A program made the position numbers and the translations under genes. From NCBI GenBank assembly GCA_947501215.1, contig CANMUS010000006.1, positions 62,001-126,000 of the forward strand: a DNA stretch of 64,000 bases, in the 5' to 3' direction. Shown one piece after another: positions 1-64,000 of the stretch (positions within the stretch are counted from its first letter, which is position 1; each line of letters opens with the position of its first letter). Origin of the DNA: an uncultured Erythrobacter sp. Its GTDB lineage: Bacteria; Pseudomonadota; Alphaproteobacteria; Sphingomonadales; Sphingomonadaceae. The notes beneath the pieces were generated by a model. The model searched no databases and was not told the DNA's origin. It saw only the letters and a list, made by a program, of their open reading frames with translations.

Positions 1-1456
1 AACGCTCGGCGCTGCGGAAGGGGCTGGTCACCTTGTCCAGCCGCTCGCGGATCGCGGCGAGTTCTGCCTCCGGGTCCTCGGCCGCTTCGAGGTCGGATTT
101 GTAGGCGACCTCCAGCCCGCCCGCGATCGGCAGGCTGCCCCAGTCGCCGCTCGGCCAGCAGAAGCGGTATTGATAGGTTTCCGCATTGCTCATCGCGCTG
201 CCGGCGATGCCATAGGCGCGGCGCAGCACCACGCTGGCGAGCGGGACGCTGGCCTTGTAGACCGCGTTCATCGCCTGCACGCCGTAGCGGATCGTGCCCG
301 CCATCTCCGCCTCGCGACCGATCATGAAACCGGGATTGTCGACCAGGTGGACGATCGGCAGGCGGAACTGGTCGGCGAGCTTCACGAACCGCTCGACCTT
401 TTCGCTGGTCTTGGCGTCCCAGCTGCCGCCGAGATAGCTCGGGTCGCTCGCCAGCACCGCGACCGGCCAGCCGTCGAGTCGGGCCAGCGCAGTGATGCAG
501 GCGCGGCCCCACATCTTGCCGATCTCGAACACGGTGCCCTGGTCGAAGACCATCTCCATGCAGCGGCGCATGGAATAAACCTGTTTGTCCTCGCGCGGGA
601 CGAGGGAGAGCAGCGCATCCTCGCGCCGGTCGACCGGGTCGCGGCATTCGGTGCGGCGGGCGAGCTGGCCGACATGTTCGGGCATGAAGCTGAGGAAATG
701 CCGCGCGCGGGCGAATGCTTCGGCCTCGCTGGCGACCTCGTCGTCGACCACGCCGTTGCGCGTGTGGATGCCGCTGCCGCCAAGGTCTTCCTTGGCCTGC
801 TGGTGATCGTCCGAACCCTTGTAACTCTCGCCGAGGCCATCGACCACGGCGGGTCCGGCGGCGAAGATCTGGCTGAGGCCTTTGACCATGATCGAATAAT
901 GGCTGGCGACGATCCGTGCTGCGCCGAGTCCCGCCGTGGGGCCGAGCGCCAGCGCGACGACCGGCACGGTGTCGAGGTTTATGACCACATCTGACCAGCC
1001 GGGCACGGCGGGAATATAGGTCGCACCGATCTGCTCCAGCGTCTTGACCGATCCGCCGCCGCCGGTGCCGTCGATCATGCGGATGATGGGAAGCTTGAGC
1101 TCGTGCGCCATCTTCTCGGCCTGCACCATCTTGCGACTGATTCCGGCATCCGCCGCGCCGCCGCGAATTGTGAAGTCGTCTGCCGTGGCGACCACCGAGC
1201 GACCGTTGATTTTGGCCTTCCCGAACAGGAAGGGAGCAGGGAGGACGGATTCGAGATTGCCGTCCGCGTCATAGGTACCCTTGCCTGCGATCTTGCCGAT
1301 TTCGCGGAAGGAGCCATCGTCCACCAGTGCAGCGAGCCGGGCGCGGGCGTCCATCTTGCCGCGCCCGTGCTGGCGCGCGACCTTGTCCGCGCCGCCCATC
1401 TGCTCGGCGAGGGCTTCGCGCTGGCGCAGTTCTTCGAGTTCGGCTTCCCAACCCAT
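1..1456 (-). CDS. Acyl-CoA carboxylase, carboxyltransferase (beta) subunit, partial
   Basis: Carboxyltransferase half of a biotin-dependent acyl-CoA carboxylase (propionyl-, methylcrotonyl- or acetyl-CoA type), moving the carboxyl group from carboxybiotin to an acyl-CoA in the cytoplasm. Read from the ATG at 1454-1456, about 485 residues are present and the frame stays open through the left edge, so the C-terminus lies outside. The translation starts MGWEAELEELRQRE and shows both crotonase-fold halves: GTGGGGSVKTLEQIG and LGPTAGLGAARIVAS in the first, VDNPGFMIGREAEMAG in the second. It lies downstream of the alpha subunit gene on the same strand, separated by a hairpin-repeat pair. The partnership is inferred from position. 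The substrate cannot be decided from sequence. Confidence 0.88.
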   Translation of the reverse strand, partial: MGWEAELEELRQREALAEQMGGADKVARQHGRGKMDARARLAALVDDGSFREIGKIAGKGTYDADGNLESVLPAPFLFGKAKINGRSVVATADDFTIRGGAADAGISRKMVQAEKMAHELKLPIIRMIDGTGGGGSVKTLEQIGATYIPAVPGWSDVVINLDTVPVVALALGPTAGLGAARIVASHYSIMVKGLSQIFAAGPAVVDGLGESYKGSDDHQQAKEDLGGSGIHTRNGVVDDEVASEAEAFARARHFLSFMPEHVGQLARRTECRDPVDRREDALLSLVPREDKQVYSMRRCMEMVFDQGTVFEIGKMWGRACITALARLDGWPVAVLASDPSYLGGSWDAKTSEKVERFVKLADQFRLPIVHLVDNPGFMIGREAEMAGTIRYGVQAMNAVYKASVPLASVVLRRAYGIAGSAMSNAETYQYRFCWPSGDWGSLPIAGGLEVAYKSDLEAAEDPEAELAAIRERLDKVTSPFRSAER

Positions 1457-1465
1457 CCCAGTCTC

Positions 1466-1556
1466 CGTTCGGGCTGAGCTTGTCGAAGCCCTGTCCTTCA
1501 CTTAAAGCGCAACGCTAGAAGAAAGTGCAGCCCTTCGACAAGCTCAGGGCGAACGG
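1466..1556. repeat. Inverted pair of REP-like hairpin repeats (copies A1 and A2)
   Basis: Two copies of a 27-nt unit face each other between the alpha and beta carboxylase genes. A1 is at 1466-1491 (read on the minus strand) and A2 at 1530-1556 (plus strand). Both contain the constant core CTTCGACAAGCTCAG and the constant tail GAACGG. Each unit also folds locally: the stem is GGGCT/AGCCC in A1 and GCCCT/AGGGC in A2, so the stem bases differ but stay complementary. The facing pair could also form one large stem-loop in the alpha-beta transcript. The layout resembles a bacterial interspersed mosaic element. A second pair lies at 3507-3597. Confidence 0.85.
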
Positions 1557-1566
1557 GTTTGGGAAG

Positions 1567-3459
1567 TCAGTCCGTGTCGTCAGGCTCCACCACGCACAGC
1601 ACCGCCTCGACCTGCACCTGCCCGCCCTCGCTGGCGGAGAGTTCGGTCACGGTCCCGTCAAACGGCGCGGTGAGCGCGTGCTCCATCTTCATCGCCTCAA
1701 GCACCATCAGCCGCTGGCCAGCGGTGACCGCATCGCCCTCGGCCACGTCGACCGCGATGACCTTGCCCGGCATCGGCGCGAGGATCGCGCCGTCTGCGGC
1801 GGAGGCTGCTCCGCCTGTTCGCGGAGGATGGGGATAGAACGTGTAGTCGAAACCGCGATCAGTAACGATGATCCCATCGTCTAAACTAGGATAGGTGTTC
1901 GGACAGGGCCGCCCACCTTTGGGCGTTGCTGCGAAGGTTTCGCTGCCGCACCAAAGCGTTACGGTGTTCTCGCTTGGTTTGTTCAATCGAAAGCCAAAAA
2001 GCTGGTCGAGGATTGGGTCATATCCACCCCAATCGAACCTATCAGCCTTGTATCGCCTTGCGGCTGTGTCTGCGACACTCATGTCTGGCACTTTTTGCGA
2101 GATAAGCTTGTCACCTGCGGCACCGATCAAACCAGTGTCGAGCTTGGCATCGGCGAAGTCGCTATTGTCGAGACACTCGAACAGGAAGCCCTTGTTAGTT
2201 TTCACGGGTGCGACGAAGCTATGATTTAGTGACCGCTTGAGTGTCTCGATAGCCTGATCGCGGCCGTCTTCATGGACCACCACCTTTGCAATCATCGGGT
2301 CGTAAAACGGAGTAACCGAATCGCCCTCCTCCACCCCAGTCTCGATACGGGCCCAGCGATCATCAAGGACCAAGGATTCCAACCGCCCCGTGCTCGGTAG
2401 AAATCCCGTCGCCGGGTCTTCCGCATAGAGGCGAGCCTCGATGGACCACCCGTCGATGCTAAGCTCTTCCTGCTTGAGCGGGATCGGCTCTCCGCTTGCT
2501 ACCCTCAGCTGCCATTCCACCAGGTCCACCCCGGTGATCTCCTCGGTCACGGGGTGCTCGACCTGCAGGCGGGTGTTCATTTCCATGAAGAAGATGCGGT
2601 CGGCGCGCAGGTCCTCGGAAGCATCGGCGATGAATTCGATGGTGCCAGCGCCCTCGTAATCGACCGCCTTGGCGGCGCGTACGGCGGCGGCGCAGATTTC
2701 CTCGCGCGTGGCCTCGTCCATGCCGGGGGCGGGGGCTTCCTCGATCACCTTCTGGTGGCGGCGTTGAAGCGAGCAGTCGCGCTCGAACAGGTGGACGACA
2801 TTGCCATGGCTGTCGCCGAACACCTGCACTTCGATATGGCGAGGCGAGGTGATCCATTTTTCGAGGATCACATCGTCATTGCCGAAGCTCGCCTTGGCCT
2901 CGCGGCGGCAGGATTCGAGCGAGGAGAGGAAGTCCTCGGCCGCATCGACCTTGCGCATCCCCTTGCCGCCGCCGCCTGCGACCGCCTTGATCAGCACCGG
3001 ATAGCCGATCGCGTCGGCTTCCTGCTTCAGGCGCTCCGCCGACTGGTCGTCACCATCATAGCCGGGAGTGACGGGCACGCCCGCCTCGCGCATCAGCTTC
3101 TTGGCCGCGTCCTTCAGGCCCATGGCGCGGATCGAGGACGGCGGCGCGCCGACCCAGATCAACCCGGCATCCATCACCGCCTGCGCGAAGTCCGCGTTCT
3201 CCGACAGGAAGCCGTATCCCGGATGGATTGCTTCGGCCCCGGTCTGCTTCGCCGCAGCGATGATCTTCTCGCCGACGAGATAGCTCTCGGCAGCGGGCGA
3301 AGTGCCGATATGCACCGCCTCGTCTGCTGTACGCACATGCAGCGCCTTGGCATCGGCATCCGAATAGACCGCCACCGTGGCGATCCCCATGGCGCGCGCA
3401 GTGCGGATGATGCGGCAGGCGATCTCGCCGCGATTGGCGATGAGGAGCTTTGAAATCAT
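1567..3459 (-). CDS. Acyl-CoA carboxylase, biotin carboxylase/biotin carrier (alpha) subunit
   Basis: ATP-dependent carboxylation of a covalently bound biotin, the first half-reaction of a propionyl/methylcrotonyl-type carboxylase. The 630 residues hold an N-terminal biotin carboxylase domain (starts MISKLLIANRGEIACRI), an ATP-grasp domain with the glycine-rich loop GGGGKGMR near residue 165, the segment EMNTRLQVEHPVTE near 290, a poorly conserved linking (BT-like) region, and a C-terminal biotinyl domain with EAMKMEH, biotinyl Lys about 591. The length suits propionyl/methylcrotonyl alpha subunits. The ATG at 3457-3459 has no clear ribosome binding site. The stretch of about 1840-2520 uses noticeably more A/T-ending and rare codons (TTA, AGT, ACT) than the rest of the gene. 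Confidence 0.92.
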   Translation of the reverse strand: MISKLLIANRGEIACRIIRTARAMGIATVAVYSDADAKALHVRTADEAVHIGTSPAAESYLVGEKIIAAAKQTGAEAIHPGYGFLSENADFAQAVMDAGLIWVGAPPSSIRAMGLKDAAKKLMREAGVPVTPGYDGDDQSAERLKQEADAIGYPVLIKAVAGGGGKGMRKVDAAEDFLSSLESCRREAKASFGNDDVILEKWITSPRHIEVQVFGDSHGNVVHLFERDCSLQRRHQKVIEEAPAPGMDEATREEICAAAVRAAKAVDYEGAGTIEFIADASEDLRADRIFFMEMNTRLQVEHPVTEEITGVDLVEWQLRVASGEPIPLKQEELSIDGWSIEARLYAEDPATGFLPSTGRLESLVLDDRWARIETGVEEGDSVTPFYDPMIAKVVVHEDGRDQAIETLKRSLNHSFVAPVKTNKGFLFECLDNSDFADAKLDTGLIGAAGDKLISQKVPDMSVADTAARRYKADRFDWGGYDPILDQLFGFRLNKPSENTVTLWCGSETFAATPKGGRPCPNTYPSLDDGIIVTDRGFDYTFYPHPPRTGGAASAADGAILAPMPGKVIAVDVAEGDAVTAGQRLMVLEAMKMEHALTAPFDGTVTELSASEGGQVQVEAVLCVVEPDDTD

Positions 3460-3506
3460 GGATGCGGGTTAGTCCGCTCCGGCGAAAAAGAAAACCGCAA
3501 CCACTT

Positions 3507-3597
3507 CCGTTCGTGCTGAGCTTGTCGAAGCACCGCACTTTTTTGAGCACCGGTACAAAAGTTAAAGACGGCCCTTCGACAAGCTCAGGGCGAACGG
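3507..3597. repeat. Inverted pair of REP-like hairpin repeats (copies B1 and B2)
   Basis: Second pair of the 27-nt unit seen at 1466-1556, here between crtB and the carboxylase alpha gene. B1 is at 3507-3533 (minus orientation) and B2 at 3571-3597 (plus). The core CTTCGACAAGCTCAG and tail GAACGG are unchanged. The local stem is GTGCT/AGCAC in B1 and GCCCT/AGGGC in B2. With the A pair this gives three different stem sequences, all self-complementary, around one fixed loop. It may separate the crt transcript from the carboxylase transcript. Confidence 0.85.
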
Positions 3598-3611
3598 GGA
3601 GGGGAGGAAAG

Positions 3612-4631
3612 CTACCACCCAGCGACGGGGCGGAAATCGTGGCGGCTCCACAGGATCGGTTCGCGCGGCTGGGCGGGGCGGTTCCACAGGGCCTCGAAGA
3701 AGGCGCTCGTGACATGCCAGCTCTTCTCGAGCCCGCTCACGCGCGTGCGCCTGTCCCAGGCCAGCTGCCCGCGGTTCAGCACCTTGCGCCCGATCGCGCC
3801 GTAGATATTGGCCGCTGCCAGCACCGCCCAGCGCTGCCGGAAGCGCAGCTTCTTCGCGCCGAGCTTGGATGCTTCCTCGTGCTTCTCCATCAGCGCGATC
3901 AGGCGCGGCATCAGGCTCGCTAGGCGGAAGCGGTTTTCCGGCAGGGCATGTTCGCCTGCTTCCCAGCCCATTTCGTCGAGCCAGCTCTTCGGGAGATAAC
4001 AGCGCCCGGCATCAGCATCCTCGACGATGTCGCGCGCGATATTGGCGATCTGGAAAGCAAGGCCGAGGTCGCAGGCGCGGTCCAGTGTCTCGCCGTCGTC
4101 CTTGCTGACGCCCATGACCACCGCCATCATGATCCCGACCGATCCGGCGACGTGATAGCAATAGCGCATCATGTCGGCCTCGGTCGCCGGCTGCCAGCGC
4201 GTGGCATCCAGCGCGAAGCCGCCGATCATGTCGTTGGCCATGTCCCAAGTGAGGCCGGTCTCATCGGCGACCATACCGAAGGAATCGAAAGCGAAATCGG
4301 CAGTCGGCTGCTCATCCAGTGCGCGCTTGGTTAGCACGCGGATCGCCTGCACACGGTCCTCGGCGTTTTTCAAGTCGCCCTGATCGCCGAGAGGGCCGCC
4401 CTTGTCCTGATTGTCCGCAATGTCGTCGCAGCGGCGGCACCAGGTGTAGAGGAGCCAGCTGCGCTCGCGCGTGTCGCGGTCGAACAGCTTGCTGGCGGCA
4501 GCGAAGCTCTGCGAGCCTTCCTCGATAGCTTCCTTGGCGCGAGCGATGAGATTGCGCCGGTCGCGGCCGCCACCGGCACGCGTCGGCGTCGCGCGGATCT
4601 TGCTGGTCGTCAGTGGGCGGGGCGTGTTCAG
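3612..4631 (-). CDS. crtB: Phytoene synthase
   Basis: Condenses two geranylgeranyl diphosphates into phytoene, the first committed carotenoid step. Both Asp-rich motifs are present: DDIAD (about residues 69-73 from the proposed start) and DIVED within IARDIVEDADAGRCYLP (about 201-205). The frame contains no ATG, GTG or TTG upstream of a TTG at 4371-4373, and starting there would remove the first Asp motif and the conserved SFAAASKLFDRDTRERSW-type segment. The most likely start is CTG at 4629-4631, which overlaps the stop of the preceding gene as CTGA, copying the ATGA overlap one gene upstream, with GAAGG about 10 nt before it. From CTG the protein is 339 residues, close to the family norm. 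Last gene of the crt operon. Confidence 0.85.
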   Translation of the reverse strand: MNTPRPLTTSKIRATPTRAGGGRDRRNLIARAKEAIEEGSQSFAAASKLFDRDTRERSWLLYTWCRRCDDIADNQDKGGPLGDQGDLKNAEDRVQAIRVLTKRALDEQPTADFAFDSFGMVADETGLTWDMANDMIGGFALDATRWQPATEADMMRYCYHVAGSVGIMMAVVMGVSKDDGETLDRACDLGLAFQIANIARDIVEDADAGRCYLPKSWLDEMGWEAGEHALPENRFRLASLMPRLIALMEKHEEASKLGAKKLRFRQRWAVLAAANIYGAIGRKVLNRGQLAWDRRTRVSGLEKSWHVTSAFFEALWNRPAQPREPILWSRHDFRPVAGW

Positions 4632-5209
4632 AGGTCGTCTGCCTTCATCTGGAAGATCGGCGTATGCGCCTCGTAGCTTGCCATTTTCTTTAACAGCCCG
4701 CCGAGATTGTCGTCGGCGATCAGGATGTTCTGGTGAGCGGGGCGCACGAAGCCCACCTTGGCCATCCTGCGATTGAAAGCGATAAGGTCGTCATAGAAGC
4801 CGAAGGCATTGAGCAGGCCGACAGGCTTCTGGTGATAGCCGAGCTGCGCCCAGCTCATCGCTTCCCATAATTCGTCCATCGTCCCGACACCGCCGGGGAT
4901 GGTGACGAAACCGTCGGAGAGATCGGTGAAGCGCTGCTTGCGCTCGTGCATGCCGCCGACGGTGTACAGTTCGGTGCAATCGTGGTTCGCGACTTCGGAA
5001 TTGGCGAGCGCGTCGGGGATTACACCGATCACCTCGCCATCCGCCTCCAGCGCGCCGCGCGCGACCGCACCCATCAGGCCGAGCCGTCCGCCGCCATACA
5101 CTACGCCGATGCCGCGCTCCGCGAGGCCAGCGCCGACATCGTAGGCGAGCTGGATATAGCGCGGATCTTCGGGCGAAGCCGAACCGCAATAGACAGCAAG
5201 GCGGTTCAC
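4628..5209 (-). CDS. LOG family protein (TIGR00730-type nucleotide 5'-monophosphate phosphoribohydrolase)
   Basis: 193-residue Rossmann-like protein of the LONELY GUY family. Characterised members release the free base from cytokinin riboside or other nucleoside 5'-monophosphates. Visible motifs are YGGGRLGLMG (about 38-47), GGMHERK (85-91) and the diagnostic PGGVGTMDE (105-113), with the usual length. The start ATG overlaps the crtI stop as ATGA, and its own TGA overlaps the proposed crtB CTG start, so it is translated in the middle of the carotenoid operon. A role in pigment synthesis is not known. The substrate is not predictable here, and older annotations may call it a lysine decarboxylase, which the family is not. 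Confidence 0.9.
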   Translation of the reverse strand: MNRLAVYCGSASPEDPRYIQLAYDVGAGLAERGIGVVYGGGRLGLMGAVARGALEADGEVIGVIPDALANSEVANHDCTELYTVGGMHERKQRFTDLSDGFVTIPGGVGTMDELWEAMSWAQLGYHQKPVGLLNAFGFYDDLIAFNRRMAKVGFVRPAHQNILIADDNLGGLLKKMASYEAHTPIFQMKADDL

Positions 5210-6756
5210 TCGACCAAATCCTCGACCATCAAGCCGGCGGTCGCCTTGGCGCTGCCGACCACGCCGGGGATGCCGGCGCCCGGATGCGTGCCCGCGCCGA
5301 CAAGGTAGAAATTGTCGATCACGTCGTCGCGATTATGCCCGCGGAAGAAGGCGCTCTGGGTCAGCACCGGTTCCAGGCTGAAGGCACTGCCCATATGGGC
5401 GTTGAGATCGCTGGCGAAATCCTTCGGCGCATAGTGGAACTTGGTCTTGATGCGCGAATGGATGTCGGGGATCAAGCGGCGCTCGATCTCGTCGAGAATG
5501 CGCTTTTCGAGGATCGGACCCATCTCCTCCCAATCGACCGCCAGCTTGCCCATGTGAGCGACCGGGACCAGCGCGTAGAAGGTGCTCATACCCTCGGGCG
5601 CCATCGACGGATCGCTGACGCTGGGGTGGTGCAGGTAGATCGAGAAATCTTCCGGCAGCACACCGTGGTCGTAAATGTCCTCCAGCAGGCCTTTGTAGCG
5701 CGGGCCGAACAGGATCATGTGGTGCGGGATGCCCGGCCAGGTGCCCTCAATCCCGAAATGGACCACGAACAGGCTGGGGCTGAATTTCTTGCGCGCCAGC
5801 TTCCCGGCATAAGATTTGCCGCGCTTGGAATCGGACAGCAGGTTGCGATAGCTGTGGACGATGTCGGCATTGCTGGCGACCGCATCGAAGCGCTCGCGCC
5901 AGCCTGATGCGGTTTCCACCTCGGTCGCCTTGGTGCCCAGCGTGTGGACCTGCACTACGGGATCGCCGACGCGCATGGTGCCGCCGATCCGCTCGAAATG
6001 GCGGATCATGCCCGCGACCAGCCGGTTGGTGCCGCCCTTGGCCCACCAGACGCCGCCGTCTTTCTCCAACTTGTGGATCAGCGCGTAGATGCTGCTGGTC
6101 TTCATCGGATTGCCGCCGACCAGCAGCGTGTGGAAACTCAGCGCCTCGCGCAGCTTCTCGTTCTCGACATAGCTCGACACCATCGAATAGACGCTGCGCC
6201 AGGCCTGCTGCTTCGCCAGGGCAGGGGCCGCCTTAAGCATTGATTTAAAGTCGAGGAAGGGCTTGTGCCCCAGCTTGACGTAGCCTTCCTGATAGACGGC
6301 CTCCGAATAATCGAGGAAGCGCTGGTATCCGGCGACGTCCGACGGGTTGAGCTGCGCTATTTCGGCAAACAGCTGCTCCTCGTCATTGGAATAGTCGAAA
6401 TTGGTCCCGTCGGGCCAGTTCAGGCGATAGAACGGCATGACCGGCACGATTTCGACGTCTTCCGCCATATCGTGACCGGTCAGCGCCCATAGCTCGCGCA
6501 GACAGTCGGGATCGGTGATGACGGTCGGGCCGGCATCGAAGGTGAAGCCATCCTTTTCCCAGTAATACGCGCGGCCACCGGGCTTGTCGCGACCCTCGAC
6601 CACGGTGGTCTGGATACCGGCGGACTGCAGTCGGATGGCAAGGGCAAGCCCCCCGAAGCCGGAACCGACGACGCAGGCTGTCTTCCCGGTCGCAGGCACG
6701 CCCGCAACGGTGGTTTCACCGGTGGCGGTGGGCGGTGTGTTCGTTTCGGCGTTCAT
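5206..6756 (-). CDS. crtI: Phytoene desaturase
   Basis: FAD-dependent CrtI-type desaturase turning phytoene into lycopene (four desaturations in most bacterial members). The 516 residues start with a roughly 25-residue hydrophilic extension, then the dinucleotide-binding motif GSGFGG (31-36) and the CrtI signature GGRAYYWEKDGFTFDAGPT at about 60-78. The C-terminal segment GAGTHPGAGIPGVVGSAKA is the FAD-binding carotenoid oxidoreductase signature. Its ATG (6754-6756) shares one base with the crtY stop (TGATG), and its own stop overlaps the LOG gene start (ATGA). Membrane association is inferred from the family. The number of desaturation steps cannot be read from the sequence. Confidence 0.95.
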   Translation of the reverse strand: MNAETNTPPTATGETTVAGVPATGKTACVVGSGFGGLALAIRLQSAGIQTTVVEGRDKPGGRAYYWEKDGFTFDAGPTVITDPDCLRELWALTGHDMAEDVEIVPVMPFYRLNWPDGTNFDYSNDEEQLFAEIAQLNPSDVAGYQRFLDYSEAVYQEGYVKLGHKPFLDFKSMLKAAPALAKQQAWRSVYSMVSSYVENEKLREALSFHTLLVGGNPMKTSSIYALIHKLEKDGGVWWAKGGTNRLVAGMIRHFERIGGTMRVGDPVVQVHTLGTKATEVETASGWRERFDAVASNADIVHSYRNLLSDSKRGKSYAGKLARKKFSPSLFVVHFGIEGTWPGIPHHMILFGPRYKGLLEDIYDHGVLPEDFSIYLHHPSVSDPSMAPEGMSTFYALVPVAHMGKLAVDWEEMGPILEKRILDEIERRLIPDIHSRIKTKFHYAPKDFASDLNAHMGSAFSLEPVLTQSAFFRGHNRDDVIDNFYLVGAGTHPGAGIPGVVGSAKATAGLMVEDLVE

Positions 6757-7940
6757 CAGGATCCCTCTTGGACCAGCGGAGCGCCCTTGCCAAGCAAGGC
6801 GCCGATTGCCGCCGGTATGGGTATCGGCGGCTTGCCGATCAATATGCGTGCCTTGTCTGCCAGAGTGGAGTGGCCCGCGTAGAAACGCTCCACGAGTGGC
6901 TCCGGCAATCGATAGAAATGCGCGAATATGCGGAAGCGTTCCTCCGGCTGCGCACCCTGGAAAAGCATGCGGCCGAGCGCGCGGTAAAAGCTTGTCGCGC
7001 GCCAGTGATCGCGGGCGCGTTTGTCGATCAATGCCGCGAGCTGTTCTCCTGGCAGGGTAGCCTCGCGTGCGATTGCCAGTGCGTTGTCGACTGCGAAAGG
7101 CAAGGTGTAACTCGTCAATGGGTGGACGAAGCCGCCGCGTGCGCCTGCGCGAACCACGCCCGGAGGGCCGATGTCGCGCCGATAGGCGGCAAAATCGCCT
7201 CCGGTGATGACCGGCAGAACCCCGGTTTCACCGCCGACGATCTCTCCGTCCCAACCGTGCTCGCGGCAATAGTCGTCGATCCTGCGCGACAGGGCGCTGC
7301 GCTCAAGAACCGGGCTGTCGGCGTAATAGGTGTCCTCGACGAAGAGGTCCTGCGCGCCCAGCGGGAGGGTGTAAACGAAGCGATAGGCGGCGTGCTGGCG
7401 AACTCGGGCGTCCATAACGATCGGGCGCTGCATGCCGTGCGCGGCGGGTAGCTTGATGTGGCGGCCCATGAAGACCTGCCATCCGCCGCGCAAGTGCGCG
7501 GAGGGCACGGCGTTGCGGCAATCCATCACGACGCGCGCCGGAACATGCTCGCCGCTTTCCAGCGTCACGCCATCAGGTGCCACATCAGCGACCGGGCTGA
7601 GCAGGCGCAGCGATTCCTGCGGGAGCTCACGCCGTAGATTGGCGTCGAAATCCCTGCTCGCGATGGAATGATAGGTCGAGGTGAGGGTGCGGGCGATGTC
7701 GGGGAAATAGACCTCATATCCACGATCCCATTCGACCTGGCGGCAGTTTGCCAGCAAAGCCTTGCCAGCGGCGTCGAGATCACTGTCGAACCAGCTCCAG
7801 CGGTGATTGCCGCCGAAGACATCGCCGCTCTCGAACAGGGCGAGGCGCATTTCCGGATGGGCGCGATGGACGGCCAGCGCGATCAGCCCGCCGGCGAGCC
7901 CTCCGCCCACGATTGCCATATCGATCATGCGCCCGTTCAT
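6756..7940 (-). CDS. crtY: Lycopene beta-cyclase
   Basis: Cyclises both ends of lycopene to give beta-carotene, the precursor of retinal used by Blh at 57980-58804. The 394-residue protein has the N-terminal FAD/NAD-binding motif GGGLAG (12-17), the family segments NHRWSWFDSD near 45, YRFVYTLPLGAQDLFVEDT near 215, and GGFVHPLTSYTLPFAVDNA near 285. It is the first gene of the crtY-crtI-LOG-crtB operon and faces the MipA/OmpV gene across 115 bp (7941-8055), which must hold its promoter, though no clear -35/-10 pair is visible there. The start may be the ATG used here or the in-frame ATG 12 nt downstream (MIDMAIVGGG). Confidence 0.94.
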   Translation of the reverse strand: MNGRMIDMAIVGGGLAGGLIALAVHRAHPEMRLALFESGDVFGGNHRWSWFDSDLDAAGKALLANCRQVEWDRGYEVYFPDIARTLTSTYHSIASRDFDANLRRELPQESLRLLSPVADVAPDGVTLESGEHVPARVVMDCRNAVPSAHLRGGWQVFMGRHIKLPAAHGMQRPIVMDARVRQHAAYRFVYTLPLGAQDLFVEDTYYADSPVLERSALSRRIDDYCREHGWDGEIVGGETGVLPVITGGDFAAYRRDIGPPGVVRAGARGGFVHPLTSYTLPFAVDNALAIAREATLPGEQLAALIDKRARDHWRATSFYRALGRMLFQGAQPEERFRIFAHFYRLPEPLVERFYAGHSTLADKARILIGKPPIPIPAAIGALLGKGAPLVQEGS

Positions 7941-8055
7941 CGGTTGCGGGGCTTAGGCAGTTCGCGCTCCGGCGGCAATGCGGCTATTCGTTGTGCGACA
8001 CTGGAACGCGATGCGCGCCAAGCCGTTTGAGGCGAAAGACGAAGTGAGGGTTTCC

Positions 8056-8949
8056 ATGAACAAGCTAGCTATCGCCGCCGCTCTCGGCGCGGCATTTTCC
8101 GCATCCGTTGCCAGCGCTCAGGACCAGGGGGAGCCGGGCGTTGCCGCAAGTGCTCCGGAAGAAAATGCAGTCGAGGCAACCGTATTCGATGGCGATTTCG
8201 TCAGCGTCGGTGTCGGCGTGGCTTACGGGCCGAGCTATTCCGGCTCGGACGATTACACCGCTTTCGTCTTGCCGATCGTGCAGGGCTCGTTGGGCGGAGT
8301 GGACATCAACCCGCGACCCGCGGGTATTGCCCTCGATTTCGTCCCCGATCCAGATGAGGGCGTGTCGTTCTCGGCGGGGCCGATGATCAAGCTCAATCGC
8401 GACCGCGTCGATATCGACGACATCAAGGACGAGGTCGTTGCACGCTATGGTGAGCTGGATACGGCGATCGAAGTCGGCCCGAGCGTAGGTGTGTCGTTTC
8501 CCGGCGTGCTCAACCCGTACGACAGTGTGAGCGTCAATCTCGACGCAGTATGGGACATCAACGGTGCCCATAGCGGTCGCACGATCAGCCCGAGCGTGAC
8601 CTATTTCACGCCGCTTAGCCGCGGCATTGCTGCTTCGCTTTCGGTCAGCGCCAATCATATCGACGACGATTTCGCCGACTATTACTATTCGGTCGGACCG
8701 CTCAACACGCTGGTTCCCGACCCGGATGCCTTGCCGCTCTACCAGGCGGAAGGCGGTTTCGAGAGCATCGGGACCAATGTCCTGCTGGCCTTCGACCTCA
8801 ATGGCGATGTGACGGACGGTGGCCTCGCCCTGATCGGGCTGGCCAGCTACTCGCGGCTGCTCGGCGATGCGAAGGACAGCCCCTTCACCAGCATCCGCGG
8901 CAGCGCGGACCAGTTCATGGTCGCGGCGGGGATCGGCTACACTTTCTGA
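8056..8949 (+). CDS. MipA/OmpV family outer membrane protein
   Basis: 297-residue secreted beta-barrel. The start at 8056 is chosen because GTGAGGG precedes it and a typical signal peptide follows directly (MNKLAIAAALGAAF, cut after SVASA). The mature part shows the family's opening GVGVAYGPSYSGSDDYT and alternating hydrophobic strands ending in Gly-Tyr-Thr-Phe, an aromatic C-terminus suited to BAM-dependent insertion. Characterised relatives scaffold murein enzymes (MipA) or act as general porin-like proteins, and the exact role here is unknown. It is divergent from crtY and closed by a strong terminator at 8971-8997. Confidence 0.85.
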   Translation: MNKLAIAAALGAAFSASVASAQDQGEPGVAASAPEENAVEATVFDGDFVSVGVGVAYGPSYSGSDDYTAFVLPIVQGSLGGVDINPRPAGIALDFVPDPDEGVSFSAGPMIKLNRDRVDIDDIKDEVVARYGELDTAIEVGPSVGVSFPGVLNPYDSVSVNLDAVWDINGAHSGRTISPSVTYFTPLSRGIAASLSVSANHIDDDFADYYYSVGPLNTLVPDPDALPLYQAEGGFESIGTNVLLAFDLNGDVTDGGLALIGLASYSRLLGDAKDSPFTSIRGSADQFMVAAGIGYTF

Positions 8950-8970
8950 GCTTTTTGAGCGTAACAATTG

Positions 8971-8997
8971 AAAGGGCGGCCCGAGAGCCGCCCTTTT
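8971..8997. terminator. Bidirectional intrinsic terminator
   Basis: GC-rich hairpin AAGGGCGGC / GCCGCCCTT with a short CCGAGA loop, followed by a T run on the plus strand and preceded by an A run, so it can stop the MipA gene (plus) and the S9 peptidase gene (minus), whose stop lies 5 bp away. Confidence 0.9.
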
Positions 8998-9001
8998 TAT
9001 G

Positions 9002-11044
9002 TCAGCCTTCGTCTTCGGCTATCTCGAGCGTCGGCCGCGGACTGGGCATCTCCGCGTCGCGATCGCCGGTCTTCAGATAGGTATCGAACCAGCGCATCAT
9101 CCGCAGGTTGTAGTCGTAGCGGGCGGCAGCCTTCTGATTGCCGTGGCCCTCGCCCGGATAGAGTACGAGGCGTACCGGCACATCGGGCTTGCGCACTTTC
9201 ATCGAACGATAAAGCTCGTAGCTCTGGCTGGGCGAGACGCGTGTGTCTTCCTCGCCATGTAAAATCAGCAGCGGCGTGTTGGCCTTGTCGACATGGTAGA
9301 TCGGGCTGACTTCCAGCATCCCCTGCCAGTCGTCCCACGGCCACTTGCCGGAATGCACATTGTACATCTCGTACGGGATGTCGGTCGTGCCGAACTTGCT
9401 GATCTGGTTGGAAATGCCGACGAACATCACACCGGCGGCAAATTCGTCCGACAGGGCAGTCGAGGACCATGCCGTGGCGTAGCCGCCATAGGATCCGCCG
9501 GTCACCCCGACGCGGTCGGCATCGGCAATTCCGGCCTCGACCAGCGCGCGCTTGGCATCGACCAGATCGGTGAATTCGGGATCGGTGTAGTTGCCGGTGT
9601 GCTGCTTGGAGAAGGCCGTGCCGTAACCGGTGGACCCGCGGTAGTTCGGCAGGAATACGGCGTAACCCTGACCGGCGGCGACCTGGCCCGGGCCGCTGTA
9701 GCTGGTGTTCCAGCCATCGGACTCGTGGGCTTCCGGTCCGCCATGCACGTCGAGGATCAGCGGGGCGCCGCCGCGCGGGACGCCGCCGACCGGCTCGATC
9801 AATACGCCTTCTACCTGCTGGCCGTCACGTGCCGTGAAGGTCATCGTGCGCTGGTTGCCGAAGTCGATTTCCGATAGCCAGGGGTTGTGCGTCGTCCACC
9901 GCTGGAAAGCACCGTTGGACCAGACGAACAATTCGGTCGGGTGGCGCGCGCTGCTGGCTTCGACCGCGATCGTGCCGCCGCCGGTCTCGAGGCTGGAGAG
10001 CAGCAGGTCGCCGCCCTCATGTTCTTCGGCAACGCTGCCATCGGCATTGTAGATGCGCAGCGCGCTTTCAGCGCCCTTGTGGATCACTGCAGCCAGGCGA
10101 CCGTCGGCGAGCCATGCCGCGTCGACGGCGGCCTCCGGCGCGCCTGCGTTGAGCGCGCGATACTGGCCGCTGGCAACATCAACGAGATGGAGCGTCGTGT
10201 CCGCAGGGTCGTTCATATCGACACCGGCGATCATCGACAGCTGTCGGCCATCGGGCGAAACCTCGATATCTCCCAGCTTGCCCGGGGTTTCGATCACCCG
10301 CAGAACCCTGCCGCTCGTCAGATCGAGCACATGGGCGCGTTTCGACGTATAGGCATCGTCGATTTGCGGCGTCGGCGCGCTGTCGACCACCGCCGTGCGG
10401 CCATCGGGCGCGACCCGGAAAGCGCTCACATAGCCGGGAATGGTAACGGCGCGCGGATCGGCGTCCACTACCCCGCCGACATTTGCGGCGAACAGGCGGT
10501 TGAGGCGGGCTTCTTCCTCATAGACGATGGCATTGAAGCCGGCCTTGGCTTCCTTTTCGCGAGCAGTGTCTTGTTCGGCACCGGCCAGCAGCCACATGCG
10601 CGAACCATCGGGGGCCCAGGCATAGGCGCGGACATCCGCGCCATCGACCGCGGCGAGCTTGCGCTGGGCACCGCCGTCGACCGGAATGCCCCAGACCGCG
10701 CGGTCCTCGTCCTCATCGGCCCAGACGAAGCTTACCATCCGGCCATCGGGCGAGAACGCTATCGACGAGGCGCTGATGTCATCGGGCAGGAATTCGCGGG
10801 CATTGTTCGGGCCGTACGCCATGCTGAGCCGGAGGCTGGTCGAACCGTTGTCCTCGCCCTCGGTCACGTCGGGCAGGCTGGCAGTGGTGTAGGCCACGCG
10901 GCTGCCATCGGGGGAGACGGCGATCGTACCCACGCTTTCCAGCTTGGCGACGTCTTCCGGGGTCATCGGCCGGGCCTGCGCCTGCGCGGCAAGCGATGCG
11001 GTGGCTAGAAGGGTTGCAGCAGTAGTCGCGGCGCGAAGGATCAT
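9002..11044 (-). CDS. Secreted S9 family prolyl oligopeptidase/dipeptidyl aminopeptidase
   Basis: 680-residue serine peptidase exported to the periplasm. The start at 11044 is preferred over an upstream in-frame GTG because AGAGAGGA lies 8 nt ahead and a signal peptide follows (MILRAATTAATLLATASL, then AAQAQA). Residues from about 40 to 430 form PD40/TolB-like propeller repeats with several SPDGR motifs. The C-terminal alpha/beta hydrolase domain has the nucleophile in GGSYGGY (Ser about 518), Asp in HGEEDTRV (about 600) and His in GEGHGN (about 634), a complete catalytic triad. It should clip short peptides from N-termini. The divergent neighbour at 11226 is also a secreted peptidase-like protein. 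Confidence 0.92.
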   Translation of the reverse strand: MILRAATTAATLLATASLAAQAQARPMTPEDVAKLESVGTIAVSPDGSRVAYTTASLPDVTEGEDNGSTSLRLSMAYGPNNAREFLPDDISASSIAFSPDGRMVSFVWADEDEDRAVWGIPVDGGAQRKLAAVDGADVRAYAWAPDGSRMWLLAGAEQDTAREKEAKAGFNAIVYEEEARLNRLFAANVGGVVDADPRAVTIPGYVSAFRVAPDGRTAVVDSAPTPQIDDAYTSKRAHVLDLTSGRVLRVIETPGKLGDIEVSPDGRQLSMIAGVDMNDPADTTLHLVDVASGQYRALNAGAPEAAVDAAWLADGRLAAVIHKGAESALRIYNADGSVAEEHEGGDLLLSSLETGGGTIAVEASSARHPTELFVWSNGAFQRWTTHNPWLSEIDFGNQRTMTFTARDGQQVEGVLIEPVGGVPRGGAPLILDVHGGPEAHESDGWNTSYSGPGQVAAGQGYAVFLPNYRGSTGYGTAFSKQHTGNYTDPEFTDLVDAKRALVEAGIADADRVGVTGGSYGGYATAWSSTALSDEFAAGVMFVGISNQISKFGTTDIPYEMYNVHSGKWPWDDWQGMLEVSPIYHVDKANTPLLILHGEEDTRVSPSQSYELYRSMKVRKPDVPVRLVLYPGEGHGNQKAAARYDYNLRMMRWFDTYLKTGDRDAEMPSPRPTLEIAEDEG

Positions 11045-11225
11045 CGAAATTCCTCTCTCGAAAAGAACGGTTGGGCGCTTCATAGCGACCATCGCGCGAA
11101 GGGCAAATCATGCGCGAGTGCGCCATGCCGTTCGTCGAGCATGGGGCGACGGTCGTCTGCATCTTCGCTTGAGTCGATCTATCCCGTGTCATAGGTCGAC
11201 AACACACGAACTCCAGGGGATCGAT

Positions 11226-13043
11226 ATGACCAGTTTCCGCAGGGCCCTTTTGGCCGCTACCGCCTTCTCTTTCGTCGCCGCCCTACCTGGCGCTGCACTG
11301 GCGCAGCACACCGCTGCCACGACAGAACAGGAAAGCGAGCGCGATCGGCTGTTCGAGCTTTTCGCGGAATCGGATGCGCGCAGCCTGGAGCTGGAGCCCC
11401 TCAGCCGGCTGTTCCGCGGCGACGACACGAATGCCGATAGGCTCGGAGATTACCTGACCGACTCCAGCTTCTACGCCTCGCGGCTCGACACCCAGCTCAA
11501 TCTCGCGCTGCTCGACCAGATCGATCGCAGCAAGCTCAATCCGACCGACCAGCTAGCCTACGATGTTTTCAAATATCAGGAGGAAACAGCTCTGCGCGGC
11601 CAGTCCGACGAAATCCGCGCGCTGACCGAGGTGCGGCCGATCAATCACTTCCGCGGCTTCCATACCTTTTATCCGAATTTCGCCAGCGGCAATGGCGCGG
11701 CGCAGTTCAAGACGATCGCGAATTACGAGGACAACCTCAGCCGCCACGACGATTATATCGCCATCAGCGACCGCGCGATCGAGCGCTCGCGCGAAGGGAT
11801 GGAAAGCGGCGTGCTGGAAACGAAGCTGACCATTGGCCGCGTGATCGAACAGCTCGATACGCTGCTGGCGGCGCCGCTGGCCGAATCCCAGTTCATGGGC
11901 CCGGTCCAGAACTTCCCCGACGACTTCTCCGAAGCCGACAAGGCGCGCCTGACGGCGGCTTACGAAGCGAAAACGCGCGAGATCAACGCTGCCCACGAGC
12001 GGGTGCGCGATTTCCTGCGCGACGAATATCTTCCCATGGCCCGTGACAGCATCGGTCTCAGCCAGATGAAGGGTGGCGACGAGCTCTACGCCCAGCTGAT
12101 CGAGCAGACGACGACCTTGCCACTGGAGGCCGATTACATCCACAACCTCGGCCTCAGCGAGGTGGCGCGGATCAAGGGATCGCTCGAAGCGCTGCAGGCC
12201 GAAGTGGGCTACGAAGGCACGCTCAATGAGTTCTTCGACTACGTTCGCACCGACGAGCAGTTCAAGCCTGAAAGCCGCGAATGGCTGACGCAGGATTTCT
12301 ATCGTATCGGTGAGATCGTCGATGAAAAGATCGGCGATTATTTCTCGCTACTGCCGAAGTCTGAACTGAAGATCGAGCCTTACGATGTGTCGATCGAACG
12401 GTATTCCGCGGGCGGATCGTACCAGTCCGGCGCGCCTGACGGCTCGCGCCCAGGCACGTTCTATTTCAACGCCTACGATCTGCCGAGCCGCCTCACGACG
12501 GGCAATGTGACGCTCTATCTTCATGAGGGCGCGCCGGGGCATCACTTCCAGATCAGCCTTGCGCAGGAAAACACCGACCTGCCGGCCTTCATGCGCTTCG
12601 GCGGCACCACCGCCTTCGTCGAGGGCTGGGCGCTCTATTCGGAGACGCTTGGCTACGACATGGGCCTGTTCGACGATCCCTGGGCGCGTTACGGCACGCT
12701 ACAGGACGAGCAGCTGCGCGCCATGCGGCTGGTGGTCGACACCGGTATCCACTCGAAGGGCTGGACGCGCGACCAGGCGATCGCCTTCATGCTCGACAAT
12801 TCGGGCATGACGCGCACCGAAGTCGAAAACGAGGTCGACCGCTATATCGCTATCCCGAGCCAGGCGCTGGCCTACAAGATCGGTGCTTTGAAGATCCAGG
12901 AACTGCGCGATCGCGCCAGGGAGCAGCTCGGCAGCCGGTTCGACATCAAGGATTTCCACGCGCAGGTCCTCAACACCGGCGGCCTGCCGCTGCCTGTGCT
13001 GGAATCCAAGATCGACCGCTGGATCGCTAACGGCGGCGGGTAA
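11226..13043 (+). CDS. Secreted DUF885 family protein (putative zinc metallopeptidase)
   Basis: 605 residues with an N-terminal signal peptide (MTSFRRALLAATAFSFVAAL, cleavage after GAALA). AGGGGA stands 5 nt before the ATG at 11226, which fixes the start. The DUF885 hallmark HEGAPGHH begins at His 433 and is followed by FVEGWALYSE about 35 residues later, a gluzincin-like arrangement where two His and a Glu could bind zinc. Other parts are mostly helical and acidic. Family members are often annotated as hypothetical, and peptidase activity is inferred from the motif, not established for this protein. It is divergent from the S9 peptidase at 9002-11044, consistent with a peptide-using lifestyle. 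Confidence 0.88.
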   Translation: MTSFRRALLAATAFSFVAALPGAALAQHTAATTEQESERDRLFELFAESDARSLELEPLSRLFRGDDTNADRLGDYLTDSSFYASRLDTQLNLALLDQIDRSKLNPTDQLAYDVFKYQEETALRGQSDEIRALTEVRPINHFRGFHTFYPNFASGNGAAQFKTIANYEDNLSRHDDYIAISDRAIERSREGMESGVLETKLTIGRVIEQLDTLLAAPLAESQFMGPVQNFPDDFSEADKARLTAAYEAKTREINAAHERVRDFLRDEYLPMARDSIGLSQMKGGDELYAQLIEQTTTLPLEADYIHNLGLSEVARIKGSLEALQAEVGYEGTLNEFFDYVRTDEQFKPESREWLTQDFYRIGEIVDEKIGDYFSLLPKSELKIEPYDVSIERYSAGGSYQSGAPDGSRPGTFYFNAYDLPSRLTTGNVTLYLHEGAPGHHFQISLAQENTDLPAFMRFGGTTAFVEGWALYSETLGYDMGLFDDPWARYGTLQDEQLRAMRLVVDTGIHSKGWTRDQAIAFMLDNSGMTRTEVENEVDRYIAIPSQALAYKIGALKIQELRDRAREQLGSRFDIKDFHAQVLNTGGLPLPVLESKIDRWIANGGG

Positions 13044-13095
13044 AAGCGCCGAGCGGCATCTGGCGCCGTGAAACCGTGCCGATTAAGCCGGTTTC

Positions 13096-14268
13096 ATGGA
13101 CGCCCGCTCTTTCTTCCGTGACGCGCACTGGCTGACCGGCCAGCGGGTGCGCGGTTACGCGCTGCTCCTCGGGCTGGCCTCGCTGGCGCTGCTCGCGAAC
13201 AGTTTCGTCAAGGCGATGGGCGTCGATGGCACAGACTTCCTCGCCTTTTGGGGAGCCGGGCATGTCACCGTGCAGGGCGATTCGGCCTCAGCCTACGATC
13301 TGGCGGTCCAGCAGCGGGTGCAGACCGGCACCGGGAGCGAGGGCTGGTTCGCCTTCGTCAATCCGCCGCCGTTCCTCTTCGCAGCAGCGCCATTCGGAGC
13401 CTTGCCGTTTCCCGTCGCTTGGTTCGCGTGGGTTGCTATTACTTATGCGCTCTGGGCCTGGGCGGGCATCCGCGCCTTTCCGAGGTTGTGGCCGCTGGTT
13501 CTGGTTTACCCTGGAGCGCTGATTGCGGCTGGCCACGCGCAGACCGGCCTGCTGACCGGCGCGCTCCTGGTGCTGGCGGCGCATGCTTTCACTCACCGCT
13601 CCGTGTGGTCGGGAGCGGCGCTCGGCGCGCTCGTGATCAAGCCACATCTCGCAGTTCTCGCGCCCTTCTGGTTCGCTGCTAGCGGTCGGTGGAACGCATT
13701 CATCGCGGCAGGCGCCACGGCTGTCGGGCTCATTCTGCTGTCGTGGGCCGTATTCGGCACCGAGACCCTGCTGGCCTACACGACCAGCTGGGAGGCGAGC
13801 GCTGCGCTGATGGAAGGCATCAATCGCGACTTCCTGCTTCGCATGACGACCTTCTACTCGCAGACCCGACTGTTGGCGGGAGACAACGCAGCCTTCATCG
13901 CTGGCGGGCTTTCCTTGGCACTCGCGCTGGCTGCGACAGTACTGGCGGCGCGGCGTTTTCGCGGAGATCCATCGGCGATAGCTGCAACATCGCTGGCCGC
14001 GACCGCGCTCGCCTCGCACTATCTGTTCAATTACGACCTGCCCTTCCTGATCTATCCGACCCTGTGGGCCGTCGACCGGGGACTGCGCAACGGCTTCCGC
14101 CCCTACGAAAAGCTCGCGCTCGTCGCGCTGTGGTTCGCGCCTTACGCGACGCGCGCGGCCGCCTTGCCGCTCGGTATCAATTTGATGCCACTCGCCGCGC
14201 TGGTCCTGCTGTGGCTGATATGGAGTAGGGCGGCTGCAGAACATGTGGGAACCCGATCCGCCCGATAG
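13096..14268 (+). CDS. GT87 family (DUF2029) polytopic membrane glycosyltransferase-like protein
   Basis: 390-residue integral membrane protein with about ten hydrophobic helices. The N-terminal VDGTDFLAFWGAGH segment carries an acidic residue pair after the first helix, as in GT-C fold enzymes that use lipid-linked sugar donors, and VNPPPFLF and IKPHLAVLAPFW are typical DUF2029 motifs. Members such as mycobacterial PimE transfer mannose from polyprenyl phosphate on the outer face of the inner membrane. The acceptor here is unknown. It stands 52 bp after the DUF885 gene on the same strand and may be cotranscribed. No good ribosome binding site is visible before the ATG. Confidence 0.8.
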   Translation: MDARSFFRDAHWLTGQRVRGYALLLGLASLALLANSFVKAMGVDGTDFLAFWGAGHVTVQGDSASAYDLAVQQRVQTGTGSEGWFAFVNPPPFLFAAAPFGALPFPVAWFAWVAITYALWAWAGIRAFPRLWPLVLVYPGALIAAGHAQTGLLTGALLVLAAHAFTHRSVWSGAALGALVIKPHLAVLAPFWFAASGRWNAFIAAGATAVGLILLSWAVFGTETLLAYTTSWEASAALMEGINRDFLLRMTTFYSQTRLLAGDNAAFIAGGLSLALALAATVLAARRFRGDPSAIAATSLAATALASHYLFNYDLPFLIYPTLWAVDRGLRNGFRPYEKLALVALWFAPYATRAAALPLGINLMPLAALVLLWLIWSRAAAEHVGTRSAR

Positions 14269-14317
14269 GTGTTCTTACCCATTAGGACGGAGGGAAAGCA
14301 TTTCATGAGGTTAGCCC

Positions 14318-14473
14318 ATGTCGAGCATGTCCTTCCACAGTAGCCGCCCCGATCGGTGGGTGAAGCCGAAGCCAGTCAGCGACAGTTCCGCTCGCTTTCA
14401 GACCTATGGCAAGATCCTTCCGATGGAGAGCGAGGAGCCGGGCTTCCTTGCCCGTCTGTTCGGTCGGCGCTGA
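14318..14473 (+). CDS. Small conserved-looking protein, 51 residues, function unknown
   Basis: Short ORF between the GT87 gene and the terminator at 14491. It reads MSSMSFHSSRPDRWVKPKP and ends EPGFLARLFGRR, basic and without a membrane segment. AGG lies 7 nt before the ATG at 14318, and a second in-frame ATG is at 14327. Codon choice is close to that of the neighbours, and a strong terminator begins 17 bp after its stop, as expected for a real transcript end. I recall similar short basic ORFs with RPDRWVKP and FLARL segments in sphingomonads, but this is recollection only. An open frame also exists on the opposite strand. Confidence 0.5.
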   Translation: MSSMSFHSSRPDRWVKPKPVSDSSARFQTYGKILPMESEEPGFLARLFGRR

Positions 14474-14490
14474 GGGTTCAGTCAAAGGAT

Positions 14491-14528
14491 AAGGGGCCGG
14501 GAGTAACGTCCACTCCCGGCCCCTTTTT
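14491..14528. terminator. Bidirectional intrinsic terminator
   Basis: Long hairpin AAGGGGCCGGGAGT / ACTCCCGGCCCCTT around a 7-nt loop, followed by TTTTTC on the plus strand and preceded by an A-rich start. It serves the small ORF (plus) and the sodium:alanine symporter gene (minus). Confidence 0.93.
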
Positions 14529-14553
14529 CTGTGCCGCTACCTGACGGAGGCCG

Positions 14554-16077
14554 TCAGTATTCCTCGGGCTCCTCCGGTGTCGCGGCGTGGTGGTCCTTGC
14601 CCGCGGTCCGGTCGCCCTTGGCCAGCTTGAACACGACGCCCGAGAGCAGCGCGAGGGCAAGCAGGTTGGGCAGCGCCATCGCGGCATTCGAGATGTCGCC
14701 CAAACGCCAGACCAGCTCACTCGGCTGAGCCGCACCCAGCCAGATCACAACGCACCACAGCACGCGCCACGCCATATGCAGCTTGCGCTCGCCCGACCGC
14801 GTCGAGCCCTTCATCCGGTCGTAGAGGAATGTGATCGCCCGCTCCCCATAGTAGCTCCACGTCAGAAGTGTCGTGAACACGAACAGGATCAGCGCGATCG
14901 ATGCGACCAGAGTACCGATGGGAACGCTGGCAACCTCCACCGGGAAAGCGGCCGCGAAGGCCCCGCTCGTCATCTCGAACCCGACCCTGTCGGATTGCCA
15001 AGCATGCAGCACCGGCTCGCCCGCCGCGGTGAAATCGCCGCGCACAGTGAGGATGACGAGCGCCGTCATGGTGCAGATCACGATGGTGTCGATGAAGGTC
15101 CCGAGCATCGCCATGCGGCCCTGCAATTCGGGATCGTCCGTCTGCGCTACGGCATGGGCAATGGCGGTCGAGCCCTGGCCGGCCTCGTTGGAGAACAGGC
15201 CGCGCGCAACACCCGCACGGATGGCCAGGATGATGGCCGCGCCGACGAAGCCGCCGCTCGCCGCTTGCGGGTTGAACGCACCGTTGAAGATCAGGCTGAA
15301 CGTTTCCGGCAGATCGCCGAAGTTCAGGATCAGCGCGATGATTGCCATGACGATATAGGTCGCGGCCATGAACGGCACGACTTTCTCTGCCACGTTGCCG
15401 ATCGACTTGATGCCCCCGATGATGACGATGAAGACGAGGATCGCGACGATCAGCCCGCCGAGCCATTCCTCGATCCCGAACAGCTCGTTGAGGCCGTCGG
15501 CCACGGCGTTCGCCTGAATCGAGTTGCCGGTTACGAGCGCGGAGAACAGCGTGCCGAGGCAGAAAATTACTGCCAGCCAGGTGAACTTCGGGCCGAGGCC
15601 CATCATGATATAGCTCATCGGGCCGCCGCGCTTCACGCCGTCGCTGGTCGTCTCGCGATAGCGGATGGCGAGCGAGCCCTCGGCGAAGGCGAGCGCCATG
15701 CCGAACAGGGCGGTGATCCACATCCAGAAGATCGCGCCCGGCCCGCCGAGTGCGATGGCGGTTGCGACGCCGGCGAGATTGCCGGTGCCGACCTGTCCCG
15801 ACAATGCCGTAGAAAGCGCCGCGAAGGGCGAAATCTCGCCCGCGCCCTGGCTCTTGCGACCTGCGAACAGCCCCTTGAAGGCGCTGCCCAGCTTGACGAT
15901 GGGGTAGAACTTGAGGCCGACCATGATCCACAGGCCGATCCCCAGCAGGATGATGGTCATGGGCGGGAAGGGCAGGACTTCCGCCCCGTTCCACGTACCG
16001 CCCCAGATGAAGTCGGATATGTTGGTGACCGGCTGAATCAGCCGCTCGCCCAGACTAGGTGCCTGGCTGGTTGCCAT
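14554..16077 (-). CDS. AGCS family sodium:alanine/glycine symporter
   Basis: Inner membrane sodium-coupled uptake of alanine or glycine (AlsT/DagA type). The 507-residue protein has roughly ten to eleven helices and the family signatures GQVGTGNLAGVATAIALGGPG, here at about residues 93-113, and RGLFSNEAGQGSTAIAHAVA near 305-325. The start at 16077 (MATSQAPSLG) is preferred to an ATG 18 nt upstream because AGGGGA sits 9 nt before it. The C-terminus ends in a charged Glu-rich tail. It is a single gene between a terminator and the secE promoter region. Which amino acid it prefers cannot be told from sequence. Confidence 0.93.
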   Translation of the reverse strand: MATSQAPSLGERLIQPVTNISDFIWGGTWNGAEVLPFPPMTIILLGIGLWIMVGLKFYPIVKLGSAFKGLFAGRKSQGAGEISPFAALSTALSGQVGTGNLAGVATAIALGGPGAIFWMWITALFGMALAFAEGSLAIRYRETTSDGVKRGGPMSYIMMGLGPKFTWLAVIFCLGTLFSALVTGNSIQANAVADGLNELFGIEEWLGGLIVAILVFIVIIGGIKSIGNVAEKVVPFMAATYIVMAIIALILNFGDLPETFSLIFNGAFNPQAASGGFVGAAIILAIRAGVARGLFSNEAGQGSTAIAHAVAQTDDPELQGRMAMLGTFIDTIVICTMTALVILTVRGDFTAAGEPVLHAWQSDRVGFEMTSGAFAAAFPVEVASVPIGTLVASIALILFVFTTLLTWSYYGERAITFLYDRMKGSTRSGERKLHMAWRVLWCVVIWLGAAQPSELVWRLGDISNAAMALPNLLALALLSGVVFKLAKGDRTAGKDHHAATPEEPEEY

Positions 16078-16242
16078 TGCAAGAATTCCCCTCATACGAC
16101 CCGGATGGGTAAAGCGCGGAGGCTAGGGCCGAAGGGCGCGCTTGAAAAGGCCGGAAATGCGGCCGTTCCACCGCTTGCCTTTTGGCCGCGCACGGCCTAA
16201 ACGCCGTTGCGTCTTCCGACATTGGGATCACGAAAAGCCCCT

Positions 16243-16285
16243 CCCGGACTTGAACCGGGGCGGCGAGAGACCCTACCTGAAAGGG
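16243..16285 (-). other. tRNA-like fragment: T-arm and anticodon-arm look-alikes
   Basis: On the minus strand, 16259-16243 reads CCCGGTTCAAGTCCGGG, a textbook T-arm with a 5-bp stem and TTCAAGT loop. Sixteen to forty bases upstream, 16285-16271 reads CCCTTTCAGGTAGGG, which folds as an anticodon arm with loop TTCAGGT (CAG, leucine). The 3' strand AGGGGCT of a possible acceptor stem follows the T-arm, but no matching 5' strand, D-arm or CCA is found, so this is not an intact tRNA. It lies in the 251-bp gap before secE, a place where many bacteria carry a tRNA gene. Confidence 0.35.
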
Positions 16286-16328
16286 ACGTGGCGGAAGGCG
16301 CGACGAGTTTTACGCGAGAGTGCGAGCG

Positions 16329-16532
16329 ATGGCAAACAAGCAGAAAACCAGCCCGGCGGAATTCCTCCGGCAGGTGCAGACCGAAGGCAAGAAGGTCGTA
16401 TGGCCGACGCGCGAGGAAACCGTGCGCACGGCGATCTTCGTCGGCATCCTGACGCTGATCCTCTCGCTGTTCTTCCTCGGCGTCGATTCGCTGTTCGGCG
16501 CCGTGGTGCGCTGGCTGCTGACGCTCGCCTGA
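16329..16532 (+). CDS. secE: Preprotein translocase subunit SecE
   Basis: 67-residue single-span SecE of the SecYEG channel. A cytoplasmic amphipathic part contains the conserved FLRQVQTEGKKVVWPTREE, followed by one transmembrane helix (about residues 40-60). The ATG at 16329 (MANKQKTSPAE) is chosen over an in-frame GTG 9 nt upstream because it gives the standard N-terminus. nusG follows 32 bp downstream on the same strand, the usual pairing. Confidence 0.95.
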   Translation: MANKQKTSPAEFLRQVQTEGKKVVWPTREETVRTAIFVGILTLILSLFFLGVDSLFGAVVRWLLTLA

Positions 16533-16564
16533 TTAGCATTCTTCCGACAGGGTAATTTCGACAC

Positions 16565-17101
16565 ATGGCACGCTGGTACATCATCCACGCCTATTCCGGC
16601 TTCGAGAACAAGGTCCGCGATTCGATCATCGCCGAGGCCGAGCGCCTGGGCCTGTCCGAAGGCGTGGAAGAGGTCGAAGTCCCGACCGAGACGGTCACCG
16701 AGATCAAGCGCGGCAAGAAGGTCCAGGTCGAACGCAAGTTCATGCCCGGCTACGTGCTGGCCAAATTGAACATGACCGACGATGTCTACCACCTCGTCAA
16801 GAACACCCCCAAGGTGACCGGCTTCCTCGGCACCAACAACAAGCCGCAGGCGATTTCCGACAAGGAAGCTGCGCGCTATTTCGGCGGTGTGGAAGAAGCC
16901 AAGTCTGCGCCGAAGAAGCAGGTTTCGGTCGATTACGAAATCGGCGACAACGTCAAGGTGCTCGACGGCCCCTTCGCCAGCTTCAACGGGCTGGTCGAGG
17001 AACTCGACTTCGACAAGCAGAAGGTCAAGGTCTCGGTCTCGATCTTCGGCCGCGCCACTCCGGTGGAACTGGAATTCGAGCAGGTCGAACTGGTCAAGTA
17101 A
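16565..17101 (+). CDS. nusG: Transcription termination/antitermination protein NusG
   Basis: 178-residue elongation factor that binds RNA polymerase and couples it to Rho or ribosomes. The N-terminal NGN domain begins MARWYIIHAYSGFENKV and contains FMPGYVLAKLNM, and the C-terminal KOW motif is VKVLDGPFASFNGLVEELD at about residues 128-146. The gene follows secE. Unlike the common secE-nusG-rplK-rplA string, the next gene is a reversed retropepsin, and rplK begins 1.5 kb downstream. Confidence 0.97.
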   Translation: MARWYIIHAYSGFENKVRDSIIAEAERLGLSEGVEEVEVPTETVTEIKRGKKVQVERKFMPGYVLAKLNMTDDVYHLVKNTPKVTGFLGTNNKPQAISDKEAARYFGGVEEAKSAPKKQVSVDYEIGDNVKVLDGPFASFNGLVEELDFDKQKVKVSVSIFGRATPVELEFEQVELVK

Positions 17102-17112
17102 TCCGAGCGGGA

Positions 17113-17138
17113 CTGCGCTCGAACTTTAACGAGCGCAG
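17113..17138. terminator. Hairpin between convergent nusG and retropepsin genes
   Basis: Perfect 9-bp stem CTGCGCTCG / CGAGCGCAG around an 8-nt A/T-rich loop. It begins 11 bp after the nusG stop, and its loop contains the retropepsin stop codon. There is no T tract, so it is at best a weak or Rho-assisted terminator or a 3'-end stabiliser. Confidence 0.5.
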
Positions 17139-18175
17139 GCGCTTTCCTGCGTAGCGCGGACGCGTGAGGCCTTAGGGCTCGTACGCATCCGCAGCGCGGC
17201 GTTCTCGCATTTGCGCAGCTGGAAGCGCACCTTGCGGTCCCGGAAATCGAGTGAGACGCGGCGGAAGGTTTCCATCAAATCGGTGCCGAGCAGGAGCGAC
17301 GGTTCGTCCTCCAGCCCGAACACACCGAATGGCGGGATATCGGCAAAGGCGATCGGCACGTTCTGGAGCGTAATAGGGCCGAGTTTCAAGTTACGGATCA
17401 CAGCGAACTCGATTGCAATGGTTTTGCCGGTGACGCCGGTAACCTTGATCGTCTGGAAGCCGCCGCGCCTTTTCCTCAGCAACTTGTCGCGCAGGGCCAG
17501 GTTGCCGATAGTCACTTCCGATCCGGTATCGACCACCGCATCGACCGAGGTGCGGTTCGCCGAAACCTCGGTCAGGATCAGCTGGCCGCGCTGAAGTCGG
17601 CCGGTGACGACAATGACCCCGTCCCTGACGGAGGCATTTTCGAGGTCGCTTTCCAGATCGTCATCGACGCGGATCGTGCGCTCTTCGAAGTCAATCATCA
17701 GGCGTTGGTTCACCAGCGCGTCGAGTCCGATCATGCCATCGCCGCCCATGTCGCGCTCGTCGAGGACGGGTACTTCGAGGTCGGTTGTGACCGTCGGGCC
17801 GAGCCGCAGTTCGTCGACCGATGCGCGGTCCACCATCTTGCTCTCGGTGACGCCATGCAGCATCGTCGGCGCGCCGTCTGGCAGAGCAAGCTTGCCCGCC
17901 AGCATCTGGCCTACGGCTGAAGTGTCCGCCCCGCTGTCGACAACGAATTTGTATGGGCCCTTGCCGTTGACTTCCACCTCGACCGTCATCCGGCTACGCA
18001 GTTTGCGCGCCTCGATGTCCTCGCCCCCGATCGCCAGGTTCTCGTCGAACTGCGCCGGCGGCAATTCGGATTTTCTCGAGGCGTGATCTGCGGCAGATTT
18101 GTCTTGTGCGGCCAAGGGGGCGCCAAGCACGAGCGTCATAGCTGCAGCGAGAGGATTGATGGAGCGAGATGACAT
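17126..18175 (-). CDS. Exported protein with two tandem retropepsin-like aspartyl protease domains
   Basis: 349 residues with an N-terminal signal-like segment (PLAAAMTLVLGAPLAAQ). Two aspartic protease half-domains follow one another: VVDSGADTS with Asp 80, closed by DGMIGLDAL near 147-154, and VVDTGSEVT with Asp 216, closed by SLLLGTDLM near 293-301. Retropepsins normally need two chains, each giving one Asp, so two copies in one chain could form a pseudo-dimeric single-chain enzyme like pepsin. The substrate is unknown, and periplasmic location is inferred. The gene sits in reverse between nusG and rplK, splitting a usually continuous ribosomal/transcription gene string. A longer start cannot be excluded. 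Confidence 0.82.
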   Translation of the reverse strand: MSSRSINPLAAAMTLVLGAPLAAQDKSAADHASRKSELPPAQFDENLAIGGEDIEARKLRSRMTVEVEVNGKGPYKFVVDSGADTSAVGQMLAGKLALPDGAPTMLHGVTESKMVDRASVDELRLGPTVTTDLEVPVLDERDMGGDGMIGLDALVNQRLMIDFEERTIRVDDDLESDLENASVRDGVIVVTGRLQRGQLILTEVSANRTSVDAVVDTGSEVTIGNLALRDKLLRKRRGGFQTIKVTGVTGKTIAIEFAVIRNLKLGPITLQNVPIAFADIPPFGVFGLEDEPSLLLGTDLMETFRRVSLDFRDRKVRFQLRKCENAALRMRTSPKASRVRATQESACAR

Positions 18176-18638
18176 TCGTGCAGCCTATCACATCGTGAAG
18201 CGGCGGTGCAGGAGCTCTCGACTACGGTCCCACACGGGTCCACGGGCGTTCGCGGCACGTCGTGTGGACGTTTTCCTACACCGGCGCGATGCATTACGCC
18301 GCAAACAATGACTTGCGTGTTTTTGATGCGGAATGAACCGGCTACGGGGCTGTTTTGCGCAAAGGCTCGTTTTTCCGCCCTGGACTGTGGTCCATGCGGT
18401 CCATGTGATGGGACACGCCCATCGCAGTCCCAACAGGGCTCCTGCATGCCGGAAAAGCGGCGAATCGCTTGCAAAGCGGCGAATCGCTTGCAATTGGGCG
18501 CCAAATCGCTATGTGCGCGCCTTCCCAAGTCAGCTTCGGGAACCCCGCGCGGGAGGTTCGGCATGCCGCACCGCTTGACCGCTTACCATGAGCCTCGGCT
18601 GGAAACAGGCGCGGCGAAAGTGAGAAAGGAGGCCATTC
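18176..18638. promoter_or_regulatory. 463-bp divergent leader region before rplK with a putative promoter
   Basis: The only gap above 300 bp. No convincing ORF or structural RNA gene was found. A sigma70-like pair TTGCAA (18488-18493) and TATGTG (18510-18515), spaced 16 bp, stands about 120 bp before rplK. A 19-bp tandem duplication overlaps its -35. Between 18538 and 18565 GAACC and GGTTC can pair in the mRNA leader, which might take part in L1 autoregulation as in other L11 operons (inference). AAAGGAGG just before 18639 is a strong ribosome binding site. The left part should also hold the retropepsin promoter. Confidence 0.5.
18454..18491. repeat. Exact 19-bp tandem duplication upstream of rplK
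   Basis: The sequence AAAGCGGCGAATCGCTTGC occurs at 18454-18472 and again immediately at 18473-18491. Each copy contains the inner palindrome AGCG...CGCT and ends so as to create a TTGCAA box, the second of which is the putative -35 of the rplK promoter. Confidence 0.9.
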
Positions 18639-19070
18639 ATGGCCAAGAAGATCGACGGCTATATCAAGCTGCAGGTGCCCGCGGGCACCGCCAACCCCTC
18701 GCCCCCCATCGGCCCCGCACTGGGCCAGCGCGGCGTGAACATCATGGAATTCTGCAAGGCCTTCAATGCTGCGACCGACAGCTTGGAAAAGGGCATGCCG
18801 ATCCCGACCACGATCACGGTCTATGCCGACCGTTCGTTCAGCTTCGTCACCAAGAGCCCGCCGGCCAGCTTCCTGATCAAGAAGGCCGCCAAGCTCAAGT
18901 CGGGCTCGAAGGAGCCGGGCAAGGTTTCGGCCGGGACCATCAAGCGTTCGGCTCTGGCGGAAATCGCCGAGCAGAAGATGAAGGACCTGAACGCGAACGA
19001 CATCGAACAGGCCACCAAGATCATCGAAGGCTCCGCGCGTTCGATGGGCCTCGACGTGGTGGAGGGCTAA
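18639..19070 (+). CDS. rplK: 50S ribosomal protein L11
   Basis: 143 residues, the standard length. It starts [16 protein letters not shown], with the conserved N-terminal proline-rich segment [20 protein letters not shown] and the C-terminal rRNA-binding [12 protein letters not shown]. It forms the GTPase-associated centre with 23S rRNA and is a target for lysine methylation in other bacteria. GGAGG lies 6 nt before the ATG. rplA follows after 4 bp. Confidence 0.98.
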
Positions 19071-19074
19071 GACC

Positions 19075-19767
19075 ATGGCAAAGCAGACCAAGAAGCAGCA
19101 GACCGTCGCCAAGCTGGACAGCGAAAAGCTCTACACCGTCGACGAAGCTCTCGCCACGCTGCGCGAGCACAAGGCGAAGTTCGACGAGACCGTCGAAGTC
19201 GCGATGAACCTCGGCGTCGATCCGCGCCACGCCGACCAGATGGTCCGCGGCATGGTCTCGCTCCCCAGCGGAACCGGCAAGGACGTGAAGGTCGCCGTGT
19301 TCGCCAAGGGCGACAATGCCGACAAGGCGCTCGCCGCCGGTGCCGACAAGGTCGGTGCCGAAGATCTCATGGAAGACATGCAGAACGGCAATCTCGATTA
19401 CGACCGCGTGATCGCGACGCCGGACATGATGGGCGTCGTCGGCCGTCTCGGTAAGGTGCTCGGCCCCAAGGGCCTGATGCCGAACCCGAAGCTCGGCACC
19501 GTGACTCCGAACGTGGAACAGGCCGTGAAGGACGCCAAGGGTGGCCAGGTCGAATTCCGCGTGGAGAAGCAGGGCATCATCCACTCCGGCATCGGCAAGC
19601 TGTCGTTCAAGGACGAAGACCTGAAGAAGAACTTCGAGGCGCTGACGCAGGCGATCGTGAAAGCGAAGCCGTCGGGCGCCAAGGGCAAGTTCGTGCGCAA
19701 GGTCACGCTGACCAGCTCGATGGGCCCGGGCCTCAAGGTCGACCTCGGTGAGGTCGAAGGCGCGTAA
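19075..19767 (+). CDS. rplA: 50S ribosomal protein L1
   Basis: 230-residue L1 of the mobile L1 stalk. The usual core signature [20 protein letters not shown] lies at about residues 122-141, and the N-terminal half shows [16 protein letters not shown]. In other bacteria L1 represses its own L11-L1 operon by binding the leader. The gene is the last of this two-gene unit, and rplJ-rplL-rpoB do not follow. A strong terminator starts 27 bp after its stop. Confidence 0.98.
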
Positions 19768-19793
19768 GCCCTCTCTTCTCCGACAGGGTTTCA

Positions 19794-19824
19794 GAAGGGC
19801 CGGGAGGAAACTCCCGGCCCTTTC
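19794..19824. terminator. Bidirectional intrinsic terminator after rplA
   Basis: Hairpin GAAGGGCCGGGAG / CTCCCGGCCCTTTC with a GAAA tetraloop. It closes the rplK-rplA unit, and on the other strand the DUF2339 gene, whose stop is at 19826. Confidence 0.92.
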
Positions 19825-19825
19825 G

Positions 19826-22750
19826 CTATCGGGCGTCCCCGGCAGGCGTAATCCGCAACTGTCGGGAATAAACCCAGCCGATGCCGATCAGGCTGAAACC
19901 CAGCGCCATGAAGCTGGCAATTCGGAGCAGCCCTTCCAGACCCGCTGCGTCGACGATGAACACCTTGGCCACGGCGATCAGGATCAGCACCAGCGACCCG
20001 ATCCGCCAGCTGCGCTGGTCCAGGCGGTTGCCGAGGAACAGGTAGAAAAGCGCGAGCAGAATGCCGGCGAAGCTGCGCATCAGGTCTTCCGTTTGCGATA
20101 GCGGGATGCTTGCCGGGATAGAGCCTTCGAATGCCTGCCTGAGCAAGGTCAGGACCAGTACCGAAGAAAGCGCGATTACTACGCCGTCGAACGCGGGGCG
20201 CAGCCTCTCTGCCAGCCATTGCCTGAGCGATAGCGCGGCAATGATCGCGATGCCGTAGGCAGCGGTCGCGAGGTTCGCGATCGGCACTGGGCCAATCGCC
20301 TGACGGTCCCAGAGAGGGTTGTGGAGCAGGCCGGTATAGATCGTGAAATGCAGCAGTGCTGTCGCGGCGAGACCGATGCCCAGCCAGCGCCGGGGCGCGA
20401 CACTGGCAACACCGGTGACGGCGAGCCATGCCAGACCGAGGAGCAGAGCTTCCCACAAAGTCCGCTCGGCGAGCCCGAGCGCGACAAAGCGGGTCTCGGT
20501 CTCGATCGCCAGCAGCTGCTTGAATAGCACATGCGCCGAGATGAGCAGCACCGGCGCAGCGAGCCATGCGGGACGCAGGGTCTCGACAGCGCGGATGGCC
20601 CGCAGCGAAGGCAGGATTGCCAGCGCCGCCGCCAGCGGAAGGATGCGGAGCAACACCGCCTTGGCTGAGGGCAGGTCGATCACATAGACGGGATCGGCGG
20701 CGAGCGAGGCTGCACCCGCCTCCAGCCAAGTCAGCAGGGGGACCAGTGCCCACAGTAGCGCCACGAATGTAAATGTACCTTGAGCAACCTCTCGCTCCTT
20801 CGCGAAACGGCAGACGGCAAAAGCGCAGAGGACTGCGGTCCATGCCAGAACGTCGGAAGGCACCACTTGCGCCAGCGCTCCGTATACGAGAAACGCACCG
20901 ACCACTTCGGCGCTGTGGCGCATCGCCGGTTCTCGGCTAAACGCCGCCAGTGCTGCAAATGGAGCGGTTGCGGCGGTCCAGCGCAAGGCGGCCTGCCATG
21001 TCGTCGTCGAACCGGCGTCACCGCCGAGCAAAGCGGCTTCGTCGAAAAAGGTGCCGGTCGCCATCAGTACCCCGAGCGTCACGACACAGCCGATCGAACA
21101 CAGCCGCGAAATTGCCGTTTCGCCGTTCCGGAAAAGCATGACGAACGCGGGCAGCAGCGCGACCGACGCCATCACGGGTGAAGTCCAGCCCGGCGTCACC
21201 ATCAGCAGAGCCGCGAACGCTAGCGCGGAGGCCGATCCGAGCAGACCGGCAAACCAGCGGCGGTCCTCCCGCAAACGTAGCAGCCACGCGCCTGCCGCCG
21301 GTATGAGGGCTAGGAAAACGGTCGCAAGGAACAGTGCCCATTCGGCCTCGTCCGCGTCGAACTTGCCGAAAGTGGCGTAGGCAATTGCGGCAAGCGCTGG
21401 CGGCACCAGCGCGACCTGCAGGCGGTCGCCGATCCGGTCCGAACTGTCCCGCAGATAGGCGAGCGGCACGATCGCAAATACCAGCGCCAGCGCAGCGCCG
21501 ACGAACGCAAAATCGCTCGGGAATGGCACCGGCCATTGCGCATAGAGCAGCAGGCCGACAAGCGCCGCGATCCCATTGGCCTCGCGCATCTCAGGCCGTT
21601 TCCAGCCGAAGAATGCCAAGGTCGCGCCGAGCAGCAGGTATAGCCCCCAGGCGAGCGGTGCATAGCCGCCCTGATCGACCAGTAGCGCCAATTGCACGCT
21701 GGCGACGAGCGCCGCGGCGAGCCGCAAGGGCCGCTCGAACCGCCCAGCCTCGCCAAGTGCGGGCATGACCGCGCCGAGGGCCACGAAATAGAGGCCCAGC
21801 GCAAGAATCTCCGCCACTCCCGGATCGCCGGCCAGCAGCAGCAGTGCACCCCATCCGAGCCCGCCGACGATGGCGGCAATGCCGAGCCATTGGCGCTGTT
21901 GCTGGCGGCCCGCGTAAACCAGTCCGCCGGTGACGAGGCCGAGGTAGAGCGCCAGCAGCGGCAGGTTCGTCTCCTCGCCACCGACCAGCGCAGGGGCCGC
22001 GAAGCCGCCGACCAGGCCGAGGACGGCACTCGGCAAGCCGAAGCGGAAGGACAGGCCGATCGCGCCTGCGGTCACGGCGGCCAAGCCAAGGAAGGCGAGC
22101 GTCTGCCCGATCAGCCCGTACTGTGAGCCGGCGAGGTAAAAACCCGCGTAAAGCGTGGCGAGACCTGCGCCAGCCAGCGCCTGCGCCACGCGCGGGTCGG
22201 CCACCTTGTCGCGAAAACGGTACGCCGCCTCTGCGCCAGCGATCAGCCCTCCGCCGAACAGGAAGGCCATGACGACCCGAAGCGTGGGCGTGATCAGCCC
22301 GCGCTCGATCGAGTAGCGGACGAGGAAGACGCCCGCGACGGCGAGCGTGACGCCGCCCGCCCAGATCGGCAGTCGCCGCCCGAACACGTCTTCAAGGTCG
22401 AAACTGAAGAGCGCGAAGAACGGCTCTTTCGAGGACGGTTCATCGACGGGCTGCGATGCAGGCTCCGGCTCGTCCAGCGGTGTAGCTGAAACGCTGGCTT
22501 CGTCTGCGACATTGGGGCGATCCCGCTGCAAGACCACCTTCGGGACGCTCGTTGGGCGCTCGGGCATCGCCTCGACAGCCGGCTCGTCAGGGACAGGCTC
22601 GCCCCGCCGGTCATCGTTGGCCGAGCGCATGTAATCGAACATGCGATCCTGCAGCTCGCTCAGCTCTTCGATGCGGCGTTCGGCCTTACCAAGACGCTCG
22701 GTCAGGTAATAGGCGACCCCGCCGAGTATCAGGATGAATAGCCATTCCAC
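19826..22750 (-). CDS. DUF2339 family large polytopic membrane protein
   Basis: 974 residues. Residues 1-15 form one hydrophobic helix, followed by a short coiled coil (YLTERLGKAERRIEELSELQ), then a roughly 90-residue Pro/Glu-rich linker. The rest is more than twenty closely spaced hydrophobic helices. This order (short coil, low-complexity linker, very many helices beginning near WAGGVTLAVAGVFLVRYS) is the DUF2339 pattern. The function of the family is unknown; its size and helix number suggest a transporter-like or envelope structural role. The gene is alone between the rplA terminator and cinA-like gene, 61 bp from the latter on the same strand. Confidence 0.85.
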   Translation of the reverse strand: MEWLFILILGGVAYYLTERLGKAERRIEELSELQDRMFDYMRSANDDRRGEPVPDEPAVEAMPERPTSVPKVVLQRDRPNVADEASVSATPLDEPEPASQPVDEPSSKEPFFALFSFDLEDVFGRRLPIWAGGVTLAVAGVFLVRYSIERGLITPTLRVVMAFLFGGGLIAGAEAAYRFRDKVADPRVAQALAGAGLATLYAGFYLAGSQYGLIGQTLAFLGLAAVTAGAIGLSFRFGLPSAVLGLVGGFAAPALVGGEETNLPLLALYLGLVTGGLVYAGRQQQRQWLGIAAIVGGLGWGALLLLAGDPGVAEILALGLYFVALGAVMPALGEAGRFERPLRLAAALVASVQLALLVDQGGYAPLAWGLYLLLGATLAFFGWKRPEMREANGIAALVGLLLYAQWPVPFPSDFAFVGAALALVFAIVPLAYLRDSSDRIGDRLQVALVPPALAAIAYATFGKFDADEAEWALFLATVFLALIPAAGAWLLRLREDRRWFAGLLGSASALAFAALLMVTPGWTSPVMASVALLPAFVMLFRNGETAISRLCSIGCVVTLGVLMATGTFFDEAALLGGDAGSTTTWQAALRWTAATAPFAALAAFSREPAMRHSAEVVGAFLVYGALAQVVPSDVLAWTAVLCAFAVCRFAKEREVAQGTFTFVALLWALVPLLTWLEAGAASLAADPVYVIDLPSAKAVLLRILPLAAALAILPSLRAIRAVETLRPAWLAAPVLLISAHVLFKQLLAIETETRFVALGLAERTLWEALLLGLAWLAVTGVASVAPRRWLGIGLAATALLHFTIYTGLLHNPLWDRQAIGPVPIANLATAAYGIAIIAALSLRQWLAERLRPAFDGVVIALSSVLVLTLLRQAFEGSIPASIPLSQTEDLMRSFAGILLALFYLFLGNRLDQRSWRIGSLVLILIAVAKVFIVDAAGLEGLLRIASFMALGFSLIGIGWVYSRQLRITPAGDAR

Positions 22751-22811
22751 GCGTCAGCAAACCTCCCGTAGAGCAGGGATACTGCGCGTGGCAGGCTTAA
22801 CAAAGGCTTCG

Positions 22812-23567
22812 TCAGATTCCGCCGGGGGTAAAGTCGAAACCGCCACTCGCCAACCCGTCGCACAGGCTGTCGACACAGCTCTTCAATTCTCCGCGGTCGG
22901 TCGAGCGGACCACGAAATTCGCGCCCACGCGGCCCTCGCGAAAGAAGGGGTAGCTACCGATCTGGCAAGAAGTGTGGGTCTGTTCGACCTGCCGGAGGAT
23001 GTCGGCGACCTCGCTCTCCGGCGTCCAGCAGCCGACCGTCTCCGAGATCAGCGGTTTACCGCCCTGCAGCGTACCCGTCAGCGCGTCGAGCATGCCAGCC
23101 GTGATATGCGGCACGCCCGCCATCAGGTGCACGTTGCCGATCTTGATTCCCGGTGCACCCGACATACGGTTGGCAATCAGCTCCGCCCCCTCGGGCACGC
23201 GGGCCATGCGCAGACGTGCATCCGTGATGCCGCCTTTGTCGGCATAGTATTTCTCGAGAATCTCCCGCGCAGTCGGGTGGACGATAACGTCGACACCCAG
23301 CGCCCGAGCCACGGCATCGACCGTGATGTCGTCATGCGTGGGACCGATCCCGCCGGTGGTGAAGAGATAGTCGTTCGCCTCGCGCAGCGCATTCACCGCT
23401 TCCACGATCCGCGCGATCACGTCCGGCACGACGCGCACTTCGGCAAGGCGGATCCCCTGCACCTGCAGCCAACTGGCGACCTGCGCGATATTCTTGTCAT
23501 GCGTGCGGCCGGACAGGATCTCGTCGCCGATAACGACGAGGCCGGCGGTGTAGATGCGTTCGCTCAT
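22812..23567 (-). CDS. CinA N-terminal-type molybdopterin-binding (MoCF-biosynthesis) domain protein
   Basis: 251 residues of the competence/damage-inducible CinA N-terminal family. The MoaB/MogA-like fold is seen in VVIGDEILSGRTHDKN (about 11-26) and the loop FTTGGIGPTHDDITVDAVA (about 69-87), followed by GAPGIKIGNVHLMAGVP (near 137-153). The C-terminal nicotinamide-nucleotide amidohydrolase domain of full-length CinA is absent. The role is uncertain: members have been linked to molybdopterin binding and to pyridine-nucleotide repair. It lies 33 bp downstream of the monooxygenase gene and is probably cotranscribed. Confidence 0.88.
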   Translation of the reverse strand: MSERIYTAGLVVIGDEILSGRTHDKNIAQVASWLQVQGIRLAEVRVVPDVIARIVEAVNALREANDYLFTTGGIGPTHDDITVDAVARALGVDVIVHPTAREILEKYYADKGGITDARLRMARVPEGAELIANRMSGAPGIKIGNVHLMAGVPHITAGMLDALTGTLQGGKPLISETVGCWTPESEVADILRQVEQTHTSCQIGSYPFFREGRVGANFVVRSTDRGELKSCVDSLCDGLASGGFDFTPGGI

Positions 23568-23600
23568 GCGCTCCGACCTAATGCGGTGCGGCGCGGAAAG

Positions 23601-25103
23601 CTACTCCGCAGCTTCCATGCTTCCCTCCGCAGCCGAAACCTCTTCGGTCGCGCGGAAGAAGGTGAGCACGCCATCGTCGACCGGCTCGCTCGCCATGCGC
23701 TTGCGATCGAGCACATATTCCTGATTGAGCCGCCAGGGATAGCCCACCGCATTCTTCGGCATGATGTGCTTCGAACGCTGGATATAGCCGGACGAGAAGT
23801 CGAAGATGTCGTCTTCTTCGAGACCGTGATCCTCGGGCAGGCGGGGCACGACGATGTCCACGTCCATGCCCTTCATCAGTTCGAGCACGCGGCAGACGTA
23901 ATCCGAATTGATGTCCGCGCGCAGCGTCCAGCTGGCGTTGAGATAGCCGAACACGACCGCCAGGTTCGGCACGTTCGAGAACATGCAGCCCTTGTAGTAG
24001 AAGTGCTCTGCGAGATCGATCGGCTCGCCTTCCTTCGACAGCGCGATCTTGCCGGCCACCGCCAGCTTGAGGCCGGTCGCGGTCACGACGATATCGGCAG
24101 GCAGGAAGGTGTCGTCCGTAAGGCGGACCCCGCCTTTCTCGAATGCCTTGATGTGACCGGTCACCACATCCGCCTTCCCGCTCTTCATGGCTTCGAACAG
24201 ATCGTCGTCCGGCACCAGGCAAAGGCGCTGCTCCCACGGATTATAGGGCGGAGTGAAATCGGTGAGGTCGTAATCCTCGCCCATCGACTTGCGAATGCGC
24301 TTGTGCAGGCCTTCCGCCATCTTGTCGGGCTTGGTGCGCGCGCGCTTGAAGCCGAAGTCCTGCAGTTTGATGTTCTTCCACCGGGTGATCTTGTAGGCCG
24401 TTTCCTCCGGCAGGATCTTGCGCAGAAAATTCGCGATCGAATCCTTGGCCGGGCGGCTGAACATCCAGGTCGGCGTGCGCTGGAGCATCGTCACCTTGGC
24501 CGCCTTGTCGGCCATCGAGGGCACGATGGTGACGGCGGTCGCGCCGGACCCGATCACGACGACGTTCATGCCCGTATAATCGAGGTCTTCCGGCCAGAAC
24601 TGCGGATGCAGGACCTGGCCTTCGAATTCGCCGAAATCGAAGCCCGGGTCGTAGGGCTCGTCGTAATCGTAATAGCCTGCGCCGAGGTAGAGCCAGTTCG
24701 CAGTGAGATGCTTGCGCTCGCCTTCCTTCGTTTCGAGCGTGACATGCCAGCGGGCCTCGCTGCCGCGCCAGTCGGCGGAAAGGACCTTGTGGCCGAAGCG
24801 GATATGCTGCCGGATGTCTCGATCGTCGGTGATGCGCTCGAGATAGTCGAGGATGGCAGGGGCATCGGCGATGGACTTTTCATGCTTCCACGGTTCGAAT
24901 TCGAACCCCAGCGTATGCATGTCGCTGTCCGAACGGATGCCGGGATAGCGGAATAGATCCCAAGTGCCACCGATGTTGTCGCGTCGCTCGACAATGGCGA
25001 AACTATGGGTCGGGGCCTTGTCCTTCATATGCGCCGCCATTCCGATACCGGATATGCCTGCGCCGACGATCAGCACATCGAAATCGCTCGCCAATTCAGC
25101 CAT
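23601..25103 (-). CDS. Flavin-containing/Baeyer-Villiger-type monooxygenase
   Basis: 500-residue FAD- and NADPH-dependent oxygenase. It has the FAD Rossmann motif GAGISG (14-19), the Baeyer-Villiger fingerprint FEGQVLHPQFWP (160-171) that fits FxGxxxHxxxW, and a second nucleotide motif GSGATA (185-190). NIGGTWDLFRYPGIRSDSD near 43-61 is typical for the class that includes ketone and steroid monooxygenases. It would insert one oxygen next to a ketone or oxidise a heteroatom. The substrate is not predictable. AAGAGGAGAG lies just before the ATG. cinA-like follows on the same strand. Confidence 0.9.
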   Translation of the reverse strand: MAELASDFDVLIVGAGISGIGMAAHMKDKAPTHSFAIVERRDNIGGTWDLFRYPGIRSDSDMHTLGFEFEPWKHEKSIADAPAILDYLERITDDRDIRQHIRFGHKVLSADWRGSEARWHVTLETKEGERKHLTANWLYLGAGYYDYDEPYDPGFDFGEFEGQVLHPQFWPEDLDYTGMNVVVIGSGATAVTIVPSMADKAAKVTMLQRTPTWMFSRPAKDSIANFLRKILPEETAYKITRWKNIKLQDFGFKRARTKPDKMAEGLHKRIRKSMGEDYDLTDFTPPYNPWEQRLCLVPDDDLFEAMKSGKADVVTGHIKAFEKGGVRLTDDTFLPADIVVTATGLKLAVAGKIALSKEGEPIDLAEHFYYKGCMFSNVPNLAVVFGYLNASWTLRADINSDYVCRVLELMKGMDVDIVVPRLPEDHGLEEDDIFDFSSGYIQRSKHIMPKNAVGYPWRLNQEYVLDRKRMASEPVDDGVLTFFRATEEVSAAEGSMEAAE

Positions 25104-25210
25104 TCTTCTCTCCTCTTGGTCACAGAATAGACCATGAGAGCGGCAAGCGCCAGTCAGTCTCTAAATGAAATGTTTTGTGGGGAGCTCGCCTTCGGGCACT
25201 GCAGTCAGGG

Positions 25211-26605
25211 TCAAAGTAGCTGGCGCGATCCCTGGCTCGCCAGCGCGCGGCGTCGGTCGGCCGGTGTTTCTCCAACCGGGTCATACGGCGCAATAGTCCG
25301 CGGGGTGTTCGGTTTTTTGACTCTGGCAAATAGAAGAACGAGCAGGAACGGCCCGAAATAGAACGGTAGCTGGCGCAACAGGGTAAGCAATATGCCATCG
25401 CGGAACACAACGATGGTCGTCGCTGCCAGCAAAGCATAGGCGAGCATCGCCACCGGCGTGGCCGATCGACCGAGCAGCCGGGCGTAGATCGCGCCGTAGA
25501 GTCAGGCGAAAAGCGCGGCGTAGATCGCAATCCCGACATATCCGAACGACATCCACCCCGCGCCGGGCAGCGAGATCGTCATGCCGATCGGCGTGCCGTA
25601 ATCCCACAGCTCGAAGAACTTGACCGGCGATCCGATCGGCTTGTCGGGCCATAGCGATCGCGGAACGGGTTCTGTGAAAATCTGCAGATTATGCGCGAAA
25701 TAATCCCAGCTGCCGGTGCGTTGCGGGACCGCGTAGACGATATATTCGAAATACTCGAGATTGGCGAAATCCATGTGCTCGAGCGGGTCGAGATCGTGGG
25801 CGGTGGTGTAGCCGCCATCGAGGTCTGAACCCAGCATGCTGCGCAAACTCTGGCCGCGATCGATCACGACCGCATTGAAGACAAGTACTGCGAGAATGCC
25901 CAGCCCCGCGACTCGTGGGTCGAACCAGCGTCTACCCCGCTCCAGCAAGAAGATAATTGCAATAGCCGTGGCCGCGAAGACGAATGCGCCGCGCCCTCCC
26001 GAGCCGAGCATCAGCACGCTGGCGATCGCGAAAATGAACCATCCCAAGGGCCGGTAGCGCAGCAGCCAGACGGCAAATACCGAGAGCGGTGCGAGTATCA
26101 GGGCTGATTCCATGAACCAGCCGTTGGCCTCGACGTTGACCATGATACCCGTCCCGGCATCGCGGGCCATGGTCAGATAGGGATCGACCCGCCGCTCCCA
26201 CGTTGCGAACTGAGCCGCGAGGGCGAGAGGCGCCAACAAGACGCAGGTGAGAAGTATCGGCCCCGTAAAATCGCGCCGTAAGCGGTCGAATTCAAGAGCG
26301 TCGGGCGATCGTGCCACCGGCTGTCCTCCCACACGCAGAGCGGTGAAGACAAAGACGAGCATCGCCAGGTTCGAGCCGAGGATGACTGTAATCTTGTCAC
26401 TCATCGACGGCAGGAAATCATAGACCCTGTAAACGAGATCGAATTCGTAGAACCGGGCAAACAGCGGTCGGATCACGAAGATGAAGCCGTGGAAGGCCAA
26501 ATAGATTGTGGCCGGGTGGAACAGGCTCGCCGCATCGTGCCGGGCGTAGGCGATGCATGTCCCGATAAAGACGAGGCAGGAGGCGAGGAGCAGGAAGTCG
26601 TACAC
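25211..26605 (-). pseudogene. O-antigen/exopolysaccharide polymerase-like (Wzy) gene interrupted by an in-frame TGA
   Basis: Polytopic membrane protein with about twelve helices and a large periplasmic loop (around residues 270-340 with DYFAHNLQIFTEPVPRSLWP), resembling oligosaccharide repeat-unit polymerases. Codons 1-367 end at a TGA at 25502-25504 inside a helix (AIYAALFA, stop, LYGAIYARLLG). The same frame then continues for 97 more codons with clear coding character (PFYFGPFLLVLLFARVKK) to a TGA at 25211-25213. One base change, TGG to TGA, explains this. The product is probably truncated and inactive unless TGA is read through. It lies 45 bp downstream of the flippase gene. Confidence 0.75.
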
Positions 26606-26650
26606 GGTCGGCGCAGAATGACCCTTCCGGCGGCAGGCCGCAAGCTGCGA

Positions 26651-28030
26651 TCAGCTGCGTTGCCCCAGGAAACGCGCCAGGTGGACGACGTCGGCAAGGC
26701 GATCGCGGCTCCCGAGTGCGCGAAGGAAATTCCGCACGTTCCAGTCCAGCCTGGTTAGTACGGTACGAAAGGCAAGCACTGTGGCCACCAGCTCGGCGGG
26801 GATGAGCATGGCGACGATCACCAGCAGCGGCAGGCCGGCCGTCGCCAGAGCCGTCGCTGCACCCAGTGCGAGCAGCGAGGCGAGGAGATAGCTACGGGCC
26901 AAGGCGCCATGGGCACTCTCTGCAGCGACCATCGACTGCGGTGTCGTTGCAAGCCCGCGAAGCGCACCGGCCGCAAGCAGAGTAAACGCCAGCCCGGGAT
27001 CGAAAGCGCCTTTTCCGGCAGTGAACAGGGCAAGCAGCCAGTCGCCCGCCAGCATCAGCACGCAAGCAAATACGGCGATCGCGACTGTCGTAAGGGTGGT
27101 CATGGTCGCCAGCTGGCGCCGCTGGATGGCTTGCTTGTCGCCCTCGATATAGCCGGCTTCGAAGAACTGGACCGAATAGACGACCGTCATGACCAGATCG
27201 ATCGCGCGGACCACGACCCGGATGGCGACAAAACCGGCGACCGCGGTGGCGCCGAAAGCAAAGCCGACCAGCAGCGTGTAGCCCTGAAGATTGAGCGTAT
27301 AGACGACCGGCAGGATGATGAAGGCCAGCGATGGGCGAAGGAGTTGGCGCAGGGTCGGCCGGAGGGGCACCGCCGGGGCGACAAAAACCTCCGGCGCGTG
27401 GCGATAGGCGATCGCGCCGATTGCCACGGCGGTGAGGCAGCGCAAGCCTGCCAGAGCAGCCGCCAGCAGAACAAAGGACTGGCTCTGGGTGACGCATAGC
27501 GCGAGCACCGCGATCTCCGTCAGAGCGGCGATATTGAGCGCCACAGCCGAGAGCGGATAATGTCCGCTCACCCGCAGCGGCACGAGCATCAGCGCAGCCT
27601 GGACCAAGGCGAAGATATACATGCCCAGCCAGACGGTGCTGAGGCGGAGTTCGCTCTGGTCGACAAAGCCGAAATCGCGGGCGAGGTCGGCGGGGACGAC
27701 CATCGCGCAAGCGATCAAGACAGCAATGGCCAGCGCGCTTAGCCCGGTTCCCCAGATCCAGCTCGCCCGGAACGCCGCACGCGCGTCGGTCCAGCGATCC
27801 TCTCTCGCAGCGGCAAGGGCTGCGTTCCCGCCCGCGCCGGAAAAGGCCTGTCCCGCCATCACGAGATAGGATGGAACCGCGAAAATCATCATCCACGTGC
27901 CGACGCGATTTGCGGGCCAGTTCGCGAACAGGATCGGCAGCGTCGCCAGCTGGACGGCGACACGCGTCGCAATCCCGCCGAGATAGGAAATTGCCGCGCC
28001 CAGCAGCCGACGCCGAGCGCTCTGCCGCAT
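26651..28030 (-). CDS. Wzx-like polysaccharide flippase (MOP superfamily)
   Basis: 459 residues with about twelve to fourteen transmembrane helices in two similar halves, a short basic N-terminus (MRQSARRRLLGAAISYLGGI) and the PST/Wzx style of short charged loops. Members flip undecaprenyl-linked sugar units across the inner membrane. The start follows the PilZ gene stop by one base, and the broken polymerase gene follows 45 bp later, giving a PilZ-Wzx-Wzy order. No glycosyltransferase lies beside it. A MATE-like drug export role is less likely but not excluded. Confidence 0.72.
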   Translation of the reverse strand: MRQSARRRLLGAAISYLGGIATRVAVQLATLPILFANWPANRVGTWMMIFAVPSYLVMAGQAFSGAGGNAALAAAREDRWTDARAAFRASWIWGTGLSALAIAVLIACAMVVPADLARDFGFVDQSELRLSTVWLGMYIFALVQAALMLVPLRVSGHYPLSAVALNIAALTEIAVLALCVTQSQSFVLLAAALAGLRCLTAVAIGAIAYRHAPEVFVAPAVPLRPTLRQLLRPSLAFIILPVVYTLNLQGYTLLVGFAFGATAVAGFVAIRVVVRAIDLVMTVVYSVQFFEAGYIEGDKQAIQRRQLATMTTLTTVAIAVFACVLMLAGDWLLALFTAGKGAFDPGLAFTLLAAGALRGLATTPQSMVAAESAHGALARSYLLASLLALGAATALATAGLPLLVIVAMLIPAELVATVLAFRTVLTRLDWNVRNFLRALGSRDRLADVVHLARFLGQRS

Positions 28031-28031
28031 G

Positions 28032-28340
28032 CTATTCGCCTTCGCGGCGATCCATCTCGCGAACGATGTGCTCGAGTACGCTGGGATGGAGCGGACGATC
28101 GAATTGCGCGCCGACCGTGCTGCCCTCGCGCCATTTCACTTCTGCGGGGATAGGGCCGATGTTCCCGAGCTTGACGAGGATTTCCCCGTCTTCCTCGAGG
28201 ATGGAGAATTTGTCGAAAAAGCGACAGCCATATTCGGAAACATCCTTGATCCAGATGTCTCGCGAATTGCCATGCTTGCCGCGATAGCGACCTGCGACCT
28301 GGACTGTGAACCGGTCTTCCCGTCGATGGTCCTGCGCCAT
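28032..28340 (-). CDS. PilZ domain protein, putative c-di-GMP receptor
   Basis: 102 residues forming a single PilZ domain. Both c-di-GMP binding signatures are visible: HRREDRF (RRxxR type, residues 5-11) and DVSEYGC (DxSxxG). The start at 28340 (MAQDHRRE) is preferred to an upstream in-frame codon because AGAGG stands about 6 nt before it. The gene opens a probable three-gene unit with the flippase (1-bp gap) and the interrupted polymerase, suggesting post-translational control of polysaccharide export by c-di-GMP (inference). Confidence 0.88.
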   Translation of the reverse strand: MAQDHRREDRFTVQVAGRYRGKHGNSRDIWIKDVSEYGCRFFDKFSILEEDGEILVKLGNIGPIPAEVKWREGSTVGAQFDRPLHPSVLEHIVREMDRREGE

Positions 28341-28469
28341 GCGATACCTCTCAGTTCCCACCCTCTTATGCGGTGCCGGTTCGTCTGTGCAAGTGCGGGC
28401 TGAATTGCACTACTCGCAATCTCGTGAACTTCGGGTTAGGGACACGATAAAACTGCCATGGGACGTGGG

Positions 28470-29498
28470 ATGTCGAACAGTCTGAACGGTGCGCCGCGGC
28501 GCGTGACCTCGATCGATGTTGCCGAGCGTGCAGGGGTCAGCCAGTCGACCGTCAGCCGGGCGCTTTCGGGGTCCGAGACCATTACCGAAGCGACCCGGCG
28601 CCGGGTGGAGCAGGCGGCACAAGAGCTCGGCTACCACGTCAATGCCCGCGCGGCCGGTCTGCGGCGTGGCGAAACTGGGACGATCGCAATCGTGGTGATC
28701 GGCCGGGCAGGGCAGGGTGCTGCCGCGATCAATCCGTTTTACTATTCGATGCTGGGCAGCACCTGCGCGGCGGCGGCGGAGCGGGGTTACGAAGCGCTCG
28801 TCTCGTTCCAGGCCGAGCCCGAAGAACTGTTCGGCCACTACGTCGCGCGGCGGCAGGCCGATGGCGTCGTCGTGATCGGCACGGCGACCAATCAGCCCGC
28901 ATGGGACTATTTCCGCGAATGCGCCGCGCAGAGCGATTCCATCGCCTTCTGGGGCTCCCCGTTCGACGATGCCACATGGGTGCGCTCCGACAACCGCGAC
29001 GGGGGGCGGATTGCAGTCGAGCGGCTGGTGAAAGGCGGCGCGACTTCGATCCATTTCGTCGGCGACACGCATTGCTCGCAGCGGCAGTTTTCGGAACGTT
29101 ACGAAGGTTATCGCGCGGCGATGAAGGCGGGCGGTCTGGAAGTTCACGAACCCCTGGTGGGGGAAGGCGAGGATCGGGTTTCGCAGGGGCGCAACGCCAT
29201 CGCTACGCTGGTCGAGAAGGGCGCGGATTTCGATGGGCTCTTCTTTGCTTGCGATGCCATGGCGCTGGGAGCTTTGGAGGAGCTCGCCTCGCGCCAGATT
29301 GCGGTGCCGGGCAAGGTCTCGGTGATCGGCTTCGACGGGCTCGGTTCGGGCGAGTTCAGCGCGCCGCCGCTGACGACGGTGGAGCCGGACTTCGCCATGG
29401 CGGGCAAGCTGCTCATCGACACGGCGCTGGCCAAGGAAGGCGAGAAGCCGGAGCGGCGGGTACCCGTGCGTCTGGTGGAGCGCGCCAGCGTAGGCTGA
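28470..29498 (+). CDS. LacI family transcriptional regulator
   Basis: 342-residue repressor. The N-terminal helix-turn-helix with hinge reads TSIDVAERAGVSQSTVSRAL followed by EQAAQELGYHVNARA, and the rest is a periplasmic-binding-protein-like effector domain ending VSVIGFDGLGSGEFSAPPLTTV. An ATG 12 nt upstream (28458) is an alternative start; neither has a strong ribosome binding site. The gene is divergent from the PilZ gene across about 120 bp and lies 77 bp before the propeller-amidohydrolase on the same strand, a possible target. The effector is unknown, commonly a sugar in this family. Confidence 0.92.
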   Translation: MSNSLNGAPRRVTSIDVAERAGVSQSTVSRALSGSETITEATRRRVEQAAQELGYHVNARAAGLRRGETGTIAIVVIGRAGQGAAAINPFYYSMLGSTCAAAAERGYEALVSFQAEPEELFGHYVARRQADGVVVIGTATNQPAWDYFRECAAQSDSIAFWGSPFDDATWVRSDNRDGGRIAVERLVKGGATSIHFVGDTHCSQRQFSERYEGYRAAMKAGGLEVHEPLVGEGEDRVSQGRNAIATLVEKGADFDGLFFACDAMALGALEELASRQIAVPGKVSVIGFDGLGSGEFSAPPLTTVEPDFAMAGKLLIDTALAKEGEKPERRVPVRLVERASVG

Positions 29499-29575
29499 AG
29501 CCCCGCTCGCAATCGCCATTTGCCCTCGCGCCCCAGCCGCCTATGAAGCGGGCAAGGCATTCGAGGGAGACAATC

Positions 29576-32902
<3,327 letters not shown>

Positions 32903-32957
32903 CGTGATCACTGCGGGCGATGCGCCGTCTGCGCGTCGCCTGCGGTAAGCGGATCGC

Positions 32958-34301
32958 TTAGCTTGCGCGGACCTCGGCAGTGAAGGCCTGCATCTTCGCG
33001 CGCAGGGCTTCGGCCTGCAGTTCGAGTTCTTCCGCCGATGTCAGCACCTGGCTGGCGGCAGCCCCTGCCGAAAGTGACGTCTCGCGAACCTGCGTGATGC
33101 TGCCCGAAACCTCTTCGGTCGAGCGGGCGGCAAGGTCGATACTGCGGGCGAGGTCCTGTCCGGCAACCGATTGCTGGTCGACGGCACTGGCGATGGACAC
33201 GGCCGTGGTTTCGAGTTCGCGGATCTGGTCGACGATCGAACGCAGCGCGCCGACGCTGGCACCGGTCGAATTCTGCATGTCCCGGATCTGGTCGGCAATT
33301 TCCTCGGTCGCTCGACTGGTCTGCGACGCGAGTTCCTTCACCTCGCTGGCGACGACTGCAAAACCGCGCCCTGCCTCTCCGCCTCGTGCCGCTTCGATCG
33401 AAGCGTTGAGCGCGAGCAGGTTCGTGCGTTTGGCGATCGACTGAATCAGCTCCACGATCGCGCCGACCTGATTGGCCGAAGTGGCGAGGGCCGAAATCGT
33501 GTCGTCCGCGCCGGTAGCGGTCTCGGTCGCCTTGCGTGCCAGATCGGCCGAATGCGCCGCCTGTCGGCTGATTTCGCCGATCGACATGGCGAATTCGTCG
33601 GACGCCGCCGCAGCCGCGGTCGCGCCGTTGGATGCCTGCTCCATCGAATAGATGACCTGTTCGGCCTGCCCGGTCGCCTGGTTGGCGGTAGACGCCATGC
33701 CTTGCGCCGTCGTCTTGAGCTGGCTCGATGCCGCTGCGACACCGCCGGCGATCTCGCCGACGCTGGAGTCGAGGTTGGCAGCCAGCTGGAGTAACTCGGC
33801 CTTGCGGGCCTTCTCCGAGTTCTGCTTCTTTGCGAAGAGCTCGTCGAGCTTGTGGCCGGACTTGGTGAAAACGTGCAGTGCGCGCGCGAGGTCTCCGATT
33901 TCATCGACCCGATCGGTACCGATCAGCTCAATGTCGCGGGCACCCGCTGCGAGGCGAGTCATTTCCCGGCTGATGTGCGAATAGGGCGCAATCACCCGTT
34001 TGCGCATGAATTGCAGGGCGATCAGGCTGACAGGCACGCTGAAGCCGACAATACCGAGTATTGCGATCAGGGCCAGTCGGCTGCTCGCGGGTGAAATAAG
34101 CCCCCAGGCGGCCAGGGTTCCGATGACCGCAAGACCGCCAACCGACATAAGGGAGGCCAGCACCGCCTTGTCGTCGAGCGACTTGCCCATGAACCACGCG
34201 CCGACGCCGCTGACTTCATCATCCCGCACGCCGGTACCTACTTCAACGTCGGCGATCTCGCGGATGAGATCGTGTTCCAGGAAATTCGTCGGCGCGTTCA
34301 T
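32958..34301 (-). CDS. Methyl-accepting chemotaxis protein lacking a periplasmic sensor domain
   Basis: 447 residues. A cytoplasmic N-terminus of about 45 residues is followed by two adjacent transmembrane helices (about 46-67 and 75-95) with only a few residues between them, so there is no ligand domain outside. Then comes a HAMP-like region ([21 protein letters not shown]) and a signalling coiled coil with the tip [41 protein letters not shown] in close variant (here [11 protein letters not shown]). It lacks a C-terminal NWETF-type tether. It is the last gene of the che operon, and its signalling part is very similar to that of the preceding receptor gene, indicating duplication. Confidence 0.9.
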
Positions 34302-34487
34302 GCGTCACTCCCATTAAGCTGTTGCTAACTGTAAGACAGGAGCGCTTGCGAAATGGTTAAGCGGTGAGAATTCGGTCTCGATCGCGTGGCGCCGTGATCA
34401 AGGCGATTGGTGCGCAAGACCGGCGATTTGTTTTCAAAAGCTGCGACGGTCGCGTCGGCAGCAACGCAGATCGGAGGCTCTTTCCGG

Positions 34488-36281
34488 TCACCCCTGACGG
34501 ACTTGCCCGAGGAATGTGGCGACCTGCTGGCGTAGCTCGGCCGCCTGCTGTTCCAGATCGTTCGCCGAACTCAACACCTGGCTTGCTGCGGCTCCGGTCT
34601 CCAGCGAGGTCTCGCGGACCTGCGAAACATGGCGGGACACATCATCGCTGGCGCGCGCCGCCATGTCGATGCTGCGCGCGAGATCGCGGCCGGCCACCGA
34701 CTGCTGATCGACTGCGCTGGCGATCGAAGTCGCCGTCGTTTCAATCTCGCTGATCTGGCGCGCAACGGCGCGTAGAGCGCTGACGCTGGCACCGGTGGAG
34801 TCCTGCATGGCGCGGATCTGGGCGGCCACGTCGTCGGTGGCGCGGCTGGTCTGCGCCGCAAGTTCCTTTACTTCGCTGGCGACGACCGCGAAACCGCGGC
34901 CCGCCTCCCCGCCACGCGCCGCCTCGATCGAGGCGTTGAGAGCAAGGAGATTGGTGCGCTTGGCGATGGACTGGATCAGTTCGACGATCGCGCCGACCTC
35001 GTCGGCTGAAGTCGACAGCGCGGAAATGGTGTCGTCCGCACCCTTCGCGGTGTCGTTGGCCTGGCGTGCAAGTTCGGCCGAATGCGATGCCTGCCTGCTG
35101 ATCTCGCCGATCGACATTGCGAATTCGTCGGATGCGGCAGCCGCCGCCGTTGCTCCGGTCGAAGCCTCGGCGATGTGGCGCGCCGCCTCGCCTGCTTCCT
35201 GCGATGTGCGGTGGGCGGTTTCGCTCATCGCTCCTGCCGTGCGCTGGAGCTGGCTTGAGGCACTCGCCACGCCGCCGACGACCTTGCCGACAGTCGTTTC
35301 GAAACGATCCGCGACGCGCTGCATCTCCTTGCCGCGCTCCGCGCGCAGAGCTGCGCGTTCCTCGGATAGTTGCTCGAATTCCTGCGCGGACTGCGCAAAT
35401 ACCTCGAAAGATCGCGCAAGGTCGCCGATCTCGTCGGGGCGGCCTGTGCCTGGGATGTGCATGCCCTTTTCACCCGCCGCGAGGCGCGTCGCAACATCGC
35501 TGATCCTGCCGAGTGAGCGCGAGAGATCACCGCCGATGTAGCGGTTGCTGAACAGCACCAGCACTGCGCCGCCTGCGCACATCACGAAGAACAGGGCAAA
35601 GAGCATGACGATGCCGGATCGGGCTTTGTCATCTTCGGCTTCGCCCACCGCGACCAGTTCGTCGCGCAGGTCGCGGGCCGCTGCTATGATATCGTCACCT
35701 TCGACGAAGACGCTGTCGGAGAACGCTAGCCATTGCTCCTGGGAACCGCGCGAATTGCTGGCAGCGGCAACGCGCGAGGCGAGGGCGGCGAGCGAAGCAT
35801 TGAGTTCGTCGATCACGGGGATGGTCGTCGGAGCTATCTCGTTCGCGTGCGACTCGATCTCGCGAAGCGTCCTATCGGCTTGCCGCAGCGAGTCCTGCGC
35901 TGCGGCCAGATCCTCCGGATTTCCCGTGACCGCATAGTGCTGGACGAACAGGCGAGCGTCTCCGATTTCCGCCACCATCTGGGCGGAATCGTAGGTTGCC
36001 TCGGAGATTTCGATCCGTTCTTGGCGCAGTTCCACTGCGTACCAGCCCCCTCCGAGGATCGAGAGGAGAATAAGCGCCACGGCAGCGATGTTGATCCAGG
36101 CGATGGCATCGAGTTTCTGACCGACGGTCTTCGAATACATCCAGCCCCTGATGCCGCGCACTTGTTGTTCGACGTCGGTGGATTCGAAAGTGGCAGGCTC
36201 TAGCTTTTCGCCGAAAACCTCTTCGGGCATAACCTCGTATTCGGCGACGAAGTCGCCGCTCGCTTCGGAAAGAGCGTTCAT
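34488..36281 (-). CDS. Methyl-accepting chemotaxis protein with periplasmic four-helix-type sensor
   Basis: 597 residues. It has an unusual cytoplasmic N-terminal extension of about 58 residues, a first transmembrane helix (about 60-82), a helical periplasmic region of about 125 residues rich in [18 protein letters not shown] segments, and a second helix (about 208-232). HAMP follows with [22 protein letters not shown], then the signalling domain with [20 protein letters not shown]. No C-terminal pentapeptide is present. Its ATG overlaps the stop of the GGDEF/EAL gene (ATGA), so receptor and c-di-GMP enzyme are translationally coupled. The ligand is unknown. Confidence 0.93.
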
Positions 36282-37864
36282 GCTACTTTTTTACCCTTGG
36301 GAGTTTCTGCGACCATGGATTGGACTGGCTGGCCGAGATGCTGCCCGATTTCACCGGCCGGCATCGCCTTGAAGTAGAGCCAGCCCTGGATCTGGTCGCA
36401 GCCGGCAGCGCGGACCATGTCAGCCTGTTCCTGCGTTTCGACGCCCTCGGCCGTGACGCCCATTTTCATGGCCCGTGCGACCGTGATGCTGGACAGCATC
36501 ATCGCGCGGCTGCCGTCGTCCTCGCCGGCCTGCACGACGAGGCTGCGATCGAGTTTCAGCTTCTCGAAGCGGAACTGGCGCAGGAAGCCGATCGAGGCAT
36601 AGCCGGTCCCGAAATCGTCGAGGGCGATGCGCACGCCGAACCCCCGGATGAGCGCAAGGCTGCGTTCGGCAACGACCGGATCGAGCACCAGACAAGTTTC
36701 TGTGATCTCGAGTTCGAGCCGTTCGGCATCGAAGCCGGTTTCCTCGAGGATATGGCCGAGCTGGACCGGGAATTCGGGATTGCGAAGCTGCGCCGCGCTG
36801 ATGTTGACCGACAAGGTGATGTCGTCCCAGGCCAACGCATCGATGCAGGCCTGCCGCAGGACCCATAGGCCGATCGCGTTAATCAGCCCGCTTTCCTCGG
36901 CCACCGGAATGAAGACATTCGGGCCGATAGGCTTGTCGTCGGGACGCTCCCAGCGCAGCAGGCACTCGACCGCAACGACCATGCGCGTGGTACTGTCCAC
37001 CAGCGGCTGGTAATTCAGGCGAAACTCGTCACGCGCCAGAGCTAGGCGCAATTCGTCGTCGAGTTCCTTGATCTGCTCGCGGCTCTTGTCGAAGGCCGGA
37101 TTGAACCAGGTGCAGCGCATCTTGCCGCCACGTTTGGAGGCATACATGGCCACATCGGCGCGGCGCAGCAATTCGGAGGAACTGACGGTATCCCCGGCAT
37201 TGCAGCGTGCCAGGCCGATGCTGGCACCAAGGGTCAGGCGGCGATCGTCGACATTGACGGGCTTGGCCAGTCGCTCGACGATCCGGCGGCACAGCCCTTC
37301 GAGCAAGGTGCCCGCGAGGGGACCTGCGGCCATGACGGCGTATTCGTCCCCGCCGAGCCGATAGATCGTCGCCTCGCCTTCGGTCATCTCCACGAAGATG
37401 CGCGAACATTCGCGAATCGCTGCATCGCCGACGAAATGACCATAGTGATCGTTGACGAGTTTGAACCCGTCGAGATCGACAAGGGCGAGGGCGACCTCTT
37501 CGCCGCTCAGCGCCTTGCGCTGCATATCGCGGTGAAGCGCGCGGCGATTGGGCAGGCCGGTCAAGCTGTCGCTCATGCTCAAGATTTCCGCCCGGCGCAG
37601 GTGGCGGATGCCCGAATAAGCGAGCAAGCCGACCGCAGCAGCGAAAATAACGGTGCCGGTCGCCAGGATGGCCATGGGCTGGCCGATGCCGAGCCGACTG
37701 CTCGCCATGGTGAGCGCAAAAGTCGTCAGGAAGATACCGGCCAGGATTACCAGTGGCCCGAAGACCATAGCCCTGTTGTCGCTGACAGCCTGATCCTGCC
37801 GAGTTTCCACCAATGCCCCCGATTGCAACCGTTCGATGTTCTGCAACATGGCGATAGCGGTCAT
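36278..37864 (-). CDS. Membrane-bound GGDEF-EAL protein (c-di-GMP synthesis/degradation)
   Basis: 528 residues. There are two N-terminal transmembrane helices (about 34-53 and 65-83). The GGDEF domain starts at [15 protein letters not shown], and its active site reads GGDEY (171-175), a near-canonical form. No RxxD inhibitory site precedes it. The EAL domain reads ECL at the signature (VAVECLLRW), and the other residues needed for phosphodiesterase activity are visible: [30 protein letters not shown] and AEGVET. Phosphodiesterase activity is therefore plausible, cyclase activity possible. Position inside the che operon, coupled to an MCP by an ATGA overlap, suggests c-di-GMP is an output or modulator of this pathway. 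Confidence 0.92.
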
Positions 37865-37901
37865 TCGCTAAGGATTGGTGAAGCCGCGTTTACCTTGTCC
37901 G

Positions 37902-38765
37902 TCACGCGGAGGCCCGGTGCTGGAACGTGCGGGTGGCGCGAGCATGGACGGAAGTCGGCCGGTAAAGTGACGACCCCCATGGCGAAGGCTCGAACCGTTC
38001 GGTCTGGCCCACCACCGATTCTCCGGCGCCGAGCATCAGCAAACCGTCGCTGGCTGTCGCGCTGGCCAGACGGTCGAACACCGTACGGCGGATGTCCGTG
38101 TCGAAGTAGAGCAGCACGTTGCGGCATAGCACGAGATCGAATTGGCCCGGATGGGGCGGGTGGTCGAGAATGCTGTGCTGCTGGAAGCGGACCATCGAAC
38201 TGATCTTGTCGTTGGCCTGCCAGCCGCGCGGGGTTTCGGTAAAGAAGTTGAGCATTTGCGCGACGCTGATGCCACGCTGGATCTCGAACTGGGTGTAGCA
38301 CCCGGTCTTCGCCGACGCGATCGCCTTGCCGGAGATATCGGTTCCAAGTATCTCGATATCCCAATCCTGCCAGCGGCCGGGCTGTTCGCAGAACAGCATC
38401 GCGAGGCTGAGCGGTTCCTGTCCCGTCGAACATCCGGCGGACCAGATACGCAAACGCTTCGATCCGGCGCGCCTGCTTGCGAGATCGCCCAGAACCTGAT
38501 TTGCCAGCATCGCGAAATAGACGTGATCGCGGAAAAAATAGGTCTCGTTGTTGAGCAGAGCTTCGACGACCTTGGTCGCCAGATGGTGCTCGCCGGGACG
38601 TTCCAGCATGCAGGCCAGCTGATCGACATTGTCGAGGCCGAGTTCGCGGAACAGGCCGGCAAGCGCCGTGGAGACGCGCCAGCGCCGGTTTTCTGTCAAT
38701 TGCTGTCCGGTGCGCTGTTCGAGGAGATCGGCGATTATCTTGTGGGACGCGTCGTCTACGCCCAT
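37902..38765 (-). CDS. cheR: Chemotaxis protein methyltransferase CheR
   Basis: 287-residue S-adenosylmethionine-dependent methyltransferase that methylates receptor glutamates. The start at 38765 (MGVDDASHKI) gives the normal length and overlaps the end of cheB by 10 bp. The N-terminal helical domain is followed by NNETYFFRD (near 86-94), the SAM site RIWSAGCSTGQEPLSLAM (about 117-134) and FDLVLCRNVLLYFD (near 214-227), all typical for CheR. It acts with CheB on the two receptors encoded downstream. Confidence 0.95.
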   Translation of the reverse strand: MGVDDASHKIIADLLEQRTGQQLTENRRWRVSTALAGLFRELGLDNVDQLACMLERPGEHHLATKVVEALLNNETYFFRDHVYFAMLANQVLGDLASRRAGSKRLRIWSAGCSTGQEPLSLAMLFCEQPGRWQDWDIEILGTDISGKAIASAKTGCYTQFEIQRGISVAQMLNFFTETPRGWQANDKISSMVRFQQHSILDHPPHPGQFDLVLCRNVLLYFDTDIRRTVFDRLASATASDGLLMLGAGESVVGQTERFEPSPWGSSLYRPTSVHARATRTFQHRASA

Positions 38766-39841
38766 GCCTCGGCCCCCACGCTGGCGAGCACTTTTTCCGC
38801 GAGTTCCTCTGGCGGGCTGGCCGCGGCGACAAGGCCCATCTCGGTCACTGCGCGCGGCATGCCCCACACCGCGCAAGTCTCGGCATTCTGGGCGTAGAGC
38901 GTGCCGCCTGCCTTCGCGATCGACTGCGCGCCTTCGGTGCCGTCGCGGCCCATGCCGGACAGCAGGACTGCGGCGACTCGCCCGTCGAACGCTTCGGCGA
39001 GGGATTCGAACATCGGGTCGACGGAAGGCATGCAACCGCTCTTCACCGGATGATAGGCAAGCCCGGTGACGTAGCGCCCGCCCGACTTGCGCACGACCAT
39101 GTGGCCGTGGCCCGGTGCGATGACGATTTGGCCGCGCTTCAGCTCGACGCCTTCGTCGGCGAGGACAGCAGGACGACCGGCGGCCAGTTCCATCTGCTTG
39201 GCGAAAACAGGGATGAAGCTGTCCGGAAGGTGCTGCGTGATCAGGATCGGCAGGTCGAAGTTCTTCGGGATCTTGCGCAGGAACAGGTTCAGCGCATGGA
39301 TGCCGCCGGTCGATGCGCCGATCGCGACCACTTCGGGGCGCTTGCCCGATCTGACGGGCGCCGGGGCGGGGCGCGCTGGCTTGGGCGCTTCCGCATCGAC
39401 GCCGGCGAGTGCGCGGATCTTGCCAAGCAGAGCTTCACGGTAGCTGTCGTTGAAGCCGCCGGGCCGCGGCTTGAGCATGGTGTCGGCTGCACCGAGCGAC
39501 AGGGCCTGAACGGTGTGCTCGGCGCCGTCTGCGGTCAGCGAGGAGATGACAAGGACCTCGGCCCCGGGCGCGGCTTGCTGGATTTTCGGCAGCGCTTCGA
39601 TCCCGCCCATCCCGGGCATTTCGAGATCGAGCATGATCACATCGGTTTCATGCGTGCGCAGTTCGTCGAGCCCGCGTTCGGCCGTATTGGCCGTGGCGAC
39701 GATGCAGATGTCCTTTTCCTTCTGGAGCATGCGCGTGAAGACGGTTCGCACGGTCAGCGAATCGTCCACGATCATCACCCGGACCTTGCGGCCCCCCGAT
39801 GCGGCGGGATCGGCCCTCTCGCTGCGAAGCACTGCGCTCAT
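38756..39841 (-). CDS. cheB: Chemotaxis response regulator protein-glutamate methylesterase CheB
   Basis: 361 residues in the standard order: a receiver domain with phospho-acceptor Asp 72 (VIMLDLEMPGMGG), a linker rich in Pro/Ala, then the methylesterase domain with Ser 177 in GASTGG, His 204 in TQHLP and the Asp in SGMGRDGTEG. It removes methyl groups from receptors, activated by CheA phosphorylation. An acidic/basic N-terminal tail of about 18 residues precedes the receiver, so a later start is possible. cheY lies 11 bp upstream. Confidence 0.96.
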   Translation of the reverse strand: MSAVLRSERADPAASGGRKVRVMIVDDSLTVRTVFTRMLQKEKDICIVATANTAERGLDELRTHETDVIMLDLEMPGMGGIEALPKIQQAAPGAEVLVISSLTADGAEHTVQALSLGAADTMLKPRPGGFNDSYREALLGKIRALAGVDAEAPKPARPAPAPVRSGKRPEVVAIGASTGGIHALNLFLRKIPKNFDLPILITQHLPDSFIPVFAKQMELAAGRPAVLADEGVELKRGQIVIAPGHGHMVVRKSGGRYVTGLAYHPVKSGCMPSVDPMFESLAEAFDGRVAAVLLSGMGRDGTEGAQSIAKAGGTLYAQNAETCAVWGMPRAVTEMGLVAAASPPEELAEKVLASVGAEAWA

Positions 39842-39852
39842 TGACGGCCTCC

Positions 39853-40218
39853 TCAGGCCATGCCGACAAGCTGGAGCTTGATCTGCAGGGTCTCGTGGTC
39901 AAACGGCTTCATCACATATTCGTCGGCGCCTGCGCTGATCGCTTCGCGGATATGCGCCACGTCGTTTTCGGTGGTGCAAAAGACGACCTTCGGCTTGTCG
40001 CCGCCGTCGCGCTGGCGCAGCTGGGTGATGAATTCGATGCCGGTCATTACCGGCATGTTCCAGTCGAGCAGGACCACGTCCGGCATCGATTCCATGCAGC
40101 GATCGAGACCTTCCTTGCCGTTCTCGGCTTCCTCGACCTCGAAATCGAGGGTTTCGAGAATATGGCGCGATACCTTGCGGATGACGCGCGAATCATCGAC
40201 GATCAGGCAGGTTTTCAT
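39853..40218 (-). CDS. cheY: Chemotaxis response regulator CheY
   Basis: Single receiver domain of 121 residues. DD at 8-9 (LIVDDSRVIRK), phospho-acceptor Asp 52 (VVLLDWNMPVMTG), Thr in FCTTEND and Lys in VMKPFDHE complete the active site. No output domain. It carries the CheA signal to a motor or another target. No flagellar gene is in the window, so the target cannot be told. Confidence 0.95.
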   Translation of the reverse strand: MKTCLIVDDSRVIRKVSRHILETLDFEVEEAENGKEGLDRCMESMPDVVLLDWNMPVMTGIEFITQLRQRDGGDKPKVVFCTTENDVAHIREAISAGADEYVMKPFDHETLQIKLQLVGMA

Positions 40219-40274
40219 GTCATTGGACCTCGTGTGTTTCGGGCCCTTGTACCGCCCGAGGGGTAACTATTCGC

Positions 40275-40709
40275 TTAAGCGGCCTCTTCCATCGGGCCTG
40301 CTATGAGCGAAGACGTGTCGATCAGTAGGGTGGGGCCGCTCTCGGTCTCGACCATGCCGCGGGCGGCGCGTTGCCATCCGGCGCCGAAACCGCCGGGCAC
40401 GGCCACCGGCTGGCTGAGCGCTTCGCCGACATCGTAGGCGGCATCGACGAGCAGTGCGTAGAGATGGCCTTCGACCTCGACCACCGCCGCGCGCTGGTCG
40501 TCTTCTGCAACCGTCTTGTCGAGGCCAAGGGCGAGCGAACAGTCGATCACCGTCAACGCCTGGCTGCGCAGGGCCGTGAGGCCGAGAATGAAGTCCGGCG
40601 TTCCCGGGATCGGCGTAATCTCCTCGATCTCGATCACGGACTGGACATCGCTCGCCGGGATGGCCGCGTGGCGGCCTGCGACGAGGCATTGGAGCAGCAA
40701 ATCGGTCAT
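40275..40709 (-). CDS. cheW: Chemotaxis coupling protein CheW
   Basis: 144 residues, one SH3-like CheW domain (VAGRHAAIPASDVQSVIEIEEITPIPGTPDFILGL region, with LRSQALTVIDCSLALG), linking CheA to receptors. The start overlaps the cheA stop by 4 bp (ATGA). The protein is short at its C-terminus but complete for the fold. Confidence 0.92.
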   Translation of the reverse strand: MTDLLLQCLVAGRHAAIPASDVQSVIEIEEITPIPGTPDFILGLTALRSQALTVIDCSLALGLDKTVAEDDQRAAVVEVEGHLYALLVDAAYDVGEALSQPVAVPGGFGAGWQRAARGMVETESGPTLLIDTSSLIAGPMEEAA

Positions 40710-43123
40710 GCGGTCCTCCCGAGGCGGGCCTGTTTGAGCGCGGCCAGCAGGCCGTCGCGGTCGTAGCGGTAAATGGTACCGCCATCGGCTCCGGCATTGT
40801 CCGGATCCTGGGTCAGGCGGATGACGCTGCGGGCGCCGGCGGATTGTTCGGGCTGTGCGATTTCGGCCAGCTGGATCTCGACATCGGCATCTTCGCCGTC
40901 ATCGGCAGCGATGCGGTATCCAGCTGCCTCGACCAGCGGTTCGAGAATCGTACGCGCCCAGTCGCTATCGCCCGGAATGCGGCACGACAGCACATCATCG
41001 GTCCGCCGCTGGACGCGCTGGCGGGCGAATAGAGCATGCCCGTCGAGTACCGGCACCAGCGAGTCGCCGACGAGGGTCACGCCCTCTATCAGGGGATCGT
41101 CCTGCGAAGGAATGACCTCGCCATCCATATCGGCGGCGTCGAGCACTTCGTTGACCGCATAGACGACTTCGCTCTCGCCATCGGTCAGGCGCAGCAGGCG
41201 GCACCGGTCTTTCGGCAGCTCGCCGAATTCGAGACCGAGCAGCGTGAATACCGACCCGTCGATGACGGCCTGCGCTCGATTGCCTTCGATGTCGATCGCC
41301 TCGCGCGACACGGTATCGATCCGGCGAACCATGTCGAGCCGTACGGCGCGTTTGCGATCGTCGAGCCCGGCAAAGAGCATGATCGGCACGGCCTTGCGGC
41401 CCTTTTCGACGACCTCTTCTTCGACAACCTCGGTCGTGCGGCCCTCGCCCATGTGCAGGCGATTGGTCGCGATGCTCGGCAAATCAAGCAGCATCATCGG
41501 GCGGCCGTCGTCGAGCAGGGTGGTCCCCGCATAGAGCCGGGTTTCCATGACCGCCGGGGCGATTGGTTTGACGACCACGTCCTCGTGGTCGAACACGCGG
41601 TCGACGGCGAGGGCGAAAACGTCGTCGCTGGCGAGACGGATGAGGACCAGCGTCTTGCTGTCCCATTCCGCATCGTCGATCTCGTCGATGCCGAGAATGT
41701 CGCCCAGCGCGAGGCAGGGGACGCGCTTGTCGCGGAAAGTGACGAGGCGGCGGTCGCCGGCGGTGGCGAATTCGACATTGCTGCTGCTGCCGAAGACGAT
41801 CTCTTCGACATAGCTGCGCGGGATCGCATATCGCTGGCCGCCGGCGCCGACGGTAAGGGCTGCGATGATGCTGAGAGTGAGCGGCAGCTTGAGATGGAAG
41901 CTGGCGCCTTCGCCCGGCTTGCTGACGACATCTATGGAGCCACCAACGCGTTCGATATTGGCGCGCACCACATCCATGCCCACGCCGCGCCCGGAGACCG
42001 AGCTGACTTCATTGGCAGTCGACAGGCCAGGCTCGAAGATGAGCATGTGCTTGCGCCGATCGGACATGCGGTCGATTTCACTTCGGGAATAGAGTCCGGC
42101 GGCGACGGCCTTGTCTGCGAGACGGTCGGTGTCGATGCCCCGGCCATCGTCGGAGACCACGAGGCTGATCTGGTTGCCGGCCTGACGCGCTGCGAAGCGG
42201 AGCAGACCGATCTCGCGCTTGCCGTTTTTCAGTCGCTCGCCGGGGCCTTCGATGCCGTGATCGATGGCGTTGCGAATGATGTGGGTCAGCGGATCGCGGA
42301 CCATTTCGATCATCTCGCGATCGAGTTCGACCTCCCCGCCCTCGAAATCGACCATGACCTGCTTGCCGAGTTCGTTCGACAGGTCGCGGACAAGGCGGGG
42401 GAGCGAACTGAATAGATGCTCCAGCCGCTGCATCCGCATACGGGTGATCGCCGCGCGGACGTCGGCGAGGATGGTCGAGAGGCGATCGAAGGGTCCGTCG
42501 ATCGTCGGCTGTTCCCCGGCCTCGCGCAGGCGGCGCGACAGGTCGTTGCGCGCCAGCACCATGTCGGACACGCCCTTCATTACCTCGTCGAGCAGGTCGA
42601 CCGGCAAGCGAATGGAGCGCTGTACGGCCTGAGCGCGGGCGGGTTTGGGTGCGGAGCTCTCGATGTCGGAGCCTTCGTCATTGTCGGCTTCGCCCGCATG
42701 CTGGTCGTTCGCCGGTTCGGCTTCCGGCATCACGGCGCTGGCGACGACGATGTCGTCGCTGCCCTGGAGTGCGGCAATCAATTTGTCGTCGCCGCCTTCG
42801 GGGAATTCCTCGCCGGCTTCGATGGCGTCGGTCATCTCGCTGATGCGGTCGATGATGGCGAGTACGGCGGAGACGAGCGCGTTGTCGGCTTCGCGGCGTC
42901 CGGCGCGGCATTCCGACAGCGCGTCTTCGGCAGCGTGGCTCAGTTTCTCGAGTCGCGGGAAATCGAAGAAACCGCAATTGCCCTTCACGGTATGGACGAA
43001 GCGGAAAATCGTATCGAGCCGCGCGCGGTCGGACGGGTCCGCTTCCCAGGCGACGATCTCCCCGCCGCTGGCTTCCAGCATTTCCCGTGTTTCGGCGACG
43101 AAGTCCGCCAGAAGATCATCCAT
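40706..43123 (-). CDS. cheA: Chemotaxis histidine kinase CheA with two CheW-like domains and a degenerate receiver-like tail
   Basis: 805 residues. The N-terminal HPt domain carries the phosphorylated His 44 in HTVKGNCGFF. An acidic linker of about 60 residues replaces any recognisable P2 (CheY-docking) domain. A dimerisation segment begins RSIRLPVDLLDEVM. The ATPase has IIRNAIDHGIE (N box), VSDDGRGID (G1) and SGRGVGMDVV (G2). A CheW-like domain follows (LTVGAGGQRYAIPRSYVEEIV), then a second related region (VPIMLFAGLDDRKRAVRLDMVRRI) and a last 90 residues (DWARTILEPLVEAAGYRI) resembling a receiver without a visible acceptor Asp. First gene of the operon. Confidence 0.93.
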   Translation of the reverse strand: MDDLLADFVAETREMLEASGGEIVAWEADPSDRARLDTIFRFVHTVKGNCGFFDFPRLEKLSHAAEDALSECRAGRREADNALVSAVLAIIDRISEMTDAIEAGEEFPEGGDDKLIAALQGSDDIVVASAVMPEAEPANDQHAGEADNDEGSDIESSAPKPARAQAVQRSIRLPVDLLDEVMKGVSDMVLARNDLSRRLREAGEQPTIDGPFDRLSTILADVRAAITRMRMQRLEHLFSSLPRLVRDLSNELGKQVMVDFEGGEVELDREMIEMVRDPLTHIIRNAIDHGIEGPGERLKNGKREIGLLRFAARQAGNQISLVVSDDGRGIDTDRLADKAVAAGLYSRSEIDRMSDRRKHMLIFEPGLSTANEVSSVSGRGVGMDVVRANIERVGGSIDVVSKPGEGASFHLKLPLTLSIIAALTVGAGGQRYAIPRSYVEEIVFGSSSNVEFATAGDRRLVTFRDKRVPCLALGDILGIDEIDDAEWDSKTLVLIRLASDDVFALAVDRVFDHEDVVVKPIAPAVMETRLYAGTTLLDDGRPMMLLDLPSIATNRLHMGEGRTTEVVEEEVVEKGRKAVPIMLFAGLDDRKRAVRLDMVRRIDTVSREAIDIEGNRAQAVIDGSVFTLLGLEFGELPKDRCRLLRLTDGESEVVYAVNEVLDAADMDGEVIPSQDDPLIEGVTLVGDSLVPVLDGHALFARQRVQRRTDDVLSCRIPGDSDWARTILEPLVEAAGYRIAADDGEDADVEIQLAEIAQPEQSAGARSVIRLTQDPDNAGADGGTIYRYDRDGLLAALKQARLGRTA

Positions 43124-43169
43124 TAAACTGCCCCTGATCCGATCGGAGGCCAGCTATGCAGCAAGATGG

Positions 43170-44537
43170 TTAACGATTGGTTTGGGGAACTGCGCTCGAT
43201 TCCGACCGGTCGCGCAGCACCTGCCAGACGAGGAAAGTCGCCAGTGCGCCCCCGGCGATATTGGCGGCGAGTTCGGCGGCATAAATCGCTTCGGAGCCCC
43301 AGCTTCCGCGCAGCAGCCAGCCGAAGGGGAGCATTACAAGGAAGACACGCGCCGCACTCTGCGCTAGCGCCACGCCTGCGCGATCGACCGCGTTGAGCGC
43401 GCCATTGGCGACGATCAGCAGGCCGAAGCCGGCATATCCCCAGACCGCGATGGCGAGGTAGCGGGAAAACTCGTCCACGACTGACGGATCGTCGGTGAAG
43501 AAGCGCGCGAACCAGTCGCCGGTGAAGAACAGCAGCACTGCGGTCGCGAGGCCGTAAACGATGCAGAACAGCGCCGACCACCACATTGCGCGGCGAGAGC
43601 GGTCGGGGCGGTTGGCGCCCCAGTTCTGGCCCACGATCGCACCGATGGAGCCGGACAGCGCCAGCAGCGGGACCGTGGCGAAGCTCTGCAAGCGCCCGGC
43701 AGCTCCGAAGCCCGCCACGGCCGCTTCGCCCTGGCTGGCGAGCAGTGCGGTAAGCACGGACAGGCCGATGGGATTGATTGCATTCGAAAACGCTGCTGGT
43801 CCGGCCACGGAAAGGATCGCCTTGCTCGAATCACCGACATTGCAGCGGCGGATGGTGGCCGGGTTGATCGGCAGTTGCGCGCCCTTGATCAGGTAGAGCG
43901 CGACGAGGATGGCGATGAAGAACCCGGCAATCGTGGCATAGGCCGCGCCGGCAATCCCGAAGCCGCCGAAACCGAATGCGCCGGTGATAAGGATCGGATC
44001 GAGCACCCAGTTCGCTGCCGAATAGGTGATCGAGACATAGCTGGTCTTGCGCGCCTCACCCTGACCGCGCAGCACGCCGTTCAGCCCCATCTGCAACAGC
44101 AGGACCGGCAAGCCCAGCGCATAGGGCTGCATATATTCGCGGATCAGCGGCAGCAGATTGTCCGATGCCTGCATCAGCTGGAACAGCGGATCGAGCATGG
44201 CGAATAGCAGGAGACCCATGACCACACCGATCGCCAGCGCGAAGATCGCGCCGAAGTTCGCGCGCCGCTCCGCACGATCGCGGTCCCCTTCGCCCAGCGC
44301 GCGGGCGATTACCGAATTGATCCCGACCATGACGCCTACGCCGAGGCTGGAGAGCGCGATGGTGATCGGAAAGATGAAGGCGACTGCGGCCAGTTCCTGC
44401 GCGCCCAATTGTCCGATGAAATAGGCATCGATCAGGCCGACCGACATTATCGCGGCGACCCCGATGATCATCGGCGCAGTCTGGCTGACGAGGTGGCCGC
44501 GGATGCTCCCGGTGGTGAGTTTGGCCGTCTCGCTCAT
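43170..44537 (-). CDS. MATE family efflux transporter
   Basis: 455 residues with twelve helices in two homologous halves and the MATE opening LVSQTAPMIIGVAAIMSVGLIDAYF in short form (residues 16-40). ALGEGDRDRAERRANFGA near 80-97 is the usual cytoplasmic loop. Members export drugs or metabolites using sodium or proton gradients. It lies 46 bp downstream in position from cheA's start, but on the same strand it precedes cheA, so read-through from this gene into the che operon is possible. Divergent from the [2Fe-2S] gene. Confidence 0.92.
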   Translation of the reverse strand: MSETAKLTTGSIRGHLVSQTAPMIIGVAAIMSVGLIDAYFIGQLGAQELAAVAFIFPITIALSSLGVGVMVGINSVIARALGEGDRDRAERRANFGAIFALAIGVVMGLLLFAMLDPLFQLMQASDNLLPLIREYMQPYALGLPVLLLQMGLNGVLRGQGEARKTSYVSITYSAANWVLDPILITGAFGFGGFGIAGAAYATIAGFFIAILVALYLIKGAQLPINPATIRRCNVGDSSKAILSVAGPAAFSNAINPIGLSVLTALLASQGEAAVAGFGAAGRLQSFATVPLLALSGSIGAIVGQNWGANRPDRSRRAMWWSALFCIVYGLATAVLLFFTGDWFARFFTDDPSVVDEFSRYLAIAVWGYAGFGLLIVANGALNAVDRAGVALAQSAARVFLVMLPFGWLLRGSWGSEAIYAAELAANIAGGALATFLVWQVLRDRSESSAVPQTNR

Positions 44538-44665
44538 CGCCGGTGCGCCTAGCTGGGGGCGAGCGCATTGCCTAGCGGAGAAATGCGCTGCGCCGCTTGC
44601 CCGCGTGCGACCGACCGTGCGATAGCGCGGCCGTCCAGTTCACCCGCAAGGCAAAGCGCGCATCC

Positions 44666-45208
44666 ATGACCAGCATGACCGTCAACGGCAGGCCAGTGCG
44701 GTTCCGCATGGATCCCGACACGCCGCTTCTCTGGGCGCTGCGCGATGCGGCCAACCTCACCGGCACAAAATATGGCTGCGGCGAGGGAGATTGCGGGGCC
44801 TGCATGGTGCATGTCGATGGCGAGGCGCTGCGGTCCTGCCTGATCACCATCGGCGAAGCGGAAGGGCGCTTCATCACCACGATCGAGGGGCTGAGCCGCG
44901 ATCGCACCCACCCGGTGCAGCAGGCGCTGGTGGCCGAGCAGGCGATCCAGTGCGGTTTCTGCACGCCCGGCATCGTCATGGCGGCGAGCGCCTTGCTGGA
45001 GAAGAGCGGGTCGCCATCCGAGGCGGAGATCAAGGCGGCGATCCCGAACCTGTGCCGCTGCGGCGTCTATCCGCGACTGGTTCGCGCCATCGAGCGGGCA
45101 GGACGCGTCGCCCGGCGGCAGGAGCGGATCAGCGCCGCGCCGGTGCCGGGCATCAGCGTCGAGGACGCGGCTCGCGATGTACCCGCCATCAGCGCGCCGC
45201 AGGACTGA
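44666..45208 (+). CDS. Orphan [2Fe-2S] subunit of a molybdenum hydroxylase (isoquinoline 1-oxidoreductase alpha-like)
   Basis: 180 residues. The plant-type cluster is bound by Cys 38, 43, 46 and 58 (YGCGEGDCGACMVHV), and the second [2Fe-2S] cluster by Cys 96, 99, 130 and 132 (QCGFCTPG and LCRCG), the full set of the xanthine dehydrogenase small subunit. A C-terminal tail of about 30 residues exceeds the usual 150. In known systems a molybdopterin large subunit gene follows, but here the next gene is a reversed TonB receptor, so the partner must be elsewhere or lost. The start may be 44666 or the ATG at 44675. No strong ribosome binding site is seen. Confidence 0.88.
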   Translation: MTSMTVNGRPVRFRMDPDTPLLWALRDAANLTGTKYGCGEGDCGACMVHVDGEALRSCLITIGEAEGRFITTIEGLSRDRTHPVQQALVAEQAIQCGFCTPGIVMAASALLEKSGSPSEAEIKAAIPNLCRCGVYPRLVRAIERAGRVARRQERISAAPVPGISVEDAARDVPAISAPQD

Positions 45209-45231
45209 TACCGGGCGACAGATAGGCGACA

Positions 45232-45252
45232 AAGGCGACACCCTGTCGCCTT
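45232..45252 (+). terminator. Stem-loop after the [2Fe-2S] gene
   Basis: Perfect 9-bp stem AAGGCGACA / TGTCGCCTT with a CCC loop, 24 bp after the stop. It lacks a T run, so termination is uncertain. GGCGACA occurs three times in a row here, at 45214, 45225 and 45234. Confidence 0.5.
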
Positions 45253-45323
45253 GCGAAAGCCACGACAAGCCACTGAATTACTTAAACGATCATACCAGAG
45301 TGCGGGCGGTACACCGGCGCATA

Positions 45324-45349
45324 CCCCCCCCCCCCCCCCCGGGGGGGGG
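45324..45349. repeat. Homopolymer tract of 17 C followed by 9 G
   Basis: Seventeen C (45324-45340) run straight into nine G (45341-45349), a self-complementary simple-sequence tract in the gap between the convergent [2Fe-2S] and TonB receptor genes. No coding frame crosses it. It may be a slippage-prone locus, a G-quadruplex/i-motif former, or a sequencing/assembly artefact. Confidence 0.9.
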
Positions 45350-45447
45350 TGTTGCATCGCCACCCTGCTTCGACCGGCCATGACAAAGAGCGGCAGCAAG
45401 CCTAGCCCGCCGCCGCTCCTGTAGGAAAGCCGGTATCGGCGCTGCGA

Positions 45448-47544
45448 TCAGAGCTCGAAGCGCACGCCCAGCTTGGCGGTCAGTGGCTTGCCCGGCTGGA
45501 TGTTGTTGTCGCCATGCGCGCTCGGATAATACTCCTCGTCGAGCAGGTTCTCGACATTGAGCTGCAGGCTCACCCGTTCGTTCAACGTGTAGAACACCGC
45601 CGCATCGACGCGGGTGTAGGACGGCAGGACCACATCGTTGCTGAAGCTGGCGAACTGGCTCGACTGGTGGACCAGGCCGACGCCTGCACCGAGGTTGTCG
45701 GTAAAGTCGTAGCGGCCCCAGGCGCCGATCTGGTGTTCCGGCAGCTGCTGCAGCTCGGTCCCGATGCCGCCGGAATTGGTCGCCGAGCGAATCTCGCCGT
45801 CGAGATAGGTGTAGCCGACATTCACATGCAGCTGGTCGGTGAGCGATCCGGCAAGGCTGGCCTCGAAGCCCTGCACGCGCGTTTCGCCCGTCTGCAGCAC
45901 CACATTCTGCACCGGATCGGTGAAAGCCGTGTCCTTGCGGTCGAGCCGGAAGACGGCCGCGGTCACCAGCAGGTCCGCGCGCGGGGCGTATTTGACGCCA
46001 GCTTCCCAAGTCTCGAAGCTTTCGGGCTCGAGATTTATGCTGGTGTCGTCCAGCACGGTGAACTGGTCGCCGGAGGCGGGGAGGAAGCTTTCCGAATAGC
46101 TGGCATAGATCGACAGGCTGTCCTGCGGCTTCACGATCACGCCCAGGCGCGGGCTGATCTTGTCGTCCTTGCGCGAGCCGAAGAAGTCGTTGCCGATGTC
46201 GTAGCTCTCGAGATCGAACTCGTCATAGCGTGCGCCGACGATGACCTGCAGCCAGTCAGCCAAGTCGATCTGGTCCTGAATATAGAACGATAGCGTCGAC
46301 AGCTCGGAGGTCGAGGCGCGCTGGAAGTCGAGCGTGAAAGGCGGCACGAAGATCGTGTCGGCCAGCGGAACGTCGGTCGGTTCGCCGAAGATCGCCCGGT
46401 CGCGATCGGCATCGGTGTCCTGGCGCGAGAATTCCGCGCCCACCAGAAGCGTGTGGCCGATGCTGCCGGTGTTGCCTTCCCAGACGAGATTGGCCTGACC
46501 GATCAGGTTCTCGCGCACGGTGCCGCTCTCGTAACCGCCCAGGCTGACGGTATCCGCGATGCCGTCGCCATCGGTGTCCGATGCGCCCGAGGGCACGATA
46601 TTCGAATAGAACTTGTCGTAATGCGCATATTGCACTGTGGCATTGGCGCTCAGGCCGCCGTCGAAATCGTGATCGATACGCGCGCGGGCGATATGCGCTT
46701 CTACGTCACTGTAATTGTAGTCGGGATCGCCGAAGAAGGTCTCGTCATTGCCGGTCAGCGGGCGGCCCAGGAAAGACGGCACGCCGCGATCGACCACGCG
46801 CTGGTCGTCGTCATAGGTGTAGCTGAGGACCAGTTCGGTGGACGGGCCGAGGCCTACGGTCGCCGTCGGGCTCACCCCGATGAAGCGGCCTTCGTAGACA
46901 TCGCGATGGTTGTCGAATTCCTCGTAAGTCGCGTTGAGGCGCAGGGCGAGCGCGTCACCTGCGGGCAAGCCGATGTCGGAGGCGAGGCTGAAAGCGCCGT
47001 GCGTGTCGACGCTGGCGGCCCCGGCGAGGCGTAGGTCGCCGATCTCGGCCTTCTTGCTGACACGGTTGATCGCGCCGCCACCGGCTCCGCGGCCGAAGAT
47101 GAGGGCATTGGCGCCCTTGAGCACCTCGACGCGCCCCACATTGTAGAGCGGGCGGTAATATTGTGCATCGTCGCGTAGACCGTCGATGAAGAAGTCGGCG
47201 GTGGTTTCCTGGCCGCGGATGAACACCTCGTCGCGGTGGCCTTCGCCGGTCTCCAGGCTGACACCGGGTACGAAGCGCAGCGCTTCGTTCAGCGAAGTGG
47301 CGTTCTGGTCGTCCAGCTGGTCGCGGGTGATCGCGGTGACGGCCTGCGGCACGTCGATCAGCGGGGTGGGGGTCTTGGTGGCGGTCAGCCCATCGTCGGA
47401 GCCGTAGCCATCGGCGTCGCCGGTGACGACGATGTCGCTGGGCAGATAGTCGCGGTCGGGCTGCTCGTCGGCGAGCGCGGGCGTAGCGGCGAATGCGGTC
47501 GCGCTGCCGATAAGAAGGGCAGCGCGGGTGGAAACGATCCTCAT
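45448..47544 (-). CDS. TonB-dependent siderophore receptor
   Basis: 698-residue outer membrane receptor, probably for a ferric (catecholate-type) siderophore. A signal peptide (RAALLIGSATAFAATPALA) precedes the TonB-box region (DIVVTGDADG) and the plug domain with LRFVPGVSLETGEGHRDEVF, IRGQETTADFFIDGLRDD and RVEVLKGANALIFGRGAGGG. The remainder is the 22-strand barrel ending NLLDEEYYPSAHGDNN and a terminal Phe-Glu-Leu. Two Fur-type boxes stand upstream, indicating repression by iron. The specific siderophore cannot be named; similarity in the plug is to the Fiu/FhuE-like group (inference). Confidence 0.93.
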   Translation of the reverse strand: MRIVSTRAALLIGSATAFAATPALADEQPDRDYLPSDIVVTGDADGYGSDDGLTATKTPTPLIDVPQAVTAITRDQLDDQNATSLNEALRFVPGVSLETGEGHRDEVFIRGQETTADFFIDGLRDDAQYYRPLYNVGRVEVLKGANALIFGRGAGGGAINRVSKKAEIGDLRLAGAASVDTHGAFSLASDIGLPAGDALALRLNATYEEFDNHRDVYEGRFIGVSPTATVGLGPSTELVLSYTYDDDQRVVDRGVPSFLGRPLTGNDETFFGDPDYNYSDVEAHIARARIDHDFDGGLSANATVQYAHYDKFYSNIVPSGASDTDGDGIADTVSLGGYESGTVRENLIGQANLVWEGNTGSIGHTLLVGAEFSRQDTDADRDRAIFGEPTDVPLADTIFVPPFTLDFQRASTSELSTLSFYIQDQIDLADWLQVIVGARYDEFDLESYDIGNDFFGSRKDDKISPRLGVIVKPQDSLSIYASYSESFLPASGDQFTVLDDTSINLEPESFETWEAGVKYAPRADLLVTAAVFRLDRKDTAFTDPVQNVVLQTGETRVQGFEASLAGSLTDQLHVNVGYTYLDGEIRSATNSGGIGTELQQLPEHQIGAWGRYDFTDNLGAGVGLVHQSSQFASFSNDVVLPSYTRVDAAVFYTLNERVSLQLNVENLLDEEYYPSAHGDNNIQPGKPLTAKLGVRFEL

Positions 47545-47563
47545 AAAGTAGGCTTTCTATTCT

Positions 47564-47612
47564 TGCGAATGATTCTCAATCTGAGAGGCCCTGCTATTGA
47601 GAACAATTCGCA
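47564..47612 (-). promoter_or_regulatory. Two inverted Fur-type boxes before the TonB receptor gene
   Basis: TGCGAATGATTCTCAAT at 47564-47580 and ATTGAGAACAATTCGCA at 47596-47612 are near-perfect reverse complements (15 of 17) separated by 15 bp. Each resembles the GATAATGATTATC-type Fur box. They lie 20-68 bp upstream of the receptor start, where iron-loaded Fur would block its promoter. arsC starts 113 bp further on the other side and is probably not controlled by them. Confidence 0.75.
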
Positions 47613-47725
47613 TTCGCAACCGCAAAAGCGCTTTCTGCCGACGGAAAAATCGCAAGCGCCACTTTCACTGATCGCAACAGTCGCTTAATCGGACCGCGCA
47701 AACGCTCGAGCAGGAGAGGTTAGAG

Positions 47726-48070
47726 ATGAAGGCGACGATCTGGCACAACCCGAAATGCGGCACTTCGCGCAAGACACTAGCGATTCTGGAAAATCTGTCG
47801 AACGTCGATGTGACCGTGGTCGAGTATCTCAAGGACCCGCCGACGAAGGAGAAACTGGCGCAGCTCTATCGCGATGCGGGAATCTCTCCGGCGCAGGGCT
47901 TGCGGATGCGAGGGACCGACGCGGCGGAGCGCGGCCTGCCCGATGCCGACAACGACACGATCCTCGACGCGATGGTCGCCGACCCGATTCTGATCGGGCG
48001 CCCGCTGGTCGAGACCGACAAGGGCGCGCGCCTGTGCAGGCCGCAGGATACGGTGCTGGAGATTTTATAG
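47726..48070 (+). CDS. arsC: Arsenate reductase, glutaredoxin-dependent (ArsC/YfgD/Spx family)
   Basis: 114 residues. The catalytic Cys 11 lies in IWHNPKCGTSRK, followed by VVEYLKDPPTKEKL and the arsenate-binding PILIGRPLVETDKGARLCRP arm. It would reduce arsenate to arsenite using glutathione/glutaredoxin. CAGGAGAGG lies shortly before the ATG. No arsR, arsB or acr3 gene is adjacent, so it is not in an ars operon here and could be one of the YfgD-type paralogs of unclear function. Confidence 0.88.
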   Translation: MKATIWHNPKCGTSRKTLAILENLSNVDVTVVEYLKDPPTKEKLAQLYRDAGISPAQGLRMRGTDAAERGLPDADNDTILDAMVADPILIGRPLVETDKGARLCRPQDTVLEIL

Positions 48071-48083
48071 GGGGTTTTTGTTT

Positions 48084-48224
48084 GGTGCGGTCAGGACATC
48101 CGTCCTGACCTTGCTGTTCCGTCCCGCTCCCCCTCCAGACCACCCATGGCATTATACTGATTGGGTGGTCGGGAGGGGGAGCGGGACGGAACAGCAAGTC
48201 TTCGACGGATGTCGAAGGCGCACC
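48084..48224. repeat. 141-bp interrupted palindrome built of two inverted 62-nt arms
   Basis: Arms 48084-48145 and 48163-48224 are mirror partners around a 17-nt centre (paired positions sum to 96308). The inner 35 bp (48111-48145 with 48163-48197) match except at one base. Outer blocks also match: GGTGCG with CGCACC, and GACATCCGTC (48095-48104) with GACGGATGTC (48204-48213). The parts that do not match between arms are themselves local hairpin stems, GTCAGGA/TCCTGAC at 48090-48109 and CTTCGAC/GTCGAAG at 48200-48217, so each arm keeps its own hairpin with different bases. It lies between convergent arsC and MFS genes and could act as a bidirectional transcript end. Confidence 0.92.
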
Positions 48225-48266
48225 CAGCGAGGAAAACCCGGATGCGCTTTCCGCACTCGACTAAGC

Positions 48267-49625
48267 CTAGTTTCTATCTTTGGTCAGCGCGCTGTCGTGC
48301 TGGAGGCTGACCCAGCCATAGGCGAAGACGATGGCGCATAGCGCCACGATGAGGCCGAAGCCGAGCCAGTCGGAGTGGCCGTAAAGCCAGACGCCTAGCG
48401 CAGGAGCATAGATGAAGCTCGCGCCTGCAACCGAGGCGGTCACGCCGGAAGCCTGCCCTTGCTCGGCGCGCGTCACGGCAAGCGATGTGCCGGCAGTCGT
48501 CCCCGGCCGGAACAGGCCGAAGCCGAGCGAGGCGATGGCATAGGCCAGCGCGATCGAATGGAGATCGTCCGCCACGCCGAGGAAGGCGACCCCGAAAGCG
48601 GCCACTGCAATGCCGGACAGCGTGGCGGCGCGAGGGCCGAGATCGAATCGCGGGATCAGGCCCCATTGCGCGAGCAAGGTCGCGATCGCTCCTGCCATCA
48701 ACACCAGCCCAACAGGCCCGGCACCTTCTGCCGGCGTGTCCCGAAGGCCGAGGCGATCGAGCACGAGGAAGCCCGAGATACCCAGCACCATCGCCTGCGC
48801 ATGCCCGCCGAGCAGGCCGGCTATGACCCAAGGCCGCAACCGCGTTTCGAACCAGCGCAGTTTGTGCGGTTCGACGGCGTCTTCGTCCTCGTCTTCGTCG
48901 TCGCTGCCGGAGACTTCCGATGTCGGGCTGCCGGAATAGGGTGCGTCATAGGCCTTGCCGCGCGCGGGGTACTGCGGCGTGTCGTTCGGCAGTCGCAGGC
49001 GCAAGGCGACTAGCGCGAGGATGCCGATCACAGAAAAGATCAGGAACGGGCCGGTTAGCCCGACGAAGGGCAACACCATCAGCGGGGCCAGCGCGGGGCC
49101 GATCACCGTGCCGAGGCCGAAGCTGGAGGCGATCAGCGAGAGCGCCTGCGTGCGCTCGGATCGCGGAGTGCGCGCGGCGACATAGGCTTGCACCGCAGGC
49201 GGCGCGGCGCTGCCGAAGCCACCGTAAAGGCTCCGTGCGACGGCAAACAGCAGCAGTGCCCAGAAGGCCGTGAGATAGCCCGAGAGGCCGAGCCACAGCA
49301 TCGCGCCGCACAGCGAGAAGCTGGCGATGAAGCCGGTCAGCCCCAACGCCATCATCGCCTTGCGCCCACGCCGGTCGGACCGCTCCGCCCAGAACGGCGC
49401 GCAGATCACCCAGAGCAACGCCGACCAGCTGTAGGCGAGGCTGATCCACACATCGTCGATCTGCAGCGCCGTGCCGATCGAGGGCATGACGGATTGCATC
49501 GCCGTATTGCCCGCTGCCGTCACCAGCATGACGGTGAATAGCAGCGTCATCCGCTCGCGCGAGATGGCCCGCGGCATGGCGGGCTTGGCGGGCGCTACGG
49601 ATTTGGCGGGATCGACATCGGCCAT
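48267..49625 (-). CDS. MFS transporter
   Basis: 452-residue inner membrane transporter of the major facilitator superfamily with twelve helices. The motif-A-like loop between helices 2 and 3 reads AERSDRRGRKAMMALG (about residues 80-95). The central cytoplasmic loop is unusually acidic (SGSDDEDEDEDAVEPHK, about 240-256). PALAPLMVLPF and ASSFGLGTVIGPALAP resemble drug/proton antiporter motif C. Export of a drug or metabolite is likely, but the substrate is unknown. The gene stands alone. Confidence 0.88.
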   Translation of the reverse strand: MADVDPAKSVAPAKPAMPRAISRERMTLLFTVMLVTAAGNTAMQSVMPSIGTALQIDDVWISLAYSWSALLWVICAPFWAERSDRRGRKAMMALGLTGFIASFSLCGAMLWLGLSGYLTAFWALLLFAVARSLYGGFGSAAPPAVQAYVAARTPRSERTQALSLIASSFGLGTVIGPALAPLMVLPFVGLTGPFLIFSVIGILALVALRLRLPNDTPQYPARGKAYDAPYSGSPTSEVSGSDDEDEDEDAVEPHKLRWFETRLRPWVIAGLLGGHAQAMVLGISGFLVLDRLGLRDTPAEGAGPVGLVLMAGAIATLLAQWGLIPRFDLGPRAATLSGIAVAAFGVAFLGVADDLHSIALAYAIASLGFGLFRPGTTAGTSLAVTRAEQGQASGVTASVAGASFIYAPALGVWLYGHSDWLGFGLIVALCAIVFAYGWVSLQHDSALTKDRN

Positions 49626-49739
49626 GAATGTGCTGCGCTAGGCCCAGTCTCGCCAGCTTGCAACGGGACATGCGCTTGCAATGCCATTCCTGCGCTGCCA
49701 GAGCCGGGGATGTGTTTTAGAGGTCGCTAAGGAAGTCAA

Positions 49740-50375
49740 TTGTCGTCCGATAACAGTGTAGGCGCAATCCACCGCCCGTCGCTCCGCCGGAAAGCCGCGC
49801 GCTTCTTCGGGCAGTTCGGCGTGTTCTTCCGCGGATTCCTCGAAGAACCGAAGATGGTCGGCTCGATCATCCCTTCCTCGCGATTTACCATCGCCAAGAT
49901 GCTCGCCCCGGTGAAATGGGACGAATGCAAAGTTTTCGTCGAATACGGGCCCGGCGTCGGCACCTTCTGCCAGCCGGTGCTGGACCGATTGCCGCGCGAC
50001 GGCATCCTGATCGTGATCGATACCAACCCGCTCTATATCGACTATCTCAAGAAGCATTTTCGCGACAGCCGCTTTCACGCGGTCCACGGCTCGGCTGCCG
50101 ATGTCGAGGATATCGTCAAGGCGCACGGCGCGGACCACGCCGATTACGTGCTGTCCGGCCTGCCGTTCTCGACCCTGCCGGATGGCGTAGGACCGGCGAT
50201 CGCCGAGGCGACCTATCGCATCATCCGGCCCGGCGGGGCCTTCCTGGTCTACCAGTTCTCCGGCAAGGCGCGCGATTACATGGCCAAGCATTTCGAGCGG
50301 ATCGAGAGCGGGTTCGAGCCGCTGAACGTGCTGCCCTGCCAGCTGTTCTGGGGCTGGAAAGAACCGAAGGGCTAA
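49740..50375 (+). CDS. SAM-dependent methyltransferase, phospholipid N-methyltransferase (PmtA)-like
   Basis: 211 residues. Motif I of the Rossmann-type methyltransferase fold is VEYGPGVGTF (about 67-76), with the acidic motif II IVIDTNPLYIDYL and the post-motif segment VLSGLPFSTLP. An N-terminal basic amphipathic stretch (RRKAARFFGQFGVFFRGFLE) could bind membranes, as in PmtA, which methylates phosphatidylethanolamine. It begins with TTG at 49740, with AAGGAA 6 nt upstream. An rRNA adenine dimethylase-like misannotation is common for this group. Function inferred from motif style and length. Confidence 0.78.
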   Translation: MSSDNSVGAIHRPSLRRKAARFFGQFGVFFRGFLEEPKMVGSIIPSSRFTIAKMLAPVKWDECKVFVEYGPGVGTFCQPVLDRLPRDGILIVIDTNPLYIDYLKKHFRDSRFHAVHGSAADVEDIVKAHGADHADYVLSGLPFSTLPDGVGPAIAEATYRIIRPGGAFLVYQFSGKARDYMAKHFERIESGFEPLNVLPCQLFWGWKEPKG

Positions 50376-50382
50376 TCAGCGC

Positions 50383-51210
50383 TCAGGCGGTCGGCGGCAC
50401 GCTCGGCCCGGAGCGCTCCAGCCGCCGGAACTGACGATGCACTGCGGCGAGCACACTGGTGGTCAGCACGACAATCGCCGTCACGGCTGCTGCCGTTGCG
50501 ATGGAATTGCCGATCTCCGCCACGGTAGGCCCGCCGATGGACAGCACCAGTCCGACCACCAGCAGCGCCACGAGCAGCGCGACGAATGCGCCGACGGCAA
50601 GCAGCAAGTAGAAAGCCAGCAGGCGCCCACCCTGTCCCTTGGTCATCGCCCACGATCCGGTCAGCGCGCGGATCGGGTTCTTCTCCCCGTCGACCGCCAC
50701 GAGCGGCAAGACAAGCGACAGCCGGGTGAACAGGTAGAGGGCGAGCCCGAAAGCGAACAGCGTTGCGACGAATGCGAGCGCGCCGAGCCCGGTCAGGCTG
50801 GCTAGCGAGACGATCAGCAGCACGATGAAGTTGATCGCGAGCGACTGGAGGATCAGGGCCAGCCATGCGGGGAGGATTGCCTTGCCGCCGATCCCGATAG
50901 CCTCGCCGACGGTCGGGCTCGCGCGGCGGCCGATCAACGCGAGCATCGATAGCTGGCCGATGGTGGCCACCACCGCGATGATCGCGAAGATCCACCAGGT
51001 CTTGGCGTAAAACGCATTCATCGCCTGCATCGCCATCTCGAAGCTCGCCCCATCGGGCAGGTCCGGACGCTCCGCCACGGCGGGCAGCAACAGCATCGCC
51101 ACCGCGTAGGGCAGGAACACGAAGATGCCGGAGATCGCGAAGAGCAGCCCCGAGTTTTCGCGGGCGAGGCGCACGGCATCGCGCCATGCGGTGTCGAGGT
51201 CGAATTTCAT
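50383..51210 (-). CDS. Polytopic membrane protein, glycerophosphodiesterase membrane-domain-like, function unknown
   Basis: 275 residues with six hydrophobic segments. The opening [20 protein letters not shown] is amphipathic and followed by long hydrophobic helices. The loop [25 protein letters not shown] between helices resembles the SW(x)LTKG-type motif of the glycerophosphoryl diester phosphodiesterase membrane domain family, which has no proven activity. AGGGA stands about 5 nt before the ATG at 51210. It is divergent from lipB (57 bp) and convergent with the methyltransferase gene (7 bp). Confidence 0.7.
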
Positions 51211-51267
51211 GCGATCCCTTGTCATCGCCTCTTGATAAGCGCGTCGGCAGTCGCCACGCAATCGCCG

Positions 51268-51939
51268 ATGTCCCAATCGCCCCCCGAAACCGTCGAATGG
51301 CGTGCCGAAAGCGGCCAAATCGCCTATCGCGATGCACTCGCGGTGATGGACAAGCGCAATCGCGCCATCGGCGAAGGCGAGGCGAGCGAACTGGTCTGGC
51401 TGCTCGAACACCCGCCGGTCTACACGGCAGGGACCAGCGCCGACGGCGCGGAACTGCTGGATCCACGTTTCGAAGTGGTCGAGGCCGGGCGTGGCGGGCG
51501 CTACACCTATCACGGGCCGGGCCAGCGGATCGGCTATGTCTTGCTCGATCTGAAAGAGCGCGGGCGCGACGTGCGCTGCTTCGTCCATTCGCTGGAAGGC
51601 TGGGTGATCGCGACGCTCGGCGACATCGGTGTCGAAAGCTGGCGCGCGGACGGCCGCATCGGCATCTGGACGCGCGACATCGACGGGCGCGAGGCGAAGA
51701 TCGGCGCAATCGGCGTGCGCGTGCGGCGCTGGGTGACGATGCACGGCTTCTCGGTCAATCTCGCGCCGGACCTCACGCATTTCACCGGCATCGTTCCTTG
51801 CGGGATCGACGAATTCGGCGTCACCAGCCTGCAAAGGCTCGGGATCGAGCTTGCGCCGGAGGCCTTCGATGCGGCATTGCATGCGCGGCTGGGCGATTTT
51901 CTCGCCGCGCTGGATGGAAAGGACTGTGCGCTCCCATGA
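51268..51939 (+). CDS. lipB: Lipoyl(octanoyl) transferase LipB
   Basis: 223 residues. It transfers octanoyl from acyl carrier protein to lipoyl domains of 2-oxoacid dehydrogenases and the glycine cleavage H protein. The signature [16 protein letters not shown] (about 75-90) contains His 82, the catalytic Lys 144 lies in [10 protein letters not shown], and the acyl-thioester Cys 178 in GIVPCGI. The start at 51268 ([11 protein letters not shown]) is preferred over an in-frame ATG 36 nt upstream because it gives the usual N-terminus. The downstream lipoprotein gene overlaps its stop (ATGA). lipA is not in the window. Confidence 0.95.
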
Positions 51940-52256
51940 CCCGAGGTTTTCCGCTTGCCCTTGTGTGCGCGCTCGGATTGGCCGCATGTGGCGACGATGC
52001 CGCCGAAGCTCCGGCCGAAGGCGACGAGCGCGGTGCACGCGGCGAGGTGCTGGGCGGCACGATCAGCGACGACATGATCCCGCTCGACCAGTTGCAATCG
52101 CAATCCGCGCCGCAAAACCCGGGTCCGGACAGTGGCGATGGTTCGGACGCTGGTGGCTCGCAGGAACCGGCAACCGAAGCGCCAAGCGAAAGCGCGGCGG
52201 AAGCAGAAGCCCCCGCCGCGCCTGAGGAGTCCGAAGAAGAACCCGCTGAAGAATAG
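51936..52256 (+). CDS. Small acidic lipoprotein, function unknown
   Basis: 106 residues. A lipoprotein signal peptide ([18 protein letters not shown]) has the lipobox LAAC with Cys 18. The mature part is almost wholly Ala, Glu, Pro, Ser and Gly, very acidic, probably unstructured, and ends EEPAEE. The ATG overlaps the lipB stop as ATGA, so it is translationally coupled to lipB. No known domain. Inner or outer membrane location is open. Confidence 0.75.
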
Positions 52257-52259
52257 GCG

Positions 52260-53366
52260 TTATTCCGCCGCTTCGGCCCCGGCCAGCGTCGGATAATCGA
52301 CATAGCCTTCCGGTCCCTGGCCGTACCAGCTGCGCGGCACATCGACATTCGGTGCGATCTCGGCCCCGATGCTGAAGCGTTCGGGCAGGTCGGGGTTGGA
52401 GATAAAATCGCGGCCCCAGCTGACGGCATCGGCGCGTCCGGCGTCGATATCGGCCACTGCCTCTTCGGGCGAATAGTCGCTGTTGAGCACCAGCGGGCCC
52501 GTGTAGAGCTGGCGGATGAGCGGGCTCTGCTTCGGCACTTCGGTCGAACCGAAGGTCCCGTCAGGTCCCGGCTCGCGCAGTTCGACAAAGGCGAGGCCCA
52601 ATTCTTCGCAGACCTTGGCCGCTTCACCGAAGGTCGTCGCCGGATCGCTGTCGTCGCAGCCTTGCGTTTCGCCATTGGGCGACAGGCGCACGCCCACGCG
52701 GTCCGCGCCCCACACATCGACCAGCGCGGTCAGCACTTCCTTCAAGAAACGCGCGCGGTTTTCGGCACTGCCGCCATACTCGTCTTCGCGCAGGTTGGTG
52801 CTATCGCGCAGGAACTGGTCCACCAGATAGCCATTCGCGCCGTGCAGTTGAACGCCGTCGAAGCCCGCCTTCTTCGCGTTCTCCGCGGCGTGGCGATAAT
52901 CCTCGACGATGCGCTTGATGTCGTCGGTCGTCGCCTCGCGCGCCTGCTCGTAATCCTTGCGGCCTTCGAACGTATGCGCATGGCCCGGCGCGGTGGTCGC
53001 GCTGGCGGAGACCGGCGGATTGCCGCCCAGGAACAGCGGGTGGACGAGGCGGCCCATGTGCCACATCTGCAACACGATCAGCCCGCCTTCGGCATGGACT
53101 GCATCGGTCACCAGTTTCCAGCCTTCGACCTGTCCGTCGCTCCAGATACCAGGCGCGGCCGGCCAGCCGAGGCCTTCCACGCTGATGCCGGTTGCTTCGG
53201 AGATGATCAGCCCCGCGCCAGCGCGCTGGCGGTAATAGGTCGCCATCATTTCATTGGGGACCGATCCGGGCTGGGTCGAGCGGCCGCGAGTTAGCGGGGC
53301 CATGAAGATGCGGTTCTTTGCCTTCAGACTGCCCATGGTCAGCGGCTGGAAGAGTGTTTCGTGCAT
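52260..53366 (-). CDS. Old Yellow Enzyme family NADH:flavin oxidoreductase (alkene reductase)
   Basis: 368-residue FMN protein with a TIM barrel. It starts LFQPLTMGSLKAKNRIFMAP, has MAPLTRGRS (Thr at the FMN), VLQMWHMGRL, then FDGVQLHGANGYLVDQFLRD (about 175-194; His-Gly-Ala-Asn of the substrate-binding pair) and DEYGGSAENRARF, all classical OYE/NemA signatures. It reduces activated C=C bonds or nitro groups with NAD(P)H. The start at 53366 gives the standard N-terminus. The gene ends 3 bp from the convergent lipoprotein gene and is divergent from the EamA transporter. Confidence 0.94.
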   Translation of the reverse strand: MHETLFQPLTMGSLKAKNRIFMAPLTRGRSTQPGSVPNEMMATYYRQRAGAGLIISEATGISVEGLGWPAAPGIWSDGQVEGWKLVTDAVHAEGGLIVLQMWHMGRLVHPLFLGGNPPVSASATTAPGHAHTFEGRKDYEQAREATTDDIKRIVEDYRHAAENAKKAGFDGVQLHGANGYLVDQFLRDSTNLREDEYGGSAENRARFLKEVLTALVDVWGADRVGVRLSPNGETQGCDDSDPATTFGEAAKVCEELGLAFVELREPGPDGTFGSTEVPKQSPLIRQLYTGPLVLNSDYSPEEAVADIDAGRADAVSWGRDFISNPDLPERFSIGAEIAPNVDVPRSWYGQGPEGYVDYPTLAGAEAAE

Positions 53367-53420
53367 GCGGCCAATTCCTTTTTTGCTGGCGCGTGATGGG
53401 CATTGAGCTAGGTCGCGGGC

Positions 53421-54329
53421 ATGGAGCGCGCAACCGTCACGGCGGACAAGAATGGCTATCAGCCCAGCGCATGGCACTTTGCGGCGCTGATCGCGGGCAA
53501 CGCCGCGCTGGCCCTGGGGCCCTGGCTGGTGCGGCTGGCCGATACCGGACCGGTTTCCGCTGCATTCTGGCGGCTCGTGCTGGCGCTTCCGCTGATGGCC
53601 CTGCTCGCATGGCGCGCCCGCGGGAAGGCTCCGCTGGACTGGCGCTTGGCCGCGCTGTGCCTGGTGGCGGGCGCATTCTTCGCCATCGATCTCGCCAGCT
53701 GGCATATCGGCATAGAGCAGACCCGGCTCGCCAATGCGACGCTGTTCGGCAATTCGGGCAGCGTCATCCTGATGGTCTGGGGGCTAGTGGCTGCCCGCCG
53801 CGCGCCTTCGGGGCGCGAAGGGGCTGGCGTGCTTGCTGCGCTGGTTGGTGCCGCGATTTTGCTCGGGCGCAGTCTCGAGATTTCGACGGCGACTTTCGTC
53901 GGCGATCTGTTCTGTCTTGCCGCCGGCATTTTCTACGCTTTCTACCTGCTGCCCGCACAGACGGCGCGGGCGACGCTGAACCCGTGGCTGGTGCTCGTGC
54001 TGGTCGGCCTTGCCGCATCCCCGCTGCTGCTGGGCATGGCCGTGCTGGCAGGCGAGCCGATCCTGCCGGGACCGGCGGGCTGGACGCCGGTATTGCTGCT
54101 GGCCTTTTCCAGCCAGATCGTCGGGCAAGGGCTACTAGTATTCTCGCTTCGCCATTTCCCGCCGCTTATTATCGGCATGGCCCTGCTGACCCAGCCGGCG
54201 CTGGCAGGGCTGGTCGGCTGGCTCGCGTTTGGCGAGTTGCTCGTGCCGCTGGACATACTCGGCATGGCACTTGTCGGCGCCGCGCTGGTGCTCGCGAAAA
54301 CGCCCGCGAAGGTCGGGCAGGTGCGCTAG
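53421..54329 (+). CDS. EamA family (DMT superfamily) transporter
   Basis: 302 residues, ten predicted helices in two EamA repeats (about 13-140 and 155-290). The first ends with a helix after GREGAGVLAALVGAAILLGRSL, the second holds SQIVGQGLLVFSLRHFPPLI and the closing LVGWLAFGELLVPLDILGMA, standard for the RhaT/EamA group. It probably exports or imports a small metabolite. The ATG at 53421 lacks an obvious ribosome binding site. It ends 4 bp from the convergent DUF2254 gene. Confidence 0.88.
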   Translation: MERATVTADKNGYQPSAWHFAALIAGNAALALGPWLVRLADTGPVSAAFWRLVLALPLMALLAWRARGKAPLDWRLAALCLVAGAFFAIDLASWHIGIEQTRLANATLFGNSGSVILMVWGLVAARRAPSGREGAGVLAALVGAAILLGRSLEISTATFVGDLFCLAAGIFYAFYLLPAQTARATLNPWLVLVLVGLAASPLLLGMAVLAGEPILPGPAGWTPVLLLAFSSQIVGQGLLVFSLRHFPPLIIGMALLTQPALAGLVGWLAFGELLVPLDILGMALVGAALVLAKTPAKVGQVR

Positions 54330-54333
54330 CCGC

Positions 54334-55650
54334 TTACCAGAAGGTCTTGTTGAACTCGGTCACGTGAGTTTCGAACCGTTCGAGGTCCGGGCCGGCGAGC
54401 GCCAGTCGCGCCTGCGCCGCAAGCCGCTCCGCCTCCTGCTTGAGCAGGGCCTGCCGTCCTTCGTCGCCGATCGGCACAGCGGCGTGGGCAAGCGTATCCA
54501 GCATGACCTCCGCCGCCAGCGGCGACGTCGCCACGCCGCTGCGGATCGCGCCGAAGCCGCGCTTTACGTAGTGCGCGAAATCGTCGGGCAGGGGGATGAC
54601 AGGACACCCATCCTCATCGTCGCCGCAGATATGCTTGAGCAGGTCCCGCCGCCCGATCTCGGCAGTTGCCGCGCCGAGCCAGTGCAGCGCGGTGATGGCG
54701 GTGAACGGATCGTTGATGCCGGGCGATAATGCGCGCAGGCCGATCTCGACCAGCTCGTCGATCAGGAACTGCGGATCCTGCTCCGGCGTGCGCGTAGCGC
54801 CAAGCGTGAAGCTTTCGCGGACACGGTCCTCGACCTTGTCCGGGTCGCAGCCGTCGACTTCTACCAACACCATCTTGGGATGCACGAAGTCGCCAGTGCG
54901 GACCCTCAGCGAAAAAGTGCAGCCTGAGTCTTTCCCGATGGCCGCAAGATCGGAGAAATCGATCATCTGTACATAGCCGGTTTTCCAAGCCTCCAGCGGT
55001 TCGCCGCCCTTCGGCTCGACGGGATCGGTAAACTCGTCTTCGACCGGGTAGGTATCCTTGATGGTTTCCAGCAGCCTCTCCCCGATCCCCTTCAGCACCT
55101 TGTTGATGCGAATGCTGGACGGGATGTGGTTGAGGAAGAAAACGAGCACCGCGACGCATAATGCCATCAAGACATAAGCGACCAGCAGCGACAGTTGCGG
55201 TGTGAAGCCGGGCAGGGCGGTGGCCCCGGCGGTTTCGATCGAGGCTGCTGTTTCGTCCTCGCCCCGCACCGCGCGCAGCACGATCAGCGCATAGACGAAG
55301 CTGCCGATGAAGGTCGCGAGGCTCAGCTGGTTGCCGCGATCTTCCATGAAATTGGTCAGCAGGCGCGGGCCGTAATTGCCGCTGGCATAGGCGACGGCGG
55401 CGATGGTGATGGAAAAGACGGTCGAGGCCACACCGATCATGCTGCCCGCCATCACGCTCAGCATGGTGGAGGCGCCATCGGGACGCGCCGGGATGATCCA
55501 GCTTATATCGTTCAGGAATTCGGCAAAACCCAGCCGGTCGATCGTGACCATCGCGAAGGCGAGGATCGCGGCGAGAATGGAAAACAGCGCCGGATAGAAC
55601 CAGTAATTGGCGTTCAGTCGCGACCAGAAAAAGCGGATCTCTGCAGTCAT
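54334..55650 (-). CDS. DUF2254 membrane protein (second of a tandem pair)
   Basis: 438 residues. It starts MTAEIRFFWSRLNANYWFYP. Four transmembrane helices lie in the first 245 residues, the second pair flanking a short loop, followed by a soluble C-terminal domain of about 190 residues carrying the DUF2254 hallmark GLRALSPGINDPFTAITA. The ATG at 55650 overlaps the stop of the preceding DUF2254 gene (ATGA). The family has no known function; its build suggests a mechanosensing or ion-conducting membrane complex only by analogy. Confidence 0.85.
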   Translation of the reverse strand: MTAEIRFFWSRLNANYWFYPALFSILAAILAFAMVTIDRLGFAEFLNDISWIIPARPDGASTMLSVMAGSMIGVASTVFSITIAAVAYASGNYGPRLLTNFMEDRGNQLSLATFIGSFVYALIVLRAVRGEDETAASIETAGATALPGFTPQLSLLVAYVLMALCVAVLVFFLNHIPSSIRINKVLKGIGERLLETIKDTYPVEDEFTDPVEPKGGEPLEAWKTGYVQMIDFSDLAAIGKDSGCTFSLRVRTGDFVHPKMVLVEVDGCDPDKVEDRVRESFTLGATRTPEQDPQFLIDELVEIGLRALSPGINDPFTAITALHWLGAATAEIGRRDLLKHICGDDEDGCPVIPLPDDFAHYVKRGFGAIRSGVATSPLAAEVMLDTLAHAAVPIGDEGRQALLKQEAERLAAQARLALAGPDLERFETHVTEFNKTFW

Positions 55651-56951
55651 TCGTGCCCTTCTGTGCCGGTCTGCTGCGCGAAACCTTTCGCGAAAGCCTC
55701 GCGAATGTCGTGGCGGTCTTTGTCGAACTGCGCAACGGCGACGGCATGGTCGCTGAGGTCTAGTGCCAGCTGGCGCAGCATATCGACGAGGCCACCGCTT
55801 GCGCCGTCCGCCTCTTTCCGCTCGGCAATCCGCGCATAATTGTCGATCATGCGGACGCTGACCGATGGGTACTGGCAGGCAGCCTGCCGGAAAGCGCTGA
55901 GCGGGTCGGCGAACAGGCCGCGGAAATCCTGGCCGATGAGGATTAGCCAATCCTCGCCCTCCAGAGCGGGCACATGGTCATCGGATATATAGGTACTGGT
56001 CTGGCTCTCGATGATCGCGGCCAGCTTGTCGGCGCAGGTCAATGCCGTGTAGAAATCGTTGATCGCCGGCGACAGCGCGCGTGCGGCGATCTCGACGATT
56101 AGCCGGATGCGGAAGACGACGCCCTGGTTGTCCGACCGATAGGCTCCGATCGGGATAAGCCGATTGATATCGTGGCCGTCGAGCTCGGCTTCCGAGCTGA
56201 TGAGCTGCTCGCCCTTCATGACATGCTGTCCCGGCGCGACATGAACCATGACGCGTTTCTGCGAGCCGGAGAACGCCTTGCAAAAGCTCTGGATATCAAC
56301 GTCCTCGACATAGCCTTCGCGCGGTGCGTGGCAGCTATGTGCCAGATTGTCGCCGACAGGTTCGACACCCGTGAGGGACAGGCTGCGGTCCTCACAATCG
56401 TTCGCCAGCCTGTCGATCGAAGTGTCGACGAACATCGTGCGCGCAAGGTCGTGCAGCGACACCGCGAGCATCGCGACATTCACGGCCTGGAGGAACAGTA
56501 CCGTACCCACCAGCAGCAGCGGCGTATCCTCCAGCGAGGCCTCCGCATCGATCGACAGCATCGCGACGAGCGAGACGATGAGGCAGAATGATAGGCCCGC
56601 GATGCTCACTCGAACGAGGGGGCGCTCGACCCAGCGGTCGATCAGGCGCACGCCTAGATTGCCCGCTGCTAAACTCAGCACGATCAGCGTGATGGAGAAG
56701 TACAGTGTAATGAAAGCGGCGTTGATGCCAGCCGCAACGCCCACGAAATCCTTGGCCGTATCGGAGGTCTCGACCGTCGCCAGGTCGCGCGCCAACAGCC
56801 ATGCCGTGCCGCCTTCCCGGTCGAGCCAAAGAATGCCGAGGGCCACCGGAATGGCGCCGACCACGGCGCATACCGCCAGCAACCAGTAGTTCGCAAACAG
56901 GCGGTGGGCGATCCACCCCGGCAAGCCGGTCATCCGAGTTGGTCGAACCAA
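55647..56951 (-). CDS. DUF2254 membrane protein (first of a tandem pair)
   Basis: 434 residues with the same plan as its downstream neighbour: an N-terminal helix after ANYWLLAVCAV, three more helices up to about residue 170, and a soluble part with AARALSPAINDFYTALTCADKLA. The two are paralogs with low overall similarity and are translationally coupled, which suggests a hetero-oligomer. An in-frame ATG 18 nt downstream (MTGLPGW) is an alternative start. Its promoter region is shared with the divergent rhodopsin gene (56952-57113). Confidence 0.85.
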   Translation of the reverse strand: MVRPTRMTGLPGWIAHRLFANYWLLAVCAVVGAIPVALGILWLDREGGTAWLLARDLATVETSDTAKDFVGVAAGINAAFITLYFSITLIVLSLAAGNLGVRLIDRWVERPLVRVSIAGLSFCLIVSLVAMLSIDAEASLEDTPLLLVGTVLFLQAVNVAMLAVSLHDLARTMFVDTSIDRLANDCEDRSLSLTGVEPVGDNLAHSCHAPREGYVEDVDIQSFCKAFSGSQKRVMVHVAPGQHVMKGEQLISSEAELDGHDINRLIPIGAYRSDNQGVVFRIRLIVEIAARALSPAINDFYTALTCADKLAAIIESQTSTYISDDHVPALEGEDWLILIGQDFRGLFADPLSAFRQAACQYPSVSVRMIDNYARIAERKEADGASGGLVDMLRQLALDLSDHAVAVAQFDKDRHDIREAFAKGFAQQTGTEGHE

Positions 56952-57113
56952 ATTTCTACACCCTGAGGCGCCATCGAGAATAGACGGCAGATCGGGAACC
57001 TAACGTGCGGCCTTCCATTTCGTTGCCACGTCCGTTCGCTTCATCGAATGGCGGCTAATAAGGCGTCGCCGAGGGTGGAACGGACGGTGGACGCAGTCGA
57101 GAAAGGACTGCTT

Positions 57114-57980
57114 ATGATTGCTCCTGTCGATGCTAACGCCGTTGGCAATATTGAAAATCTGGTTACTCTCACCGCCGGGCAGTACACTTCTGGATCGCTG
57201 ATCCTGATGGTCAGCTACGGCGCGCATTTCGCCTTTATTCTCTACTTCCTGATGACGTCGATGCAGCTCGCGCCGCGTTATCGCGTGGTGCCGATCATTT
57301 CGGCAGTCGTCATGGCCAGCGCGGGGCTCAGCCTGCTGCGCGAATTCACCACCTGGCAGGAAACCTACGAATTCGTCGGCGGCATGTACCAGCCGGTGGC
57401 GGAAGGCGAGACCTTCACCAATGCCTATCGCTATGGCAATTGGACGATCACGGTCCCGCTGCTGCTGACCCAGTTGCCCATCGCCTTCGCGCTGGCTCGG
57501 CCCGATTTGCACAAGCGGGCATTCCGCATGGCGATGCCGGCCCTGCTGATGATCTGGACCGGCCTCTACGGCCAGTTCGGCGAGACAGGTGACTGGTCGC
57601 GGCTCAACATTTGGGGGGTCATCTCGACCGTCTTCTTCGTCTGGCTGATCATCGAGGTGCGCGGTGTGATCACCGCAGGCATCGCCAACAGCCCGGCTGA
57701 GCTCAATGCCTGGCCGAAGAACATCTGGTGGTTCTTCCTTGCGACCTGGGGCCTCTACCCGATCGCCTATGCCCTGCCGCAGCTCGGCTTCACCGGCGAC
57801 GTAGTTGTGGTACGCCAGCTGCTCTTCAGCATCGCCGACATCTCGTCGAAGCTGATCTACGGCGTGATCCTTTCGCGGTATGTCCTGCGGCGCAGTGCGC
57901 TGGAGGGGTATCTGCCCTCGGCCGAGGCGCTCTCGACGACGCCTGCCGGTTCGACGGCAGCCTCGATCCGCGGCGACTGA
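57114..57980 (+). CDS. NTQ-type microbial rhodopsin, predicted light-driven chloride pump
   Basis: 288-residue seven-helix retinal protein. AAAGGA 6 nt before the ATG at 57114 fixes this start; an upstream in-frame ATG at 57048 would add 22 residues. Helix C reads YRYGNWTITVPLLLTQ: Asn 109, Thr 113 and Gln 120 replace the Asp-Thr-Glu of proton pumps and the Asn-Asp-Gln of sodium pumps, while Arg 106 is kept. This NTQ triad is known from inward chloride pumps (Nonlabens marinus NM-R3, Fulvimarina rhodopsin). Helix G has ADISSKLIYG with retinal Lys 246 and Asp 242. Leu 117 sits at the colour-tuning site, favouring green absorption. blh overlaps its stop. Confidence 0.93.
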   Translation: MIAPVDANAVGNIENLVTLTAGQYTSGSLILMVSYGAHFAFILYFLMTSMQLAPRYRVVPIISAVVMASAGLSLLREFTTWQETYEFVGGMYQPVAEGETFTNAYRYGNWTITVPLLLTQLPIAFALARPDLHKRAFRMAMPALLMIWTGLYGQFGETGDWSRLNIWGVISTVFFVWLIIEVRGVITAGIANSPAELNAWPKNIWWFFLATWGLYPIAYALPQLGFTGDVVVVRQLLFSIADISSKLIYGVILSRYVLRRSALEGYLPSAEALSTTPAGSTAASIRGD

Positions 57981-58804
57981 TGGCGTCACGCCCGATCTCC
58001 GGATCGAACAGGGGGTCCCGGCTCGGCGCCGGGGCCCCCTATGTCTTTATCGCGCTGTTCGCCGTCGCCGGCCTTGCCCAGCTGGCCGGATCGGGCTTGG
58101 CGCTGGCAGTCGGACTAGCTCTCTTTGTCCTCGGCCTCGGTCATGGGGCGGGCGACGAGAACGACGGCGAACTGCGCGCTTATTCCTCGGTGCTGGTCGC
58201 CGCTTATGTCGTGACCGGCCTCGCGATCGCCGCGCTTTATCTCGCCTGGCCGGTGCTCTGCCTGTCGATCTTCCTCGCGTTTTCCGCATGGCATTTCGCC
58301 CGCAGCGATAGCGGGATGGACCTGCTGCCACGGCTGGCGATCGCCGGACTTGCGGTGGGGGGTAGCGCGCTGCTCAGGCCAGAGGCGACAGCGTATGTCT
58401 TCACTGCTGCCCTCGGCGAAACGCCGCCCGCGTTGCTCATGCTGCTTCTCGCCGTTGTCGGAGGTGCGGCTTTGCTCGCTGCTGCGACCTCGATGGCACT
58501 GCGCCACGCAGGCGCAAAGTCCGCGGGGCTGGCTGCGCTAGCTTGCTTCCTGTTTCACCCGGTCCTCGCCGTAGGGCTGATCTTCTTCGGCATGCACGCT
58601 CTTCCGGTGCAGAAGCGCCAGGTCGCGCGATACGGCGCGTCACAGGTCTTGAAGGCAATCGCGTTGCCCACCGCCGTTGCCACGCTGGCCGCGGGGACAA
58701 TCGCGCTAGCGGTATGGAGCGGCTGGCTCGCGCTCGACCTTGCGGTCGCGCTCGCCTTCGGCATGGCGACGCCGCACATGCTGACCGAGCGGCTGGAGCG
58801 CTAG
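57980..58804 (+). CDS. blh: Brp/Blh family beta-carotene 15,15'-dioxygenase
   Basis: 274-residue polytopic membrane enzyme splitting beta-carotene into two retinals. Conserved histidines appear in GLGHGAGDEND (near 50-60), SAWHFARSD (near 104-112) and near the end in FFGMHALPVQKRQ and TPHMLTERL, the putative iron ligands of the family. The ATG shares its A with the rhodopsin TGA (TGATG), so chromophore enzyme and opsin are translationally coupled. The beta-carotene comes from CrtB/CrtI/CrtY at 3.6-7.9 kb. It ends 1 bp from the convergent peptidase gene. Confidence 0.93.
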   Translation: MASRPISGSNRGSRLGAGAPYVFIALFAVAGLAQLAGSGLALAVGLALFVLGLGHGAGDENDGELRAYSSVLVAAYVVTGLAIAALYLAWPVLCLSIFLAFSAWHFARSDSGMDLLPRLAIAGLAVGGSALLRPEATAYVFTAALGETPPALLMLLLAVVGGAALLAAATSMALRHAGAKSAGLAALACFLFHPVLAVGLIFFGMHALPVQKRQVARYGASQVLKAIALPTAVATLAAGTIALAVWSGWLALDLAVALAFGMATPHMLTERLER

Positions 58805-58805
58805 C

Positions 58806-60920
58806 CTACTCCGCTTCGTCGCCGATCTCGCGATTGAGGAAGGCGAGCAGCATGGCTGCGCGCTTCGCATCTTCCTCGCGGTCCGCGCCGACCGAATGCC
58901 CGCCCTCGATCGCTTCGCGATAGTAGAACGGCTGGCCAAAGGCTTCGAGCTTTGCAGCGGCCTTGCGCGCATGGCCCGGGTGGACCCGGTCGTCCAGCGT
59001 CGAGAGGTAATAGAACACCGCCGGATAATCGGGATCGGGCCGCATGTTCTGGTAGGGCGACCACTCGCGCATGAAAGCCCAGTCTTCCTGTACGTCGGGA
59101 TTGCCGTATTCCGCCATCCAGGATGCGCCCGCCAGCAGCTTGTTGTACCGCCGCATGTCGATCAGCGGACTGCCGGAGATAATCGCGCCATAGAGGTCGG
59201 GGCGCTGGTTCGCGACCGCGCCCACCAGCACGCCGCCGTTCGAGCGGCCAGACGCGGCGATCTTGCCGGGCGCGGCGAGCCGCTGCGCCACGAGATCGTC
59301 GGCGACGGCGTGGAAATCGTCGAAGCTGTTCTGCCGCTTCTCGCGCAGCGCATCTTCGTGCCAGCGCGGGCCGTACTCGCCGCCGCCACGGATGTTGGCG
59401 AGCACATAGGCATTGCCGCTTTCGAGCCAGAACAGCGAGAGCGGCCCGCTGCGATAGGGTTCGGCAGTGAGATACTTGGGCGTCTGCGCCGCGCGAAAGC
59501 CGCCATAGGCATGGATCAGCGTGGGTAGAGGACCTTCCGCGCCCTTGGGCCGCGCGAGGTAGTAGGGAACCCGCGTCCCGTCCTTCGAGGTGGCGAAGCG
59601 CTGCTCCACGGTGAAACGGCTCGCATCGAACTGCGCCGGCACGGAAGCGATCCGCTTTGCCGCGCCGTCCCGCGGCACCGCCCACAGGGTCGGCGGGGTG
59701 AGCATGCTTTCGATTGTCACGAACACGGTATCGCCCTTGCCGGTGGTATTGGCGATCTGGATCGTGCTGTTGTCGGGCAGGTCCATGTCGCGGTTGAACC
59801 ATCCGGGATAGCCGGGGCGGACCTCGATCAGCTTGCCCGACACATCGTCGAGCACTTTAACCCACAGGGTATTCTCCGAGGTCGCAACCTCTTCGACCGC
59901 CTGCGTTTCGCTGGGCGAAAACACGACGAAAGGCTCGGCCGACTTGCCGTCGAGCACGTCTTGCAGCGGCCAGGCGACCAGCCAACCGCCCTCGGCCTCC
60001 CGATTGCGGGTCATGAGCGGCGAATTGAGCTTGGCGATGACATGGCCGTCGAGCACCGCTTCGAATTCGGCATCTTCGGGTAGCGGCAGCGGAACGGTGC
60101 TGCCGTCCTCGCGCACGAGCGAATAGTTCGCCGTCCAGAAGCTCGGCCCCCGCCGAATGAAGCGCCAGCGCGTATCGCCGTCGAGCACGGAGAAGCCGGA
60201 AATGCTGACGTCTGTCTGCTCGCCCTCTGCGATCTGGCGCGCGGAAGCGAAGTCGGTCCCGCGCTCCCACAATTTCACGAGACGCGGATAGCCGGAGTCG
60301 GTCAGCGAGCCTTCACCCTCGTCGGTGCCGACGAACAGCGTGTCCTCGTCGAACCACGCGACATTCGACTTGGCTTCGGGTAGGGTGAAGCCGTCGTCGA
60401 CGAACGTGCCGGTGGTGATATCGAATTCGCGCACCACGTCGGCATCGGTGCCGCCGGGGCTGAGCGAGATCAGGCAGCGCTCATAGTCGGGCGCGAGGCA
60501 GTTCGCGCCGTGCCAGACCCAGCTTTCGCCTTCGTCGCGGCCGAGCTGGTCGACATCGATCAGCGTGCGCCACTCGGGCGCGCCTGCCATGTAGCTTTCG
60601 AGGCTTGCGATGCGCCACAGCCCGCGCGGATTGTCCGCATCGCGCCACAGATTGGTGACCATGTTGCCCTGGATCGCGTCGGGCATGGCGATCTGGCGAT
60701 CGTCGTCGAGAATCTGCTTCGCCCAGGCCCGCGCGACCGGATATTCGGGCGTCGCGGTGAGCACGGCCTCCGTATCCGCATTCCACTCGCGCACCTGCTC
60801 CAGCGCCTTCTCGCCCTGGATCTCTTCCAGCCAGATGTAAGGATCCTCGGCATCGGTTTCCTGCGCCAGTGCGGGAGACGATGCAAAAACGAGCGCGGTA
60901 GCGAGCGCCAGACGTGCCAT
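58806..60920 (-). CDS. Secreted S9A-type prolyl oligopeptidase
   Basis: About 704 residues. A signal peptide (MARLALATALVFASSPALA) begins at the second of two adjacent ATGs; the first, at 60923, is equally possible. DPYIWLEEIQGEKALEQVREWN is the typical opening of the prolyl oligopeptidase family, followed by a seven-blade propeller. The catalytic domain shows YGGFRAAQTPKY, ANIRGGGEYGPRWHE, Ser in ASGRSNGGVLVG, Asp in TLDDRVHPGH and His in EGGHSVG, a full triad. It cleaves after proline in short peptides, presumably in the periplasm. Second S9 enzyme of the window. Confidence 0.93.
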   Translation of the reverse strand: MARLALATALVFASSPALAQETDAEDPYIWLEEIQGEKALEQVREWNADTEAVLTATPEYPVARAWAKQILDDDRQIAMPDAIQGNMVTNLWRDADNPRGLWRIASLESYMAGAPEWRTLIDVDQLGRDEGESWVWHGANCLAPDYERCLISLSPGGTDADVVREFDITTGTFVDDGFTLPEAKSNVAWFDEDTLFVGTDEGEGSLTDSGYPRLVKLWERGTDFASARQIAEGEQTDVSISGFSVLDGDTRWRFIRRGPSFWTANYSLVREDGSTVPLPLPEDAEFEAVLDGHVIAKLNSPLMTRNREAEGGWLVAWPLQDVLDGKSAEPFVVFSPSETQAVEEVATSENTLWVKVLDDVSGKLIEVRPGYPGWFNRDMDLPDNSTIQIANTTGKGDTVFVTIESMLTPPTLWAVPRDGAAKRIASVPAQFDASRFTVEQRFATSKDGTRVPYYLARPKGAEGPLPTLIHAYGGFRAAQTPKYLTAEPYRSGPLSLFWLESGNAYVLANIRGGGEYGPRWHEDALREKRQNSFDDFHAVADDLVAQRLAAPGKIAASGRSNGGVLVGAVANQRPDLYGAIISGSPLIDMRRYNKLLAGASWMAEYGNPDVQEDWAFMREWSPYQNMRPDPDYPAVFYYLSTLDDRVHPGHARKAAAKLEAFGQPFYYREAIEGGHSVGADREEDAKRAAMLLAFLNREIGDEAE

Positions 60921-60943
60921 CATGTAGGTATTCTCCGTAAAAC

Positions 60944-61930
60944 TCAGACCCTGCCCAGATCGCCCTTGCCGATCGTGCCGCTTGCCATTTCGAGCATTTT
61001 GTCGAGGCTCTGCTTGGCCTTGAGGCGCAGGCCTTCCTCGATCTCGATGCGCGGTTCGAGGTCGCGCAGGCAGGCGTACATCTTCTCCATGGTGTTCAGC
61101 GCCATGTAGGGGCAGATGTTGCAGCTGCAGTTGCCGTCAGCACCGGGCGCGCCGATGAAGGTCTTGTCCGGCAACGCCTTTTCCATCTGGTGGATGATAT
61201 GCGGCTCGGTCGCGACGATCAGCGTGTCGCCTTCGAAGGTCTTGGCATATTGCAGGATGCCGCTGGTCGAGCCGACGTAGTCCGCATGGTCGATGATCGT
61301 CGGCGGGCATTCGGGGTGCGCGACCACGGGCGCATCGGGATGCTGGCCCTTCAGCTTGAGCAGTTCGGTTTCGCTGAAGGCCTCGTGCACGATGCACACG
61401 CCCGGCCACAGCAGCATTTCGCGGCCGAACTTCCGGCTCATATAGCTGCCGAGGTGCCGGTCGGGGCCGAAGATGATCTTCTGGTCTTCGGGGATCTGGC
61501 TGATGATCGTTTCCGCGCTGGAACTGGTGACGATCACGTCGCTCAATGCCTTCACCTCGGTCGAGCAGTTGATATAGGTCAGCGCGATATGATCGGGGTG
61601 CTTCTCGCGGAAGGCCTTGAATTTTTCGGGCGGGCAGCTGTCTTCGAGGCTGCAGCCGGCGTCCATGTCGGGCAGGACGACGATCTTTTCCGGGCTCAGG
61701 ATCTTGGCGGTATCGGCCATGAACTTCACGCCGCAGAACACGATCACGTCGGCGTCGGTTTCGGCGGCCTTGCGGCTCAGCTCCAGGCTGTCGCCGACGA
61801 AATCCGCGATGTCCTGGATATCGGCGGTCTGGTAGTAATGGGCGAGGATGATCGCGTTCTTCTCCTTGCGGAGGCGATCGATGGCGGCGAGCAGGTCTTC
61901 GCCGGTCGGAAGGTCGGTCTGGGCGGTCAT
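60944..61930 (-). CDS. nadA: Quinolinate synthase NadA
   Basis: 328-residue [4Fe-4S] enzyme that condenses iminoaspartate with dihydroxyacetone phosphate to quinolinate, in NAD synthesis. Three pseudo-symmetrical domains are seen, with AIILAHYYQTADIQDIADFVGDS in short form near residues 27-49, CGVKFMADTAKIL, the SLEDSCPP segment, INCSTEVKALSDVIVTSSSA, FGPDRHLG and the C-terminal GNCSCNICPYM that supplies cluster Cys. nadB and nadC are not adjacent. The gene is separated by 66 bp from the membrane protein gene upstream on the same strand. Confidence 0.96.
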   Translation of the reverse strand: MTAQTDLPTGEDLLAAIDRLRKEKNAIILAHYYQTADIQDIADFVGDSLELSRKAAETDADVIVFCGVKFMADTAKILSPEKIVVLPDMDAGCSLEDSCPPEKFKAFREKHPDHIALTYINCSTEVKALSDVIVTSSSAETIISQIPEDQKIIFGPDRHLGSYMSRKFGREMLLWPGVCIVHEAFSETELLKLKGQHPDAPVVAHPECPPTIIDHADYVGSTSGILQYAKTFEGDTLIVATEPHIIHQMEKALPDKTFIGAPGADGNCSCNICPYMALNTMEKMYACLRDLEPRIEIEEGLRLKAKQSLDKMLEMASGTIGKGDLGRV

Positions 61931-61996
61931 GTAGGGTCCCGTCTGCTGCGTTTGAGGGCGCTTATAAAGCGAACGGACGGGAAGGCGAGGGCGTTC

Positions 61997-62773
61997 CTAC
62001 ATTGTGAAGCCGGGTGGAAGGAAAGCCTCCATCGGCCGCTCGGCGCCGGGCGTTCCGGCGATCAACTGCTCGGTCAGGCCGATGCCGAACGGGCTGTAGG
62101 CCAGCGCCAGCGATAGCAAGAAGACGCCTGCGTAGATGCCCAGGCCCCACCAATAGGCGGGATGCACCCAGCCCTGCGTGCGCTTGTCGGCGATCATGCC
62201 GATGACCGGGAAGATCATCGTGACCATGACGGTAATGGTCCAGGCATTCGGGATCATCAGCGGCAGCGGGAGCAGGCGGCCGAGGCCCGGCCCGGTCAGG
62301 ATCGCCATGGCGCAAAGCATCAGGCGGCGATGCCAGCCGGTATAGCGCCGCCGCATCAGCCCCCACCACGCGAGGCCGCCGAAGCACCACAGCGTCATGA
62401 TGTTGCTCCACAGGAACTCGCTGACATGGAAGAAGAACGGCCCGCCGGTGCGCCGCGCGACGACCACCATGGCCACCGTACCGAATACGACCATCAGCGG
62501 CACCCAGAGATAGGCGACTTTCCCGAATTTCGCATGAAGCGGCCAATTGCCTGTCGACGCGGTCACATGCTGGGCAAGGTAGATGCCGATCCACGCCATA
62601 AAGACCACCGCGTGGACATGATAGGCCAGCGGCACGGCGAAGCTCGACCGGCCCATGGCGATGTTAAGGCTGAAGCCCGCCACGATAATGAACGACATGA
62701 CGAATGCCATGATCGTGAAGAAGCGCGCATTGCCGCGCGCCCGTCCGCCGGTCTCGATTGCGGCTGTCGCCAT
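61997..62773 (-). CDS. Polytopic membrane protein with conserved-looking histidines, function unknown
   Basis: 258 residues with about seven hydrophobic helices. The start at 62773 (MATAAIETGG) follows GGGGGGAG by about 11 nt; an in-frame codon 30 nt upstream is less likely. Histidines sit at helix ends in YHVHAVVFMAWIGIYLAQH, LHAKFGKVAYLWV, FFFHVSEFLW and YTGWHRRLMLCAM, a pattern seen in haem- or quinone-linked membrane proteins, but no family could be named. It may share a transcript with nadA. Confidence 0.7.
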   Translation of the reverse strand: MATAAIETGGRARGNARFFTIMAFVMSFIIVAGFSLNIAMGRSSFAVPLAYHVHAVVFMAWIGIYLAQHVTASTGNWPLHAKFGKVAYLWVPLMVVFGTVAMVVVARRTGGPFFFHVSEFLWSNIMTLWCFGGLAWWGLMRRRYTGWHRRLMLCAMAILTGPGLGRLLPLPLMIPNAWTITVMVTMIFPVIGMIADKRTQGWVHPAYWWGLGIYAGVFLLSLALAYSPFGIGLTEQLIAGTPGAERPMEAFLPPGFTM

Positions 62774-62855
62774 GGTGCTCGATCTCCCCCCGGGATGTGC
62801 CAAGCGACCTGTTCTGTTTGGTAAGAGTTATGCCGCGCCGCGCGGAAAAATCAAT

Positions 62856-63554
62856 TTAGGGCGTGTCTTCGCCTTCGAAGCGGACATTGACCGTCACATC
62901 GCCATAGCCTGCGACCTGCAGCGGGATGGCGAGGTTCTGGCGCACCGCATCCTTGGCCGCCTGCCGGGCGAGACCCAGCACTTCGGGGTTCTTGGCGAAA
63001 GCAACAGCCTTGCGCTCGGCTTGCTCGGAGTTGTTGCGGGCAAGATCGGTGCTGGCATCGCGCGTCACCCAAGTGCCTTCGGTGAAGACCTTCTGCTGCG
63101 CCTCGTCGAGATTGGGGCGCGAGATGCGCAATTGCGGCAGTGTCACGTCGAGCGTTTCGGTGCGCTCGTTCCAGAGGAAGTCCTCGCGGTCCATGCCCGA
63201 CAGATCGAGCCGGTATTCGACGCTCGCCGGGACGATGGCCGCCTGACGACTGGTCAGCACGTCGACGCCCATGATGCCGCGCCGATCCTCGCTCTCGGCC
63301 ACGACTTCGAAGCGCGAAGAGAAGACCGTCAGCGAATTCTGCTTTTCGAAGGCGAGCATCGCACTGCCCACCGGGTCGCCTTCCTCTTCGTAGAAAAAGG
63401 CCCGCCATGCGAGCCATGCGCTGGCCGCCAGAAGGACGATCACGATCATCCACGGGAAAGCCTGCGCACGGGCCAGCGGGGTATCGTGCCGCAGGCCGGG
63501 AGAGATCGAGCTGCGCTCGTCGGTTCTCAAATCGCTTTTCAGATCGTTCGCCAT
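62856..63554 (-). CDS. DUF4230 domain protein, membrane-anchored
   Basis: 232 residues. A cytoplasmic tail of about 33 residues and one transmembrane helix (FPWMIVIVLLAASAWLAWRA, about 33-52) are followed by a soluble domain beginning LAFEKQNSLTVFSSRFEVVAES and ending in a C-terminal strand (GDVTVNVRF). The NSLTVF start and the repeated Gln/Ala-rich helix (QAERKAVAFAKN) fit the DUF4230 pattern. The function of the family is unknown. Its ATG overlaps the end of the upstream MBL gene by 16 bp. Confidence 0.82.
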   Translation of the reverse strand: MANDLKSDLRTDERSSISPGLRHDTPLARAQAFPWMIVIVLLAASAWLAWRAFFYEEEGDPVGSAMLAFEKQNSLTVFSSRFEVVAESEDRRGIMGVDVLTSRQAAIVPASVEYRLDLSGMDREDFLWNERTETLDVTLPQLRISRPNLDEAQQKVFTEGTWVTRDASTDLARNNSEQAERKAVAFAKNPEVLGLARQAAKDAVRQNLAIPLQVAGYGDVTVNVRFEGEDTP

Positions 63555-64000
63555 TGCTCGCCAGAACGTGCGACCTGCCCGCGGCGTTCCAGATCGAGCA
63601 GATGCGCGGTCACCGACATTTCCGCTGCCTTGTGCAGCTTAGGGTCGAGTCCCTTGTACATTTTCGGCACGAACTCGCTTGCGCGGAGCGGACCTTCGCC
63701 GAGCAGGCGCAGGATCTGGTTCTCGCGCTGGCGACGATGGCCGATCATCCCGCGCACCAGCTGGCGCGGTTTCTCTACCGCTTCGCCATGCGCGGGATAG
63801 AACACCGTATCCTCGCGCCCGTAGAGCTTCTCGAGGCTCAGCATGTAATCGCCCATGTCGCCGTCGGGCGGGATCACGACGCTGGTCGACCAGCCCATGA
63901 TATGATCGCCGGTGAACAGCGCACCGCTTTCCTCCAGCGCGAAGCAGAGGTGGTTGGAAACGTGGCCAGGTGTGGCCACTGCGGTCAGCGTCCAGCCGGG
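63539..64000 (-). CDS. MBL-fold metallo-hydrolase (LACTB2-like), C-terminal part
   Basis: The last 153 codons are inside the window; the N-terminus with the HxHxDH motif lies beyond the right edge. Visible are the later metal ligands in ATPGHVSNHLCF and LFTGDHIMGW and the His in YPAHGEAVEKP, followed by a winged-helix tail (QILRLLGEGPLRASEFVPKM and MSVTAHLLDLERRGQV) that marks the LACTB2/endoribonuclease-like branch. A hydrolase acting on RNA, a thioester or another ester is possible. It overlaps the DUF4230 gene by 16 bp and is cotranscribed with it. Confidence 0.87.
   Translation of the reverse strand, partial: PGWTLTAVATPGHVSNHLCFALEESGALFTGDHIMGWSTSVVIPPDGDMGDYMLSLEKLYGREDTVFYPAHGEAVEKPRQLVRGMIGHRRQRENQILRLLGEGPLRASEFVPKMYKGLDPKLHKAAEMSVTAHLLDLERRGQVARSGEQWRTI

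Follow-up and report, generated by a model that had tools for sequence, protein, structure and literature searches.

The 141-bp palindrome at 48084..48224 of the window (the whole 64,000-nucleotide stretch of DNA analysed here, from an uncultured Erythrobacter sp.) is one copy of a dispersed non-coding repeat family, which is multicopy and mostly intergenic and has a core common across Alphaproteobacteria. Many of its sites are common to close species, where stems and inner arms differ as blocks and the apex is found in both orientations. On balance, we think that the element is probably a chromosomal mosaic repeat of interchangeable modules (outer end, side hairpin, central arm and apex loop), whose copies would be reshuffled by ectopic recombination. 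Module exchange by recombination appears to be the best-supported mechanism as judged from the sequences.

Architecture of the element

The features of the element and its surroundings are as follows.

48084..48224, no strand: the entire palindromic element, both halves of the outer stem included (from folds, arm comparison and family members)
48084..48089, + strand: left half of the outer stem, GGTGCG, pairing with CGCACC at 48219-48224
48089..48110, + strand: left side hairpin with a 9-bp stem and the loop ATCC at 48098-48101 (from the fold; the stem covaries among copies)
48110..48146, + strand: left arm of the central stem, CTTGCTGTTCC...CCACCCA (stem table, row L001)
48147..48161, no strand: 15-nt apex loop, whose orientation varies among copies
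48162..48198, + strand: right arm of the central stem (stem table, row L001)
48198..48219, + strand: right side hairpin with the loop GGAT at 48207-48210, ATCC on the other strand (from folds)
48219..48224, + strand: right half of the outer stem, CGCACC (from folds)
48239..48257, - strand: remnant of an additional arm (AGTGCGGAAAGCGCATCCG), truncated past the loop (from sequence comparison)
47726..48070, + strand: flanking ArsC family gene (PF03960), with its stop 13 bases before the element
48267..49625, - strand: flanking MFS transporter gene (PF07690), convergent toward the element

The palindrome is real. Its two near-complementary arms, put at 62 nt in an earlier note on this DNA, measure 63 nt each (48084-48146 and 48162-48224), are 83% complementary and have 15 nt between them. 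The inner match, which the note gave as 35 bases with one mismatch, does have a single mismatch but extends over the 37 positions of the central stem (L001; G and L numbers are our genome and locus labels, and G000 is the genome of the window). The outer blocks GGTGCG and CGCACC are exactly complementary, as had been claimed. Each arm also forms a local side hairpin, with a stem of 9 bp instead of the proposed 7 bases: GGTCAGGAC-ATCC-GTCCTGACC on the left (48089-48110) and GTCTTCGAC-GGAT-GTCGAAGGC, with one unpaired position, on the right (48198-48219). Together, the outer stem, the two side hairpins and the central hairpin make a four-way junction, or clover, rather than a plain hairpin; passages of PMC3116915 propose a clover fold for REPINs. 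The RNA and DNA folds of the window element agree on this structure, and their z-scores are -14.8 (RNA) and -14.0 (DNA), with 0/200 shuffles equally stable in each. All 18 Rfam matches to the window element at E <= 1 were under the gathering cut-off; they comprised 17 microRNA precursors and one snoRNA, as is typical for any long hairpin. The core of the element contains GGG runs. The remnant arm at 48239..48257 is missing at the same site in the relative G843.

A dispersed repeat family

A search of the genome of the window with the 141-nt element returned 65 matching pieces. With a single-arm covariance model built from 34 arms, we found 59 matches in the same genome at E <= 10, and 45 of them, at E <= 1.2e-6, lie in 23 sites; the 14 weaker matches are excluded from this count. 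The earlier suggestion of a hairpin repeat joined head to head was right, and the repeat is present in many copies. Fourteen copies are complete, the window copy and 13 others of the same arrangement, one of which (L016) has a predicted fold that breaks the right hairpin. The remaining copies have only one arm, have arms in tandem or nested, or lack a centre.

Relatives carry the family as well. At E <= 0.01, 23/37 genomes of the genus (own included) contain 1 to 54 arms each, and 0/24 genomes from other families of the order were matched. In a sample of the bacterial family, searched with strict filters and at most 13 candidates scored per genome, matches at E <= 1e-5 were present in 64/397 genomes and 26/96 genera. 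An exact core pattern, CCCCCWCCCGRCCACCCA-N10-20-TGGGTGGYCGGGWGGGGG, occurs in at least 117 stretches of named genomes. The 80 matches listed are all alphaproteobacterial by their record titles and include Sphingomonadales, Rhodospirillales, Kiloniellales, Acetobacteraceae, Minwuia, Kordiimonadales and Hellea. The exact core was found in 16/385 genomes of a class sample (own included), with none for the reversed control pattern among the matches listed, and in 3/398 genomes of a phylum sample, all three within Alphaproteobacteria and none outside the class. These low fractions indicate that the core is patchy inside the class. Side hairpins and outer ends vary between groups, as judged by eye. 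In 106 copies, the 14 bases flanking the core pattern on each side still pair, without being required by the pattern (1296 Watson-Crick, 45 G-T and 143 mismatched cells). One genome of the class sample, G645 from another family, has 34 exact cores compared with 14 in the genome of the window.

Carriage by phages or plasmids was considered and rejected, as the core occurs in 0/50,697 phage and 2/72,556 plasmid records of the collections searched. Nineteen stretches with the exact core were seen in viral contigs (L312-L330), which may be phage or host DNA.

Covariation of the side stems

The earlier note saw that the two arms differ by changes that keep pairing inside each arm. This holds for diverged copies: 97.5% of 686 cells are paired in the 14 full copies, against 40-46% when the partners are slid. 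In 34 arms, all 94 cells that depart from the most frequent pair do so at both partners, and no cell does so at a single partner. In a larger set of 149 distinct arms (150/175 matches were aligned, drawn from 100 loci), 95.2% of 1335 side-stem cells are paired, with 1262 Watson-Crick, 9 G-T and 64 mismatched. Columns 10-13, the GTGC before the stem, are 94-96% conserved (141-144/150 arms per column). The 40 arms examined for stem type in the genome of the window have 15 distinct stems, five of which recur at 3 to 8 loci each. We suggest that the strong covariation of the side stems arises largely by block replacement and not base by base. The conserved pairing that the note described is thus borne out, but its reading as selection for structure is incomplete, since side stems mostly change by whole-stem replacement at orthologous sites (below). 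Because of this replacement, the unlike stems of the two arms alone are no evidence for base-by-base structural selection.

Different modules at the same chromosomal sites

The joined flanks of eight own sites were queried against 60 genomes of the genus (own included), and the orthologues were aligned. All eight sites are filled in at least one relative; the element is missing at the orthologous site in L253, L260, L263, L269 and L275-L279, and L247 has a remnant arm only. In the other direction, 20 element loci were drawn from four close relatives, and the flanks of 16 of them match those of an element site in the genome of the window; the four without such a match are L332, L338, L343 and L345. 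The genome of the window holds a remnant at the site of L332 and L345 and nothing at that of L343. In L338 (G843 C6:203960-204820) a full copy directly adjoins a putative tmRNA gene, recognised by its 3' end; at this site the genome of the window retains no more than a remnant.

To see how modules differ at these sites, we compared 31 own/relative pairs, of which 26 were kept; L331, L347 and L349 were excluded for an own copy without a centre (L034), and L246 and L348 for modules that could not be called. The flanks of the compared pairs were 85-97% identical, as measured on a single blastn hit for each pair. In the left hairpin, of 22 nt, there are at most 3 differences in 8 pairs, 4-6 in 2 and at least 7 in 16, while the right hairpin shows at most 3 differences in 11 of 20 callable pairs, 4-6 in none and at least 7 in 9; several of the 26 pairs share a site, so these comparisons are non-independent. 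As to the apex loop, 10 of the 26 pairs agree, 6 have it in opposite orientation and 10 differ in some other way. In five of the six inversions the left stem is changed as well, and these may belong to a larger replacement. In L262, compared with L018, the loop is exactly reverse-complemented and both side hairpins are retained. At site S002, G002 retains both side stems (one base lost) and has an inner arm of the other type, which indicates that modules can change singly. The window site itself, compared with G843 (L246), has a different left stem, a right stem that is the same except for one base, and two central pairs altered on both sides. Swapping is not universal, as the modules at the L007 site are unchanged in G000, G002 and G842 (L255 and L257 compared with L007).

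Other copies are rearranged. In L271 and L270 one element is nested in another, where it takes the place of the apex within the central stem, with the junction at CCCGG/AGTCTTTGTTG; L017 and L332 have additional outer right arms of the nested kind, and the centres of L032, L034, L369 and L371 are gone. Deletion, inversion and nesting are known fates of long inverted repeats.

We propose that modules pass between copies through ectopic recombination or gene conversion, which would be guided by the conserved blocks around the variable stem (GTGCG, stem-ATCC-stem and CTTGC). Recombination or template switching between the arms of one copy could keep the arms matched and flip the apex, and might also give the nested and centre-deleted forms. 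The family would have spread earlier through a putative trans-acting enzyme, and copies may persist where they are least harmful, often directly past stop codons. Donor copies and conversion tracts were not traced, and repeated insertion could also give unlike stems.

Mobilization and tolerance of palindromes

Repeated insertion is the core of a rival reading that we consider possible but doubtful: the family would be a foldback miniature transposon (MITE) mobilized in trans by a DDE transposase of the IS5 family, with unlike stems at one site produced by successive insertions, also into older copies. As IS5-type MITEs and foldback elements are generally known, the family resembles them in being nearly all inverted repeat, in the GAG-type ends of some copies and in its nested copies. 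IS5-family ends start with GAG or GGG, and their targets are TA or TNA. GAG-type ends such as CTAGAGCGTTTTC are enriched in class-wide flanks, with one such end, AGAGCGTT, present in 11/222 flanks compared with 1/4108 background pieces, and copies in the genus of the window end in GAGTCTTTGTTG. G000, G002 and G018 encode a PF13340 transposase domain, and one element with IS5-type ends and target was observed (L284). However, PF13340 is absent from five high-copy genomes (G005, G007, G014, G016 and G021), and in 30 PF13340 loci no transposase gene with GAGTCTTTGTTG ends was found by a search that required 13/18 end bases and can miss some. A target duplication was not demonstrable between filled and unfilled sites of the genus, where the surroundings of the junctions differ too much. 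Moreover, conservation across the class lies at the centre and not at the ends, unlike in IS5-type MITEs, and a parent element with these ends was not found in the 30 loci. A terminal-repeat finder, applied to 97 copies from across the class, proposed 30 candidates, of which many are due to chance.

SbcCD limits long palindromes in E. coli. We found that SbcD (TIGR00619) was over the cut-off in 0/61 genomes, with weak matches in four (G029, G038, G047 and G058); control genomes had a match in 13/14 cases and were over the cut-off in only 8/14, so a diverged SbcD could be missed. On this result, SbcCD-driven breakage was dropped as the motor of swapping, and the lack of SbcCD is a possible permissive factor for palindromes. 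Long palindromes are frequent in some of the 61 genomes without SbcD over the cut-off.

Genomic location and the rpsL-rpsG copies

Gene context was determined with a codon-usage gene caller, with a family check of the gene calls for the two window-flanking genes only. Of 24 own sites, 15 lie in tandem gaps, 4 in convergent and 4 in divergent ones, with the last inside a predicted gene, and 15/24 are at most 10 bases from a predicted stop codon. In a class-wide set of 88 deduplicated copies with 500 bases on each side, 86 are intergenic; 29 copies are in convergent, 39 in tandem and 18 in divergent gaps, with 1 inside a gene and 1 unclassified. For comparison, convergent gaps account for 14% of the intergenic bases at these loci, and divergent gaps for 34%. 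Convergent gaps are thus over-used (29/86 classed copies, p = 4e-6) and divergent gaps under-used (p = 0.006).

This distribution would suit hairpins selected as RNA, be it as terminators, mRNA 3'-end barriers or RNase III sites, a reading that we regard as unlikely, somewhat more so than the foldback transposon. Its attraction lies in the over-use of convergent gaps, in the closeness to stop codons and in the shielding of mRNA from exonucleases that passages of PMC12306157 report for REP sequences. The closeness to stop codons, however, would also result from purifying selection on insertions. The G-T share of the non-Watson-Crick side-stem cells is 9/73 (12%), not above the roughly 17-25% expected by chance under single substitutions, and therefore does not point to RNA-fold selection on the side hairpins. 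As for termination, the long stem is without a T run behind it, as an intrinsic terminator would have, and a terminator scan picked up no more than the two side hairpins, whose tails are poor (2 hits, where shuffles give 0.6).

The copies between rpsL and rpsG also speak for this reading. Loci were searched for motifs taken to mark the S12 C-terminus and the S7 N-terminus. Of the 23 rows obtained, 22 have a related hairpin element in the gap; L153 has a gap of 11 bases without the element. The element is present, in a diverged form, at 21 distinct loci from 10 genera (12 from the genus of the window and 9 from nine others), as listed here.

rpsL-rpsG loci: L020 (G000 C1:566409-566665), L043, L049-L056, L058, L068, L069, L074-L078, L080, L082, L084

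The gap of G205 (L074) is letter-identical to that of Qipengyuania flava (L118), of the same genus, and double cores are found in the own copy L020 and in L043, L054 and L068. The central stems span 22 to 37 positions and have 613 Watson-Crick, 21 G-T and 43 mismatched cells. At least two Watson-Crick types occur at 17/37 aligned positions, several of which depend on one or two out-of-register rows (L052, L075 and L082), the clear ones being columns 9, 14, 22, 26 and 27. Changed Watson-Crick pairs at one orthologous place indicate that pairing is kept while sequence varies, here across 10 genera. Paired substitutions at a fixed place fit structural selection or arm-to-arm correction rather than swapping. 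Nonetheless, the G-T share here (21/64) is a weak excess at best, and a strong terminator between rpsL and rpsG would do harm, which makes termination unlikely as the general function. In many of these loci the ribosome-binding site of rpsG lies in a small CTCC-GAA-GGAGT hairpin directly past the element.

For the window copy, a role particular to the ArsC-family gene is improbable; it would act as a 3'-end mRNA barrier or processing site at most.

Relation to known repeats

We also considered mobilization as a REPIN by a RAYT (Y1) transposase, which we judge highly improbable and largely refuted. Passages of PMC3116915 make the likeness plain, as REPINs are dispersed, extragenic, inverted doublets of short stem-loops for which a clover fold is possible. 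The earlier note had advised looking for a RAYT/IS200-like transposase, and this candidate did not materialize: the Y1/RAYT domain PF01797 is absent from eight high-copy genomes (G000, G002, G005, G007, G014, G016, G018 and G021, with 8 to 54 arms) and is present in only G022 and G026 of the 37 genomes of the genus. In passages of PMC3733652, REP and REPIN sequences have the tags GTAG or CGTC beside the hairpin, while the family here has GTGC before it. Finally, chance or independent palindromes with point-by-point compensation can be dismissed as refuted, as the two-arm comparison of the earlier note is all that speaks for them and they are contradicted by a multicopy family with covarying copies in the genome and its relatives, by the 0/200 shuffles of equal stability and by a class-wide core whose reversed control is missing among the matches listed.

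A mosaic repeat of interchangeable modules, the reading that we prefer, has counterparts among known repeats, so that the remark in the earlier note that the palindrome fits no nameable element type was overstated: in behaviour it resembles the BIME, REPIN and RIME palindromic mosaic repeats. RIMEs are alphaproteobacterial, intergenic, palindromic and mosaic, and so is the family here. RIME stands for Rhizobium-specific intergenic mosaic elements in passages of PMC2573895; unlike this Rhizobium range, the core is in no rhizobial record among the 80 matches listed. By the descriptions in passages of PMC3116915 and PMC3733652, the family is like REPINs and BIMEs in consisting of short, dispersed, extragenic inverted-pair palindromes that occur single, paired or clustered. 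As in REPINs, its copies are inverted stem-loop pairs, repetitive and extragenic, and, as compared by description with BIMEs and RIMEs, it is an intergenic palindromic repeat of recombinable modules. It differs from REPINs, as these passages present them, in having high-copy genomes without Y1/RAYT and no GTAG or CGTC tag, and from both REPINs and BIMEs in its 37-bp central stem with a class-wide core and in its block-variable side stems. A literature search did not find the core strings, and the family was not recognised in the literature searched on Erythrobacter or Sphingomonas palindromes, intergenic mosaic elements, G-quadruplex palindromes, RIMEs, BIMEs and gene conversion, rpsL-rpsG hairpins or SbcCD in Alphaproteobacteria. 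Compared by description, the family thus seems to behave closest to REPIN, BIME and RIME yet to fall outside REPIN membership, and it appears undescribed within the literature searched.

A broader picture, which we put forward tentatively and at less than even confidence, would be that of a class-wide clover cassette system, in which stationary copies swap whole stems, flip the apex and differ already at ~95% flank identity, are tolerated without SbcCD, and have one copy fixed at the rpsL-rpsG junction of the str operon. If swapping is real, the copies record in nature how very short repeats recombine ectopically, with a built-in read-out, since the stems are distinguishable cassettes. The family would then be a natural case for the study of bacterial repeat recombination, and the rpsL-rpsG copies a testable one, in which an essential operon keeps a repeat at a fixed position. 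It also carries a warning, in that block exchange can produce strong hairpin covariation, the usual argument for functional RNA.

The window contains another inverted repeat, CCGTTCG(G/T)GCTGAGCTTGTCGAAGC..., in two copies at 1465-1556 and 3507-3597, with arms of 34 and 29 nt that are 82% and 86% complementary, respectively.
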